DNA of 63,708 bases, taken from NCBI RefSeq assembly GCF_900119085.1, contig NZ_FPIQ01000017.1:1-63708 (forward strand). Direction: 5' to 3'. The stretch's first letter is position 1. Every line of letters starts with the position of its first letter. The translations under genes were made by a program, and so were the position numbers. Under the pieces are notes generated by a model, which was not told the origin of the DNA, did not search any database, and was given only the letters and a program-made list of their open reading frames with translations. The stretch is from Nitrosovibrio sp. Nv17 (GTDB lineage: Bacteria > Pseudomonadota > Gammaproteobacteria > Burkholderiales > Nitrosomonadaceae). This document shows, one piece after another, positions 1-63,708 of this stretch.

Positions 1-323
1 CGTAAATCTTGCGAATAAGCGTGCATGCCCGGACTCCAGATTGAACCCGGGATAATTTATCATATTGTCTATATTTAAATCAAAAATGCTCTAGAGACGC
101 GTTCGCGCCCTACGCTGGAAAGCTTCCCCTGGTGGTTCATGGCCCCTTTCTCCCGAATGTTGGAGCCTCCTCGAAACCCGGGGTAACCCGGTCATTCGAG
201 TTCCATGGCAATTATTCGGAAAGGCATTGGCAGCGCAAGAAACTCAGGCATTCTATACCACGACGCGGCCTCGAATCAGCGTTTTGCGTTTCCCTGGCAA
301 GCCCGATCGGCAGTATCCGTGCA
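1..323. other. Intergenic, no gene recognised
   Basis: No convincing gene is seen here. The first 90 bases are AT-rich and the rest is GC-rich. The open frames that cross this stretch lack family resemblance and run antisense to the membrane protein that ends at 324. Confidence 0.4.
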
Positions 324-1406
324 TCATGCCGCGGACGGATCCGCCTGCCTCAGGCCCTGCGCCACGTGCAGGCACCATACGAGTATCAGCGAAGCCGAGA
401 AGACGAAGAACCGGTACTGGTCCGAGGGAAACAGCAGCAGGTGCCCCGCGGTAAAGACGATGGGAATGGCGAGCAGAGGATAGAATTCCCTCCGCGCGCG
501 CTCCTGCCCTCCCCTCAGCCACAGCAGGTAGAGCGCCACCACGTAGATGGCGGCGTGCGAACGCAGGACCAGGTCGTTGAGCAGCACCCAGTAGGGCATC
601 AGGTAGTCTGCGGGCCGGGTGGAAATCACGATGTCGGCGGGATAGGGATGGGGCGAGCCCATGAAGGTGAAGTTGAACAGGGTCAGGTATCCGTATCCCC
701 CGCTCATGCGGGTGATGAGAAGATAGAGGCCGATGGCGGCCAGCAGCGAGCATGGCGCCGCAAGCCTGCTCCCCCGCAGATAGGCGTGGCCCATGAGCAG
801 GGCCGAGAGCAGGATGAAGTCGGTTCTGATCAGGGGAAGGATGGCCGCCACCGGGAAGACCGCTTTGCCTTTCCCCATCAGGCTGTACACCCCCGCAAGG
901 GAAAAAAAGCACGCCATCGCATCCGGCGTGGAGAAGCGTGCGAGATCCGTGTATCCGGTCACGGCCGCCACGACCGGCAGCATTCCCAGGGGTACCGAAG
1001 TCCGGGACATGATCAGGCCCAGGAGCAGCACGGACAGTGCGGCGAAGCACGCGCTGATCGTGAAGGTCGCCGCCGCGTAACCCAGTCCGGCACGCCCCAG
1101 CAGACGGACGAGCCCGATGTATGCGACCCGCGTGGCATAGAAGGGAATCTGCTGTTCCAGGGAGGCGGGATCGGCGAATACCGTGCCGGGATACCTGCCC
1201 GAGGTGAGCAGGGCAAACCTCTTGCTGCTGACCGTCCGCCTGACGCTGTCATAGGTCGCGCGGCTCAGGTCCTCGCCCCGGTAGCCGTCCCTGTGATAGG
1301 CCGCGGCCACGTAGGCAACCATGTCCCAGTTGCGATGGGGCTTGAGGAGCCCATACGCCAGCACCGCTGCGGCGGTGATGATGAAAATGGCATGCCTGAA
1401 AGTCAC
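324..1406 (-). CDS. GT-C-like polytopic membrane protein, unknown
   Basis: This 360-residue protein has about nine hydrophobic segments spread along its length. It starts at a GTG with a GGGGA-type ribosome site just upstream. After the first membrane segment comes a periplasmic-type loop with acidic residues (NWDMVAYV, about residues 27-34), and the C-terminal membrane segments follow a basic stretch. That layout recalls GT-C glycosyltransferases of the ArnT/PMT type, in which an acidic residue in the first loop is catalytic. No family can be named firmly. It is followed on the same strand by nothing visible and preceded by the mutarotase across a 130-base gap read the other way, so an operon is not obvious. 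The function is inferred only from topology. Confidence 0.7.
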   Translation of the reverse strand: MTFRHAIFIITAAAVLAYGLLKPHRNWDMVAYVAAAYHRDGYRGEDLSRATYDSVRRTVSSKRFALLTSGRYPGTVFADPASLEQQIPFYATRVAYIGLVRLLGRAGLGYAAATFTISACFAALSVLLLGLIMSRTSVPLGMLPVVAAVTGYTDLARFSTPDAMACFFSLAGVYSLMGKGKAVFPVAAILPLIRTDFILLSALLMGHAYLRGSRLAAPCSLLAAIGLYLLITRMSGGYGYLTLFNFTFMGSPHPYPADIVISTRPADYLMPYWVLLNDLVLRSHAAIYVVALYLLWLRGGQERARREFYPLLAIPIVFTAGHLLLFPSDQYRFFVFSASLILVWCLHVAQGLRQADPSAA

Positions 1407-1537
1407 CGGAGCATCCCCAGGGTCATTCCAGGCGCTTGCGGCAGCGGCAATCTCAGAGAGGACGCATGCTTTCGCTCATTGGCGAACACGCTGTGCCGTG
1501 CGCATCCACATGGCGCTCTCGTGGCGCGGCCTCCCTC

Positions 1538-2488
1538 CTACGACGCAAGGGGCGGCCGGACGCCCTGCAGCACGTGCGGCAAATCCCGCTCGACGCGGTA
1601 GCTGGCCGTCAGCCGGGTCTCGCCGCCAGGTGCGACCTGCACCGCGTCCACGTCGGCGTTGGCGGTTTCGACGCAGAGGAAGCGCCGGTAGTCGTCATCC
1701 TTCAGGTCCGCCATCTCCGCCGATATCCTTGCCCACGGGTTCCACACCACCGCGGTGCGGCTGCCTTGAGAGGCGATGCGTATCCTGCGATCCAGCGCAA
1801 CGTCGTCGATCACCAGTTCGCCCCGTACCCCCCGGTAGATGCGGTCGACCTCGGTGGCGATGGACACCGCTCCTTCCTGGCGCCTGCATGCGGCATGATC
1901 GGTCTTGTCCACGTATTCGAGCCCGTCCAGCCCCAGCACGCTCGCCCGGTCGATGTCCCCCACCCGAAAGTAGGTATGCAGCGCCTGGGTGATCTGGAAT
2001 GGCCGGGTGCCGGTGTTGCGCGTGAAGAGGCTCAGGCGCAGGGAAGCCCCCACCCCGATCTCCAGCGCCAGGTCGAAGGCATGCGGCCAGATCGCCCGCG
2101 TCTCTTCGGTGTCCGTCAGCCCCAGGGTGACCGTGAGCTCGCCGTCCGCCCCGGCGCCGGTGCGCTCCAGGTTCCAGTAGCGGTTGCGCACGAAACCATG
2201 CGCCGGACGGCCCAGTCCCTCCGGGTCGGGGCCGAACCACGGCCAGCACACGGGCGCGCCCCCCTTGATGGCCTTGCCGGGCTGGTAGTACGCCGCCTCG
2301 CTGAGGAACATGAGGTTGTCGGGATCGTTGGCGGGCTGGAAGGAGAGCACCTGTCCCGCGTAGAGGGAGATCACGGCGCTGGCCGCGTCGCTGTCGATCC
2401 TGATGAAGGGCAGCCCGCCCGCGCCCTCGACGATCCTGATCCGGTCGCCGATTCCATGAGCGGCATTCAATTGCTGGATGGTCGTCAT
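1538..2488 (-). CDS. D-hexose-6-phosphate mutarotase (YeaD-like aldose 1-epimerase)
   Basis: A 316-residue cytoplasmic enzyme of the galactose-mutarotase fold, close to the usual 290-310 residues of glucose-6-phosphate 1-epimerases. It interconverts the alpha and beta anomers of hexose 6-phosphates. Family landmarks are the CWPWFGP segment, AHGFVRNRYW with a conserved His, ALHTYFRVGDI with the second His, and VVWNPWA near the C-terminus. The ATG at 2488 has a GGAG ribosome site seven bases upstream. It stands alone between unrelated genes. The call is confident at the family level; the exact sugar phosphate is not visible from sequence. Confidence 0.92.
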   Translation of the reverse strand: MTTIQQLNAAHGIGDRIRIVEGAGGLPFIRIDSDAASAVISLYAGQVLSFQPANDPDNLMFLSEAAYYQPGKAIKGGAPVCWPWFGPDPEGLGRPAHGFVRNRYWNLERTGAGADGELTVTLGLTDTEETRAIWPHAFDLALEIGVGASLRLSLFTRNTGTRPFQITQALHTYFRVGDIDRASVLGLDGLEYVDKTDHAACRRQEGAVSIATEVDRIYRGVRGELVIDDVALDRRIRIASQGSRTAVVWNPWARISAEMADLKDDDYRRFLCVETANADVDAVQVAPGGETRLTASYRVERDLPHVLQGVRPPLAS

Positions 2489-2550
2489 CTGGCTTCTCCG
2501 AAAATGGAAGCATCATAGCACGCGCGGCCGTACGGCGGCCGCGCCGATGC

Positions 2551-3015
2551 CTACCGCAGCAGGATCAACCGGGGGATCGCATCGGGTCCCGCCCAGACGA
2601 TGGCGTTCTGCCGGAATTCCCGCCCGAGCGCCTGCGCCATTTCCAGCCCTAGGCCAAGCGTGAGCAGGCTCGCCTCAGCCGGCCAGACGCCGGATGGATC
2701 ACACCCCGCTCCTTTGAATATGTGCCCGGCGGGAACGAACCGCGCCAGCCTGCGACGCAGGCGCCGGGCCGCGGACCGGTTCTCAGCCGGGTCCAGGCGC
2801 GCGCCCCGTGGGTTCCAGGCGGTAATGAAGGCCGCGCACTGGCATCCGGATGCGGCGAGCAGCCGTGACAGCGGTGCGCAATACTCGTCGATGCGCAGGA
2901 TGAGAGAGCCGCCCCCGGGAGGCCCGGCGAGGGTCGCGCGGTACTCGGTCGCGCGGTAGAGGGCGATCAGCGCCGCTGGAAGCGAAGACCGCGGCGCAGG
3001 ACGCGCCGCCTTCAA
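2551..3015 (-). CDS. DUF3293 domain-containing protein
   Basis: A 154-residue protein that fits DUF3293 along its whole length. Matching features are an N-terminal YRATEYRA stretch, AAFITAWNPRG in the middle (about residues 62-72), a WPAEASLLTLGL segment and the C-terminal QNAIVWAGPDAIPRLILL motif. The start is TTG with GGAGGG four bases upstream, and no better ATG is in frame. The family has no established function. No membrane segment or signal peptide is seen, so it is probably cytoplasmic. Confidence 0.8.
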   Translation of the reverse strand: MKAARPAPRSSLPAALIALYRATEYRATLAGPPGGGSLILRIDEYCAPLSRLLAASGCQCAAFITAWNPRGARLDPAENRSAARRLRRRLARFVPAGHIFKGAGCDPSGVWPAEASLLTLGLGLEMAQALGREFRQNAIVWAGPDAIPRLILLR

Positions 3016-3139
3016 CCGGCCCTCCGGCCGCGCTTCGGCAGGCGTCGCCGGCTGACGCCGAACGGGCGGATCGTCGAACGCAGTGCCCGCTTCCCCATTC
3101 TTCCCCCCGGACGAGTCAATTCGATTGCATTCTATAACC

Positions 3140-3161
3140 TATCGATTATACTTTTTATCAT
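3140..3161. promoter_or_regulatory. Weak AT-rich operator-like site
   Basis: An AT-rich block (TATCGATTATA followed by CTTTTTATCAT) lies 145 bases upstream of the secreted protein at 3307. It loosely resembles the 22-bp sites at 9596, 12896 and 16890 but has shifted spacing and several mismatches. It may be only a promoter. Confidence 0.2.
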
Positions 3162-3306
3162 GCAACGCGCCGGATCCGGCGCATGCCGGGCAATGACCTG
3201 TTATGAAAGGAAAGACATACGGATTTCGCAGACCGGCGGGCGGCCAGGGCAGGCCCGCGCCCGATCGGGAAGCACGCATGGAACACGAACCGAAAGGAGC
3301 CATCTC

Positions 3307-3891
3307 ATGATGATCAAGCAATGGGTACGAGCCTCCATGGCGGCGCTGGCCGTAGCCATGGCACTCTATTGCGGTGCCGCCGCCGCGCATGGAAGGGTCG
3401 CGATGGAAGAGGATACCTGCATGCGCCGCCTCGGCGACAACAGCATGGTGCACCTGAGCGCCTATCAGCCGCAGCACGAGCCAGGCGACCAATATTGCAC
3501 CGAAATCCCCAAGGAAGGCGACACCTTCCTGGTGGTGGATCTCGTCGACCAGGCCCTGCGCGACATACCGATCGCGCTCAGGGTGGTAAGAGGCACCAGC
3601 GAGGTGGACGACGAAACCGTCACCTACCTGCATCCCGCCTCCCATCCGGACGGGGTGATCAGGGGCGAGACCACCCTGGACCAGGGGGTCTATACGGTGT
3701 TCATCACCGGGGATTCGGTGCCGCCGGTGCGCTACGAGTATCCCCTGCGCGTGAAGATGGTGAACTACGGCAACCTGCTGCGCGCATCGATCAAGCCCCT
3801 GATCATCGTCCTGCTGCTGACCTTCATCGCCTACAAGGTTGCAAGCTCGAAGCGTACCCGGGAGTGGTGGGCCACCCGCCGAGGCCGGTAG
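3307..3891 (+). CDS. Secreted, C-terminally membrane-anchored protein, unknown function
   Basis: A 194-residue protein with an N-terminal signal sequence (about residues 1-27, ending near AAAAHG). It then has a soluble domain with paired cysteines near residues 38 and 61, and a single C-terminal membrane helix (about 163-180) followed by a basic tail rich in Arg and Trp. The soluble part should therefore sit in the periplasm. The start at 3307 is chosen because AAAGGAG lies about ten bases upstream; longer in-frame versions lack a ribosome site. A strong hairpin terminator follows at 3922. I do not recognise the family. Its closeness to the zinc island is the only clue to its role. Confidence 0.75.
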   Translation: MMIKQWVRASMAALAVAMALYCGAAAAHGRVAMEEDTCMRRLGDNSMVHLSAYQPQHEPGDQYCTEIPKEGDTFLVVDLVDQALRDIPIALRVVRGTSEVDDETVTYLHPASHPDGVIRGETTLDQGVYTVFITGDSVPPVRYEYPLRVKMVNYGNLLRASIKPLIIVLLLTFIAYKVASSKRTREWWATRRGR

Positions 3892-3921
3892 CGGACATCA
3901 TTGCCGCTCCAGGCGCACCCA

Positions 3922-3950
3922 GGGGCAGGCCGGCAGCGGCCTGCCCCTTT
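3922..3950 (+). terminator. Rho-independent terminator
   Basis: A perfect 11-bp stem (GGGGCAGGCCG / CGGCCTGCCCC) with a GCAG loop, followed by TTT. It lies 30 bases after the stop of the gene at 3307 and before ppk2. Confidence 0.8.
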
Positions 3951-4018
3951 GCATTGCGGCGGCAAGCCGGTACCATGCTCACGGAAGAACGGCATCCACA
4001 GGAATCCACGGGGAAAAC

Positions 4019-4825
4019 ATGAGCAAGAAACGCGACGATCCGGCTGCGGCAGGGTTCCCGCCCGAGCCCTCCAAAAAGGAGTACGGCGAGACCCTCTACC
4101 GGCTCCAGGTCGAACTGGTCAAGCTGCAGCGGCACTTCATCGAGCATGGCAACAGGATCCTGATCATTTTCGAAGGGCGCGACGCGGCCGGCAAGGACGG
4201 CACCATCAAGCGCATCACCCGCTACCTGAGCCCGCGGGAAACGCGGGTGGTGGCGCTGGGCAAGCCATCCGACAGGGACCGCAGTTCGTGGTACTTCCAG
4301 CGCTACGTGCCGCACCTGCCCGCCGCACAGGAACTGGTGCTGTTCAACCGCAGTTGGTACAACCGCGCGGGAGTGGAGTCGGTGATGGGCTTCTGCACCC
4401 GTCCGGAATATGACGAATTCATGGATACGGTACCGGAGTTCGAGCACATGCTGGTGCACTCGGGCATCACGCTCTTCAAGTATTATCTCGACATCAGCAA
4501 GCGGGAGCAGGTCAGGCGGCTGAAACGGCGCAAGCAGGATCCGCTCACGCAGTGGAAGACCAGCGCGCTGGACGCCTACGCGGTCAAGAAATGGGATGCC
4601 TACGGCCAGGCGCGCGACCGGATGCTGGCGCGCACCCACAATCTCACCTCGCCCTGGACCATTGCCCGCGCCGACAGCAAGAAGCTGACGCGCATCAATG
4701 TGATCAAGGACATGCTCAGCCGTCTCGACTACGAAAACAAGGACGAGCGGCTGGTCATGCCGGACAGGCGTGTGGTGATGGAATTCCAGACTTCCCTCAT
4801 CGAGGATGGCATGCTGGAGTCATGA
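4019..4825 (+). CDS. ppk2: Polyphosphate kinase 2 (PPK2 family)
   Basis: A 268-residue single-domain PPK2, which moves phosphate between inorganic polyphosphate and nucleotides. The Walker A loop GRDAAGKDG is at residues 53-61. The second motif LVLFNRSWYNRAGVE lies near residues 102-116, and the lid-type basic segment RRLKRRKQDPL follows. The length fits one-domain class I enzymes. The ATG at 4019 follows GGGGA. It is separated from the upstream gene by a terminator and from the DUF2796 gene by about 230 bases, so it is probably transcribed alone. Whether it prefers ADP, GDP or AMP cannot be read from the sequence. Confidence 0.95.
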   Translation: MSKKRDDPAAAGFPPEPSKKEYGETLYRLQVELVKLQRHFIEHGNRILIIFEGRDAAGKDGTIKRITRYLSPRETRVVALGKPSDRDRSSWYFQRYVPHLPAAQELVLFNRSWYNRAGVESVMGFCTRPEYDEFMDTVPEFEHMLVHSGITLFKYYLDISKREQVRRLKRRKQDPLTQWKTSALDAYAVKKWDAYGQARDRMLARTHNLTSPWTIARADSKKLTRINVIKDMLSRLDYENKDERLVMPDRRVVMEFQTSLIEDGMLES

Positions 4826-5059
4826 CCGCTGCCGCCGTCGCCTCCCTTGCGGAAACGCGCCGCAACGGTGCGCAGACAGCGGCCCTGCGGATGAATGCAC
4901 GGGTTGAACGAATCGCATTCCGGACTGCCCAACCCCGTGATGGGGCGCGCTGCCGACCCCGGCGCGGCAGGCGATGTAACCGTGAAGCCTCGCCGCCAAC
5001 CTGTGCTCTCGATCCCGGATCGGGTTTCCGGCGACAGGTCCCACTGGAGAAATCGATAC

Positions 5060-5962
5060 ATGGATCCGACACGACGCCTCTCGACCCGGGCCAGGGCGGC
5101 CGCGCTGCTTCTCGCAACCGGGTGGCTGCCGCTTGCCCTGGCGCAGCCGCCGGGTGCCCACGTGCACGGCCAGGCCGCGCTGGAGATCGCCGTCGACGGC
5201 GATGTGGTGCACATCCACCTGCACAGCCCGCTGGACAGCCTCGTCGGGTTCGAGCACGCCCCGAGGAATGAAAAGGAGCGCCACGCGATCAAGGCCCTGG
5301 CGGCCCGGCTCCACCAGGCCGACACGCTGTTCGTGCTCACGCCCGAGGCCCGCTGCCAGGTGGAATCGACCGAACTGTCCTCTCCCGTGCTGTCCCCGGA
5401 TTCTTCCCCGCGCTCCCATTTCCAGGAAGAACGGCAGACCCTCGGGACGAGGGCCGCCGACGGCAGCGCATGGTCCACCGCCTCCCATGGCACGCGTCCC
5501 CGTCTCTGGCCCTCGGGGCAGGAATACGACTTCGCCTTCACCCCCATCATCCAGCTGGGCGGCGGCCGGCCCGCTGCCGTGTTCGCCCTGCCCGGCCTGC
5601 GCCCATATCCCGGCGGGGCTGGCCTGCGGTGGGAGGACACCGCCGGCACGCTCGCCAGGGCTCGCCTGCTGCCTCCGTCGTCCTATCGGGTGACTGCACC
5701 GATGCACGCGGGCAAAACCCTTTCGACCGCCAGGATTGCCTCCCAGGTGGCGCAGGCCGATCACGATGAGGAAGCTCACGCCCACGCGGAACTCGAGGCC
5801 GCATGGCAGTTCCGGTGCGCCCGGCCGCAGGCGCTTCGGGGGATCGAGGTGCGCCTGTTCCAGGTATTCCCCGATCTGCAGCGTATCGACGCCGCCGTCG
5901 CGGCCCCCGGCGGGCAGTCCGGCGCACGCCTGTCCCCCGGATCCACGCGGCTCGCGTGGTAG
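5060..5962 (+). CDS. zrgA: DUF2796 periplasmic zinc-binding protein, ZrgA-like
   Basis: A 300-residue secreted protein with a signal peptide (about 1-29, LALA-Q). His-rich segments start the mature part (HVHG, then VVHIHLHSPLDS) and a second His/acid cluster, DHDEEAHAHAE, sits near residue 240. DUF2796 proteins of this build include ZrgA of the Vibrio cholerae zinc uptake set ZrgABCDE, recalled from the literature. It heads a run of four same-strand genes: this protein, an ABC ATPase, an FtsX-type permease and a DUF3299 protein, the same company as in zrg loci. The start is set by GGAGAA eight bases upstream. A periplasmic zinc-capture role is inferred from family, His content and neighbours. 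Confidence 0.85.
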   Translation: MDPTRRLSTRARAAALLLATGWLPLALAQPPGAHVHGQAALEIAVDGDVVHIHLHSPLDSLVGFEHAPRNEKERHAIKALAARLHQADTLFVLTPEARCQVESTELSSPVLSPDSSPRSHFQEERQTLGTRAADGSAWSTASHGTRPRLWPSGQEYDFAFTPIIQLGGGRPAAVFALPGLRPYPGGAGLRWEDTAGTLARARLLPPSSYRVTAPMHAGKTLSTARIASQVAQADHDEEAHAHAELEAAWQFRCARPQALRGIEVRLFQVFPDLQRIDAAVAAPGGQSGARLSPGSTRLAW

Positions 5963-5991
5963 CGGAAGGTGCGGGCGATCGATCCGGAAGC

Positions 5992-6705
5992 ATGAGCCCG
6001 AGTCCGCTTGCGATCGCTGTGCAGGACCTGGTGTTTCAGTGGCCCGCCCGGAACCAGGCGGGATTTCGCCTCTCCATTCCCCGGTTCGAGGTGGAGCGCG
6101 GCGAGCGTGTGTTTCTGCAGGGGGCGAGCGGCAGCGGCAAGAGCACCCTCCTGAGCCTGCTGGGGGGCGTGCTGCGGCCACAGCCCTGCCGCCTGCGCGT
6201 GCTGGACACCGACCTGACGGCGCTTTCATCCAGCGACCGGGACCGCTTCCGCGTGGACCACGTGGGTTTCCTGTTCCAGCAATTCAACCTGGTTCCCTAC
6301 CTCTCGGTGCGCGAGAACGTATTGCTGCCCTGCCGCTTCTCCCGGCACCGGCGGCGGCAGGCGCTGCAGTCGGCCTCCTCGCTACAGCAGGCGGCGGACC
6401 GGTTGCTGCAGCGGCTGGGGCTGGATGGCAGCCTCGCCCGGCAGCCGGTCACGGCGCTGTCGGTGGGCCAGCAGCAGCGCATCGCCGCGGCGCGGGCGCT
6501 GATCGGCCACCCGGAGCTGATCATCGCGGACGAGCCGACCTCGGCCCTGGATGCGGACCGGCAGGGAGAATTCCTCGACCTGCTGCTGGAACGCTGCGCC
6601 GATGATCGCGTCACGCTGGTCTTCGTCAGCCACGACCAGCGGCTGGAATCGCGCTTCACCCGGAGCGTGAGACTGGACGACCTGTGCGCAACCACCCCCT
6701 GCTGA
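5992..6705 (+). CDS. zrgB: ABC transporter ATP-binding protein, LolD/MacB type (ZrgB-like)
   Basis: A 237-residue ATPase with Walker A GASGSGKST near residues 43-51, Q-loop FLFQQFN, a signature read as LSVGQQQR instead of LSGGQ, and Walker B LIIADEPTSALD followed by VSHD. It belongs to the LolD/MacB/FtsE group that pairs with FtsX-like permeases, and just such a permease follows. It begins 29 bases after the DUF2796 gene. The signature with Val in place of the first Gly is unusual but seen in this group. It probably energises the partner permease rather than importing zinc by the classical ZnuABC route. Confidence 0.88.
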   Translation: MSPSPLAIAVQDLVFQWPARNQAGFRLSIPRFEVERGERVFLQGASGSGKSTLLSLLGGVLRPQPCRLRVLDTDLTALSSSDRDRFRVDHVGFLFQQFNLVPYLSVRENVLLPCRFSRHRRRQALQSASSLQQAADRLLQRLGLDGSLARQPVTALSVGQQQRIAAARALIGHPELIIADEPTSALDADRQGEFLDLLLERCADDRVTLVFVSHDQRLESRFTRSVRLDDLCATTPC

Positions 6706-6763
6706 TCCGCCTGCATGCGCCCGCACCCGGCACGATCCGGCCTGCCGTGGTGAGAGGCGACCC

Positions 6764-8026
6764 CTGAAGCCCCTGCTCTCCCTGGCGCTTGCCAGCGCGT
6801 GGAACCGCCACGCCACGCTCGGCCTGATGGCGATCAGCATCGCGCTCTCGGTCATGCTGCTGCTGGGCGTCGAGCAGCTTCGCATCCAGGCACGCGAAAA
6901 TTTCACGCAGTCCATCTCCGGCACCGACCTGGTGGTGGGGGCGCGCACCAGCCCGATCCAGCTGGTGCTCTATGCGGTGTTCCGCCTCGGCGACGCCACC
7001 CACAACATCCGCTGGACCAGCTTCCAGGCGGTGGCTGCGCATCCGGCCGTGGCATGGGCGGTGCCGCTCTCGCTGGGCGATTCGCATCGCGGCCACGCGG
7101 TGGTGGGCACCACGGCCGCCTACTTCGAGCATTTCCGCTACGGCGACCGCCAGCCGCTCGCCTTTTCCGCGGGCCAGCCGTTCGCAGACGTATTCGACGC
7201 CGTGATCGGCGCCGAGGTGGCGGCGCAGTTCGGCTACCGCCTGGGCGACCGCATCGTGCTCAATCACGGCAGCGGCGGCATCGGCCTGGCCGAGCATGCC
7301 GACAAGCCCTTCACCGTAAGCGGCATCCTCAGGCGCACCGGCCTGGCGGTGGATCGCAGCATCCACGTCAGCCTGGAGGCGATCGAGGCCATCCACCTCG
7401 ACTGGCAGGGGGGCGCGCCCATGCCCGGCGTCTCCATCCCGCCCGAGCATGTGCGCAAGTTCGACCTGGCGCCGAAGGAGATCACGGCCGCGCTCATCGG
7501 CCTGAAGAATCGCGCGGGCGTGTTCCAGATGCAGCGCTTCGTCAACCGGTACCAGGGCGAGCCGCTGCTGGCCGTCCTGCCGGGGGTGGCGCTGGACGAC
7601 CTTTGGAGTGTGGTCGGCGTGGTCGAACGTTCGCTGCTGGCGATTTCCGCGCTGGTGGTCGCAGTGGGCCTGAGCGGCCTGGTGGCGGTCGTGCTGGCGG
7701 GCCTGAGCGAGCGCCGGCGCGAACTGGCGATCCTGCGCTCGGTAGGTGCGGGGCCGCGCGTGGTGTTCCTGCTGCTCGCCATCGAAGGGTTGATGGTGGT
7801 GGTTGCGGGCGCGGCACTGGGCGTGCTGGGGCTGATGGGACTCGGCGCCCTGGCCGCACCCATGGTGGAAGAGCACCTGGGCGTCACGCTGTCGGCAAGC
7901 ACGCTGACTCCCGAAGCCTGGCGCCTGCTGCTGCTGGTCATGGCCACGGGCTTCGCCGTCAGCCTCGTCCCGGGCTATCGCGCCTACCGGCTGTCGCTGG
8001 CGGACGGCCTCACTCCCAGACTGTGA
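6764..8026 (+). CDS. zrgC: ABC transporter permease, FtsX-like (ZrgC-like)
   Basis: A 420-residue permease with an N-terminal membrane helix, a large periplasmic domain (about residues 60-290) and three C-terminal helices carrying SERRRELAILRSVGA, the FtsX/MacB-type coupling segment. The first in-frame ATG (6827) would cut off the conserved LALASAWNRHATLGL leader just before helix 1. A CTG at 6764 has GAGAGG six bases upstream and restores that leader, so I place the start there; there is no in-frame ATG or GTG between. It is the membrane partner of the ATPase at 5992. Confidence is high for the gene and moderate for the start. Confidence 0.85.
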   Translation: MKPLLSLALASAWNRHATLGLMAISIALSVMLLLGVEQLRIQARENFTQSISGTDLVVGARTSPIQLVLYAVFRLGDATHNIRWTSFQAVAAHPAVAWAVPLSLGDSHRGHAVVGTTAAYFEHFRYGDRQPLAFSAGQPFADVFDAVIGAEVAAQFGYRLGDRIVLNHGSGGIGLAEHADKPFTVSGILRRTGLAVDRSIHVSLEAIEAIHLDWQGGAPMPGVSIPPEHVRKFDLAPKEITAALIGLKNRAGVFQMQRFVNRYQGEPLLAVLPGVALDDLWSVVGVVERSLLAISALVVAVGLSGLVAVVLAGLSERRRELAILRSVGAGPRVVFLLLAIEGLMVVVAGAALGVLGLMGLGALAAPMVEEHLGVTLSASTLTPEAWRLLLLVMATGFAVSLVPGYRAYRLSLADGLTPRL

Positions 8027-8046
8027 TCCAAAGGAGGATACCTGCC

Positions 8047-8658
8047 ATGTCGCTCGCCCGAACCTGTCTTGCCCGCCTTCTTCCTCTCGCCGCCGCCCTG
8101 GCGCTCGTCGCGCAACCACCCGCAGCCACCGCCAGGGACTACGCGATCGGGGAAAAGCTGCAGGCCTCCCCGCCGCGCGCCGCCAAGGGCAAACCCGCTA
8201 CCGGCGTCGGCTACAAGGAAAAGACGTGGGACGACCTGATGCCCAAGGATTGGGATCCGATGGCGCCGCTGAAGGGACTGAAGCTGGACAACCTGCAGGA
8301 CAGCGACCCGCGCGCCATCGAGGCACTGGAGAAGATACGCGCCGCCTGGACCGATGCGCCCATCGAACCCTCGCTGGACGGGGCCCGCATCCGCATCCCC
8401 GGCTTCGTGATTCCCCTGGAGCGCGCCGGCGGCAAGGTGAGCGAATTCCTGCTGGTTCCCTACTTCGGCGCCTGCATCCACACCCCGCCGCCGCCTTCCA
8501 ACCAGATCATCCACGTGCGCGCGGCGAAGCCCGCAATCAGCATGCGCACCATGGATACCATGTGGGTCAGCGGCACGCTGCACGCCGGCAAGGTCGACAC
8601 GGAAATGGGCCAGGCGGGCTACCGGCTGAGCGCCGAGTGGATCACCCCCTACCCGTGA
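8047..8658 (+). CDS. zrgD: DUF3299 periplasmic protein (ZrgD-like)
   Basis: A 203-residue secreted protein. The signal peptide is residues 1-29, followed by the DUF3299 core: WDDLMPKDWDP, a stretch ending GFVIPLE, then LLVPYFGACIHTPPPPSNQ and a C-terminal MGQAGYRLSA segment. The conserved Cys-Ile-His sits in the middle of that core. The ribosome site AAGGAGG is nine bases before the ATG and 20 bases after the permease stop, so it is the last gene of the zrg-like operon. Its biochemical role is unknown; the set of neighbours points to zinc acquisition. Confidence 0.85.
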   Translation: MSLARTCLARLLPLAAALALVAQPPAATARDYAIGEKLQASPPRAAKGKPATGVGYKEKTWDDLMPKDWDPMAPLKGLKLDNLQDSDPRAIEALEKIRAAWTDAPIEPSLDGARIRIPGFVIPLERAGGKVSEFLLVPYFGACIHTPPPPSNQIIHVRAAKPAISMRTMDTMWVSGTLHAGKVDTEMGQAGYRLSAEWITPYP

Positions 8659-8808
8659 ACAATCCGGTAGCGACGGCCCGCAAATAGTACTGGCATGAAA
8701 AATCGGACAGATCGCGGAGAGATAGACAACAGGGGAGAAAAGAATATATTATCACCAGGTATTACCATGTGATGGATAATTTGAAGATCGCTTGAAAATG
8801 GCTTGATT

Positions 8809-9081
8809 ATGGCAACATCCCTCAAAATCGATGATGGCTTGAAAAGTCGCATCCGGCAGCTCGCCAGCCAGCGTCGCCGCTCGGCGCACTGGATCATGCT
8901 CGAAGCCATCGAGCAATATGTGCAACGCGAGGAAGCACGAGAAAGCTTCAAACAAGAAGCTCTGGCTTCCTGGGCAATCTATCAGGAAACCGGCCTGCAC
9001 CTGACAGGCCAGGAAGTACGCGCCTGGTTGAGCACCTGGGGAACCGAGGACGAAAAAATGATTCCTGAGTGCCACAAGTAG
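8809..9081 (+). CDS. CopG/RHH-type antitoxin
   Basis: A 90-residue protein with an N-terminal ribbon-helix-helix domain (ATSLKIDDGLKSRIRQLA then SAHWIMLEAIEQYV), the fold of CopG/ParD-like antitoxins that bind their own promoter. The C-terminal half would bind the toxin. The ATG at 8809 is preceded by an AT-rich region with short inverted repeats near 8740-8785 that could be its operator. The toxin gene overlaps its last 13 bases, as in type II toxin-antitoxin operons. It interrupts the zinc island. Confidence 0.85.
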   Translation: MATSLKIDDGLKSRIRQLASQRRRSAHWIMLEAIEQYVQREEARESFKQEALASWAIYQETGLHLTGQEVRAWLSTWGTEDEKMIPECHK

Positions 9082-9362
9082 TCGTCACGGAAGGTGCGAG
9101 GCAAGGGTTGACCCGCTGCCGGCGATTCCTGGCTGCAAAGGCCCCGGAAGCTGCCAGGCGAGCCGGCCAGATTATTGAACGGCAATTCCTGCTGCTGGAA
9201 AAAACCCCGGACATGGGCCGGCCGTTGCCTGAACTGCCTGAGCTGCGCGAACTGGTAATAACGTTCGGGGATTCCGGCTACGCTGCCCTGTATCGCCATG
9301 AACCTGTTGATGACAGGGTGTATGTGCTGGCCTTCCGGCATCGGAAAGAAGCGGGATATTGA
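9069..9362 (+). CDS. RelE/ParE family toxin
   Basis: A 97-residue ParE/RelE-fold protein. It has PQVVVTEGARQGLTRCRRFLA at the N-terminus, a central MGRPLPELPELREL segment and a C-terminal VYVLAFRHRKEAGY, the family's usual ending. It starts with GTG at 9069, inside the antitoxin gene, so translation is coupled. ParE-type members poison gyrase and RelE-type members cut mRNA; the sequence does not settle which applies here. Confidence 0.85.
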   Translation: MPQVVVTEGARQGLTRCRRFLAAKAPEAARRAGQIIERQFLLLEKTPDMGRPLPELPELRELVITFGDSGYAALYRHEPVDDRVYVLAFRHRKEAGY

Positions 9363-9693
9363 AAGTACGGTGAAATTTCTCCTTATGCATCAATTAGCTG
9401 ATGCGAGATCGGGCCTACGGAGCTCCGTCTGCGACCCGATATTCTGAATCACCCCTGAATCAACCCGATCGCGCGCTTCCACTCGGCGTTGGCAATGGCG
9501 AGGACATCGAACGTCGGTGTATCTTGGGCCGGCGCCCGAAAAGCCGGCTTTTCCGCCATGATGAGCGAAGGTCACTTACCTCATGGAAACATCTCTATTG
9601 ATAATGTAATCTCATTATATTATGATTCCCCCCATGGACCATGATACGGGCAGGCGTGCCGGCTGCCTTCCATTTTCATCCCCAGGGGGTCTC
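9363..9693. other. Intergenic, carries operator site a
   Basis: No gene is seen. The stretch holds the promoter region of the PEP-CTERM protein at 9694, including the operator-like site at 9596-9617. Confidence 0.5.
9596..9617. promoter_or_regulatory. Putative Zur/Fur-type operator, site a
   Basis: A 22-bp site starting TATTGATAAT and ending TCTCATTA. It aligns without gaps to the sites at 12896 and 16890. It sits 76 bases before the start of the PEP-CTERM gene at 9694. All three sites precede PEP-CTERM genes within a cluster of zinc-homeostasis genes, so Zur is the likely binder; iron-Fur cannot be excluded by sequence. Confidence 0.6.
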
Positions 9694-10536
9694 ATGAACA
9701 GGAACGGATGCTCCACCATGGCGCTGGCGGGAACTCTCGCCCTCGCAGCCATATCCCTGCCCACGCACGCGGCCAGCTACGACATTCTGATCGGCGCTTC
9801 GGGGAGGCAGCTCACGACCAGCTTCTTCGCCCACGGCGCCCTGCCGCCGGGCGGCGGCTTCGCCACCGACTTTGCCAGCGGACAGAACCTGTACCCGACT
9901 GACTTCGGCGATTTCGGCGGCGGTCCGCGTGCGACCAACGATCCCGGTTTCCAGAGTTTCGCCGGCACCCTCGACCCCGGCGCCATCGTCTCCATCCAGG
10001 GCATCGGCAGCCTGGAGTACTGGGCGCCCGCGACCCAGGCGTGGTCGGCGCCCGCCGGCGGAGAGCTGCTGCGGCTGCACGGCGCGGTGCCGACGGATAT
10101 CGCCTTGGCGTACACGTTCTGCCAGAGCGGCGGCCCGCTCTGCGACCGGGCATTGGCCGAGCAGTATCCGTTCTACGCCGCCGGCACCGTATTCTCGGCA
10201 AGCGGCATTTCCGGGCCCAACCCCGCGATCGTCGACGATGCGGATTCCCAGGGCGCTTTCCACGCCCACCTGGACTGGTTCATCGAGAATCCCGGCGGGA
10301 CCCCCGCACCCGGCGCCTATCTCGTCACCTTCGCGATCGTCGCGGACGGCTACCAGGCATCCGAGCCGGTCAAGGTGCTGTTCAACTACGGCCTGACGGA
10401 GGCCCAGTACCTGCTCGCCTTCGACTCCCGGGTGCAGCCCGTCCCGGAACCGCCGGCCGTGGGGCTGATGCTGGCCGGGCTCGGATTCCTGATGCTGTGG
10501 CTGCGCCGCCGGGCGCCGGCGGCCGGCATCGCCTGA
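9694..10536 (+). CDS. PEP-CTERM protein, putative zinc-regulated surface protein
   Basis: A 280-residue secreted protein with a signal peptide (1-27, ending HAA). A segment DFGDFGGGP (residues 70-78) followed by TNDPGF is shared with the protein at 13012. A FHAHLDW motif lies at 189-195, and a C-terminal sorting signal follows: PEP at 251-253, a hydrophobic helix, and an RRR tail. Exosortase would remove the tail and anchor the protein at the cell surface. The ATG is chosen by AGGGGG four bases upstream. It ends three bases from the convergent TonB receptor. The HAH motif and the upstream operator suggest a zinc-related role, which is inference. Confidence 0.8.
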   Translation: MNRNGCSTMALAGTLALAAISLPTHAASYDILIGASGRQLTTSFFAHGALPPGGGFATDFASGQNLYPTDFGDFGGGPRATNDPGFQSFAGTLDPGAIVSIQGIGSLEYWAPATQAWSAPAGGELLRLHGAVPTDIALAYTFCQSGGPLCDRALAEQYPFYAAGTVFSASGISGPNPAIVDDADSQGAFHAHLDWFIENPGGTPAPGAYLVTFAIVADGYQASEPVKVLFNYGLTEAQYLLAFDSRVQPVPEPPAVGLMLAGLGFLMLWLRRRAPAAGIA

Positions 10537-10539
10537 TGC

Positions 10540-12729
10540 TCAGAACATCAGCTCCAACCCCAGTTCGACGCTGCGCCCCGGTTCCGGGCTGAAACTGCGA
10601 AGAAAGGACGTGGCGCTGCGTATCTCCTCGTTGAGCAGATTGCGTGCGCGCAGGAAGAGGGAGCCCGGCCGGCCCATGATCTTCTGCCGATAGGCGGCAT
10701 GCAGGGTCAGGAGGTTGTAGCCCTTGGTCTCAGTCTCGTTGATGCCGGGGCGGTCCTGTGCGTGGGCATGGGTGTAGCGCACCCGCGCGGACCATGGTCC
10801 CGAGGCGGTTGCGACCTGCACCCCGTAGCGCAGGGGCGGCTGCCGCGGCACATTCTCGCCGCTTGCCCGCAGGCGGGCGTGCACGTAGTCCGAGAACAGC
10901 GTGATCTCGACCGGCGGCGCGATACCCGCGGGCATGCGCAGCGTGGCCTCGGCCTCGTATCCCATGAAGCGCGCGCGCGCCTGCTGGTACTGCGTCACCG
11001 GCAGGCACTCGTCCAGGCTCACGCAGCGGGCGCGGAATCGTCCCTCCTCGGCATCGAAGAAGATGCCGGAAATGCTGCGCTGGAAGATGAAATGGTCCGC
11101 ATCGTTGAGGAACAGGGCGCCATTGAAGCGTATCCATCCCGCATCCGCATCCCAGGTCAGGTCGAGGCTGCGCATCGATTCCGTCCTCAGGTTCGCATTG
11201 CCGACGTCGAAGGTATGGGTGGCGAGGTGCGGGCCGAAGGAATACAGCTCGTGCACCTCCGGCGCCCGCCGGGAGCCCGAGAAGATGACGCCCACCATGC
11301 TCTTCTCGGCGTACTGCCACGTCAGTGAAATGGAACGGTTCTCCAGGCCGAAGCTGCGCGCGGGAAAATTGAGGATGCGCCCGTCGACCGTCGGCTGCGG
11401 GCCCGATACCAGCCTGATCCGGTCGTAGCGCCACCCCCCTTCGAGGCGCAGCGCCGGCGTGATGTCGAGCCGCTCGTGGATGTAGGCCGCGGTGCTGAAC
11501 GTGTTGGTCTCGGGGATGAACGCCTCGGCTCCCAGGGCGGAAAAATCGCGGTTCATCATCTGCCCGCCCACCACCCCGGATATGCGCGAACCCAACCGGT
11601 GCTCCACCTCCAGGCGCCCGTCCAGGGCCTGGTTGCGGAACGTGGTTGCGATCACGCTGCCGGATTTCTCGTGGTGCCGGTAGTTGACCCGGCTGACGTT
11701 CAGCCTGACTGCGTCGATCCACTCGCCGGATCCCCACAGCTCCACCCGGCCGTCATAGCGGCGGTTCGCGAGGTCGATGCCGACGTCGCTGCTGCCGCCG
11801 CCATGGGCATGCGAACCCGCGCTGGGAGGGATGCCGTAGACGTTGTCCAGCAGGGTGGCCGAGGCGCCCACCATTCCCGCGTCCGCGAACAGCGCCCCGC
11901 CCACGCTGCCCCCCTGGGCCTGCGCGCCGCTGTTGGCGACGTGGCCGCAGGTGTTGCGCACGTTGATGAGGCCGAACTGCTGGCGGATGGCCGCGTCATC
12001 GACGGCGCAGCCGTTGATGGAGATATTGTCGCGGCGGCGCATGAAGCCGTCGACGTGCATCGCGAAGCGCCCCGCGCCGGCATCGAGCTTGAAGGCATGG
12101 GTATGCTCGTTGCCGTTGAAGTTGTAGCGCGACTGCAGCATGCCCTGGACGGGAGATCGCGGGACACGGCGCGGAATGCGGTTGTCGATCACGTTCACGG
12201 CGCCGCCGATGGCATTGCCGCCATGCCGGATGGTGGCGGGTCCGCGCATCACCTGGATCTCGTCCGCGAGGATGGATTCGATGCTGGCGGCATGATCCGG
12301 GCTGAACGTCGTGGCGTCGTGCGTGGCCAGCCCGTTGCTCAGCAGGCGCACGCGCTGCCCCGACATGCCGCGGATCACCGGCAGGCCCACCCCCGGCCCG
12401 AAGGTGGAGTTGGAGACGCCGGCCTCGTCGGTCAGCGTCTCCCCCAGGGTATTGCCGATGCGCTCCCGGAGCGCCTCCCCGCGCAGCTTCACGGCGGGAC
12501 GGGGCGGTTCTGGCGACACGTCCTCCTCCGGTGCGGCCCTGATCTCGATGGACTTGAGCACCGTCTCTGCATCCGCTTCGGGCCTGGCCGCAGTCTCCTG
12601 CCGGGTGTCCGGGAATGCCGGGGGCGCACTCGACTGCGCCAGCGCTCCGGGCAGGCCGACCGTGGCGATGAGACCCGCCATCGCCATGCATGGCAGGGCC
12701 GCAGGCGGCACGCGCAGATCAGGCGGCAT
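10540..12729 (-). CDS. znuD: TonB-dependent receptor, ZnuD-like zinc receptor
   Basis: A 729-residue outer-membrane receptor. It has a signal sequence (about 1-31) and a plug domain with VRLLSNGLATHD and RGPATIRHGGNAIGGAVNVIDN (broken family motif, about 126-183). A 22-strand-type barrel follows, ending in the aromatic ELGLELMF. His-rich stretches fall in predicted outer loops: EHTHAF near 208-213, SHAHGGG near 306-312, and RHHEK near 351-355. ZnuD-type zinc receptors carry such loops. It is transcribed away from the operator-like site at 12896 and lies beside zinc genes. Zinc as substrate is a well-supported inference; copper or another metal is possible. Confidence 0.85.
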   Translation of the reverse strand: MPPDLRVPPAALPCMAMAGLIATVGLPGALAQSSAPPAFPDTRQETAARPEADAETVLKSIEIRAAPEEDVSPEPPRPAVKLRGEALRERIGNTLGETLTDEAGVSNSTFGPGVGLPVIRGMSGQRVRLLSNGLATHDATTFSPDHAASIESILADEIQVMRGPATIRHGGNAIGGAVNVIDNRIPRRVPRSPVQGMLQSRYNFNGNEHTHAFKLDAGAGRFAMHVDGFMRRRDNISINGCAVDDAAIRQQFGLINVRNTCGHVANSGAQAQGGSVGGALFADAGMVGASATLLDNVYGIPPSAGSHAHGGGSSDVGIDLANRRYDGRVELWGSGEWIDAVRLNVSRVNYRHHEKSGSVIATTFRNQALDGRLEVEHRLGSRISGVVGGQMMNRDFSALGAEAFIPETNTFSTAAYIHERLDITPALRLEGGWRYDRIRLVSGPQPTVDGRILNFPARSFGLENRSISLTWQYAEKSMVGVIFSGSRRAPEVHELYSFGPHLATHTFDVGNANLRTESMRSLDLTWDADAGWIRFNGALFLNDADHFIFQRSISGIFFDAEEGRFRARCVSLDECLPVTQYQQARARFMGYEAEATLRMPAGIAPPVEITLFSDYVHARLRASGENVPRQPPLRYGVQVATASGPWSARVRYTHAHAQDRPGINETETKGYNLLTLHAAYRQKIMGRPGSLFLRARNLLNEEIRSATSFLRSFSPEPGRSVELGLELMF

Positions 12730-12895
12730 GAAGTCGGACGGCGCACAAGGAAGGACGCCGGGAGGCCCTATGCTTGTGTTTATGGCGGCGGGCGGCCAGC
12801 CCCGCCACGTGCCGCGAGAGGGACGTCAGGAGCCCCGGGGCGCCGGATGAGCGAAGGAGAAGGGTTGTTGACAAAGCCTGGGACGTCCATTATAT

Positions 12896-12917
12896 TATTG
12901 ATAACGAGTTCTCAATA
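12896..12917. promoter_or_regulatory. Putative Zur/Fur-type operator, site b (divergent promoter)
   Basis: A 22-bp site beginning TATTGATAAC and ending TCTCAATA. It lies between the TonB receptor (start 12729, minus) and the PEP-CTERM gene (start 13012, plus), so one bound dimer could control both. Confidence 0.6.
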
Positions 12918-13011
12918 GTATTATATGAGATCCCGTTCCGGAAAACAATCTTGCCGGTTTCATGGAGGCAGCTGCTTCGTGAGCCGGATGCAACCTTTCA
13001 TGGAGGACATG

Positions 13012-13740
13012 ATGTTCAAACCCCTACGCGTCACCCTGGGCACAGCACTCGCCGCGCTGTCGCTCATCCTTTCTCCCCAGGTCCTGGCGCACAGCGACAT
13101 CGAGGTATCGGTGGTCGGCGGCAAGCTGGTCGTCGACGAGGAAAACCATGCGCCGGCCGCGTTCGGCACCGGCTACAAGATCTTCGAGGGCGATTTCGGC
13201 GACCTGGCGGGCGGCCCCCTGGGAACCGACGATCCCGGATTCCTGGCGTCGGGCGGAACCTTCCTCTCCGGCGAGCAGCTCTGGTACAACGGACTCGGTA
13301 CGCTCAGCTTCTGGAACGGCTCCAGCTGGGGCGCAGCACCCGGCGGCGTCACGCTGGGGGTCGAGGACGCGCTCGGCAGCACGACGCTCTTTTCCGCCAG
13401 CGGCGTGACGAACTCCCTGGGTGCCATCGACCAGTCCGATTCCGGCGGCGGCATCCACGCCCACATCGACTTCGCGGTCTCCGACCTGAACCCGGCCGGC
13501 GCCTACCTCGTCACCCTCTCGCTCACCTCGCTTGATGCCAGCGGCGGCCTGCCCGCGCCCTACGCGGACAGCGACCCGTTCCACATCGTGTTCAACCGCG
13601 GGTTGAGCGGCGAAGCGTTCGAGGCGTCGATCGCCACCCTCACCACGCCGGTGCCGGAACCGGAAAGCTACGCCATGTTCCTCGCCGGCCTGGCGCTGTG
13701 CGCCCAGGTCGTCCGGCGGCGCCAGCGCCGCAACGGCTGA
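13012..13740 (+). CDS. PEP-CTERM protein, putative zinc-regulated surface protein
   Basis: A 242-residue secreted protein. The signal peptide is 1-26 and the mature chain starts HSDIEV. It carries DFGDLAGGP at 61-69 with TDDPGF after it, and IHAHIDF at 148-154. The PEP sorting motif at 215-217 is followed by a hydrophobic helix and an Arg-rich tail. It is a paralogue of the protein at 9694 with about the same motif order. The second of two adjacent ATGs is preferred because GGAGG is five bases upstream of it. It is divergent from the ZnuD-like receptor and shares its operator region. A surface zinc-binding role is inferred from His motifs and context. Confidence 0.8.
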   Translation: MFKPLRVTLGTALAALSLILSPQVLAHSDIEVSVVGGKLVVDEENHAPAAFGTGYKIFEGDFGDLAGGPLGTDDPGFLASGGTFLSGEQLWYNGLGTLSFWNGSSWGAAPGGVTLGVEDALGSTTLFSASGVTNSLGAIDQSDSGGGIHAHIDFAVSDLNPAGAYLVTLSLTSLDASGGLPAPYADSDPFHIVFNRGLSGEAFEASIATLTTPVPEPESYAMFLAGLALCAQVVRRRQRRNG

Positions 13741-13751
13741 TCCCCTCCGTC

Positions 13752-13782
13752 CGCCCCCGGCCCCTCGCCGGGGTCGGGGGCG
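13752..13782 (+). terminator. GC-rich terminator-like hairpin
   Basis: Thirteen-base arms (CGCCCCCGGCCCC / GGGGTCGGGGGCG, one mismatch) lie 12 bases after the PEP-CTERM stop. No T run follows, so termination efficiency is uncertain. Confidence 0.45.
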
Positions 13783-13869
13783 CCGCGTCCGGCAGGCCGG
13801 ATGAGGCGCTGAAATACGATTCCATGCCATCCGCAATCCGGGCATGGCCGCAACCCCTCTCCACACCTG

Positions 13870-16422
13870 ATGAGCATGCGCTCCGCACACCGGGCTCCTC
13901 CGTGGATCCCGCCGTCCGACATGCCCGACCGGCGGCACCTGCTTCTCTATCCCATCTTCACGATATCGGGCGCAGCCGGACTGGGGTATCAGTTCGTCTG
14001 GACCAAGATCCTGGCACTGGCCCTCGGGCACGAGTTCTCCAGCCTGATGGGGGTCGTCACCGCGTTCTTTCTCGGCCTGTGCCTGGGGTCATGGGCGGCT
14101 GACCAGCCGTTCCTGCGGCGCTTCGGCGGCCTCCGGCTCTACGCCATGGCGGAGGCGGCGATCGCCGTTTCCTCGGCGCTGGCGTTCCACATGGAGCCAC
14201 TCCTCTCGACCCTGGCCCACGCCCTGCTGGGAGCGGCGCCTGCCCCGCTGTTCCAGTGGTTCATCAGCTTTTCGCTGCCGCTCGTGCTGCTGCTGCCGGC
14301 GACGGTGGCGATGGGCGCGACCTTTCCCGCCATGGAGCGGCACGTGTCGCACACCCTGCCGCACCGCGGGACGGTAGCCGGGCTCTACGCCGCCAACACT
14401 GCGGGCGCCGTTCTCGGCGTCCTCGCCAGCGCCTACGTCCTGATGCCGGCCATCGGGCACGGCGCGGCGCTTTTCCTGTTCGTCCTGACCAACATGGCAT
14501 GCGCCGGCAGTGCGTGGGTGCTGGCCCGGATCGAGGGGTCGGCGGCAGCGGATGCGCTTTTGCGAACACGGGCGCCCCTCGGGGCGAGAGCCGCCCTGCT
14601 CCTCTTCACGACCGGCCTGCTGGGCATCGGGCTGGAAGTCGTGGCGGTGCGGGTGCTGGCACAGGTGTTCGAGGGGACGGTATACAGTTATGCCGCAGTG
14701 CTGGCGGTCTATCTGCTCGGCACGGCAGCCGGTGCGGCCTGCTATCGCCACGCCACGCGGAGCCGGGACTCGCAGCGTGTGCGATCCCTCCCCGCGGGCT
14801 TGCTGGTCGGCCTGGCGCTGGCCACCCAGCTGGCAGTCGCGACCCTGGACGGCGCACGGGGCGCCTACCGCGCCAGCCGTCTGGCGCTGGGCGACTCGCT
14901 GGCCGCCGTCATCACCTCGGAAGCCATGATCGCCGCGCTGACACTGGCGCTGCCCACCCTGCTGATGGGCGCCCTGTTCAGCCATCTGGTGCAGGCGTGC
15001 CGGGATCGGGACGCCTCCGTCGGCGCGGCCGTGGCCGTGAACACGCTGGGCTCGGCATGCGCCGCAGCCCTGTTCGGCATCGCGGTGCTGCCCCAGGCGG
15101 GTGCGCGCGGAGCGCTCGCGCTGCTGGGATTCGGCTATCTTGCCCTGCTGCCGCTCCTGCCCGCTTCTTCCCCCGCGCCCTCCCGGCGGAAATCCTGGCT
15201 GGCCGGCGCCGCGGCAGCCGGCGTGGCCGGCCTGGCGCTGGCGCTGGCGGTGCCCGGCGAGTTGAGGATCATCACGCTGCGGCAGGGCGAGTGGGTGGTC
15301 GAGCACCAGGAAGGCGTCATGGCGTCGGTCGCCGTGATCGGAAAGGGCGGCGAGCGCAACCTGCGTGTCAACAACCGCTACCAGATGGGCGGAACCGCAC
15401 GCGACGCCGTGCGCCTGCAGTCGCGCCAGGCGCACGTCCCCCTGCTGCTGCACCCGCAGCCGCGCACCGCCCTGCTGCTCGGCGTGGCCTCGGGGGTGAC
15501 CCTGGGCGCGGCCACGCGACATGCCGATCTGCGCATCGACGCTGTGGAACTGGTGCCGGAGGTCATCGGGCTGCTGCCGTTCTTCGAACCCCACAATGCC
15601 GCACCCCAGCGGAACCCGCGCGTCCGGCTCGTCAACGCGGATGCACGGCGCTTCGTGCGGGCGGCGAACGGCAGTCTCTACGACGTCGTGATCGGCGATC
15701 TGTTCCATCCGGCGCTGGATGGCGCCGGCGCCCTCTACACGCGCGAGCACTTCACCGCCATCCGCAGCCTGCTGGCGAGAGGCGGGCTGTTCTGCCAGTG
15801 GCTGCCCCTCTACCAGCTCGACGAGCCCACGCTACGCACCATCGTCGCCACTTTCCTGGAGGTGTTCCCGGAGGCGGCGGCGATACTCGCCGACGAGAAC
15901 CTGGAATTTCCGGCGCTGGGCCTGGTAGGCGGGATGCCGCGCCTGGATCGCACCCGCGGCAGTGCCGGCGATCCCCGCCTGGCGGAGCACCTCGAGGGAC
16001 TCGGCCTGCGCGGCCGCGTGGACTGGGCCGGCACGTTCCTGGCGGATGCGCCGAGGCTGCGGGAATACGCCGGCGATGCACCGATCGGCACCGACGACCA
16101 TCCCCGGGTGATCTACCTTGCGCCCCGATTTGCCGCCCGGCGGGGCACGCTGTCGTACGGGCGCCTGCCCGCCCTGCTGGCCGACGATCCGGCCGGCGCA
16201 TACCGCCAGGGCGGCGACGCCCGCCTGGCGAGCCATGTCCGCAGCCGCAACCTGGCCCTGTGGGGGCAGATCGCAGAACGCGAGGGACGCCTGGACGAAG
16301 CGCTCGGCCTCTATCGCGCCAGCGCGGCGCTCAACCGGGACTACCGCCCGGCGCAGGAAAGAATGAGGCTGCTCGAACGGCACCTGCAGCGCCGACAATC
16401 GCCCAGCTCAGGCGTTCAGTGA
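13870..16422 (+). CDS. Fused polytopic membrane / spermidine synthase-like protein
   Basis: An 850-residue protein. Residues about 15-460 form 12 or more membrane helices starting LLLYPIFTISGAAGLGYQFVW, the usual opening of fused MFS/spermidine synthase proteins. Residues about 475-740 are a Rossmann methyltransferase-like domain with LLLGVASGVTLGAA, then DAVELVPEV, then VRLVNADARRFV and YDVVIGDLFHP, as in spermidine synthases. The C-terminal 80 residues look like a TPR-type helical hairpin. Starts at 13870 or 13921 are both possible and neither has a good ribosome site. It overlaps the convergent zur gene by seven bases. Real polyamine synthesis is unproven for this fused family. Confidence 0.85.
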   Translation: MSMRSAHRAPPWIPPSDMPDRRHLLLYPIFTISGAAGLGYQFVWTKILALALGHEFSSLMGVVTAFFLGLCLGSWAADQPFLRRFGGLRLYAMAEAAIAVSSALAFHMEPLLSTLAHALLGAAPAPLFQWFISFSLPLVLLLPATVAMGATFPAMERHVSHTLPHRGTVAGLYAANTAGAVLGVLASAYVLMPAIGHGAALFLFVLTNMACAGSAWVLARIEGSAAADALLRTRAPLGARAALLLFTTGLLGIGLEVVAVRVLAQVFEGTVYSYAAVLAVYLLGTAAGAACYRHATRSRDSQRVRSLPAGLLVGLALATQLAVATLDGARGAYRASRLALGDSLAAVITSEAMIAALTLALPTLLMGALFSHLVQACRDRDASVGAAVAVNTLGSACAAALFGIAVLPQAGARGALALLGFGYLALLPLLPASSPAPSRRKSWLAGAAAAGVAGLALALAVPGELRIITLRQGEWVVEHQEGVMASVAVIGKGGERNLRVNNRYQMGGTARDAVRLQSRQAHVPLLLHPQPRTALLLGVASGVTLGAATRHADLRIDAVELVPEVIGLLPFFEPHNAAPQRNPRVRLVNADARRFVRAANGSLYDVVIGDLFHPALDGAGALYTREHFTAIRSLLARGGLFCQWLPLYQLDEPTLRTIVATFLEVFPEAAAILADENLEFPALGLVGGMPRLDRTRGSAGDPRLAEHLEGLGLRGRVDWAGTFLADAPRLREYAGDAPIGTDDHPRVIYLAPRFAARRGTLSYGRLPALLADDPAGAYRQGGDARLASHVRSRNLALWGQIAEREGRLDEALGLYRASAALNRDYRPAQERMRLLERHLQRRQSPSSGVQ

Positions 16423-16787
16423 CGGCATTCGCTGCACTGCCCGTACAGGATCAGGTCGTACTTCTCGATCACGAAGTCGCGGGGAGCCAGGAGATGGCTC
16501 TTCTTGATGCGTTCGTGTATGTCGAACACCCGGCTGCAGGAACTGCACTTGAAGTGGTAGTGATCGTCCAGCCTGGCCATCTCGTAGCGATCCGCCTCGC
16601 CCGGCAGCCTGACCGGCAGTATCCACCCTGCAGCCACCAGATCCTTCACCGTTCGGTAGACCGTCGCGATGCTGAGCGATGGCACGCTGGCCCGGCCCGT
16701 TTCATGTATCTCCTGGGTGGACAGGGGCCGGCCCGCCTCCGAGATGACGTCCAGTATCGCATTGCGCTGTCGGGTATTGCGTTCCAT
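16416..16787 (-). CDS. zur: Fur-family transcriptional repressor, likely Zur
   Basis: A 123-residue Fur-family protein. It has an N-terminal winged helix (TRQRNAILDVISEAGRPLSTQEI, recognition segment SIATVYRTVKDLV, about residues 1-75). The C-terminal half has HYHFKCSSCSRVFDIHERI, with a structural-zinc CxxC, and a closing QCSECRH CxxC. At 123 residues it is shorter than most iron Furs and closer to Zur/PerR-size members. It sits among zinc genes and its promoter faces the perfect inverted repeat at 16888-16913, which suggests autoregulation. The metal is inferred from context. Confidence 0.85.
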   Translation of the reverse strand: MERNTRQRNAILDVISEAGRPLSTQEIHETGRASVPSLSIATVYRTVKDLVAAGWILPVRLPGEADRYEMARLDDHYHFKCSSCSRVFDIHERIKKSHLLAPRDFVIEKYDLILYGQCSECRH

Positions 16788-16887
16788 ATCACCTCGGCAC
16801 GATCAGAGCGGCGGACTCATCGATCCGCCGCATGCAATAAAAAAGGGCCAGCCTGCACAAAATGATCCCGCATCGCCTTGACTATAT

Positions 16888-16913
16888 GCTATTGATAACT
16901 TATTATCAATAGC
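16888..16913. promoter_or_regulatory. Putative Zur/Fur-type operator, site c, perfect inverted repeat
   Basis: Eleven-base arms GCTATTGATAA and TTATCAATAGC around CTTA form a perfect palindrome of 26 bp. Its 22-bp core at 16890-16911 aligns with sites a and b. It lies between zur (start 16787, minus) and the all3515-like gene (start 17026, plus). Confidence 0.7.
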
Positions 16914-17025
16914 ACCATGCATGCCGCTGGCGGCGGCCCGCCGATGACGGCAGGCGGCCACCACGCGCATTCGTGGCAAGAAACGTGGGCAGGGCCCATT
17001 TTATAACCGCAGAAGGAGAATGTAT

Positions 17026-17874
17026 ATGCGCCTCATACTACGCAATACCACTGGAGGAACCGCCCTGGGTCTGGCCGGCCTGATGATCCTGGCATCCCTC
17101 GACGCCTCGGCGTCGTCACGGCATGACGAAGGCATCGGCTTCTACGTCGGTTACGATGCCCTGGCCACCATCGCCTCCGGCACCTATGCCAGTCTTTCCA
17201 ACCCCAATGCGGATCGTCTCACTCTCCTGCTCGACCATGGCAACCATTTTCATGGCATCGGCACGTACGGCTATGCCGGCCCCGCCGGCGCGCCGGAAAT
17301 ACTTTCCACCAACTCGAACAACCGGATTCCTGAAATCTCCTCCCGCGAGGATCCTCTTCCCCTCACGGCGGGCAGCGGCCTGTACGGCGGAACGCTGCGT
17401 TCCGGCGTAGGCGATTCCGAATACAGCTACCTCGGCATCGCCTCCATCCAGTCCCTGGCGGGCCATGTTCCCGGCGGCGTGGAAGACGTGCTGTTCCACA
17501 GCAGCAGCAACCGCTGGTCGGGCACGCTCGACGGTGCGCAGATCGCCCTCAGGCTGGTGAACAGCACGCCCGGCCTGCACATCGGGACCGAAGCCATCCG
17601 TGACGCGTACAGCGGCAGTGACGTATTCGCACTGGGAACCGGAAACGACTTCGAGTTCAAGCCGATCTACTGGGTGGATGCAGACGCCGCCGCGGGAGTG
17701 TATTCCGCCACGTTCGAACTCCTGAACACCAGTGCGGAATCACCCCTGCTGAGTTCGGGTACGTTCAGCTTCGATTTTGCCGTCTCGCCCGTTCCGGAGC
17801 CGGAAACCTACGCGATGTTCACCGCCGGGCTGTTCCTGCTGACCTGGGGCGCCCGCAGGCGCGCGCGCCGCTGA
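17026..17874 (+). CDS. All3515-family Zur-repressed-type PEP-CTERM protein
   Basis: A 282-residue secreted protein with a signal peptide (about 1-31) and [13 protein letters not shown] at residues 71-83, the His-rich signature of the all3515-type family. It ends in a PEP sorting signal at 257-259, a hydrophobic helix and a basic tail. Anabaena all3515 is known as a zinc/Zur-controlled gene; that link is from family knowledge. The second ATG (17026) is chosen because AGAAGGAG lies seven bases before it. The palindromic operator at 16888 precedes it and a 14-bp hairpin follows. It is probably a surface protein that holds zinc, as inferred from the HxxHxH motif. Confidence 0.85.
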
Positions 17875-17894
17875 TCGGCGACGCCCCCGGAAAC

Positions 17895-17929
17895 AGCGCT
17901 TCCCCATTTTATTTGAATGGGGAAGCGCT
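17895..17929 (+). terminator. Perfect 14-bp hairpin between PEP-CTERM gene and COG0523 gene
   Basis: Arms AGCGCTTCCCCATT and AATGGGGAAGCGCT pair perfectly around a 7-base loop. No T run follows, so it may be a weak terminator or RNA-processing site that tunes expression of the downstream metallochaperone operon. Confidence 0.55.
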
Positions 17930-17956
17930 CCGGCTCGATACTTTCCCATACCCACC

Positions 17957-19213
17957 ATGACGACAACGGACACGCGCCTGCCGGTAACGGTACTCTCCGG
18001 ATTCCTGGGCGCAGGCAAGACCACCCTGCTCAACCACGTCCTGGCGAATCGCGCGGGGCTGCGCGTCGCGGTCATCGTCAACGACATGAGCGAAATCAAC
18101 ATCGACGCCTCGCTGGTCGAGCGCGGCGCCGAAAATGCCGGCGCGGCGCTGTCGCGCACCGAAGAGAAGCTGGTGGAGATGAGCAACGGCTGCATCTGCT
18201 GCACGCTGCGTGGCGACCTCCTCGCGGAGGTGCGCAAGCTTGCGGCGGAGGGCCGCTTCGACTATCTCATGATCGAGTCGACCGGCATCGGGGAACCCAT
18301 GCCGGTCGCCGCCACCTTCGATTTCCGTGACGAACGCGGCGATTCGCTCAACGACCTGGCCCGCATCGACACCATGGTCACGGTGGTGGATGCGGTCAAC
18401 CTGCTGGACGACTACGCCAGCGAGGATCTGCTGGCGCAGCGCGGCGAGGTGGCGGGTGACGGGGATGAACGCACCCTGGCGGGCCTGCTGGCGGAGCAGA
18501 TCGAGTTCGCGGACGTGATCGTGGTCAGCAAGGTCGACCGCGTCGGCCAGGCAAGACTGGATGCCGTCATCGGGACGATCAGGGCGCTCAATCCCGTGGC
18601 TGACATCGTGCATGCCGAGCATGGCCGGGTGCCCCTCGACAGGATACTGGGCACCGGCCGCTTCGACCTGGATCGCGCCAGCGCGATGGCGGGCTGGGCC
18701 AGGGAACTGGCGGGCGAGCATACCCCGGAAACCGAGGAGTACGGCATCGGCAGCTTCATCCTGCGCATGTGCGAGCCCCTACACCCGCAACGGTTCGCGG
18801 CCTTCCTCGGCCTGCCCCTGGCCGGCATCCTGCGGGCCAAGGGCTACGTATGGCTGGCCAGCCGCCCCGAATGGGCGATCGCCTACTCCCGTTCCGGCAA
18901 CACCGCCTCGGTGGAACCGGTGGGACGATGGTGGGCGGCGGTCCCCCGAAAACAGTGGCCCGCCCGGGGAAGCCGGGAGCGTACCCTGATCGAACGGAAC
19001 TGGCGCAAGCCCTACGGGGATCGCATCAACGAGATCGTCTTCATCGGGCGCCACCGCGAGTGGGATCGAGCGGTGATCGAGGCGGCTTTTTCCGCCTGCC
19101 GGCTGACGCCCGCGGAAATCTCCCGCGGCCCGGCCCACTGGCGCACCCTGTCCGACGATCTCCCCGAATGGTCGGCGATCCCTCTCGTGGAAGAGGCGCT
19201 GGATCCGTCATGA
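17957..19213 (+). CDS. COG0523 (CobW-like) GTP-binding zinc metallochaperone
   Basis: A 418-residue G3E-family GTPase. The P-loop GFLGAGKTT is at 15-23, the metal-binding CxCC (NGCICCTLR) is at 79-82, the ESTGIGEP switch is near 115-122, and the VVSKVDR base motif near 192-198 replaces NKxD. The C-terminal CobW domain has the conserved [10 protein letters not shown]. Zinc-linked members (ZigA, YeiR) are Zur targets and hand zinc to apo-enzymes under starvation. It is coupled by an ATGA overlap to the 79-residue protein and then to the DksA paralogue, the same order found in pseudomonad zinc operons. Confidence 0.92.
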
Positions 19214-19449
19214 GCGCGATCATCCCGGAGACGTTCGAGGAATGGCGCCACTGCATCGAGCACGACTGCGGCATTGCGCTGACCGCAAAATTCGTGGAAG
19301 AAAGGCTGGCGATATTGTGCGAGCCACGGCATGAGGAAACCCGCCGTTTCGTGCGGCACTACGGCGAGGCGCACCGGCAGCGGATCGTGGCCTGGTTCGA
19401 GCGAATCCCCGGAAGGGCCGCAGGTCCCGCATCGCGGCCTCCCCCATGA
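19210..19449 (+). CDS. Small conserved protein of zinc operons, unknown
   Basis: A 79-residue protein with paired Cys residues (HDCGIAL, LCEPRH) and an [25 protein letters not shown] segment predicted to be helical. It starts in the ATGA overlap with the COG0523 gene and ends in an ATGA overlap with the DksA paralogue, so all three are translated as a coupled unit. I recall similarly small proteins in this position in other COG0523-dksA2 operons, but no function is known. Confidence 0.75.
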
Positions 19450-19901
19450 TCCGCGCCGACTCTCGCGACGGCCTCATGAAAAGCCAGGAAGCCTCCCGAC
19501 CAGCAGAAAATCCGGAGCATCCCGTGCCGCCGGGCGAATACATGTCGCCGGCGCAGCGGGCATTCTTCCGCCAGTTGCTCGAAGAGGAACGGGATGCCTT
19601 GCTGCAAAGCGCCCGCAGCACGCTGGAGCAGATGCGCAGCACCGATTCGGAACCGGATCCCAGCGACCGCGCAAGCACGGAAGAAAAATTCTCCCTCGAG
19701 TTCCGGGTGAGGGACCGCGAACGCAAGCTGCTGGGGAAGATCGAGGAGGCCCTGCAGCGTATCGAGAACGGCACCTATGGCTGGTGCGCGGAGACGGGTG
19801 AACCGATCGGCATACCGCGCCTGCTGGCACGCCCCACCGCCACCCTCTGCATTGAGGCACAGGAGCGCCACGAGCTGCTGGAACGCGGCCATCGACCTTG
19901 A
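19446..19901 (+). CDS. dksA2: DksA paralogue lacking two zinc-finger cysteines (DksA2-like)
   Basis: A 151-residue DksA/TraR protein with the coiled-coil region (about 45-105, with DPSDRAS at its tip region) and a C-terminal zinc-finger fold. Normal DksA has CxxC-x17-CxxC. Here the motif reads WCAETGEPIG and ATLCIEAQ, so the second and fourth cysteines are Thr and Ala. Pseudomonas DksA2, which works without zinc during starvation, is changed in the same way in principle. It would keep the ppGpp/RNA-polymerase response running when zinc is scarce. It overlaps the previous gene by ATGA. Confidence is high. Confidence 0.9.
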   Translation: MIRADSRDGLMKSQEASRPAENPEHPVPPGEYMSPAQRAFFRQLLEEERDALLQSARSTLEQMRSTDSEPDPSDRASTEEKFSLEFRVRDRERKLLGKIEEALQRIENGTYGWCAETGEPIGIPRLLARPTATLCIEAQERHELLERGHRP

Positions 19902-19941
19902 TTATTGATCACCACACCCTCTTCTTCGCAAACACGCCGTC

Positions 19942-20625
19942 ATGCCCGCCGCCCTCTGCAAGCCATCTCCTCCCCTCGCCGATTCCGCGCGCCGGCCATA
20001 CGCGTGCACGACGCGGCAAGCGGAAGACCTGGTCCGAATCTTCGATGCAGGCATGCAGGTCGTCCGCTGGCGACGCCGCGCCGACCCCGCCATCACCGCC
20101 TTTCTGCAACAGGCCGCGGCAAGCGGCGCCCTGGGGAGCGGCTTTCGCACCACCGTCGCAGCAAACCGGCGAGTCGATCCGGCCCTGCTGCCGGACGGAC
20201 CGGATCGACTTGCCATGATCGATGACATCCATGGGCTCTCGTCGCTGTATTCCGACCTGCTGGGATGCCCGGCCGTGGGCCTGCGCCTGGAAGTGCTGCG
20301 CCACGCCATGTGCCCGCGCTTCCACGTGGACCGCACCGGGATACGCCTGACGTGCGCCTACCTGGGGCCAGGCACCGAATGGATCGATGATGCGGGAGTA
20401 GACCGCGACCGGCTTGGCCGCGGATCCACCGGCCTGCCCGACCACGCTTCGGGCCTGTTCGACCGCGGAACCACGGTGGAAGCCGCCTGCTCCTTCGACG
20501 TGGTGCTGCTCAAGGGCACGCTGTGGCCGGACAACGCCGCCCGCGGCGCGATTCACCGCTCCCCGGCCGTTCCCTCCGTGGACGAGCCTCGCATCCTGCT
20601 CGCGATGGATGCGATCTGGAATTGA
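19942..20625 (+). CDS. DUF1826 domain-containing protein (zinc-regulon associated)
   Basis: A 227-residue protein that fits DUF1826. It has an N-terminal helical part, then LRLEVLRHAMCPRFHVDRTGIRLTC split by conserved His/Cys (about 115-140), a YLGPGTEWID segment, and a C-terminal VVLLKGTLWPDN with AIHRSPAVP. The HxxxxPRFHVD pattern suggests a metal site. DUF1826 genes are repeatedly found in Zur-controlled COG0523 clusters. It starts 40 bases after dksA2 and is probably the last gene of that operon. Its function is unknown. Confidence 0.85.
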   Translation: MPAALCKPSPPLADSARRPYACTTRQAEDLVRIFDAGMQVVRWRRRADPAITAFLQQAAASGALGSGFRTTVAANRRVDPALLPDGPDRLAMIDDIHGLSSLYSDLLGCPAVGLRLEVLRHAMCPRFHVDRTGIRLTCAYLGPGTEWIDDAGVDRDRLGRGSTGLPDHASGLFDRGTTVEAACSFDVVLLKGTLWPDNAARGAIHRSPAVPSVDEPRILLAMDAIWN

Positions 20626-20649
20626 CCCGCGAATCCGGGGAGATCGGAC

Positions 20650-21900
20650 TCAGCCGAATGTGGCGAGGCTGCCGAGCCAGGCGGCCGCGATGGTCAGAAT
20701 CAGCCCCGGCACGATCCGCAGGGCAAAGCCGCGCCCACCGCTGGTGAACGCCAGCACCACCTTGGTCACGGTATTGGTGCTCATGGCGAGCAGAATGGGC
20801 ACGACTGCATCGTCCGCACCGAGCTTGCCCCCCGCGACCAGGGAAGCGACCGACACTGCGGGTGCGTGCGTGTCGGCGAAGCCGGCGATGGCCGTGCCGG
20901 CGATCAGCCCGGCGCTGCCCAGCCAGCTGTTGAGCGCCGCTGCGGCCAGCAGCACGCCCCCCATCATCGCCGCCAGCATGAGCGCACTGCGGAAACTGAA
21001 CGCGCGCCCCATCTCGATCGTATCCGGAGTGTTCTGCCGCAACGCCTGCCTGAGAACCCATCCGCCATAGGCAGTGGCCGCCGCGCCCGCCGACAGGAGC
21101 GGCAGCGCCAGCGCACCCAGCGTGGGAGGATGCGCAGCTCCCAGTATCAGCGCCATCTGCACGATGGTCGCCACGGTGGAAAGCACTGCGCCCCCCGTCG
21201 CCGCCGCCATGAGCTCGGACTTGCGTCTGGCAAGCGAACCCATCGACGCGATGGTCGCCGAGCTGGACACGAATCCGGATGCCAGCCCGGCGACGGGCAG
21301 CCCGTAGCGCGGCCCCAGCAACCGCAGGGCGATGTATCCCCCGGCGCTGATCGCCATCATCAGCACCACGATGATCCACAGCAGATGCGGGTTGATGGCG
21401 TCGAACGGCCCCATGTGGCGATCCGGCATCAGCGGCAGGATCACCAGCGCGGCGCCGGCCAGCACCAGCGCATCGTGCAGCTCGGCCTCCGTCAGCGTCT
21501 CGCGCACGAAGGTGTGGATGCGGGTGCGGGCCGCGAGCAGCAGGGCCACCGTCACGCCCAGGGCGGAGGCGAGCAACGGCTCGCGCATGGCGAGCGCGCC
21601 CAGCAGCAGCGTCAGGAGCTGGACCATCTCGCTGGTCAGGCCGGGATCGCTCCGCGGCCGGGTGCGGAAATATCCCAGCGCGATGAAGCCGGCCACGGCG
21701 AGCGCCACCACCGCCAGCAGCGGAACGCCTCCCAGTTCGAAGCCGATCGCCCCGAGCAGCGCCGTGACCGCGTAGGTGCGTATCCCCGCCGGCGCGCGGT
21801 GCCGCCCCTCGCCCTTCCTGCGCTCGCGCTCCACCCCGATCAGCAGCCCGATGCCCAGGGCCACCGTAATCCGCATCCAGCTGTCGGGCAAAAGGGTCAT
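20650..21900 (-). CDS. MgtC/SapB-DUF4010 family membrane protein
   Basis: A polytopic protein of about 416 residues. The N-terminal MgtC-like part has LGIGLLIGVERERR and RTYAVTALLGAIG. The C-terminal DUF4010 part has GLASGFVSSSATIASMG and MSTNTVTKVVLAF. About 12 helices are visible. A GTG at 21930 would add ten residues; the ATG at 21900 is preferred because family members start close to the first helix. It is convergent with the DUF1826 gene, 24 bases apart. Its transported substrate is unknown. Confidence 0.85.
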   Translation of the reverse strand: MTLLPDSWMRITVALGIGLLIGVERERRKGEGRHRAPAGIRTYAVTALLGAIGFELGGVPLLAVVALAVAGFIALGYFRTRPRSDPGLTSEMVQLLTLLLGALAMREPLLASALGVTVALLLAARTRIHTFVRETLTEAELHDALVLAGAALVILPLMPDRHMGPFDAINPHLLWIIVVLMMAISAGGYIALRLLGPRYGLPVAGLASGFVSSSATIASMGSLARRKSELMAAATGGAVLSTVATIVQMALILGAAHPPTLGALALPLLSAGAAATAYGGWVLRQALRQNTPDTIEMGRAFSFRSALMLAAMMGGVLLAAAALNSWLGSAGLIAGTAIAGFADTHAPAVSVASLVAGGKLGADDAVVPILLAMSTNTVTKVVLAFTSGGRGFALRIVPGLILTIAAAWLGSLATFG

Positions 21901-22083
21901 GACCGCAGCCGCGACGGGCGCCGGGAACACTGGCCATCGGCCCGCGCTTCATGGGAACCGGCGCAGCGGATTCCGCCCGCTTCCGGGGACCATTCGGTCC
22001 GGTCGTTCATGGCTGCATTCTCCTGCCCCGCGGGTCTTTCCTCTGAATCCGGCTCCGGCAACCGCTGGTCTTCGGACAAGCTT

Positions 22084-22111
22084 GATGGGTTGGGCTTCGC
22101 TCCATCCATCC
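22084..22111. repeat. Diverged copy of 31-bp GATGGGT repeat
   Basis: Starts GATGGGTTGGGC and ends CCATCC. It is a degenerate member of the family seen at 22176, 22311, 63480 and 63567. Confidence 0.6.
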
Positions 22112-22175
22112 AGAATAAGCCATTCTCAAATTGAGGCAAGTCCAAATGAGTGGCCACGGAAGACAAGACATGTTC

Positions 22176-22206
22176 GATGGGTTGCGCTGCGCTCCACCCA
22201 TCCTAC
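22176..22206 (+). repeat. 31-bp palindromic intergenic repeat, copy 1
   Basis: Starts GATGGGTTGCGC and ends CCACCCATCCTAC. It is an exact reverse complement of the copy at 22311, and the ends GATGGGT / ACCCATC make each unit itself partly palindromic. Confidence 0.85.
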
Positions 22207-22310
22207 CGCAGACAAGCCCATTGGAATAAGAGAACAAGCCATTCCCACATCGGGTTTTGATTTCGGTTCGATGGACTGCTGCGGGGGACAAGAGAGGAAC
22301 AGGACGGGTG

Positions 22311-22341
22311 GTAGGATGGGTGGAGCGCAGCGCAACCCATC
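22311..22341 (-). repeat. 31-bp palindromic intergenic repeat, copy 2
   Basis: Exact inverted partner of 22176-22206, about 100 bases away, so transcripts could form a long hairpin. Confidence 0.85.
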
Positions 22342-22681
22342 AAACCCATCTGAATAATGGATCGCGGAACGGTATCCAGCAGCAAAAGCGGGAAGCGAAT
22401 GAATGAGCGTCGTGCTCGATGCCCCGGCTTTGCCGGGCTTGCTGCAAAACGAGCCTGGCAGTGATCGCCTTTTGCAGAGCTTGCTCTGGTGCAAGGCTCG
22501 CCCCTCGTTCCAGCTGAAATCCGTCACCGTCGCGAGCATGAAACAAGTGTTGACAGGCCCTGGATCAGCCGACGTTGTTCTCTCGCTTATAAAACAAAAC
22601 GGGAATTTCCCAACAGCTTCTCAGTGATGGCTCAAAAACATGAACCTGTACTTTTTTGAACCGCTCCTTCCTTTCATCCTG

Positions 22682-24109
22682 CTACTGCCAACCGCCGCCA
22701 AGTGATTTATAAAGATCCACCATTGCATCAAATTTCTTTTGTTGCGTTTCGATGAGATCCTGCTTGGCATCCAGGGTATCCCTTTGTGCCAACAGCACAT
22801 CCAGGTAGTCCGCACGAGCGGATTTGAATAGCTGGCTAGCGACATCGATTGATTGGACGAGCGCTTCCACCTGGCTTGTCTTCATCTGATAGCTTTTATT
22901 GAGGTTATCGATATTTGAAATTTGATTCACCACTTCCGCATAAGCTTTGATGATGCTTTGCTCATACTCAAAAGCTGCCTGAATCTGCTTGGCATTGGCG
23001 TTTTTATATTCGGCTTCGATAGCGTTCCTGTTGACCAGCGGGGTTACTATCTCTTTGGTAACGGCAGCCGCCAATGATTCGGGGGTATTGATCAGGTACT
23101 TGAGCGCGAAAGCTTCGAACCCTATCCCGGCGTTTATGCTAAAGGCGGGATAGAAATTTGCCCTGGCCACCTTTATGTTTAATTCCGCTGCCGACAGCTC
23201 AAGCTCCGCCTGCTTGATATCAGGCCTGTTTTGCAGCAATTGCGACGGAATACCCGTCATGAGCACTTTGGGGTTTTGCTCCATAAAACCGCTGGAAGCA
23301 CGCTGGATAGGCTGCGACGTTCTCCCCAGCAGGACGTTGATCCGGTTCTCAACAACCGTGATATCCTGTTTAAGTTTGTATATGTTGCTTTTGTTCTTTG
23401 CCACTTCTGCTTCATAACGTCTGACCCCAAGTGCAGTTGCTCTTGCATACAGCAGAAGCTGCCTGACCATCTCCAACGCATTTTGCTGAATCCTGATATT
23501 TTGCTCTAAATTCTCAAGGTGGTTGTCCAGGGCAAGCAGTTCGTAGTACGAATGAGCAACTTCGGCGACCAGGTTGGTCACAAGAAAATTCTTTCCTTCT
23601 TCAGACGCCATGTACTCCAGCACGGCCACTTGTTTCGCATTCCTCAATTTTTTCCATACATCCAACTCCCACGTTGAAAACAGCTCAAATCGGAAATCGC
23701 CAAGAAACGTAGGAAAGGCATGGCCGGCTAACGGCAGATGCTCTTCAATAGCGCCCTGGCGCGTAAACTCGCCGATCTTGTCACCGCCTGCGCCGACACG
23801 AAATTTTACAAACGGCAGATATTCGCCTCTACGCGCCTGGATTTCATTCTGTGCGATGCTGATGCGCTGCATCATGATGTTGATTTCTTTGTTATTAGCA
23901 ACAGCTATGTCCAGCAAGCCCAACAAGGCGGAGTCATCGAAAAAATCTTTCCACTTGACATCCGCCGAATTGGCCGCTTCCGAAACACCCGGCTCAAAAG
24001 TATCAGGAAGACGCGTATCTTCTTTCTTGACGGCCAGCTTAGGAATACAGCCCTGCAGCATCAGCCCCAACACGACCAGAACCATAAGCCGAAATGTCTT
24101 ATTTTTCAT
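22682..24109 (-). CDS. TolC-like outer membrane efflux lipoprotein
   Basis: A 475-residue outer-membrane factor of the NodT/OprM type. It has a lipoprotein signal with lipobox LQGC (about residues 17-20) and two repeated helical halves carrying LDVWKKLRNA and long coiled segments. LLQNRPDIKQAELELSAAELNI marks the second half, and ARADYLDVLLAQRDTLDAK the end. It would form the exit duct for the RND pump. The ATG at 24109 lies 11 bases inside the end of the pump gene, so the two are coupled. Codon use is visibly more AT-rich than in flanking genes. Confidence 0.93.
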   Translation of the reverse strand: MKNKTFRLMVLVVLGLMLQGCIPKLAVKKEDTRLPDTFEPGVSEAANSADVKWKDFFDDSALLGLLDIAVANNKEINIMMQRISIAQNEIQARRGEYLPFVKFRVGAGGDKIGEFTRQGAIEEHLPLAGHAFPTFLGDFRFELFSTWELDVWKKLRNAKQVAVLEYMASEEGKNFLVTNLVAEVAHSYYELLALDNHLENLEQNIRIQQNALEMVRQLLLYARATALGVRRYEAEVAKNKSNIYKLKQDITVVENRINVLLGRTSQPIQRASSGFMEQNPKVLMTGIPSQLLQNRPDIKQAELELSAAELNIKVARANFYPAFSINAGIGFEAFALKYLINTPESLAAAVTKEIVTPLVNRNAIEAEYKNANAKQIQAAFEYEQSIIKAYAEVVNQISNIDNLNKSYQMKTSQVEALVQSIDVASQLFKSARADYLDVLLAQRDTLDAKQDLIETQQKKFDAMVDLYKSLGGGWQ

Positions 24110-27100
24110 TGTCATCCGGGCCGTAGTGATAGATTTCCGCCAGAGGATCAAGGTCTTCGCCTTGTATCAATTTTTTACCCTCTGCCATTTTCGCAAAAAT
24201 ATAATAAAGTCCTGGAATAACGATGACGCCAAACACGGTACCGGTAAGCATCCCACCCAGTGCCGAGGTGCCGATCGTCCTGTTGCCCACCGCTCCGGCG
24301 CCCGTCGCCATCGCCAGGGGTATCAATCCGGCTACAAAGGCAAATGAAGTCATCAGAATCGGCCGAAAACGTTCTTTTGCGCCTGCAATCGCCGCTTCTC
24401 TGACCGTCATGCCTTGGCCTTGCTTCTGGCTCGCAAACTCGACGATCAACACCGCGTTTTTGCCGAGCAAGCCAATCAGCATCACCATTCCCAGCTGGGA
24501 ATAGACATCATTGGCAAGCCCCGCTTCTTTCAACAGCAAAAAGGCACCGAAAATGCCAGGGGGTAGCGAACACAACACGACCAGGGGCAGGGCAAAGCTT
24601 TCGTATTGTGCGGCCAGCACCAGATAGACAAACAGGATAACGACGGCGAAGATCATCAGTGCTTCGTTGCCCCGGAGGGCTTCGTCGTATGTCAAGCCTT
24701 CCCAGGCAACTTCAAAACCTTTCGGCAACGTGGCTTCCGCAACCTCTTCGATTGCCTTGATGGCTGCGCCAGTGGTATAGCCGGCTGCGGGTTCGGCCCG
24801 GATCGCCGACGAGTTATAGAGGTTATAGCGCGTCAGTTCGTTGGGCCCCTGCTTTTTCACCATGGTCATGAAGGCGGAGTACGGCACCATTTCGCCTTCA
24901 TCATTCTTCACAAAATATTTCAACACATCTTCAGGGGCGCGCCTGAATTCCGGCAACGCCTGGGCGTAGACCTTAAAAAAGTTATTGAAGCGAATAAAGC
25001 CTTGTTCATAAGTACTGCCGATCATGATGTCCAGCTGATTCATCGCGTCGTTGATGTTGATCCCCTTCTGCATGGCCAGCCTATTGTCGATGACCAGTTC
25101 GTATTGCGGATAATTGGCCGCATAAAAAGTGAACAGGCCGGTCAATTCCTTGCGTTGACGCATCGCTTCCATAAACGTTTTGTTAAGTTCGTCGAATTCG
25201 AAGAAATCCGTGTCCAGCGTCTTGTCCAGCAAGCGAAACGACAAACCCGATGCCGCACCGTATCCCGGCACTGCCGGCGGTTGAAAAAACTCGATGGTCG
25301 CACCCAGGTCGTGGGCTTTTTCCTCGAGTTGGTGGATGACCTGAGTGACCGAAAGTTTGCGTTGCGACCAATCTTTCATGTTGACAACAACAGTCCCCGC
25401 ATTTGATCCACGGCCTTCGGTGAGCACTTCGTAGCCGGCCAGGGAAGAGATCGATTGCACGCCTTCGATTTCTGCGGCCATTATTTCCAGCTGACGCGCC
25501 ACTTTGTTGGTCACTTCGATGGTTGACCCGGGCGGTGTCTGGATGATTGCATAAATCATGCCTTGATCTTCGCCGGGGATAAAACCGGAAGGCAAGGTTT
25601 TATCGACCACGAAAATGCCGAAGCCAAACCCGGCCAATACCAGAAGCGTGACCAGGCGCCGGGTGACGGTGACATTCAGCAATCTGATGTAGCGGCCGGT
25701 GACCTTCTCGAAAACAAAGTTAAAGCCATCGATGAAAAGGCTTATCGGGTTCTTCCGTTTCTTCTGGCCGTGAGTGTTCTTAAGTATCATGGCACACAGG
25801 ACCGGGGTGAGCGATAAAGCCACAATGGCTGAAATGATGATCGACGACGCCATGGTGATGGCGAACTGTCGATAAAACACCCCGACCGGTCCTGGCATGA
25901 ATGCAAGAGGGACGAACACCGATACCATGACCAGCGTTATCGCTATGATGGCGCCACCGATTTCCGTCAACACTTTTCGGGAGGCTTCAAAGGGGCTGCA
26001 ATGCTCGGCCTCCATTTTCGCATGCACTGCCTCCACTACCACAATGGCATCATCGACCACGATACCGATAGCCAGCACCAAGGCAAACAAGGTGATGAGG
26101 TTGATGGAAAGCCCGAACGCAGACATGGCGGCAAACGCCCCGATCAGCGAAACCGGCACCGCGAGGACGGGAATCAGGGTGGAACGCCAGTCACCCAGGA
26201 AAATGAAGACCACCAGGGAGACCAGAACGAAGGCTTCCGCCAATGTGTGCAGCACTTGCTCGATGGACGCCTCAACGAAGCGCGACACATCGTAATTGAT
26301 TTCGTAGTCCATGTCTTTCGGGAAGGATTTTTTCAATTCTTCCAGTTTTTTCTTCACATTCTCTATGACTACCTGGGCATTGGTGCCGTAGTTTTGCTTC
26401 AGCACGATGGACGCGGAAGGGTATCCGTCCTTATCGGAGAAAATGTTATAAAACTCGCTGTCCAGATCGACCTTGGCAACGTCTCGAATGCGCAGAATCT
26501 CGCCTGTTGGAGCCGCCCGGAGAATAATGTCCTCATATTCTTCCGGCTTGTTGAAGCGTCCCTTATAAACCAGCACATACTCTTTGGACTGGGCGAGCCT
26601 GCCTGTGCTCTGGCCCAGCCGACCAGGTCGTCCGATAATGCTTTGAGTCGCGAGTGCCTTCATCACATCTTCTGACGAGATGTTATAGGCTCTCATCCGT
26701 TCCGGGTTCATCCAAATCCGCATCGCATATTGGCGGGAACCCAGTATGGTTGCTTGGGCAATTCCAGTAATGCGCTGGATTTCCGGAATAACACTGACAT
26801 AGGCATAATTGAACAAAAGCTTCTGATCGGCGTCCTTGTCTGTGCTGAAGAGGTTGACATACATGAGCATGCTGGGCTGGACGAAGTTTACGATCACCCC
26901 TTCCAGCTGCACCAGTGCGGGCAGCCGGCTCATCATCTGATCCACGCGCGTCTTCACGTTGACCATCGCGATATTAGGATCGACGCCTAAATGGAAATAC
27001 ACTTGAATGGTCGCCTCGCCGGCGCTGGTCGCATCCGAAGTGATGTATCTCATGCCAGGCACGCCATTGATAGCGCGTTCCAGGAGGATCAGGGACGATT

Positions 27101-27275
27101 TCACCAGCACTTCGGCGCTGGCACCTGGAAACGATACTGCAACCGTGACCCGGGGCGGCGCAATATCCGGAAACTGCGCGACGGGCAATGATTTCATTGC
27201 CAAAAAGCCCATGAATATGAACAGCAGCGACAACACGATCGCCAGCACGGGTCTTTTGAGAAAAATACCAAACAT
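24099..27275 (-). CDS. RND efflux pump, HAE1 (AcrB/MexB) family
   Basis: A 1058-residue inner-membrane pump with 12 helices and two large periplasmic loops. The N-terminus MFGIFLKRPVLAIV and PVAQFPDIAPPRV are typical of HAE1 pumps. The proton-relay LAIGIVVDDAIVVVE near residue 400 has the two adjacent Asp residues, and GLLGKNAVLIVEFA marks the second half. It ends in GDDN-type acidic residues. It probably expels organic or toxic compounds rather than metals, because the HME-type Met triad is not seen. It lies between the adaptor gene and the outer-membrane duct in one operon. Confidence 0.95.
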   Translation of the reverse strand: MFGIFLKRPVLAIVLSLLFIFMGFLAMKSLPVAQFPDIAPPRVTVAVSFPGASAEVLVKSSLILLERAINGVPGMRYITSDATSAGEATIQVYFHLGVDPNIAMVNVKTRVDQMMSRLPALVQLEGVIVNFVQPSMLMYVNLFSTDKDADQKLLFNYAYVSVIPEIQRITGIAQATILGSRQYAMRIWMNPERMRAYNISSEDVMKALATQSIIGRPGRLGQSTGRLAQSKEYVLVYKGRFNKPEEYEDIILRAAPTGEILRIRDVAKVDLDSEFYNIFSDKDGYPSASIVLKQNYGTNAQVVIENVKKKLEELKKSFPKDMDYEINYDVSRFVEASIEQVLHTLAEAFVLVSLVVFIFLGDWRSTLIPVLAVPVSLIGAFAAMSAFGLSINLITLFALVLAIGIVVDDAIVVVEAVHAKMEAEHCSPFEASRKVLTEIGGAIIAITLVMVSVFVPLAFMPGPVGVFYRQFAITMASSIIISAIVALSLTPVLCAMILKNTHGQKKRKNPISLFIDGFNFVFEKVTGRYIRLLNVTVTRRLVTLLVLAGFGFGIFVVDKTLPSGFIPGEDQGMIYAIIQTPPGSTIEVTNKVARQLEIMAAEIEGVQSISSLAGYEVLTEGRGSNAGTVVVNMKDWSQRKLSVTQVIHQLEEKAHDLGATIEFFQPPAVPGYGAASGLSFRLLDKTLDTDFFEFDELNKTFMEAMRQRKELTGLFTFYAANYPQYELVIDNRLAMQKGININDAMNQLDIMIGSTYEQGFIRFNNFFKVYAQALPEFRRAPEDVLKYFVKNDEGEMVPYSAFMTMVKKQGPNELTRYNLYNSSAIRAEPAAGYTTGAAIKAIEEVAEATLPKGFEVAWEGLTYDEALRGNEALMIFAVVILFVYLVLAAQYESFALPLVVLCSLPPGIFGAFLLLKEAGLANDVYSQLGMVMLIGLLGKNAVLIVEFASQKQGQGMTVREAAIAGAKERFRPILMTSFAFVAGLIPLAMATGAGAVGNRTIGTSALGGMLTGTVFGVIVIPGLYYIFAKMAEGKKLIQGEDLDPLAEIYHYGPDDNEK

Positions 27276-27297
27276 GGCTTGATTCTGGCTAAAAAGG

Positions 27298-28392
27298 TCA
27301 CTCGGTATACAATTTCATCAACTCGGAGCGAACCTCTTGGGGTGGCCTCAAATCGATCATCACCTTCTCTCCAGGACTAACCTTGCGCATACCCTCGAGC
27401 AAAATCCTGTCGCCGTCATTCAGGCCAGCCTTGACAATAAACATGTGTGGCAATTCGGCCTCTATATGGACAAGCCTTTGCTCCACTTTTTCTTCCTTGT
27501 CTATGACGTAGAGATAGATTTTATCCATGATTTCGAACGTCGCTTTCTGAGGGATGAGCATGGCGTTTGGGTAAGGTATGGTCATCAGGATCGTTCCTGT
27601 CTGACCATGCCTGAGAATTCTGTCCGGGTTGGCGAACAAGGCACGGAACTGGACATTGCCGGAGGTATTAAAAAAATCACCTACAATCGTCTCGACGACT
27701 CCCGTGTGATTGTAAATCTCGCCATTTGCCATCCTTAACTGCACCGTTTCATTGATCTTGCCATTTTCGCGCGTTATAAAATACAGATACCTGGCTTCCG
27801 GGACGTTGAAATAGACCCACAACTGGCTGATATCAGACAGCTCCGTCAACAAATCACCTTCATCGAGAAGGCTGCCGACCCTGACGGCCAGATGATCCGT
27901 AATCCCATCAAAAGGTGCTCTGATATCGGTGAAACCCAGGTGGGTTTTCGCCAGTTCCACCTCCGCGTTGGCTTTATCCAATCTTGCTCTTGCCAACGCC
28001 AGTTCATTGGCTGATACGATATTCTTGTCAGCCAGGGCCTGGGTATTGCGGTATTCGATGTCCACATTTTGCGCTTCGGCTTGCGCTCTTAGAAGTTCCG
28101 CCTGATAGACGTTGGGCATGATCTTGAACATGGGCTGTCCCTTTTTTACCCATTGCCCTTCGTCCACAAAAAAATGGGTCAAGTAGCCCTTTTCCAAAGA
28201 GCGGACTTCGATATGTCTGATGGCACGAATCTGACAGACATAGGCTTCCAGGATGGAAGTGTCTTCGCGGAATGGCGTGGTTGCCTCATATCTTGGCATT
28301 TCTTCATGTGTCTCGGCTTTCGGATGGCATCCATCCAATACCAGGGTGGCGATCAAGCCTAGAACGACGGGTAGGTTAGTGACCATTTGCAT
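27298..28392 (-). CDS. RND efflux periplasmic adaptor lipoprotein (MFP)
   Basis: A 364-residue membrane-fusion protein. It has a lipoprotein signal ending LDGC (about 19-22), a split biotinyl-lipoyl domain (VRSLEKGYLTHFFVDEGQWVKKG, then LGFTDIRAPFDGIT) around a coiled hairpin (about 105-150), a barrel and a proximal domain. It bridges the RND pump and the TolC-like duct. It is the first gene of the three-gene operon, 22 bases before the pump. AT-richer codon use sets the operon apart from its surroundings. No regulator gene is next to it. Confidence 0.92.
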   Translation of the reverse strand: MQMVTNLPVVLGLIATLVLDGCHPKAETHEEMPRYEATTPFREDTSILEAYVCQIRAIRHIEVRSLEKGYLTHFFVDEGQWVKKGQPMFKIMPNVYQAELLRAQAEAQNVDIEYRNTQALADKNIVSANELALARARLDKANAEVELAKTHLGFTDIRAPFDGITDHLAVRVGSLLDEGDLLTELSDISQLWVYFNVPEARYLYFITRENGKINETVQLRMANGEIYNHTGVVETIVGDFFNTSGNVQFRALFANPDRILRHGQTGTILMTIPYPNAMLIPQKATFEIMDKIYLYVIDKEEKVEQRLVHIEAELPHMFIVKAGLNDGDRILLEGMRKVSPGEKVMIDLRPPQEVRSELMKLYTE

Positions 28393-29572
28393 GCCGCTTA
28401 GGTTGGTTAGACAGGTTGAACAGCGGCATGGATTTGTCGTGGATCGATCTGAAATACCGCGCCTTGATTTTAGTCATCGTCCTCAGTCCACCCGCTTCAG
28501 CGGGCGGCTAGTGATTTCATCATGATTGGTACAGCAGGATAAAAAACGTGCTGGTATTTGGCGTATCCTGACGCCAGTAAAAATTATCACATTGATTTTG
28601 TGAGTTTTATGTGAGAATCTTGTCATGGAAACAATCGTTGGAAAGCTAACAGACAAGTCCGGAATCCACCGTAATTTTTGCCGGGAAGCGTCAGGGACAA
28701 AAACGTTGCTGTCCTTGCTTACGGCAGGGGGTGGAGCCCGCCCCCCTGAAGTCTTTCATGTCGAAATAGCGACGTTCCCGTCATATTTCGTCATACTCGG
28801 CTGACATGCCCTAGCCTAAACATCGGGCGCTGGATATGAAGACCTCCGCTGAGGCATATGCATTGGCGGCATGAACGGCACAGGTTCCGGCAGGTCATTA
28901 CATGGAAACCCTTCAGGCCGGAGATACTCCCCTCACCCGTGGGAGTGTTTTCTAAACTCTTCTTTTTATCACTCCTGGTCGCCAATGAATGTGTCAGGTA
29001 TCGTAAATACCCTGCATTTGGCGGAAAGCAATGGTGACGTTGCAATAAGCAGTGTCGATTTTTGGCGTGGCGGCAGTACGATGGGCCTGACCGCATTGCG
29101 GACCCTGTCAAAACGGTGTTTTCTGCGGAAACGACCCGCCGTGGTCTCGAATTGACCCGGAATAATTGGACATCGTTGCAGGGATTGGCGACAATGGCGG
29201 TCGGCGTGCGCGCTCACGCCGGCTTCGCCTTCGAATCCATCGAACCCTGCCGCCATCACCCGCCCGGGGTGTTGGAAATGACTTTCATGACATGAAACGG
29301 CACCCGGTCGCCTTGCGCCTTTTTCTGCACTGACCCAGGCGACCGCCGCGGACGTTAACAGGCTGTAGAAGAATGATCGGGCGTTCAGGAGATTGCGTGT
29401 CCCCTGCAGTCCCACCATCAGCCGTTCCGATCATGTGCCGCCGGCCGGAACCCTTATGGATGGCGCCGAGGGGAGAGCGCCGAAGCCGAATGCTCCCCAT
29501 GCATTCAGCGGGTTGGGGGTGGCGGGACGAAAAATCGGTACCTGGTCGATCATGAGTGAAAATTGGAGGATC
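28393..29572. other. Intergenic, no gene recognised
   Basis: About 1.2 kb without a supported gene. It contains the promoter of the efflux operon and a short hairpin (CCCGC-TTCA-GCGGG at 28491-28504) followed by CTAGTGATTTCAT, which looks like an IS200/IS605-type end. Several open frames on both strands show no family features, and some may be decayed genes. Confidence 0.45.
28491..28504. repeat. Short hairpin, possible IS200/IS605-type end
   Basis: A 5-bp GC stem with a TTCA loop in an otherwise gene-free stretch. Subterminal hairpins of this kind are typical of IS200/IS605 elements, but no TnpA or TnpB is visible. Confidence 0.2.
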
Positions 29573-30271
29573 ATGGCAGACATGGGGGATTCCATCACGA
29601 TCGCGATCCATCTGGTGGCCGCGGTGCTGGCAGGCGGCGCGATCGGGCTCGAACGCAGCGTGCACGGGCATCCGGCCGGCTTCCGGACGCACGTCCTGGT
29701 CTGCCTCGCCTCCAGCCTATTGATGCTGGTGACGCTCTACCAGTGGAAATGGCTGCCGCCCAACATATCGGGGGAATTCGTGCGCATGGATCCGACGCGC
29801 ATGTCGCAGGGCATCATGACGGGCATCGGTTTCCTGGGCGCCGGCGTCATTTTCAAGGAGGGCCTGAGCGTGCGCGGCCTGACCACCGCGGCTTCCATCT
29901 GGATCACCGCCGGTATCGGCATCCTGATGGGCATCGGCTTTTTCCTGCCCGCAATCCTGGGAACCCTGCTGACCCTGGGAGCGCTCTCGCTGTTCCGCCG
30001 GATCGAGGAGCGCATCCCGCGGCAGTCCTACGTCCAGTATTGCGTGGGCTTCGACCGCCATGCGGCCCTGCCGGAGGAGGAGGTGCGCGCGCTGGCGATC
30101 GAACATGGGTTCGAGATCGTGACGACGAGCTACTGCGTTACCCCGGCCGGCCTATTCGAGTACCGCATGGAGGTCAAGACCACCGACCTCAGCGGGGCCT
30201 CGGGGCTGGCGCAGGCATTGCAGGCCATCGACGCCGTGCGCGAATTCCGGGTCTCGACCACGGGCGCATAG
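29573..30271 (+). CDS. mgtC: MgtC/SapB family membrane protein
   Basis: A 232-residue protein with an N-terminal MgtC domain of about five helices (VAAVLAGGAIGLERS, then AGFRTHVLVCLASSLLML, TGIGFLGAGVIFKEG and RGLTTAASIWITAGIGI). A C-terminal ACT-like cytoplasmic domain (about 145-230) follows. MgtC proteins act in magnesium limitation and can inhibit ATP synthase. The ATG at 29573 has GGAGGA directly upstream; 29552 is a longer alternative. It stands alone between the gene-free stretch and the mobile scar. Confidence 0.9.
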   Translation: MADMGDSITIAIHLVAAVLAGGAIGLERSVHGHPAGFRTHVLVCLASSLLMLVTLYQWKWLPPNISGEFVRMDPTRMSQGIMTGIGFLGAGVIFKEGLSVRGLTTAASIWITAGIGILMGIGFFLPAILGTLLTLGALSLFRRIEERIPRQSYVQYCVGFDRHAALPEEEVRALAIEHGFEIVTTSYCVTPAGLFEYRMEVKTTDLSGASGLAQALQAIDAVREFRVSTTGA

Positions 30272-30311
30272 CGTGGCCATGTCTATGTATCGCTGAAGCC
30301 CTCAAGGTTGC

Positions 30312-30479
30312 CTTGGGTCGAAAGGCGAGGCAGCGGATGTGAATAATGGCAACGAATGAAGATAAGTTCTTTGCATATCGTGTGGCAATCCCGCGCCAGC
30401 CCTTGCGGTGCAGGAATGCGTTCTCAACCAGGTGGCCAGCCTGTCGAGATCACGGTCATATTCGCAACTGTCTTCGAGT
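30312..30479 (-). mobile_element. Truncated IS5-family remnant
   Basis: About 170 bases closely match the orfB end of the intact element at 30993-31822 (compare 31013-31185). The frame is broken and no terminal repeat is left, so this is the decayed end of an older copy. Confidence 0.75.
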
Positions 30480-30488
30480 AGGCGAACA

Positions 30489-30563
30489 TATGGCAACGTT
30501 TCGCAAGGGGGGCCGTATCAGTGGGAAGCGCAGGTGCGTCGGCGCGGTTACCATGCCGTTCTA
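30489..30563 (+). pseudogene. Integrase N-terminal remnant (tyrosine recombinase arm-binding part)
   Basis: Starts MATFRKGG in one frame and continues as GPYQWEAQVRRRGY in the next, which together look like the start of phage/island integrases. The frame breaks at the run of Gs near 30507 and nothing of the catalytic domain follows. Confidence 0.55.
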
Positions 30564-30749
30564 AGTCAAGAATTGAGGGAGGAACTCAAATGCAGCCTGA
30601 GCCACACCTCCATATCATAATTGGCGTAAGGCTAAGATTCCAATATCGCAGATTCGCTTGGCGTATTGCGCTACAGCCTTTATATTTAAATTGCCTCAGA
30701 TACCAATAAATATTATAATTAGGTATAAATTTAATTTATTGAGGAAACC

Positions 30750-30992
30750 ATGCGGGTACAAAAAAACACCAGTGTTACGCTGGGCGAGCATTTTGAGAAG
30801 TTTCTCGCCCATCAAATCGAATCCGGGCGTTACGGCTCAGCCAGTGAAGCCATACGCGCCGGCCTTCGCCTGCTGGAAGAACGTGAGACCAAGCTGGAAG
30901 CGCTACGTCACGCCTTGATTGAGGGCGAGCAAAGCGGCCTTGCAGATTATTCCCTGCAAAACATACTGGATGAACTGGAAAGCAAAGACTAG
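30750..30992 (+). CDS. parD: ParD-type antitoxin, orphan
   Basis: An 80-residue ribbon-helix-helix protein: NTSVTLGEHFEKFLAHQIESG then YGSASEAIRAGLRLLEERE, the standard ParD pattern, with a toxin-binding helix at the C-terminus. Translation starts after GAGGAAACC in an AT-rich leader. Normally parE would overlap its end, but an IS5-family element begins at 30993, directly after the stop codon, and no ParE sequence is seen beyond it. The TAG stop lies inside the CTAG target duplication. Confidence 0.85.
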   Translation: MRVQKNTSVTLGEHFEKFLAHQIESGRYGSASEAIRAGLRLLEERETKLEALRHALIEGEQSGLADYSLQNILDELESKD

Positions 30993-31822
30993 ATAGTGTC
31001 GTCACAAGACTTTGAGCCACAAGGCGAGGCATCGGATGTGAATAATGGCAATGAATGAAGACAAGTTCCTTGCGTACCGTGTGGCAATCCCGCGCCAACC
31101 CTTGAGGTGCAGAAACGTGTTCTCGACCAGATGGCGCAGCCTGTAGAGAGCACGGTCATATTCGCGCAGCTGTCTTCGATCCCTGCGCGGTGGAATGACA
31201 CAGCGAATGCCTCGTGCTTTTGCCTTCTCGACGATCGCCTCACTGTCATAGCCCTTATCGGCAATCAGGTGTCCTGCCTCGAAGCCTTCGATCAACTCCC
31301 CAGCCTTTGCACAATCAGCGCGGGTACCTTCTGTAACAATAACTCTGAGCGGCATACCATGCGCATCCACGGCCAGATGTACCTTGGTGTTGAGCCCCCT
31401 TTTGTGCGGCTCATGCCTTGATTGCCGCCCCGTGCGCCCGCAGCCTGCGGGTGCACCTTGCAATGGCTGGCGTCGATCATCAGCCATTCAAAGTCCGGGT
31501 CAGCAACCAGTTTCTCAAACAGCGATTCCCATACCCCTTGATCACGCCAGCGGCAGAAACGTCGATGGGTGTTCTTCCAGTCCCCGTACGCAGGCGGCAG
31601 ATCCCGCCAGGGAGCGCCTGTACGAAGGATCCAGAATACGGCATCGATGAAGCGCCGATTGTCTTGGGCAACTCCGCCCCATGCCCCAGAGCGCCCCGGA
31701 AGCAGGGGTTCGAGTAACTGCCATGTATGCTCTGAAATATCGTGTCGCCGGCAGCTCTCGGTCATTGGATAGCAAATATCCTGGAAAATCACTATTAAAC
31801 CATAATCTCGTGACGACAGTGT
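30993..31822 (-). mobile_element. IS5-family insertion sequence, 830 bp, with CTAG target duplication
   Basis: The ends are imperfect inverted repeats (left ATAGTGTCGTCACAAGA, right read inward ACACTGTCGTCACGAGA) flanked by CTAG at 30989-30992 and 31823-31826. Size, two-frame transposase and 4-bp duplication fit the IS427 group of IS5. It is probably intact. Confidence 0.9.
31002..31765 (-). CDS. IS5-family transposase, two frames joined by -1 frameshift
   Basis: OrfA (from 31765, MTESCRRHDISEHTW) carries the N-terminal region and the first catalytic Asp in WLMIDASHCKVHP. OrfB carries NTKVHLAVDAHGMP, GYDSEAIV and the C-terminal LRHLVENTFLHLKGWRGIATRYA with the Glu. The frames switch at a slippery A4G5 run (31395-31403 on the plus strand), as in IS427-group elements. 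The joined product would be about 254 residues and keeps the DDE layout. Confidence 0.85.
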
Positions 31823-31944
31823 CTAGGGAAACGCTGATGTTTGGCGCTGTAGAATATTCGAATTAATTGATTCTGTACGCCATGAAGGCGGAAATTGCAG
31901 CAGAACGCCTTCCGAGATCGAAAATCCCGAGAGGGTGGCATTGA

Positions 31945-32166
31945 TCAGCGCTTCCTTAAAAGCCCGTGCGCCGTAAAGCTGCAAAATGTGCCAAGGGGCC
32001 GGTCATGGGCCATATGAACGATGGTCTCCCATATATCAAGATCGGTTTGGTTGAACTGTTCCCCCGTGAATTTCACGATGATGCCATCCTGGCTTGCCAG
32101 CACCCCCTCCTTGATATATTGACGATCCTTGCCCTGAACCGCTGCGAACATTATGTCCTTGCTCAT
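31945..32166 (-). pseudogene. TrfA-like plasmid replication initiator remnant
   Basis: About 73 residues (MSKDIMFAAV at the start, KFTGEQFNQTDLDIWETIV in the middle, PLGTFCSFTAHGLL at the end) match the first third of TrfA-type initiators of broad-host-range plasmids. The frame ends early after LLRKR, and the winged-helix DNA-binding part is absent. It is read as the leftover of an integrated plasmid or element. Confidence 0.7.
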
Positions 32167-32393
32167 TGTTATCACCCGTTCGGGTGAGATAAATTACATC
32201 CATATACATATCTTATTGATCTATCTCATCCCTATCGTATCCGCCAGGATTTTCCAGGCCCACGAAAACCGCCGCTCCACGGATGGCTGAAGATCCGCCG
32301 ATACCGGCGGATCCCCATCCCATCGCTGCGTTCGCGGAATTTTTGGACGGTCGTGGGCGGGCGGACACGCCGCCCGCCCATGGGCTCCGTGCG

Positions 32394-38897
<6,504 letters not shown>

Positions 38898-38970
38898 GTC
38901 TCGTTCTCCCCTTGAAGGATCGTCGGTTCGCATCGCGTGCCGTGGCCGCGGCGGACAGGTCTCGTGAAAA

Positions 38971-40377
38971 TCAGGTGCCGTGCAGGATTTCGTCGCGCAG
39001 CGGCGCCGGCAGCGCGCCCTTCTCTTCCTCCCGCGCGGGCGCGGCCCTGAGCGCGGCGAAATCCGCCGCGGCTGGCATGGGCCAGCCCAGCTCCCGGTGC
39101 AGCGCGCGCACGCGCTTGCGGAAGGTGAGCCAGTCGCAGTAGGCGGCGTGCCTGGGCGTATCGATCAGGCGCAGGCTCCCTCGCAAGTCGCCGCGCTCCC
39201 GCTGCGCGATGCTGCGCAGCAGCGCGTCGCGCCCGGTCCCGTGCGCCTGGGCCTGAAGGTAGCGCGCCACCAGAGACGCGAACAGTTCCAGGTGCGGAAA
39301 CACCGCCGCATTCCCCTCGTAGAATCCGGGCGTGAACAGATTCGGATGCAGCCGCGAAAAGCACGTCAGGAAGTGCCCCAGGCCATGCCCGGCCCACTCG
39401 ACGTGGCCGGCGTCGAGGTAGGGCAGCGCGGCGCGGTAGCCGGTGGCGAACACCACCTGATCCACCTCGATCGTGGAACCGTCGGCGAAGTGGACGGTGG
39501 AGCCGTCGAAGCGCAGGACGTCGGGCTTGGGGATCAGGTCGCCGTGGGCGATGCAGGACAGGATGTCCGAGTTCATGATCGGCTGCGACTCGAGGATGCG
39601 GTGCCGCGGCCGCTGCAGCCCGTAGCGCGTGAGATCGCCCTGCATCGCCGCCAGCATGCGCGCCAGCACCCATTGGCGGATACGCAGGGGAATCCACTCG
39701 TTCTCGCGCTCGTAGACGTCGGCGGGTTTGCCGAACATGTGCTTGGGGAGGAAGTGGTAGCCGCGGCGCAGGCTGTGGTACGCCGCCCTCGCGTTCCTGG
39801 CCGCCTCCGTGGCGATGTCGCAGCCCGAGTTCCCGGCCCCTACCACCAGCACCCGCTGCCCCCGGAACTCCTCGGGACTGCGGTAGCCGATGGCATGGCG
39901 CTGCCAGCCGATGAACCGGCCGGGGATCTCGGGCAGATTGGGCGACCAGTGCATGCCGGAGGCGCAGATCACGCTGCGGTAGATGCGGGTGCGGCCCTGC
40001 GCGGTGACCGCCCACATGCCCTCCGCCGGTTCGACCCGCGTGACCTCGCTGGAGAAGTGGATATGCCGCCTGAGATCGTATGCGTCCGCGAAGGCGCGCA
40101 GGTAGGCGTGCACCTCGTCGCGGCGGGGATAGTCCGCACCGGGTGGAAACGGGAAATCCGTGAAGCCGGACTGCGTGCGCGACGAGACGAAGTGCGCATG
40201 CTCGTAGACCGGGGTACCCGGGTTGTCGATGTCCCACAGGCCGCCGACGTCGCGGTGGCGCTCGAACACGTCGAACGGCAGCCCGAGCGCGCCCAGCGCG
40301 CGCGCCTGCGCCAATCCCGAAGGACCGGCGCCGATGATGCAGTGCCGCTCCGTACGATCGATCCTGGTGTCGTGCAC
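38971..40377 (-). CDS. Flavin-containing monooxygenase
   Basis: A 468-residue FMO-type enzyme. The FAD-binding CIIGAGPSGLAQA is near 13-25, an FMO-like segment follows after GLWDIDNPGTPVYEHAHFVSS, the NADPH-binding VLVVGAGNSGCDIA is near 172-185, and VFATGYRAALP marks the second flavin contact. The start is GTG with AGGAGGA six bases upstream. It precedes the polyketide synthase on the same strand. It may hydroxylate or Baeyer-Villiger-oxidise the polyketide, or act on a precursor; the substrate is unknown. Confidence 0.9.
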   Translation of the reverse strand: MHDTRIDRTERHCIIGAGPSGLAQARALGALGLPFDVFERHRDVGGLWDIDNPGTPVYEHAHFVSSRTQSGFTDFPFPPGADYPRRDEVHAYLRAFADAYDLRRHIHFSSEVTRVEPAEGMWAVTAQGRTRIYRSVICASGMHWSPNLPEIPGRFIGWQRHAIGYRSPEEFRGQRVLVVGAGNSGCDIATEAARNARAAYHSLRRGYHFLPKHMFGKPADVYERENEWIPLRIRQWVLARMLAAMQGDLTRYGLQRPRHRILESQPIMNSDILSCIAHGDLIPKPDVLRFDGSTVHFADGSTIEVDQVVFATGYRAALPYLDAGHVEWAGHGLGHFLTCFSRLHPNLFTPGFYEGNAAVFPHLELFASLVARYLQAQAHGTGRDALLRSIAQRERGDLRGSLRLIDTPRHAAYCDWLTFRKRVRALHRELGWPMPAAADFAALRAAPAREEEKGALPAPLRDEILHGT

Positions 40378-40580
40378 GATGATTCCTCCTGTATGCGTTT
40401 GGATTGAATCCCTCCATCAGACAGGCACAGGATAGCCGCCGGGCGGATTCCGGGCTGTGGGGAAACTCACTCCAGTGGCATATTTGACAGGCGTGCCGGA
40501 AGCGCCGCGGGCGCATCCGCATCCCCATGGCGGCAGCGGGAGAGGGGAAGGAAGGGAGCGTGGGGATCGGTTGCCCGGCG

Positions 40581-41357
40581 TTACATCCCGAAGGGCTTCC
40601 TCAGGACGAAGTCGCGCTCGCCCGGGATGAAGGTGCTGCACTCGTGCTCGGTGCCTTCGTGCCGCACCTTGAGGGTGACGACGGTGGCGCTGTCCTCTTC
40701 CCGGCTGACGGGGATGCGCGTGATGCCCGCCGCCAGCGCATGGCCCGCGGGCAGGATGCGGCGGCTCTCCGCGCCCTGAAATCCGGAGATGGCGCCCCGG
40801 CTCAGGAAGGAGTGCTGCACCGTCGGCCGCGAGGCGTCGGCGGAGACCCAGTTCACGTGCAGCACGGCCGCCCGTTCCAGGCCCGGGCTGACCCAGCAGG
40901 CCAGGCCCTTGCGCTGGCGCATGCACGCCGACCAGGCCTCCGCCACCGCCGGCGAAGCGGCCTTCTGCATCAGGAACTCGGCGGCCCGCGACGTGTTGGA
41001 CGCCGAATTCTTGGAGCAGTACGCCGTCTTCCACTGGCTGAAGCGGCTGTCGTCCAGCAGGCGGGAGGAAGGCTGCTCGCCCGGCAGGAACAGCCCGTAG
41101 GAGAATCCGAAGGTGCTGTCGGCAGGATGCCGGGCACGCTCGATGGCCGCCCCGGCCTGCGCGAACGGCGAGGCGCACAGCTGCGCGTACATCGCCTGCT
41201 CTCGCACCCGGTCGTCATTTTTGGCGTAATTCCTGTAGAATCCCTCCGACAGGATGCCGCGGCAATCGTCCGTGGCAGCCGCACTGGCGGGCGCGGCATG
41301 CAGGACGCATGCAGCGGCCATGATCGGAGCAACGATCGAGATCTTCTTGATTCGCAT
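40581..41357 (-). CDS. Secreted protein of unknown function
   Basis: A 258-residue protein with a clear signal peptide (1-26, ASA-A) and several cysteines in the mature part (DDCRG, AQLCAS, AYCSK, SACMRQRKGLACW, HECSTF). The rest is soluble. No family is recognised. It sits between the PKS unit and the divergent GGDEF-EAL gene and has no clear operon partner. The even cysteine spacing suggests disulfides in the periplasm or outside. Confidence 0.75.
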   Translation of the reverse strand: MRIKKISIVAPIMAAACVLHAAPASAAATDDCRGILSEGFYRNYAKNDDRVREQAMYAQLCASPFAQAGAAIERARHPADSTFGFSYGLFLPGEQPSSRLLDDSRFSQWKTAYCSKNSASNTSRAAEFLMQKAASPAVAEAWSACMRQRKGLACWVSPGLERAAVLHVNWVSADASRPTVQHSFLSRGAISGFQGAESRRILPAGHALAAGITRIPVSREEDSATVVTLKVRHEGTEHECSTFIPGERDFVLRKPFGM

Positions 41358-41623
41358 TTTTCCTCCCTTGCGCTACCCTCGACAGAGCACACAGTATAGA
41401 ATGAGCGCATGCGGAAATCCAAACCGCCCGCTTCCACTCACACCCTTTCGGGTAAGCGGGATCTGTGCCTGGCGTTTCGGCTCCCGTACGGGATCCACCT
41501 CCGTTCTCCGCATGCAATGCCAGAATCCCTGCCCGCCGCGTGCCCTGCCCGGCTCCAGGCCGATGACCCGGTCCTCGACACCTTGCCGCAACTGACTCCC
41601 GGCCGAACCGGAGGCGGCCGCCA

Positions 41624-44600
41624 TTGACGGATCTGGATCGGAACAGCGCACCGGCAGGCGATGGCGTTTCGGCGAATGCCGGCGCTAGCCGCGGCGACAC
41701 CGGTCGCTTCTGGTCGAATCGGCTGTTCGCCATGCTGGCGGTCCTGGCGCTGGTCGTACCCGTGGTGGCCGTGGGCATCATCATGCTGTATGGCCCGGAA
41801 ATGGAACGCCAGGCCTACGCCGACCTGCAGGTCATCGCCGATCTCAAGGCGGAGCAGGTCGAGCTCTGGCTGACGGAGCGGCAGCGCGACGCGGAGACGA
41901 TCGCAGCGACCCAGGCGTTCATCGGGCGCGTGGCGGACACGCCGGCAAGCCGCGACCCGTATCTGCAACAGCTCATCCACAATCGGCTGGAGGCCGTCCA
42001 GAACGCCTACGGCTATGAATCCGTGCAGCTGCTGAACACGGAAGGCCGGGCATTCCTTGCCGGCGAGGGGCAGCCCGATCTGCCGCCCGCGACCCGGGCG
42101 CTGCTGCCGGCGGCGCTGCAGGTGCGGCAAATCCGGAACAGCGATCTGTTCCTGGACGAGCAGGGAATCCCGAGGCTGGACATCGTCGTCCCGCTCGTCT
42201 CGCAAACGACGCGGCAGGTGGCCGCCTTCGTCGTCCTGCGCGCGGATCTGCGGCAATTCCTGTTGCCGCTGGTCAGCAAGTGGCCAGTCAACAGCCGCAG
42301 CGCGGAAACCCTGCTGGTGCGCCAGGAGGATGGCGTCATCGTGCACCTCACCCCCTGGCGCCATACCGCGCACACCCTCCCGCCGGCGAGCGGGTCACCC
42401 CAGAATACGCTGGCCGCCCTGGCGACGCGGGATGGGCACGGCGGCATCACCCAGGGCATCGACTACCGCGGCGAACCGGTGCTGGCGGCATTCCGCCCCG
42501 TGACGGGCACCGGCTGGCACCTGATATCGAAGATCGACCGCGAGGAGGTCCTGGCCAACCTGTGGATCCTGGTGTTCTGGGTCGGCGCCGTCATGCTGCT
42601 GTCCGTGATCGCGGTGGGCGCCGCCGTATGGCAGATCTGGCGCCAGCAGCGGCACGCCCACCGGCTCGAGCTGCTGGTGCGCACCGCGGAACAGGACAAG
42701 CTGCTGAAGTATTTCTATGAACTGCCGTTCATCGGCATGGCGATCACCTCGCCGGACAACAAGCGCTGGCTGCGCTACAACGACCGGCTGTGCGAGATCC
42801 TCGGCTATTCGCACGACGAGCTGTCGGCCCGGAACTGGGTGGAGATGACCCATCCGGACGACGTCGGGAAGGACATCGCGGCGTTCGAGCGGATCATGCG
42901 GGGGGAATCGGACAGCTACGTGAGGAACAAGCGTTACATCCGCAAGGACGGTTCGATCGTGCTCGCCAACGTGAGCGTCAAGTGCGTGCGCACGGACGAG
43001 GGCAAGGTCGACTATTTCGTCGCCATGATCGGCGACATCACCGAGCAGGAGAACCGGAAGCTGGAAGCGCTGGCGGCGCAGAACCAGCTGCGCGCGACGC
43101 TGGATGCCATCCCGGATCTGCTGCTCGAACTCGACCTGGACGGATGCTGCCACAGTTACCACTCCGCGCGCACCAGCCTGCCCGCGGTACCCGTCGAGAT
43201 TCTGCTCGGCAGCAGGATCGCGGACACCCTCCCCCCGGAGGCGGTCAAGGTCATCCTGTCCGCCCTGGCGGAAGCCCAGGAGAAAGGGCTGTCGGCGGGC
43301 CGGCAGCTGGAACTCGGCCCGCCCCAGAGCAGGCTCTGGCTCGAGCTCTCGGTCTCGCGCAAGCAGGTCGATCCCGCCCAGGACGCACGCTTCATCGTGC
43401 TCGCGCGCGACATCACCGAGCGCAAGGCCGCGGAGCAGCACATCCTGAATCTCGCCCACTACGATTCCCTGACCGGGCTGCCCAACCGCGCGCTGCTCGC
43501 CGACCGCATGCGCCTCGCCATCCGCCGCGCCCAGCGCCAGGCGACCCGCCTCGCGGTACTGTACGTCGACCTGGACCGGTTCAAGTCGATCAACGACTCC
43601 CTGGGCCACGACGTGGGCGATCAGCTGCTGAAGGTCGCGGCGCAGCGCATGCAGGACTGCGTGCGCGGCATCGACACGGTGAGCCGGGTGGGCGGCGACG
43701 AGTTCGTCATTCTCCTGAGCGAGATCGGCAGTGCGGAAAACGCCGGGCGCGTCGCCGAGAAACTGATACGCGCGCTGTCGCAGCCCTACAGCGTCGCGGG
43801 GCATGAGCTGGAGGTGACGGCGAGCGTGGGGATCTGTATCTGTCCGGACAGCGGCACGCAGTCCAGCGTGCTGCTGCGCAACGCCGACGCCTCGATGTAC
43901 AGCGCCAAGCAAAGCGGCCGCAACCGCTACCAGTTCTATTCCGATGCCATGACGGAGCAGGCCATGGCGCGGCTCAGCCTGGAGCACGATCTGCGCGGCG
44001 CCCTGCAGCGCGGCGAGTTCTTCCTCGAGTACCAGCCGCAGATCGACCTCGCCACCCATCGCATCATCGGCGTGGAGGTGCTGGTGCGCTGGCAGCATGC
44101 CACGCTGGGGCTGATTCCACCGGCGCAGTTCATCCCCATCGCGGAAGACAGCGGGCTGGTGCTGGCGATCGGCGAATGGGTGCTGGGGCAGGCCTGCCGG
44201 CAGGCGCGGGCATGGCACGAGCGCGGTGTGCTGCACGGCCGCATCTCCGTCAACATCTCCGCCGTGCAGATACGCCAGAGCGACTTCGTGGACATCGTGA
44301 AACGGGCTGTCGAGGCGTCGAGGCTGCCGCCGGACAGCCTGGAACTGGAGCTCACCGAGAGCACGGTGATGCAGGACATCGACTCGAACGTGCAGAAGCT
44401 GCGGGAGCTGGAGACCATGGGCGTCAAGGTCGCCATCGACGACTTCGGCACCGGCTATTCGAGCCTCTCCTACCTGCGGCAGTTCACGGTCAACCGCCTC
44501 AAGATCGATCAATCCCTGGTGCGCGACGTGCCCGGCAACCTGGACGCCGAGGCGATCGCGACGGCCATCGTCGCCATGGGGATCAGCCTCGGCCTGCGCA

Positions 44601-44770
44601 TCATCGCCGAAGGCGTGGAGACCGAAGCCCAGGCCGATTTCCTGCAAGGCGTACTGTGCAGGGAGGGGCAGGGCTACCTCTACGCCCGCCCCATGCGGGT
44701 GGCGCAGTTCGAGGAATGGGTGGTGGCGTGGAAGCGGCACATTGCCGACCGCCCCCCGCCTCCCGGCTGA
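41624..44770 (+). CDS. Membrane-bound GGDEF-EAL cyclic-di-GMP enzyme with Cache and PAS domains
   Basis: A 1048-residue sensor enzyme. Helix 1 (about 34-55) is followed by a periplasmic Cache-like domain (about 56-310) and helix 2 (about 311-336). Two PAS domains come next (about 358-475 and 485-600). The GGDEF domain has an intact GGDEF at 690-694 and an inhibitory RGID site at 681-684. The EAL domain reads EVLVR at 818-822 with intact ELTEST, DDFGTGYSSL and EGVET motifs. Both activities could be live. The start is TTG with GGAGGCGG upstream. It may feed or drain c-di-GMP sensed by PelD about 10 kb away, which is inference. Confidence 0.93.
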   Translation: MTDLDRNSAPAGDGVSANAGASRGDTGRFWSNRLFAMLAVLALVVPVVAVGIIMLYGPEMERQAYADLQVIADLKAEQVELWLTERQRDAETIAATQAFIGRVADTPASRDPYLQQLIHNRLEAVQNAYGYESVQLLNTEGRAFLAGEGQPDLPPATRALLPAALQVRQIRNSDLFLDEQGIPRLDIVVPLVSQTTRQVAAFVVLRADLRQFLLPLVSKWPVNSRSAETLLVRQEDGVIVHLTPWRHTAHTLPPASGSPQNTLAALATRDGHGGITQGIDYRGEPVLAAFRPVTGTGWHLISKIDREEVLANLWILVFWVGAVMLLSVIAVGAAVWQIWRQQRHAHRLELLVRTAEQDKLLKYFYELPFIGMAITSPDNKRWLRYNDRLCEILGYSHDELSARNWVEMTHPDDVGKDIAAFERIMRGESDSYVRNKRYIRKDGSIVLANVSVKCVRTDEGKVDYFVAMIGDITEQENRKLEALAAQNQLRATLDAIPDLLLELDLDGCCHSYHSARTSLPAVPVEILLGSRIADTLPPEAVKVILSALAEAQEKGLSAGRQLELGPPQSRLWLELSVSRKQVDPAQDARFIVLARDITERKAAEQHILNLAHYDSLTGLPNRALLADRMRLAIRRAQRQATRLAVLYVDLDRFKSINDSLGHDVGDQLLKVAAQRMQDCVRGIDTVSRVGGDEFVILLSEIGSAENAGRVAEKLIRALSQPYSVAGHELEVTASVGICICPDSGTQSSVLLRNADASMYSAKQSGRNRYQFYSDAMTEQAMARLSLEHDLRGALQRGEFFLEYQPQIDLATHRIIGVEVLVRWQHATLGLIPPAQFIPIAEDSGLVLAIGEWVLGQACRQARAWHERGVLHGRISVNISAVQIRQSDFVDIVKRAVEASRLPPDSLELELTESTVMQDIDSNVQKLRELETMGVKVAIDDFGTGYSSLSYLRQFTVNRLKIDQSLVRDVPGNLDAEAIATAIVAMGISLGLRIIAEGVETEAQADFLQGVLCREGQGYLYARPMRVAQFEEWVVAWKRHIADRPPPPG

Positions 44771-44776
44771 CCGCCG

Positions 44777-44953
44777 TCAGTCCTTCTTCCCGGCGCCTTC
44801 CTTCTTGACCGGGCTCTGCACCGTGTAGCCTTCCTCCTTGGCCTTGTAGCCGCCATACGCCCCCGCCCCGCCGGCGGCGAGCAGCCAACACCCCGACAGC
44901 GACGGCAGCACCAGAACGAGCACCCCTATCCGAATCAGCCTCATCATGTCCAT
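44777..44953 (-). CDS. Small lipoprotein, unknown
   Basis: A 58-residue protein with a lipoprotein signal (lipobox LSGC near residues 17-20), a short Gly/Ala-rich segment GGAGAYGGYKAKEEG and a Lys-rich tail. The start is placed at the ATG five bases after GGAG; adjacent ATGs are possible. It ends six bases from the convergent GGDEF-EAL stop. Its function is unknown. Confidence 0.7.
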   Translation of the reverse strand: MDMMRLIRIGVLVLVLPSLSGCWLLAAGGAGAYGGYKAKEEGYTVQSPVKKEGAGKKD

Positions 44954-45317
44954 CATGTCTCCAGAAGATTGAACAACACGGCGCCGGCGCGCAATGCGCC
45001 GAACGGCCGCGGATACGGGCACCGATCACCGCACCCGGGCAGATGGAAGTATATGCGTATCGCGATACGGGGTAAATCGGGATCGCGCCCTCCACCCTCC
45101 GCGGCTTGCGCCGCCGCAGCGCTATGGGTATTCTGGCCGGGAAACGGGCGGGACTGCGCGCAGCCTCCTGCCGTCCATGCCCTGCCGGCATCTTCCCGTG
45201 CACCGTGCCGGCACGGCTGCCGAAGGGAGCAGGCAACCAACCCATGACAGGATCCCGCATGCCAGGCATCCGCGGCGCGAAGCCGCTTCACGATTTCGTT
45301 ACCGGCGGGGAGGCCCC
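44954..45317. other. Intergenic, nothing recognised
   Basis: Holds the divergent promoters of the small lipoprotein and the phospholipase D gene. No repeat, RNA or gene stands out. Confidence 0.4.
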
Positions 45318-46940
45318 ATGAACCGGACGGGACACGGGGCCTATTCCCGGGACGCGCTGCCCGCCGCCCGCATCCTGGCGGCGCAGGCATTCTCGCGCGC
45401 GGCCGGCGCACCGCTGGTGCACGGCAACGGCATTCGCCTTCTCAGGGATGGAAACGAGAACTACGCCGCTTGGCTGGACGCGATCCAGGCAGCCGAGCGC
45501 AGCATTCATTTCGAGAACTACATCATCCATGACGATCCGGTCGGCCGGCGTTTCGCCGAGGCCTTCATCGCCAAGGCGAAGGCAGGCGTGCAGGTCAGGG
45601 TGCTCTATGACTGGCTGGGTTCCCTGCCCGAGGCTTCGCGCGATTTCTGGCGGCGGCTGAGCGACGGCGGCGTCGCGGTGCGCTGCTTCAACCCGCCGCG
45701 CCTGGACAGCCCGCTGGGATGGATCAGCCGGCTGCATCGGAAATCCCTGTGCGTGGACGATCGGGTCGCCTTCATCAGCGGATTGTGCGTCGGCCAGATG
45801 TGGGAGGGATACCCCGAGCGCGGGATACCGCCCTGGCGCGACACGGGGGTCGAGGTCAGGGGGCCGGTGGTGGCCGATGTGGTGCGGGCGTTCTTCCATG
45901 CCTGGGCGGAAGCCGGCGCCGAAGCCTTTCCCGACGGGCTGCCGCAACGCGACTCGATCCCCGCCGCAGGCAACGTCGACCTGAGGGTGCTCGCCAGCGC
46001 CACGGCAACCGCCGGCCTGTACCGCCTGGAGCAGTTGATCACGGTGCTGGCGCAGAAGACGCTGTGGCTGACGGACGCCTACTTCGTCGGCACCGCCAGC
46101 TACGTGCAGGCGCTGCGGGGCGCCGCCAAGGACGGTGTGGACGTACGGCTGCTGGTACCTGGTTCGAGCGGGGATCTGCAGTTCCTGCGCCCGGTGTCGC
46201 GTGCGGGCTACCGTCCGTTGCTGGAGGCGGGCGTGCGCGTGTTCGAATGGAACGGATCGATGCTGCACGCCAAGACGGCCGTGGCCGACGGCCGCTGGGC
46301 GCGCGTGGGATCGAGCAATCTCAACATCGCCAGCTGGCTGGGAAACTGGGAGCTGGACGTGGCGGTTGAAGATGCCGGATTCGCCCAGGAAATGGAGCGC
46401 ATGTACCTGGAGGACCTGGACAATGCGACGGAGATCGTGCTCGGCCGCAAGAACCGGGTGCAGGCGGTGGGCGCGCCGCCCGCCCTCCCGCCGGTGAGGC
46501 GCAGCCGGGAACGGCGCAGGAGCGGCAGCGCGGGACAACTGACCGCCGGCGCCATCCGCGTCAGCAACACGGTGGGCGCGGCGCTCACCAACCGCCTCGT
46601 CCTCGGCGCGGCCGAAGCCAAGATCATGGCGTCGGGCGGCGCCATCCTGCTGGGCATGGCGCTGCTGGCCCTGTTCGAGCCGTTGCTGCTGGTGGCGCCG
46701 TTCGCGCTGTTCGCCGGCTGGATCGGCGTCTCCCTGCTGATCCAGGCCTACACCCTGCATCGCGGCACCCATGCCGGAGCGGCATCCGACCACCCGGGCA
46801 GCCGCATCGAACCCTTCCTGTCGCGCGAGGAGCCGTCCGAGGACGCGCTCGCGGATCCCCCGCCCGTCGTTCTCCGCAAGCCCCGCCGCAAGCCGCGCGC
46901 GCCGGCAGGCCGAACGCGTGGCGACGGCCCCCCGGATTGA
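45318..46940 (+). CDS. Phospholipase D / cardiolipin synthase family protein
   Basis: A 540-residue protein with two HKD motifs: [16 protein letters not shown] (about 140-155) and [20 protein letters not shown] (about 317-336), each HxKxxxxD. A C-terminal pair of helices (about 435-475) is followed by a basic Pro/Arg tail. N-terminal membrane helices of classical Cls enzymes are missing, so it resembles ClsB-type or general PLD transferases. The ATG has GGGGAGG five bases upstream. It probably transfers phosphatidyl groups; the exact product is not visible. Confidence 0.9.
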
Positions 46941-47094
46941 GATGTTCCCTTGGCCGGCACCGGATCGCTTCGGTCCATCGGGCATCGGACATCCCGCGGG
47001 GAAAGCCGGAAAGACATGGGCATCGCGGCCCGGGTCACGCTATACTTTCGATGCATCCTCCGCCCGGGCCGGGCGATCCGCAGGGAGGCTCCGA

Positions 47095-47583
47095 ATGCCG
47101 CATAGCACGACTCCGTTCAGGGCGATCGTCATGATGACGCTGTGCCTGCTGCATGCGCCGGTGCGAGCGGAGCCGGTCGGCGAGGTGGATACCGCCTTTC
47201 GCTGGCTCGGCCGGGACGACCGGGTGGTGGTCGAGGCGTACGACGATCCCAAGGTCCGCGGCGTCACCTGCTACGTGTCCCGCGCGCGCACCGGCGGCGT
47301 GAAGGGCACGGTGGGCCTGGCGGAGGACCGGGCGGAAGCGTCCATCGCCTGCCGCCAGGTGGCGGAGACGGTGGGCTTTGCCGAAAAGCTCCCCCGCCAG
47401 GAAGACGTGTTCACCGAGCGCATGTCGATCCTGTTCAAGCGGCTGCACGTCGTTCGCCTGGTCGATCCGCGGCGCAACACGCTCGTCTACCTGGCCTACT
47501 CCGACAAGCTGATAGACGGCAGCCCGCAGAATAGCGTGAGCGCCGTGCCCATCCCTTCCGCGACGCCCATCCCGGTGAAGTAG
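47095..47583 (+). CDS. creA: CreA family protein
   Basis: A 162-residue secreted protein that fits CreA. It has a signal peptide (about 1-25, RAEPVG), then VDTAFRWLGRDDRVVVEAYDDPKVRGVTCYVSRA split by conserved acids, a C-x-C-free core with SIACRQV, and LVYLAYSDKLIDGSP near the end. AGGGAGG lies six bases before the ATG. CreA is widespread but has no defined function. It is a single gene between the PLD protein and the CHRD protein. Confidence 0.9.
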   Translation: MPHSTTPFRAIVMMTLCLLHAPVRAEPVGEVDTAFRWLGRDDRVVVEAYDDPKVRGVTCYVSRARTGGVKGTVGLAEDRAEASIACRQVAETVGFAEKLPRQEDVFTERMSILFKRLHVVRLVDPRRNTLVYLAYSDKLIDGSPQNSVSAVPIPSATPIPVK

Positions 47584-47630
47584 GCGCGAGAGAATCCGCC
47601 CTATCCTGATGGCATGCTTCCGGCCGCTTG

Positions 47631-47646
47631 CGTACGCTAGCGTACG
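47631..47646. promoter_or_regulatory. Perfect 16-bp palindrome upstream of CHRD gene
   Basis: CGTACGCTAGCGTACG is self-complementary and lies 96 bases before the CHRD start in the only gene-free gap nearby. It may be a dimer-binding operator; no regulator can be named. Confidence 0.4.
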
Positions 47647-47742
47647 GACCTTTCCGTGAAAATGGCGTAGCATCCTCCCGGTCGCCGGAAAGCGGCAGAC
47701 TCTGAGCCAGGCTCATTCACATCAATCTACTGGAGAACGGAC

Positions 47743-48180
47743 ATGCGTGGAACCAATCATCAGCCCCGGATCGCCACGATCGCCGCGGCGCTGCTCGCCG
47801 GCGTGCTCGCGGGCGGCATGGGAATCGCCACGGCGGGGGAAATCGAGGTGCACCTGAGCGGCAAGCAGGAGGTGCCGCCCGTCGAGACTGCCGCGAGCGG
47901 GCACGGCGTCATCAAGGTCGAGGATGACAAGTCCATCCGCGGCAGCGTCAAGACCTCCGGCATCCAGGGCAGCGGCGGGCACGTCCATGAAGCTCCCGTG
48001 GGCAAGAACGGCCCGGACATCATCACGCTCAAGAAGACCGGCGACGACGAATGGTCCATTCCCGGCGGGGCGACCCTGACCGACGCGCAGTACGACGCCT
48101 TCAAGGCGGGCGGGCTCTACATCAACATCCACAGCGACGCCCATAAGGGTGGCGAAATCCGCGGCCAGTTGAAGCGCTGA
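47743..48180 (+). CDS. CHRD domain secreted protein
   Basis: A 145-residue secreted protein with a signal peptide (about 1-31) and one CHRD domain: IEVHLSGKQEVPPVETAASG at the start, GSGGHVHEAPVGKNGP in the middle and YINIHSDAHKGGEIRGQL at the end. These are the standard landmarks. The three HxH/HxxxH spots could bind metal. GGAGAA precedes the ATG. Bacterial CHRD proteins are extracellular with unclear roles. The palindrome at 47631 is the only regulatory hint. Confidence 0.88.
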   Translation: MRGTNHQPRIATIAAALLAGVLAGGMGIATAGEIEVHLSGKQEVPPVETAASGHGVIKVEDDKSIRGSVKTSGIQGSGGHVHEAPVGKNGPDIITLKKTGDDEWSIPGGATLTDAQYDAFKAGGLYINIHSDAHKGGEIRGQLKR

Positions 48181-48214
48181 CGGTCAGAGGCCGGCCTCCC
48201 CGGAATTCCCTGGC

Positions 48215-50164
48215 TCAGTGCATGCCTTCGCGGCTCCTGTCGACCTGTGCCCGGGTAACCAGCGCGGCCCGGTTGCCCCAGGCGTTGCGCACGTAGGACA
48301 GCACCATCGCAACCTCCTCATCGTTCAGCAGCTGGGCGAACGGCGGCATGCCGTAGGGACGCGGATTGCCTGCCGTGGACGGGGGGTAGCCCCCGTTCAG
48401 GATGCTGCGTATCGCGTTGACGGGGGGCGTCATGCTCGCCCCGCGGCTGCCCGCCAGGGGCGGATAGACGCCGGGTGCTCCCTCCCCCTGCGCCCCGTGG
48501 CATTCCCTGCAATGCTTCTCGTACAGGCGCGCGCCCTGGGCCAGCCATGGGCGCGCCTGCTCGCCCGCTCCCGGCGCCACCGGCCGCGCCTGCGGCGCGG
48601 TTTCCGGCAGCGACTGCAGGTAGACCGCCATGGCGCGCGCATCGGCATCGGTCAAATGCTGCAGGCCGTGCCTGACCACGTCGGCCATGGGCCCGGAGGT
48701 GGTGGCATCCCGCGACACGCCCGTCGTCAGCAGGCGCGCGATCTCCTCCACCGGCCAGCCTGCGGAGCCGGCTTCCCCTGACGCCGTCAGGGAAGGCGCA
48801 TACCAGTTCGACCCCATGATCTGCCCCCCGCCCAGGGCCTCCTCCCCCGCGGTCGCGCCCAGCGGATTGCGCTGCGCATGGCAGGCGTTGCAGTGCCCCG
48901 GCCCCTGTACCAGGTAGGCGCCCCGGTTCCACTCCCCGCTGCGAGCCGGGTCCGGCCGGAAAACACCGGGTGTGAAATAGACCAGACGCCACAGGGCGAG
49001 CAACGGCTGGAGATTGTAGGGAAAATCGACGCGATTCGGCGGATTCCGCTGCGGCACCGGCGCCAGCGACCTGAGGTGCGCGAACAGCGCGTCCGAATCC
49101 GCGCGCGTGATCCGCGTGTACTCCGTATAGGGGAAGGCCGGGTACAGCAGGCGGCCGTCGCGCGACCGGCCCTCGTGCAGGGCCTGCCAGAAATCCTCCT
49201 CGCTCCAGCGTCCGATCCCGGTAGCGTCGTCAGGGGTGAGGTTGGAGGAGACGAAGGTGCCGAAGGGCGTCGACAGCTGGCGCCCTCCCGCATAGGGGCG
49301 CCCTCCCTGGGCGGTGTGGCATCCCATGCAGTTGCCGATGCGCGCAAGATAGCTGCCTCTCCGCTGGCGCGGCCCCGCCGCCTTGGCGGGGGCGGCGGCC
49401 CGTTCGCGGCCCAGCGGCGACACGCTGCCGCAGCGCCGGGCCATATCCGGCGCAAGCGCCGCGTCGGGCACGGCGCCCTCAGGCACCGGCTGGGCTGCCA
49501 GCCATGCCGCCACGGCATTCGTTTCCTGCGGAGTAAGCCCGCGGGCGATGGTGGACATGCAGTGCCCAGCCTGCCCGCGCAGCAGGCCGCCGCGCTGCCA
49601 GGCCCCGAGCTGGGCAGCCAGGTAGGCGCGAGGCAGGCCGAGCAGGCCAGGCACGTGGGGTTGCGCGCCCATCAGCGCTCCGCCGTGGCATGCCACGCAC
49701 GCGGGCAGGTCGCGCGCGGGATCGCCCCGGTTCACCAGTTCGAGGGCGATCCGGATTTCGGCGGGCGAGGCGGCGGCGCGTTCGGGCGGGGGGTACGGCT
49801 GGCTGAGCGCCGAGAAGTAGGCAGCCATCTCGCGCAGATAGTCGTCCGACACGTTGGCCAGCAGCAGGGCCATCGGCCGGTAATAGCGTCCGCCATCCCT
49901 GAAGCTGCGCAGCTGGTTGAACAGGTAGCCCTGCGGCTTGCCCGCGATGCGGGGATAGTACGTCCCGCTGCCGCTGCCAGGGCCGTGGCAGATGGTGCAC
50001 GCCTTCACCCGCTCTTCCATCGTGTCGGCCACGGGCGCAGCCGGCGCTGCGCCGGACGGCATGCAGAACAGGCACGACAGCAGGCCGGCGCCCAGGCGGC
50101 AGCGGGCCGCATCCCGGTGCAGGCACTCCCTTACTTTATATAATAAAATAGTAAAAACAATCAT
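48215..50164 (-). CDS. Five-haem cytochrome c, c4-like plus three-haem fusion
   Basis: A 649-residue secreted cytochrome with CxxCH motifs at residues 56-60 (CTICH), 156-160 (CVACH), 279-283 (CMGCH), 425-429 (CNACH) and 552-556 (CRECH). The first two hemes lie in a cytochrome c4-like pair. The last three match the three-haem subunit of membrane alcohol/gluconate-type dehydrogenases (RGSYLARIGNC, FPYTEYTRIT, GSRGASMTPP). No dehydrogenase subunit is next to it. The N-terminus is unusual, with an extra MIVFTILLYK before the signal-like stretch, so the true start may differ. It probably carries electrons in the periplasm. Confidence 0.88.
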   Translation of the reverse strand: MIVFTILLYKVRECLHRDAARCRLGAGLLSCLFCMPSGAAPAAPVADTMEERVKACTICHGPGSGSGTYYPRIAGKPQGYLFNQLRSFRDGGRYYRPMALLLANVSDDYLREMAAYFSALSQPYPPPERAAASPAEIRIALELVNRGDPARDLPACVACHGGALMGAQPHVPGLLGLPRAYLAAQLGAWQRGGLLRGQAGHCMSTIARGLTPQETNAVAAWLAAQPVPEGAVPDAALAPDMARRCGSVSPLGRERAAAPAKAAGPRQRRGSYLARIGNCMGCHTAQGGRPYAGGRQLSTPFGTFVSSNLTPDDATGIGRWSEEDFWQALHEGRSRDGRLLYPAFPYTEYTRITRADSDALFAHLRSLAPVPQRNPPNRVDFPYNLQPLLALWRLVYFTPGVFRPDPARSGEWNRGAYLVQGPGHCNACHAQRNPLGATAGEEALGGGQIMGSNWYAPSLTASGEAGSAGWPVEEIARLLTTGVSRDATTSGPMADVVRHGLQHLTDADARAMAVYLQSLPETAPQARPVAPGAGEQARPWLAQGARLYEKHCRECHGAQGEGAPGVYPPLAGSRGASMTPPVNAIRSILNGGYPPSTAGNPRPYGMPPFAQLLNDEEVAMVLSYVRNAWGNRAALVTRAQVDRSREGMH

Positions 50165-50409
50165 TTATATACGATATTTGATGTTGATTCATGATCATGG
50201 AGTGGCCTCGCCGGCATGAATCCCGTACCCGCGCCTGGCGCCGTCTCGGGCCCTTGCCGAAATCCCCCGCACCCATGGAGGGATGCTTCACGGGTGACGA
50301 TAAATTTTACACACCGCCCGTCCAGGCCGAGGAAGAGCCTGCCCCGGAGTAACGCGAATACCATATAAATATATGTTGCATATGGATATTATATTCCAGA
50401 AAAGAAAAC

Positions 50410-50425
50410 TGGCACGGGTTGTGCA
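50410..50425 (+). promoter_or_regulatory. Sigma-54 (-24/-12) promoter
   Basis: TGGCACGGGTTGTGCA has GG and GC dinucleotides at the required spacing and one mismatch to the TGGCACG-N4-TTGCA consensus. The AT-rich palindrome upstream could hold an IHF or activator site. Confidence 0.6.
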
Positions 50426-50435
50426 TGCCTTCTGA

Positions 50436-50502
50436 CCAGGGGACAGTACTCCCCTGATCAAGAGGGCGGCCCGGTGACGGCGATCCCGCACCGGGCTTTT
50501 TG
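50436..50502 (+). ncRNA. Candidate sigma-54-dependent small RNA
   Basis: Starting about 12 bases after the -12 element, the predicted transcript is near 67 nt. It has a first hairpin (CAGGGGA / TCCCCTG, 50437-50456), a short single-stranded AUCAAGAGGGCG linker, and a terminator hairpin (GCCCGGTG / CACCGGGC) with five Ts. There is no room for a protein. Architecture fits a stand-alone regulatory RNA; targets are unknown. Confidence 0.5.
50470..50502 (+). terminator. Rho-independent terminator of candidate sRNA
   Basis: An 8-bp stem GCCCGGTG / CACCGGGC with a 12-base loop is followed directly by TTTTT. Confidence 0.75.
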
Positions 50503-50631
50503 CAGGATCATCGAAGATTGCCGGGAAAACGGCACGGATTTTCAGCGGGGGAGGATGGTTTCGCGGCGCTCCACGCTATTCCGGAATGAGCCTTTTTACA
50601 GGATTAGGATGGGCACCGCGGGACACCCGAC

Positions 50632-50826
50632 ATGCGCAAGCTGATTGGCTTTACCGGTTCGCACCTGCTCTATCTCCTGGCCGACTGCGTCGACCGGGTC
50701 ATGAGCCGGACACACTCGCGGCGCCTCTTCCCTCTTTACCGGAAGCTCCTGGTGCGCTCGGTGGACGTGGAGAACTGGGGCGGTGGCGGCGGTGCCTGGG
50801 GCACGCTCTGGGCAAGATTGAGGTAG
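50632..50826 (+). CDS. Small basic protein, unknown
   Basis: A 64-residue protein: a short hydrophobic stretch (about 8-18), MSRTHSRRLFPLYRKLLVRSVDV, then a Gly-rich WGGGGGAWG tail. Third codon positions are GC-rich as in the surrounding genes, which supports coding. Many proteobacteria have similar small proteins with LYPLYNRLM-like and SSDLQ-like blocks, but no role is known. It lies after the candidate sRNA and convergent to the pel operon. Confidence 0.5.
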   Translation: MRKLIGFTGSHLLYLLADCVDRVMSRTHSRRLFPLYRKLLVRSVDVENWGGGGGAWGTLWARLR

Positions 50827-50877
50827 AAAAAAGCAAGAGGGTGAGGGTGAAGGTGGGTAGGTAGCAAGTGGATGGGT

Positions 50878-50921
50878 AGTAGGTGAGTAGTAGGTGAGTA
50901 GTAGGTGAGTAGTAGATAGGT
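50878..50921 (+). repeat. Tandem 11-bp repeat
   Basis: Three exact AGTAGGTGAGT units and a fourth degenerate one lie just beyond the pelG terminator-like hairpin. The preceding 50 bases are also G/T/A-biased on this strand. Confidence 0.85.
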
Positions 50922-50931
50922 GGAAGGCGAT

Positions 50932-50957
50932 GATGCGCATGCGGGAGCATGCGCATC
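50932..50957 (-). terminator. Perfect hairpin after pelG
   Basis: Arms GATGCGCATGC / GCATGCGCATC with a 4-base loop lie seven bases past the pelG stop. There is no T run on the minus strand, so it may protect the mRNA end rather than stop transcription. Confidence 0.6.
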
Positions 50958-50964
50958 ACTTGCC

Positions 50965-52335
50965 TCAGTTCTGCAGCATGAAGGTCTCGTACTCGAGGCG
51001 GTTGAACTTGCGCGAAAGGACCAGCAGCCCGAGCAGCACGGACAGGGTCACCGACGCGGCGAAGCCGTAACCGAAGGCCTCGGCGCCCAGCTGCAGCGTG
51101 ACGAGGGTGAATACCAGGTTGGTGGCGAAGAAGCAGGCCGTGATCAGCAGCACCTCCTTGCGCGCGTCCAGGTAGAACAGCACGTTGAGCGTTGCCATCA
51201 GCAGCACCTGCACGCTGACCGCGACGACGTCGATGTAGAACAGATGGATGTAGAGCGGCGAGATGCCCGCCGCGTGCAGCAATTCCCTGCCCCACAGCAG
51301 GCACAGCGCCACGGTCAGCCCCTGCACCTTGAAGATCTCGTAGATGCCCTGCCGCGCGGCATACACCATGCGATCGCGCCGGTATTCGATGTGCATCAGG
51401 GTGTCGCCCTCGCGCACGGCGCGGTAGAAGCGCTCGTGCTGCTCGGCGAAGTCGGCCTCCATCGCGACCAGGAAGACCGCCATGCCCGGCAGGATGAACA
51501 GGTAGGCCAGGAAAATCGGCAGGTCGTAGATGATCGACGCCCGCAAGGGCCCGATGATGGCCTCCGACGTGACCGGCACGAACCAGAACACGAACTTGTC
51601 GATCCAGATCCCCAGATAGTACAGGGTACCGACCGCGAACAGGATGTGAAAGCCGCCGCGGTCGCGGAGAAAATCGAACCTGAGCAGGGTGCGTCCCGGA
51701 TACCGGCGCACGGCATGGCGCAGGAACGAGAAGAACAGGCAGCCGTGCCCGGCCAGCACCCCGAGCAGCAATCCGCTCAATCCCCACGACGATGCCGCGA
51801 TCGCGACGGCGATGCCCAGCAGGTAGCCCTGGGCCAGCGTGCGCACGATGCGCAGGTAGGCCTTCATCCCCGAGAGGAAGATCAGCGTGATCCACAGGCC
51901 GCTCAGCATGATGAAGTTGCCCAGCAGCAGCAACTCCTGAAGCAGCGTGCCGCCGAAGGACCAGAATATCAGCGGCGCGGCCCAGGCGGCGCCGCCGGCC
52001 ATCGTGACCAGCAGCGCCCCGAACAGGTTGGGCAGCACCTCGGCCTGGCTGCCCGCGTACGCCCGGTCCGCGGCGAAGCGCGTGAACATGAGCTGCATCC
52101 CGCCGGTCCAGATCAGCGACCCGGCCATGAGGTAGGTCACGCATACCTGGAAGGCGCTGACCTCGGTGCGCCCCACGCCCAGGGCAACGGCCAGGGCGCC
52201 GATGACCACGATGCTGAGGATGGACAGCACCCACGGGCCGCCGCTGACGAGGCCCGCATAGCCGTAGGCGCGCAGCACCGACCAGTAGCTGTTGCGCTCC
52301 AGCAGCCGGCGGATGTCGTGGCCGATGGGCGCCAT
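50965..52335 (-). CDS. pelG: PelG, polysaccharide inner-membrane transporter
   Basis: A 456-residue MOP/MATE-fold protein with 12 or more helices, the same length as Pseudomonas PelG. The N-terminus GHDIRRLLERNSYWSVLRAYGYAGLVSGGPWVLS is split by conserved family residues, and MQLMFTRFAADRAY is also typical. It works with PelD, PelE and PelF in the inner-membrane synthase complex that moves Pel across the membrane. Its ATG is two bases after the pelF stop. It is the last gene of the operon. Confidence 0.95.
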   Translation of the reverse strand: MAPIGHDIRRLLERNSYWSVLRAYGYAGLVSGGPWVLSILSIVVIGALAVALGVGRTEVSAFQVCVTYLMAGSLIWTGGMQLMFTRFAADRAYAGSQAEVLPNLFGALLVTMAGGAAWAAPLIFWSFGGTLLQELLLLGNFIMLSGLWITLIFLSGMKAYLRIVRTLAQGYLLGIAVAIAASSWGLSGLLLGVLAGHGCLFFSFLRHAVRRYPGRTLLRFDFLRDRGGFHILFAVGTLYYLGIWIDKFVFWFVPVTSEAIIGPLRASIIYDLPIFLAYLFILPGMAVFLVAMEADFAEQHERFYRAVREGDTLMHIEYRRDRMVYAARQGIYEIFKVQGLTVALCLLWGRELLHAAGISPLYIHLFYIDVVAVSVQVLLMATLNVLFYLDARKEVLLITACFFATNLVFTLVTLQLGAEAFGYGFAASVTLSVLLGLLVLSRKFNRLEYETFMLQN

Positions 52336-52337
52336 GC

Positions 52338-53906
52338 TCAGGAGGCCGAATCCGTGGCCGGATCGAGTGCCTGCCCGTAGAGATCCCGGTAGGCGGCGAA
52401 CATCAGCCGATCGTCATAGTAGCGCCTCACCCGCTCCAGACCGGCGCGTTGCGCCGCACGCCAGCGATCCGCGTCGTTGAGCAGCGCGAGCGCGGCGTGC
52501 GCCGTTCCCTCCGGATCCGCGATGTGGACCACGCTCCCCGCTGCTCCCAGGGCCCGGTCCTCGGCGCCGCTGCCCTCGATCAGCTCGCGGCACGAACCCA
52601 CGTCCGTCGCCAGGCACGGCACGCCGCTGGCGAACGCCTCCAGCACCACCAGGGGCAGCGCCTCGCTGATCGAGGTCAGCACCATCAGGCCGAGCTGCGG
52701 CAGGATGTCCGCCACGTTGCGAAAACCCAGGAAGCTCACGCAGCGCTCCAGACGGAGACTCGCGACCAGCTCCCTGCATTCCTCCACGTACGCGGGGTCC
52801 TCGTCCTCCGGGCCGACGATCCAGCCCTGGGCGTCGGGCCGCTCGTTCGCCAGTATCTGCATGGCGCGGATGAACGTCTTGATATCCTTGATGGGCACCA
52901 CGCGCCCGATCAGCCCCAGTACCGGCGGGATGCCCGCCGGACGCGCCTCCAGCACGGCCGCGTAGCGCCGCAGGTCGATGCCGTTGGGAACGACGCGGGT
53001 TCTGTCGGGCGGCGCGCCGTCCGCGATCTGCCGCAGGCGGTTGCCTTCGTACAGGCTGACGATGGGGGACGCCTGCGAATAGGCCATGCGGCCGATCTGC
53101 TCGTAGAATCTGATCCAGAGCCCACGGATGTATCCCATCTCGTCGTGCAGGGTATTGCAGACGTCGTCGTTGTGATCCCGGATCCAGGTCGCCTGGGCGA
53201 GGTCGATCTTGCGTTCCTTGGTGTAGATGCCGTGCTCCGTCAGCAGGAAGGGAATGTCCCGTCGCAGGTGCAGCATCGCCCCCAGCAGTCCCGCGTATCC
53301 CGTCGAGATGGCGTGGAGCGTGCGCACGCGCGGCAGGCCGGCGGCGATGTCCGCGAGCGTGAACAGCGGCGCGTGCATGGCGCGCACCGTCCAGAAATAG
53401 TCGATGAACGAGGGCTCGGTGCAGTGCTCGCGGTATTGCTGGGTGATGTAGTCCCACGATGCCTCGCTGTAGAGAAAATCCCGTTCGTCGATGCCCATTG
53501 CGGGACCCAGCCGTGCGAAGGCGTCGCTCATCTGCGCGTCGGACAGCGCAGCGGATTGCCGCATGTGCGCGTGCAGCTCCGCCATGTCGCTGAAGGCTGG
53601 TCGATTTCCCTTGTGACCGGCGGGCCGGAGGGGCCTGTCGGCGCGCAGCAGGTAGTGGGTCTCGGCGTGCGTCACGTTGGGCGGAAACGGGTATTGCGGA
53701 GGGCCGTACATGCCGCGCTCGCCACCGATGAAGACGACGGCGAAGCGGATGTCCGGCAGGCCGCCGATGATCTGGTGCACCCATGCCGACACGCCCCCGC
53801 GGACATAGGGATAGGTGCCTTCCAGCAGCAGGGCGACGTCGGCCACGGCGTCGCCCGCCGCTGCCGGGCGGGACATCCGCTCCCGCGGGGCCGCGCCGTC
53901 AGGCAT
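52338..53906 (-). CDS. pelF: PelF, glycosyltransferase family 4 Pel synthase
   Basis: A 522-residue GT4 enzyme. The opening VALLLEGTYPYVRGGVSAWVHQ is broken here to its key part TYPYVRGGVSAWVH. The donor site has VVPNGIDL, LGLIGRVVPIKDIKTF, and EALPLVVLEAFASGVPCLATDVG with the E-x7-E pattern. It uses UDP-sugar in the cytoplasm to build Pel. The ATG at 53906 overlaps the pelE stop by eight bases; an inner ATG at 53876 with GGGAG just upstream is an alternative that gives 512 residues, nearer the 507 of Pseudomonas. Confidence 0.94.
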   Translation of the reverse strand: MPDGAAPRERMSRPAAAGDAVADVALLLEGTYPYVRGGVSAWVHQIIGGLPDIRFAVVFIGGERGMYGPPQYPFPPNVTHAETHYLLRADRPLRPAGHKGNRPAFSDMAELHAHMRQSAALSDAQMSDAFARLGPAMGIDERDFLYSEASWDYITQQYREHCTEPSFIDYFWTVRAMHAPLFTLADIAAGLPRVRTLHAISTGYAGLLGAMLHLRRDIPFLLTEHGIYTKERKIDLAQATWIRDHNDDVCNTLHDEMGYIRGLWIRFYEQIGRMAYSQASPIVSLYEGNRLRQIADGAPPDRTRVVPNGIDLRRYAAVLEARPAGIPPVLGLIGRVVPIKDIKTFIRAMQILANERPDAQGWIVGPEDEDPAYVEECRELVASLRLERCVSFLGFRNVADILPQLGLMVLTSISEALPLVVLEAFASGVPCLATDVGSCRELIEGSGAEDRALGAAGSVVHIADPEGTAHAALALLNDADRWRAAQRAGLERVRRYYDDRLMFAAYRDLYGQALDPATDSAS

Positions 53907-54945
53907 GTGTCCACCAGCGCTGCACCCGGGCCAGGGCGCCGCCCCTTGCGCCCGGCCGCGCGAGCGCCGCCAGGTGGCGCCGCGTTTGCGCGAAGTCGCG
54001 CTCGCGGAAGGCGATCTCCGCCAGCCAGGGAAGAATCTTCTGTTCGTCGATGCCGGCCGACCGGGCATGCGCGAGCGCTGCGCGGGCCGCCGCGCGGTCA
54101 TCCGAATCCAGGAGGATGCGCGCGTACAGCAGCCAGTCGTCCCCCAGGGAACGGCCGCCCCCGGGTGATCCCGCCGCGACGGCGGAGGACGGAGCGGAAA
54201 CCGGGGCGGGCTGCTCCAGTACCCGCTCCAGGTGGCGGCGCGCGGTCCGCAGCCAGTGTGCCCTGAGTGCGCCCTGAGCGAGGCGCTGGTACACCAGTTC
54301 CCAGCACAGCGCCGCGATCGTCTCGTGGCAGCCGCGCTGCCTGCGGAGCGGCACACCGGGCAGGGTGTCGGCCAGATCCAGAATCTGCTGCGTCAGCCTT
54401 TTCTCGTTGCCGTCCCGCATGGCGTAGGCCAGCAGGCGCACGTCGTCCACGGGGTCGCGCATCGCCTTCGACCATATCGGCATGGCCTCGCGCGGCAGCA
54501 TGTGGCGCGTCGCCATGACCGCCTTGAGCCGCTTCAGAGGACGCCCCGCGAAGTGCACGATCTGCCGCAGCGCGCCCTGGCTGTAGGGGGGGATCGGCAG
54601 GACGGCCGGAGGCGAGAACGGCAGCTCCGGCCGGATGATGATTTTCGCGCTGCGGGCATCCCGGTCCAGGGGGCGCCTCAGGGCATCGAGCACGCTCCAC
54701 AGGAGTCCCAGCGCGCCCAGCACCGGGAGCATCCACAGCAGCGCGAACAACAGGCCCATGGCGCCTCGCACCGGCAGCCGGTAGCGGCGCGGCAGCAGCA
54801 GCCAGTAACCCCGCGCCAGCGTGTAGGAAGACGCCGTGTGCAGCAGGACGGCCGCCGCCACGAAGGCGCCCCCCTCCCCCTGTCCCAGCGCCACGAGCGC
54901 AAGCCCCTCCAGCGCCAACCCGGCCGCGATCAGCGCGCGCTTCAT
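53899..54945 (-). CDS. pelE: PelE, membrane-anchored TPR protein
   Basis: A 348-residue protein with N-terminal hydrophobic helices (about 3-40 and 57-83) and a helical TPR-like cytoplasmic part (about 140-340). This matches the size and layout of PelE (329 residues in Pseudomonas). The start at 54945 forms an ATGA overlap with pelD; longer in-frame versions run into pelD. It supports the PelD-PelF-PelG synthase complex. Confidence 0.88.
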   Translation of the reverse strand: MKRALIAAGLALEGLALVALGQGEGGAFVAAAVLLHTASSYTLARGYWLLLPRRYRLPVRGAMGLLFALLWMLPVLGALGLLWSVLDALRRPLDRDARSAKIIIRPELPFSPPAVLPIPPYSQGALRQIVHFAGRPLKRLKAVMATRHMLPREAMPIWSKAMRDPVDDVRLLAYAMRDGNEKRLTQQILDLADTLPGVPLRRQRGCHETIAALCWELVYQRLAQGALRAHWLRTARRHLERVLEQPAPVSAPSSAVAAGSPGGGRSLGDDWLLYARILLDSDDRAAARAALAHARSAGIDEQKILPWLAEIAFRERDFAQTRRHLAALARPGARGGALARVQRWWTHA

Positions 54946-56216
54946 GGTGCGGCGCGCAGGGCGCGGATGCGCCGCGGATCCGCCGCATCGACCGGCAGCA
55001 GTTCGCTGGTCACCGCCGCCAGCACGTCGCCCGTGCGCTGCAGCCATGTCCGCGCACCCGCCATGTCGGTCAGCGGCAGCAGGATCCAGATCTCTTCCTC
55101 TTCCGCTCCCCCGGCCAGGCAGATCGTGTCGACCGCGCGGATCGAAAGCCTGAGCCGCTCATACGTCTGCCGCACCCGTACCGGCTCGCCCGACAATCTC
55201 AGCAGGACCGCGTCGAGCCTGAAGGCGGCATGATCCCGGCATGCCCGCTCGTAGGCGGCGACGAAGCGGGCGATCGAGGTGGCGGCCACGCCGAAGCGCA
55301 GATGATCCGCCCCGTGGGCCACGAGCACCGCGATGAGCTTCAGGTTATCCTCGTGCAGGGCGAAGAACGGCAGGGATCGGATCAGCAGCAGGGCATGAAT
55401 CTCTCCGGTGGAGTCGGCCACCGGCACCGCCGCCAGCAGGTCGCCGTGCTCCGCCCCGCTTTCCGTGACGCGGTTCACCGCCGCCGGTTCGCCGCTGTCG
55501 AGGGCGGCACGCAGCACCGCGTCGCCGGCGTCGACGTCGAAGGGCTCCCCGATACGCGCCAGTACCCGCCCGGGATCGACCCGATCCCCTGCCAGACCGA
55601 CGATGCTGGCCTGGGTCAGGGCACCATGCTCCGCCACCAATTCGATCAGCTTCTGCAGCGATGCGGGCGTGAGGCCGTCCACGGCGTCGAGCGCGGACTG
55701 CAGCTGCAGGATGCCTTCGCGCAGCGAGAGCCCGCCGCCGGCCAGCGCCTGCTCCAGCCGGTCGTGCGACAGCCGCAGCAACTGGTAGTTGCGGGTGAAT
55801 TCCTCCAGGCGCTCGGCGCGGTACTGATAGGCGCCTTCGAGCCGGTGCAGGCGGCGGCCCCACCCGTCCCTGAACTCTCCCGCCGCCATCGCCACGACGA
55901 CGATGCCGACGGCCCACGCCAACGGGAACTCGGGTGCAGCCTGCCACTGCTGATTGATGGACACACCCAGCACCAGCAGCACCAGCAGCGCGCTCACGAA
56001 GCCGTACGCGAATCCATAGCGCAACCCCGCCAGCAGCGGGGCCAGCAGCGGCCAGGGAAAGCCGCCGCCCAGGCGGAACGGATCCGGCGGGTGGGTGAGG
56101 AACGATGCCGCCAGCACGATCGCGGTCAGGGCGACGGTCTCGAACCATCCGCCCCACACGGGCGGCGGATCGTCCGCATTGACGATCTCGATGCCTTCCA
56201 GCCAGGGCTTCTTCAT
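54942..56216 (-). CDS. pelD: PelD, c-di-GMP receptor of Pel synthesis
   Basis: A 424-residue protein with about four N-terminal helices (about 25-115), a short coiled stretch (about 125-160), a GAF domain (about 170-300) and a degenerate GGDEF domain (about 315-420). The active GGDEF sequence is absent but RAVD at 360-363 gives the RxxD inhibitory site that binds c-di-GMP in Pseudomonas PelD. The ATG overlaps the TPR protein's stop by ATGA. It should switch the synthase on when c-di-GMP is high. Confidence 0.92.
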   Translation of the reverse strand: MKKPWLEGIEIVNADDPPPVWGGWFETVALTAIVLAASFLTHPPDPFRLGGGFPWPLLAPLLAGLRYGFAYGFVSALLVLLVLGVSINQQWQAAPEFPLAWAVGIVVVAMAAGEFRDGWGRRLHRLEGAYQYRAERLEEFTRNYQLLRLSHDRLEQALAGGGLSLREGILQLQSALDAVDGLTPASLQKLIELVAEHGALTQASIVGLAGDRVDPGRVLARIGEPFDVDAGDAVLRAALDSGEPAAVNRVTESGAEHGDLLAAVPVADSTGEIHALLLIRSLPFFALHEDNLKLIAVLVAHGADHLRFGVAATSIARFVAAYERACRDHAAFRLDAVLLRLSGEPVRVRQTYERLRLSIRAVDTICLAGGAEEEEIWILLPLTDMAGARTWLQRTGDVLAAVTSELLPVDAADPRRIRALRAAP

Positions 56217-58912
56217 GGCCTCGACGGCGCCGTGCCCGGCACGGAGACGGCCTGCAGCTCCGATACCTTCGCCAGCGTCCGGCGGCAGACATCCGCCTCT
56301 TCCCCGGGCGTGATCCGGTTGGGCGCCGCGTCTTCCGCAAACCACCGGCCGGCCCGGTCGACGTCGTCCAGCGACAGCGGCAGCACGCCGGCAGGCACGG
56401 GCCCGCCGGGCTGGTCGTGCAGGTGGGCGGAGATCATCGCCCACTGCGCCTCCACCGGCTTCGGGTCGCCGCGCGCCAGCGCATCGGCCAGGGCCACCCA
56501 GAGCGGCAACTGCAGGCGCTCGCGCTGGCGCCCCAGTGCGAAACGGTCGGCGTTTTCCAGGGGGCGCGCCATCCGCCAGCGATCCGCGAGAACCTGCCGT
56601 TTTTCCGGCTCGCCGGCACCGCCGGCGCCCTGGTCCCGCACCCCGGCGAAATAGTCGGCGAGCCGCGGCGGATGGCGGGTGGCGGGCGGGCGGAAGCCCG
56701 GCGCCGCCCGCATCTTCAGCGCGAGGAAGCGGACATGGTTGGCGCTCGCGGAGCATCCCGCCCACTCCAGGTTGTCGGCCAGCGTCAGGGTCCACATGAA
56801 GTCCCGGGGCCGGGCCGACAGCGAGCGCAGGTACCAGTGCGCACCCTGGGCAGCCTTGCCGAGCACGTGCTCCGCCGCGGCGAGCGCCTCCACCAGGGAA
56901 GCGCCGATGGCCGACTGGCTCATCGCAGGATTGCGATAGGGCTGGGCAAGCGCATCCAGGGCGGCGCGATCCACGTCCGCGTCGGACAGCAGCAGCCAGA
57001 TCGTCGCCTCCGTCACCTCCGGATCCGCGCCCCGCAGGCGGGAGAGTTCCCGCAGCGCCTGCCGCGCCGCTTCCCGGTCCCCGCTTCTCATCCGGTGCAT
57101 CGAGCGGAAATACCAGTAGTCGGGCGCCTGCGCCAGGGCCGCGGCAGGGAATGCGTCCGCCAGAGACAGCCAGCGTCCCAGCGCATCCCAGTCGCCCCGC
57201 TTCCATGAAAAGCGCATCAGGCGCTGCAGATCCTCGATCCGCCGCAGGCGCTCCCACCCGTAGTGCGCGAGGCGCTCGCTCTGCGCCTCGTCATGGCGAC
57301 GCAACGCCAGGCGCTGCAGCTGCTCGAGCACGTCCGCGTCCTCGGGACGGAGGGCCAGCGCCTCCCCGTACGCCTTCTCCGCGCGGGCATCCTCTCCCAG
57401 CTGCATGGCCACGCGCGCCAGCAGCAGCCAGTACGCCTCCGCATACGCGGGATCCGGCGAATGGAAGTCGCGCAGCAGCTCGAAACTCTTGCGGATATCC
57501 CCCGCCTCCTCGTGCAGCCGGGCCAGTTCCAGCCGCTGCCGCCCGACCTGGGCGGCCGGCATCTCCTGGTAGACCGCCAGCGCATCCCGGTTCTTCCCCT
57601 GCAGCCGCAGGACGTGCACCAGCGCCTTCAGCGCTTCCGTCGGATGGCCGAAGCGCTCCGCATGGCGGCGCAGAATCCCCTCGACGTGCCCGGGTTGCGT
57701 GGTGGCGAGCCCGGCCGCGACGTAGGCGTCGGTCTCGGCTTCGGTCAGGCGGCGGCGCGTCATGACCGCCTCGAACAGCTGCACCAGCGCGGCCGGATCC
57801 GGCTTCGCCCGGGCGAGCTCGAAGGCGCGCGTCTCGGCTTCCGCATCGGCGCGTACGCGCGCGAACGCGAGCCACAGCGCCAGGGCGGCGTCCGGCTCGG
57901 CATTCCAGTCGCGAATGCGGGCCACCAGCCGCTGGCGCTCGCTGCCCGCAGCCAGGGATGGCTGCAGCTGGTCGGCGCGCGCGAGGCTCTCCCGCAGCAG
58001 CCCCATGGACACCTGCAGCCGCGCGATGCGCTCGACGAGCGCATCATCGCCGGGGGAAAGGCGATCCGCCTCTTCCAGCCACACCAGCGCCTGCCGGTCC
58101 TGCGCCAGCGGTTCCGCGATGTCGGCGGCCAGGCGCAGCAGCTCGGCGTCCCTTCGGCCGCCGAGCGTCTCCAGCGCGGAGCGCGCGGCCCGCAGCGCCT
58201 CGTCGTCGATGCCGGCCTGGAGATAGGCGCGCAGGCCGGATTTCGCGACCTGCATCCGGTCGTGCCCCGCCGGCGCCAGCGGCAGCGCCCGGAACAGATC
58301 GCGGGCGGCCAGCCGCGGCTGGTTCGCCGCCATGCGCTGCCGCGCGGCGGCGACCAGCCAGGCGGACTTTTGTTCGCCGCCCTGCTCCGGCACGGCGGCC
58401 ATCCGCTCGAAGGTGCCGGCCAGCACCTCGGGCTCGGCGAACTGCTCCGCCAGCGCGACCACCGCGCGCAGCTCGCCTTCGTGACGCGCAAGGCGGAACG
58501 CCGCCGGAATCAGCGCGGCGATACGCTGGCGCAGCACTTTTTCCTCCTTCTCCTCGGGCCGCGCATACAGCTGCTGCAGCGCCAGCCTGAGCTCGGCAAG
58601 GCGGATCTCGTAGTTCAACGCGGGCAGGTCGCGGCGCGCCAGGGGGTCGATGGCCTGCGCCGCTTCGTCCGTCAATCCCGCCTCCGTCAGTACCTGCACC
58701 AGCGACAGGCGCAACGGCGCGTTGCCAGGATCGGACTGCACCAGCACCCGCAGGTAGGCCACCGAGAGCGCATCCTTCGCCGACAGGTTGGAGGGATCGC
58801 GGAATGCCGGCTGGCGGGGAAACAGCACCCAGAACACCACCAGGAACACGCCCCCCATGAACATCAGCGCGGGCGCATTGAGCAGGGACTCGCGCTGGGC
58901 GTCAGCATGCAA
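56213..58912 (-). CDS. pelB: PelB-like TPR protein without outer-membrane barrel
   Basis: An 899-residue protein with one N-terminal membrane helix (about 15-32) and a long array of TPR-type helical pairs to about residue 700, as in the periplasmic part of PelB. Pseudomonas PelB is about 1190 residues and ends in an outer-membrane beta-barrel. Here the C-terminal 200 residues are soluble-looking and end without an aromatic strand. The start is TTG at 58912 with GGGGA nine bases upstream, overlapping pelA by 11 bases. It probably guides Pel and binds PelA, but export needs another pore. Confidence 0.85.
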   Translation of the reverse strand: MHADAQRESLLNAPALMFMGGVFLVVFWVLFPRQPAFRDPSNLSAKDALSVAYLRVLVQSDPGNAPLRLSLVQVLTEAGLTDEAAQAIDPLARRDLPALNYEIRLAELRLALQQLYARPEEKEEKVLRQRIAALIPAAFRLARHEGELRAVVALAEQFAEPEVLAGTFERMAAVPEQGGEQKSAWLVAAARQRMAANQPRLAARDLFRALPLAPAGHDRMQVAKSGLRAYLQAGIDDEALRAARSALETLGGRRDAELLRLAADIAEPLAQDRQALVWLEEADRLSPGDDALVERIARLQVSMGLLRESLARADQLQPSLAAGSERQRLVARIRDWNAEPDAALALWLAFARVRADAEAETRAFELARAKPDPAALVQLFEAVMTRRRLTEAETDAYVAAGLATTQPGHVEGILRRHAERFGHPTEALKALVHVLRLQGKNRDALAVYQEMPAAQVGRQRLELARLHEEAGDIRKSFELLRDFHSPDPAYAEAYWLLLARVAMQLGEDARAEKAYGEALALRPEDADVLEQLQRLALRRHDEAQSERLAHYGWERLRRIEDLQRLMRFSWKRGDWDALGRWLSLADAFPAAALAQAPDYWYFRSMHRMRSGDREAARQALRELSRLRGADPEVTEATIWLLLSDADVDRAALDALAQPYRNPAMSQSAIGASLVEALAAAEHVLGKAAQGAHWYLRSLSARPRDFMWTLTLADNLEWAGCSASANHVRFLALKMRAAPGFRPPATRHPPRLADYFAGVRDQGAGGAGEPEKRQVLADRWRMARPLENADRFALGRQRERLQLPLWVALADALARGDPKPVEAQWAMISAHLHDQPGGPVPAGVLPLSLDDVDRAGRWFAEDAAPNRITPGEEADVCRRTLAKVSELQAVSVPGTAPSRP

Positions 58913-61616
58913 GGTTGAATTCCCCGCGCGCGTCGTTCTCGGGTATCACATGGGTGGCCTCGGCATCCCGCACCCGGGCGGGATGCGCCTCCCCGTTCAC
59001 CTTCAGCGTGCAGGAGGCGGGCACGGTCAGCGCCAGCTCGCCGCGGGAGTCGAACAGGAACGTGGCGGAACCGTCGCTGTTGAGGTGCCACGACTTCAAC
59101 GGCGCATCGGCATCGATCAGGCGCGGGGCCGACCGGCCTTCGGCGGCGGGCTCGAGGACGGCGCGATTGCGCGCCAGGTGGACGTAGCGCACCTCGCCCC
59201 GCTCGACGTGGCCGACGACGTCGGCCGAAACCCGTGGCGGCGGCTCCGACGCCGGCAGCCGCAGCGTGCGCAGCGCATCCCCCGCCACCAGCCAGCGGCC
59301 GCCGAGCTCGCGCGCCAGGCTCGCCGTCTGGAAGGCGCGCGCGCGCGCCACGTACTCGTCGAGCCAGACGCCGAGCACCCCTTCCTCGCGCTGCACGCGC
59401 GCCAGTTCGTCCAGGAGCGCGGGGCCGCCCGGATGCATCAGCGCATCGGCGTGAAACGAAAGCGAGGCGGCACGCAGGCGGCGCGGCGCATCGAGCTCCC
59501 GATTCCACTCCCGGACGATCCCGAAATTCAATGCCTCGCCATACCACAGCTGCGCGAACAATGGCTCGCCGACAAGCGGTGTCAGCACCTGCGTGCCCCA
59601 GGGGGTAGGCCGCAGCGCCGGGGACAGGTCGGCCAGCGACAGCGGTCCGCTCTGCCAGTGCAGGCCGCCGCCACCATAGTGGGGCAGCGCCTCCTTGCCG
59701 ATCGTCGCCAGTACCGCCGCGCCGGGATTGCCGTCCCCCGGCCAGATGAGCAGCGGCGGAGAGCCGGCGGCCAGCGCGCGGATGAAGCCCATGGTCCCGG
59801 TGGTCTCGCGCGCCATTTCCGCGGCATAGCCGTCGATGAACACGCCATAGCGGTAGGGCTGGCGCTCGGCATCCGGTTTTCCCTCGAATATTCCCCAGTA
59901 GAAGGGGTGGCTGTAGGTATGGCTCGCCAGCCGGACATGGGGCAGGGCTGCCAGCTGCCGGACGGCCTCCCGCTGCGCGTCGCTGCCGGCCTCGGCCTCG
60001 ATCACGCCCAGCGTGACCGGCGCCCGGTTTCTTTCCATCCACGCCGCGAGCCGCCCGGCAACCTCCGTTTCCTGCCCGTCCACGGGAAACAGGCGGTCTC
60101 CCCGCACCTCGACGATGCCCAGCCGGCGGCCGTTCTCCGTCGTCATGTCGAACACGGGCTGGTGCGCGGGCAGGCGCAGCGCGGCGGCGAAAAAGGCAAA
60201 GGGATCGAGCAGCCACCGGTGCCGCCCCGACGCCGTTTCCCTCATGACGTGGGGATGCAGGGCGTAGCCCCCCCATGCGCCGACGGCGACGGGATGAAAC
60301 GTCTGCTCGCCGTTCCCCAGCGCCAGCCAGGCATCCCGCTCGCCGTCCACCCGTATCGCGGGGGTGCCGCTGCCCACCACCGGGATGCTGGACGGCCTGC
60401 CCAGGCGCGTGTCGGCGGAGACCAGGTCGAGCGCCCCGGCCACGGACTGCAGCTCCCCGCGATACCCGATCAGATCCTGGCAGGCGGCGCCCGGAGGCAG
60501 GTGTCCCAGGAAGACGACGGGGAGCCCCGCCTCCACCTCGGGCTTTAGGCGCGCGCACAGGCTGCCATAGCGACCGTGCTCGTCCTCGGGCAGCCAGGCG
60601 ACGACGCCGGCATAACGCCCGACCAGGGGCTCGATCGGCAGGGGAAGCTGGTCGACGTACCAGTAGTCGAGGGCCAGGCCATGATACTCCAGCGGCATGG
60701 CCGCATGCCTGAACAGCGCCTGCTCCATCTGGCCGGAAGGCGTGCCGTTGACGAGGGCCAGCAGCCGGCGCGGCGCCAGGCGGATGCGCCCCTGCCCCAG
60801 CCAGGTGAGATCGCCGTTGGCGACCCATGGCATGAACCCCAGCTCGACGATCCGGCGCGCGGTCCTCTCGGCTTCGTCCCAGTCCCCGGGCTCGACGTAG
60901 TCCAGTACCGTGATGGGCACCCCGAATTCATCCTGCGCGCGCCGCAGTTGCGTCAGCAGCCATCCGCGATTTTCCTCCCGGGTGGGGGCATGCTTGCCGG
61001 TCACCGGATCGAAGCCGTGGAACAGGGACTCCGCCACCATGCCGTCGATCAGCGGCGCGGCCCGGTCCAGGACCTCGAAGCCGCGGTTGAGTATGAGCTT
61101 GCAGCCGGGGAAACGAACCTTCACCTCTTCCAGCAGCGCGACCAGCCCCTTCTCCTGCTTTTCGCGCTCCTTGCCCTCGCTCGTCACGATCAGGTAGCTG
61201 TCCACCGTATCCAGGAAGAATGCCCGGTAGCCATCGCGCCACAGGCGGCCGAAGTGGTGCTCGAGCAGGTATTCGTGCCAGGCGGGATCGGTCATGTCCA
61301 TCACCAGGCTGTCCCACGCGGGGTTGACGCCGATGGACCACTTCGTCTTGATGCGCGGCATGTCTTCGCTGTTGCGTGCGACCTCGCCGTAGGATATGTA
61401 GGCGAACACCACGGAAGCGTCGAGATTCAGCAGGGCCGTCTTTTCGTGCGGGAGAATCTGGCTCGGCTGGATCACGATCTGGTCGAAGTGCCGCAAGTCC
61501 TCCACGGGCGGACGGCTGCCGTAGTAGAAAACGATGTCCCGCTGCGCCAGGGTATCCGCCAGTGCGAGGGGAGCAATCAGCATGAGCAGCGATGAGAGCA
61601 GTTTTCTTGGCAGCAT
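58902..61616 (-). CDS. pelA: PelA, bifunctional Pel hydrolase/deacetylase
   Basis: A 904-residue periplasmic enzyme with a signal peptide (1-20). The glycoside hydrolase domain (about 25-285) has Asp136 in FFLDTVDS and Glu196 in MVAESLFHGF, the positions of the catalytic acids of Pseudomonas PelA. The Rossmann-like middle is about 310-480 and the polysaccharide deacetylase domain about 490-760. Deacetylase metal residues H566 and H570 (SHTYSH) are present, but the first motif reads VEVRGDR (502-508) where PelA proteins usually have HIDGDG. A beta-type C-terminal domain follows. It is the first gene of the operon. Confidence 0.94.
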   Translation of the reverse strand: MLPRKLLSSLLMLIAPLALADTLAQRDIVFYYGSRPPVEDLRHFDQIVIQPSQILPHEKTALLNLDASVVFAYISYGEVARNSEDMPRIKTKWSIGVNPAWDSLVMDMTDPAWHEYLLEHHFGRLWRDGYRAFFLDTVDSYLIVTSEGKEREKQEKGLVALLEEVKVRFPGCKLILNRGFEVLDRAAPLIDGMVAESLFHGFDPVTGKHAPTREENRGWLLTQLRRAQDEFGVPITVLDYVEPGDWDEAERTARRIVELGFMPWVANGDLTWLGQGRIRLAPRRLLALVNGTPSGQMEQALFRHAAMPLEYHGLALDYWYVDQLPLPIEPLVGRYAGVVAWLPEDEHGRYGSLCARLKPEVEAGLPVVFLGHLPPGAACQDLIGYRGELQSVAGALDLVSADTRLGRPSSIPVVGSGTPAIRVDGERDAWLALGNGEQTFHPVAVGAWGGYALHPHVMRETASGRHRWLLDPFAFFAAALRLPAHQPVFDMTTENGRRLGIVEVRGDRLFPVDGQETEVAGRLAAWMERNRAPVTLGVIEAEAGSDAQREAVRQLAALPHVRLASHTYSHPFYWGIFEGKPDAERQPYRYGVFIDGYAAEMARETTGTMGFIRALAAGSPPLLIWPGDGNPGAAVLATIGKEALPHYGGGGLHWQSGPLSLADLSPALRPTPWGTQVLTPLVGEPLFAQLWYGEALNFGIVREWNRELDAPRRLRAASLSFHADALMHPGGPALLDELARVQREEGVLGVWLDEYVARARAFQTASLARELGGRWLVAGDALRTLRLPASEPPPRVSADVVGHVERGEVRYVHLARNRAVLEPAAEGRSAPRLIDADAPLKSWHLNSDGSATFLFDSRGELALTVPASCTLKVNGEAHPARVRDAEATHVIPENDARGEFNLAC

Positions 61617-61626
61617 CGTTTCCGGG

Positions 61627-61668
61627 GACCGCCGGTTCCGGAGCGGGCCTGCTCCGGCACCGGCGGTC
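61627..61668 (-). terminator. 18-bp hairpin between ygfZ and pelA
   Basis: Arms of 18 bases with one mismatch surround GGGCCT. It ends 12 bases after the ygfZ stop and its other side abuts the weak pelA ribosome site. No T run is seen, so it could end ygfZ transcription or limit pelA translation. Confidence 0.55.
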
Positions 61669-61679
61669 GGGGGCGATCC

Positions 61680-62753
61680 CTATGATCCGTCGGCAGGCGA
61701 GCTCACCGGATAAGGAAGCGGGATGAATTCCAGCGGGGGGCCGTCCGGCGCCCCCCAGCGTACGGTACCGGATTCCAGGCTGGTTGTCTGTACGACGCCT
61801 AACGCATCGAACCCGCCGCCAGGGGCCGGCGCCGCGTTGACGATCATGCCGCCCGGCTGGCTGCCGGTATCGGCACTGAACAAGGTGTCCGCCGCAGCGA
61901 CGACGGCACCCGGCGGCACATCGATGTGGGCAAGCGCCATGCGGCGCTTGACCCGGCCCAGGTAGTGCGTGCGGGCGACGATCTCCTGCCCTGGATAGCA
62001 GCCCTTGCGGAAGCTGATACCGCCTATGGCATCCAGGTTCACCATCTGCGGCACGAACTGCTCCTGCGTGGCGGGAACGATGACCGGTATGCCCGCCCGG
62101 ATTTCCAGCCAGTCCCAGCAGGCGGCGCCCACCGGCCGGCCTCCCAGACCGGCCAGGCGCTCCCATGCGGCCGGGGCCCGGTCGCCGGCCAGGACCGCCT
62201 CGAAGCGCTGCTGCGCGAGGCGGAGGATGCTGCCCCCGGAGACATGGATCACCTCCATGGGAGACTCGGGTATCCCCCCCAGCGCCTGCTGCAGCAGATC
62301 CGCGGCGCTCGCGCCCGCCACGCCGATGCGCACGCAGGCGTCGCTGTGGTCGGTCAGCCCGACCCGGGCGCGCATGACATACCTGGACAAACGGCCGAGC
62401 ATGGCCGCAACGAGCGCGGAGGGCAGCTGCATGAGGTAGCCGCTGCCGTCATGCCATGCCAGAAAGCTTGCCAGCATCCTCCCTTTTGGGGTGCAATAGC
62501 CTCCGTGCAGGGCGCGGGCATGCCCGGCGGAGGGCTGGATGGCGTCGATGTCGCAGCTGACCTGACCCTGCAGGAAGGACTTCGCATCGTCGCCTGCGAA
62601 ACGGATCAATCCATGGTGCGACAGATCGGCCAGCACCACCGCATTCGAACCGGCGGCCGCACCCTCTGCGGAAGCATCGCCATATTCGGCGACGCGATCC
62701 TCCCGGATGATCGCACCCTGATCCTGCAGGAAGGACAGCCACGCAGCATTCAT
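61680..62753 (-). CDS. ygfZ: YgfZ/GcvT folate-binding protein
   Basis: A 357-residue protein of the YgfZ family. It has the hallmark KGCYPGQEIVARTHYLG near residues 257-273 and an N-terminal LIRFAGDDAKSFLQGQVSCDI split by family residues. Length and layout match. YgfZ uses tetrahydrofolate and supports iron-sulfur cluster assembly and repair. Its start faces that of the ygfX-like gene, which it overlaps by two bases, the same divergent arrangement as in Escherichia coli. Confidence 0.94.
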   Translation of the reverse strand: MNAAWLSFLQDQGAIIREDRVAEYGDASAEGAAAGSNAVVLADLSHHGLIRFAGDDAKSFLQGQVSCDIDAIQPSAGHARALHGGYCTPKGRMLASFLAWHDGSGYLMQLPSALVAAMLGRLSRYVMRARVGLTDHSDACVRIGVAGASAADLLQQALGGIPESPMEVIHVSGGSILRLAQQRFEAVLAGDRAPAAWERLAGLGGRPVGAACWDWLEIRAGIPVIVPATQEQFVPQMVNLDAIGGISFRKGCYPGQEIVARTHYLGRVKRRMALAHIDVPPGAVVAAADTLFSADTGSQPGGMIVNAAPAPGGGFDALGVVQTTSLESGTVRWGAPDGPPLEFIPLPYPVSSPADGS

Positions 62754-62826
62754 GAAATCCGCAACAAGGAGCCGGCAAAATCGATTGCGCGATTATACGG
62801 CCAAGCAGCACCCGGATAAACCGCCA

Positions 62827-63381
62827 ATGCCAAGAAAACAGGACCATTCGCCCATGAACCGGAGCACTGCCGCACCCGACACGCCTTCCCCGCCGCTGCT
62901 GGCCATCCGTCTGCGGCCCTCCCTGCGCCTTTCGGCCATGCTGACCCTGGCCCATCTCGCCGCAATCGGATTGCTGTGGCCGCTGGCGCTGCCCGTGGCG
63001 GCCCGGCTTGCGGGCAGCCTCCTCCTGCTGGCCGGCCTGGGCTTCCACCTGAGGCGCCACGCCCTGCTGCGCTCGCCCGTATCGGTGACGGGACTGGCCT
63101 TCTCGCACGAAATGACATGCACGCTCGAGCAACGCGACGGCCGGCGCGTCGCCTGCAGCGTGCTCGGCAGCACCTTCGTGGCCTCCTACCTGACGGTGCT
63201 GGAACTGCAGCCGATCGCCCCCGAGTCCGGCCGGCCGGGCAGATTCTCCGCGCTCCAGGCGCTGCCGGCGACCCTGTTCTCCGGCCGCAGCGTGACCATC
63301 CTGCCTGACGGCATCGACACGGAAGCGTTCAGGCAGCTGCGCGTGCTGCTGCGGTGGAAGTGGAGAGGCCCTGCTCCATAG
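62827..63381 (+). CDS. ygfX: YgfX-like membrane protein
   Basis: A protein of about 184 residues. A hydrophobic pair of helices (about 35-75) is followed by a soluble part with TLEQRDGRRVACSVLGSTFVAS and TILPDGIDTEAFRQLRVLLRWK, the usual YgfX ending. Starts at 62752, 62827 and 62854 are possible and none has a strong ribosome site. Divergence from ygfZ is a known arrangement for ygfX. No sdhE gene lies upstream, unlike in Escherichia coli. The role is unclear; in enterobacteria it is linked to SdhE. Confidence 0.75.
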   Translation: MPRKQDHSPMNRSTAAPDTPSPPLLAIRLRPSLRLSAMLTLAHLAAIGLLWPLALPVAARLAGSLLLLAGLGFHLRRHALLRSPVSVTGLAFSHEMTCTLEQRDGRRVACSVLGSTFVASYLTVLELQPIAPESGRPGRFSALQALPATLFSGRSVTILPDGIDTEAFRQLRVLLRWKWRGPAP

Positions 63382-63479
63382 CAATCATTTACAAGAAAAT
63401 GGTTTCAGACATTTCTCCAATGAATTGTTCAATATGGAAATCAACTCATTCAAGAAATGACGCAACCCCTCCGGCGCCA

Positions 63480-63510
63480 GTAGGATGGGTGGAATGAAAC
63501 GCAACCCATC
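63480..63510 (-). repeat. 31-bp palindromic intergenic repeat, copy 3 (diverged)
   Basis: Starts GTAGGATGGGTGGA and ends CAACCCATC. The centre differs from the copy at 22311. Confidence 0.8.
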
Positions 63511-63566
63511 GGGTGGCAACCCATCACGGAAAAAGGGCGGCAGCCCATCGTTTCTTCAAGGATTTT

Positions 63567-63597
63567 GATGGGTTGCGCTACGCTCCACCCATCCTAC
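63567..63597 (+). repeat. 31-bp palindromic intergenic repeat, copy 4
   Basis: One base different from the copy at 22176 and inverted relative to the copy at 63480. Confidence 0.85.
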
Positions 63598-63708
63598 GGA
63601 TGAGGCGGAAAGCAGGGGTAGATACTCTGTTCAGAGTCAACACTAATTCATGTTTTTTGCTCATGCGGGAAGGGCATAGAAGCGTTGATTATCGAAGGGC
63701 TGGTCATG

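Follow-up and report, generated by a model that had tools for sequence, protein, structure and literature searches.

A candidate zinc-starvation regulon joining PEP-CTERM proteins, a ZnuD-like receptor and a Fur-family regulator in Nitrosospira

Described zinc systems and the gene content of the island

Bacteria from the environment have many PEP-CTERM proteins, most of them with no known function. A Zur-controlled PEP-CTERM zinc protein is already known: ZepA, of the all3515 family, is described as Zur-repressed in Anabaena and among its homologs, a 16-bp palindrome stands before proteobacterial zepA genes, and the zepA neighbors named there are genes for COG0523 and DksA proteins, TonB receptors and other PEP-CTERM proteins, and a Fur-family gene (PMC10957091). 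The part of that report available to us describes no boxes at other PEP-CTERM genes or at a receptor and no change of box between lineages, and the string "nitroso" is absent from its main text as available. Within the portions of papers reached by literature searches on PEP-CTERM proteins with Zur, TonB-dependent receptors and zinc, we found neither PEP1 and PEP2 (see below) as receptor partners nor such a change of box. Also comparable are the E. coli-type Zur repressor, the zinc-piracy receptor ZnuD, and the ZrgABCDE zinc uptake system of Vibrio. In Zurs of solved structure, the sensor site is formed by N2OS ligands including a cysteine, and the sensor-site ligands are not strictly conserved among Zurs (PMC6103462).

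The host of the island described here is a soil ammonia-oxidizing bacterium, Nitrosospira, and the window is the whole stretch of DNA that was analyzed, 63,708 nucleotides. With a probability of roughly 0.8, we read the island as a small autoregulated zinc-starvation regulon whose Nitrosospira-type operator would be bound by a Fur-family protein encoded within it, FUR-A. The genes are as follows.

4895..8658, plus strand: ZrgA-like protein, ABC ATPase, FtsX-like permease (by eye) and DUF3299 protein
9694..10536, plus strand: PEP1, a PEP-CTERM protein and paralog of PEP2
10540..12729, minus strand: ZnuD-like TonB-dependent receptor (NF038289, 300.4 bits; plug and barrel above the Pfam cut-off)
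13012..13740, plus strand: PEP2, a PEP-CTERM protein (translation may begin further upstream, at 12925)
13870..16422, plus strand: fused membrane/spermidine-synthase-like protein, downstream of PEP2 and a possible operon partner
16416..16787, minus strand: FUR-A, a Fur-family repressor of 123 amino acids and candidate zinc sensor
17020..17874, plus strand: zepA (PEP3), all3515 family, Zur-repressed PEP-CTERM zinc exoprotein (NF040463, 279 bits, cut-off 75)
17957..19213, plus strand: ZigA-like COG0523 zinc metallochaperone GTPase (NF038288, 560.7 bits, cut-off 600)
19446..19901, plus strand: DksA-like protein that keeps 2 of 4 zinc-finger cysteines, as read from the sequence
19942..20625, plus strand: DUF1826 protein

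The zepA gene belongs to the same family as the published one, whose 16-bp motif 2 may correspond to the present box, and its product carries the ZepA zinc motif H-X2-9-H-F/Y-H in the form HGNHFH. A hairpin, GCTTCCCCATT...AATGGGGAAGC, lies between zepA and zigA at window positions 17898 to 17926 and may tune read-through. DksA forms without a full cysteine finger function without zinc. The receptor has the ZnuD model as its best NCBIfam match and falls under that model's cut-off of 950 bits, so it is named ZnuD-like only; it differs from ZnuD in being flanked by two PEP-CTERM paralogs. The ZrgA-family and ABC genes have counterparts in the Vibrio system as far as its available description goes, and no box of their own appeared in the matrix scan of the window (below); no box was found either at the single ZnuA homolog of the genome.

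Loosely filtered in six frames for PEP-CTERM tails, the window gave nine rows, of which three are real tails and belong to the three genes with boxes; the six others were dismissed by eye as spurious frames. All three proteins exceed the TIGR02595 cut-off (16 bits), PEP2 alone also exceeds that of PF07589, and the genome encodes two exosortases (PF09721 matches above cut-off). PEP1 and PEP2 are homologous to each other and both keep an HxH pair. Residues H190 and H192 of PEP1 are invariant in 12/12 alignment rows, as are H27, H149 and H151 of PEP2 in 13/13, and H151 is still nearly invariant in a 16-row alignment that includes three planctomycete-lineage records. Family-model searches with the two proteins gave no match beyond the PEP-CTERM tails, and a structure model of PEP2, a predicted beta-sandwich, returned no clear structural relative.

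The two genes flank or adjoin the receptor gene in Nitrosospira, in Methylobacillus and in several Burkholderiales metagenome-assembled genomes, and what is new here is this unnamed paralogous pair flanking a ZnuD-like receptor in several Burkholderiales. The zepA gene is rare, occurring in 12 of 399 sampled genomes of the order, the present one included, and in 10 of the 23 in the genus. The fused membrane/spermidine-synthase-like gene behind PEP2 was also seen in a second locus (L121) and partly in a third (L062). In genome G005, a single open frame of 2145 codons (L061:2222-8659, minus strand; the same in L072) encodes a PEP1-like domain fused to passenger repeats, an autotransporter barrel, and the plug and barrel of a ZnuD-like receptor; if real and no assembly fault, this fusion would put a PEP1 domain at the cell surface together with the receptor.

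Candidate operator boxes and the predicted promoters around them

A preliminary description of this DNA had claimed three gapless shared sites before all three PEP-CTERM genes, and the claim was borne out. The pattern TATTGATAAYNNNNTATCAATA, with up to 3 mismatches, matched the window at 9596, 12896 and 16890 only, where 0.01 matches are expected by chance (mean of 100 shuffles), and identities between pairs of sites are 17/22, 17/22 and 18/22. Matrix scores of 28 to 34 bits are likewise far above chance: the next-best place in the window reached 9.7 bits, and the maximum over 20 simulated windows was 4.4. The matrix was built from Nitrosospira sites and refined on the same 22 Nitrosospira regions that were then scored; support independent of its training comes from the pattern scans of the window, the genome and the genus, and from matrix scores at loci outside the genus. 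The sites at 12896 and 16890 do lie in divergent promoters, one shared with the ZnuD-like receptor and one with the Fur-family repressor, as had been stated. The promoter calls below are consensus matches only, with 0.2 to 0.4 expected per stretch, and the spacer is 17 bases throughout.

9596..9617, plus strand: operator box 1, upstream of PEP1, 28.1 bits
9598..9626, plus strand: sigma-70-like promoter TTGATA-17-TATGAT, its -35 element inside box 1
9602..9622, no strand assigned: second palindrome TAATGTAA-N5-TTATATTA, overlapping box 1 and like the box of other Burkholderiales, with 3 mismatches
12868..12896, plus strand: sigma-70-like promoter of PEP2, TTGACA-17-TATATT, abutting box 2
12896..12917, no strand assigned: operator box 2, in the divergent promoter of the receptor (minus) and PEP2 (plus), 31.0 bits
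16878..16906, plus strand: sigma-70-like promoter of zepA, TTGACT-17-TATTAT, overlapped by box 3
16881..16909, minus strand: sigma-70-like promoter of the Fur-family gene, TTGATA-17-TATAGT, overlapped by box 3
16890..16911, no strand assigned: operator box 3, in the divergent promoter of the Fur-family gene (minus) and zepA (plus), 34.2 bits

The third site had been called a perfect 26-bp palindrome, which it is not: 22 of 26 positions are symmetric, with perfect 11-bp arms around CTTA, and 24 of 28 when one base more is taken on each side. The self-symmetry of site 1 is just 14/22. The scan with TATTGATAAYNNNNTATCAATA of the whole genome (2.84 Mb in 56 contigs) added one place only beyond the window, at C35:114438, an AT-rich stretch that we read as glycosyltransferase coding sequence.

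As in E. coli-type Zur regulation, a Fur-family repressor gene is found together with a palindrome lying over promoter elements. The 23-bp E. coli-type consensus agrees with site 1 at 14/22 positions; 8 places in the window reach this level and none exceeds it. For sites 2 and 3, the agreement is 11/22 and 10/22, levels reached at 344 and 1,108 places.

The positions of the boxes relative to the promoters vary, which fits a repressor that blocks polymerase. An explanation by conserved AT-rich promoter or hairpin elements with no repressor at all could draw on the promoter hexamers contained in the boxes and on a strong box in G410, a genome that lacks FUR-A; we consider it extremely unlikely, as both arms are kept at differing promoter positions across the three sites and a different palindrome occupies the same genes in relatives.

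The Fur-family regulator and its association with the box

FUR-A is a Fur-family protein by sequence (PF01475, 72.3 bits, cut-off 23.1). It differs from E. coli-type Zur in falling far below the NCBIfam Zur equivalog model (PRK11639, 15.6 bits against a cut-off of 167), and for this reason it is called Zur-like by context only. Its cysteines C81, C84, C118 and C121 form a Cys4 structural zinc site and are invariant in 14/14 ortholog rows; these four are all the cysteines that the window protein has, with no fifth. The metal is the weakest link in our reading: FUR-A has four cysteines, lacks the additional one that sensor sites of solved Zurs contain, and scores below the Zur model, so that we infer zinc as its signal from the gene content and from ZepA. 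The genome holds two Fur-family genes, a Fur on C52 and the FUR-A gene in the window. For Nitrosomonas europaea, the available part of one report gives three Fur-family genes, one of them grouped with Zur (PMC3050691).

Within Nitrosospira, FUR-A is present in 12 of 23 genomes at 68 to 100% identity, and every one of the 12 has a box beside it (25.8 to 34.2 bits), between FUR-A and zepA in 10 and between FUR-A and zigA in 2. In the fetched Nitrosospira loci that have these genes, boxes stand at PEP2 in 5/5 and at PEP1 in 4/4. Of the 22 Nitrosospira regions, only one does not pass: in L133, the stretch that precedes a distant receptor has no box (6.3 bits). PEP1, the receptor and PEP2 occur together in the fetched stretches of 4 of the 12 FUR-A genomes (G000, G384, G408 and G412); among the remaining fetched FUR-A stretches, PEP2 was found in G400 only.

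A scan of the genus with at most 2 mismatches gave 25 distinct places, 18 of them in this island. One, a fourth site in G408 (C202), lies about 110 bases before a MerC gene that is followed by a NicO gene, and six are without a visible zinc link (G000 C35, G399, G417, G417 C24, G413 C78 and G410 C3). The last of these is a 32.7-bit intergenic box (L127:4325, G410 C3:433825) with no zinc genes nearby; since it is strong and its genome has no FUR-A, it argues against a strict one-to-one reading of box and regulator. A backward control pattern at 3 mismatches also matches in many Nitrosospira genomes, so single weak matches mean little. On the side of the G408 site opposite to MerC-NicO, a stretch (L120:3949-4483) resembles a receptor plug (32% over 77 amino acids) and is perhaps a remnant. 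At L123:3892 and L126:3985, in G399 and G417, a box-like palindrome, TATTAATTAYTAATTATCAATA, adjoins the start of a gene for an N-acyl amino acid synthase of the FeeM type, a family assignment tested for L123 only.

Outside the genus, FUR-A was searched for in 12 zepA- or PEP2-bearing genomes of the order. Relatives were found at 54% identity in G052 and 55% in G175, and at 48% in a second G052 copy and in G272; the best identity in the other nine genomes was 23 to 30%. In G052 and G175, the 54 to 55% ortholog adjoins PEP2 and the receptor, and the receptor/PEP2 promoter holds the best matrix match, at 18.7 bits in G052 and 10.7 bits in G175 (simulated maxima of 5.1 and 5.5, 60 simulations each). 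No other locus among the 19 from outside the genus, none of which had been used in training, scored as high, and G175 has a second match of 6.9 bits in the PEP1/ZepA promoter. The third-best score, 10.3 bits, lies away from the module in the AT-richer Methylobacillus locus L075, whose own simulations reach 10.6. In G272, where the 48% homolog is on another contig, no such box was found at the fetched module locus (best score -6.1), and the zepA locus of G052 itself (L054) carries another palindrome instead. The link between box and regulator is thus good for the group at 54 to 100% identity, and it gains no support from the 48% group.

The half-site GATAAY of the boxes is reminiscent of Fur boxes, and weak matches of the receptor extend to heme and siderophore receptor families, as would be expected if the boxes belonged to the iron regulator Fur on C52 and the set answered to iron. 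We regard this as very unlikely. The Fur 19-mer matches the three boxes at 10, 10 and 12 of 19 positions, levels reached at 596, 596 and 22 places in the window, and all 23 Nitrosospira genomes have a Fur-family match at 26 to 30%, yet the box at zepA or zigA occurs only with FUR-A, a co-occurrence that is partly trivial because this box adjoins the FUR-A gene. We instead take FUR-A as the probable cognate repressor in a local regulon for zinc, given the box kept beside it in all 12 genomes, the box beside its 54 to 55% orthologs, and the other palindrome in relatives.

For this regulon we propose the following mechanism. A metal-loaded FUR-A dimer, most likely loaded with zinc, would bind the inverted repeat ATTGATAA-N4-TTATCAAT and so cover a -35, -10 or start region, blocking RNA polymerase. 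When zinc is scarce, the dimer would leave the DNA, and zepA, PEP2, the ZnuD-like receptor, PEP1 and the repressor gene would be switched on, presumably along with zigA, dksA and the DUF1826 gene behind zepA if there is read-through from zepA to zigA. Zinc supplied by surface-sorted ZepA and, in a putative capture role, PEP1 and PEP2 would then cross the outer membrane by way of the receptor. The earlier suggestion of a local regulon that joins zinc uptake to surface-anchored proteins is thus supported, by the box kept at the same promoters, by the promoter overlap and by the gene content, and more weakly by the box outside the genus where a FUR-A ortholog adjoins. That one of the three PEP-CTERM genes is the published Zur-repressed zepA had not been anticipated in that suggestion.

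A different palindrome at the same genes in relatives

Module promoters in other Burkholderiales often carry TAATGCAA-N5-TTGCATTA. With up to 4 of 16 mismatches, this palindrome occurs in 14 of 34 upstream stretches from outside Nitrosospira (0.33 expected), a set with approximate gene starts in which some members probably fall outside promoters and two pairs, L055/L056 and L065/L068, nearly duplicate each other; the Nitrosospira box, with up to 3 of 16 mismatches, occurs in 0 of the same 34. Among 21 Nitrosospira stretches, the relation is reversed, with the other palindrome in 1 (0.47 expected) and the Nitrosospira box in 19 (0.07 expected); in the remaining two, the box has 4 mismatches. 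That the motif might be a lineage-specific operator, as first suggested, is therefore supported by relatives with another palindrome at the same genes. Genome-wide, at 3 mismatches, the signal of TAATGCAA-N5-TTGCATTA is not clean, the ratios of forward to backward matches being 6:0 in G052, 17:2 in G025, 19:8 in G072, 7:1 in G005, 4:0 in G272, 3:1 in G175, 2:1 in G254, 1:1 in G393, and 4:1 in the present genome.

The nickel Nur box, given as tTGCaa-N5-ttGCAA in the available part of PMC3919588, is similar to the palindrome found in the relatives. This resemblance, the lack of a fifth cysteine in FUR-A, and the position of the fourth G408 site before MerC and NicO (a nickel-transport family) would all suit a FUR-A that senses another metal, such as nickel or manganese, with the island as a mixed metal-starvation regulon. 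Such a regulon seems unlikely to us, as ZepA and the ZnuD-like, ZigA-like and ZrgA-like proteins belong to zinc families, and the boxes of the window match Nur at 7/12 positions, as do 1,012 places.

Going beyond the zinc-starvation regulon itself, we tentatively suggest, at somewhat less than even odds, that PEP1 and PEP2 serve the ZnuD-like receptor as dedicated partners in zinc capture, forming with it a two-sided zinc machine at the cell surface and an exosortase-sorted counterpart of the pairing of a receptor with a surface lipoprotein, run by a Fur-family zinc sensor of a kind unlike the known Zurs, and that operator and regulator were exchanged in sister lineages. The boxes at PEP1 and PEP2 extend the published ZepA story, and the conserved common operator gives these unnamed families a testable zinc-capture role beside a TonB receptor. 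The module may also be a natural case in which a regulon was retained while its operator and regulator were exchanged.

Further copies of the other palindrome were seen in several genomes (gene names in L140, L143 and L145 were assigned by reading). One copy in G072 separates a Fur-family gene from a DksA gene, and another, in G254, precedes a NicO-like gene by about 90 bases. G052 has copies at zepA and at two further Fur-family genes, which stand in tandem with palindrome copies of 0 to 2 mismatches near ZigA and zepA (L143 and L054). Two Fur-family proteins beside this palindrome were aligned with FUR-A and are 24 and 30% identical to it. In three Methylobacillus species, the receptor/PEP2 promoter contains the palindrome three times, repeated every 18 bases, at these positions:

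L064: 9694, 9712 and 9730
L066: 9863, 9881 and 9899
L075: 8789, 8807 and 8825
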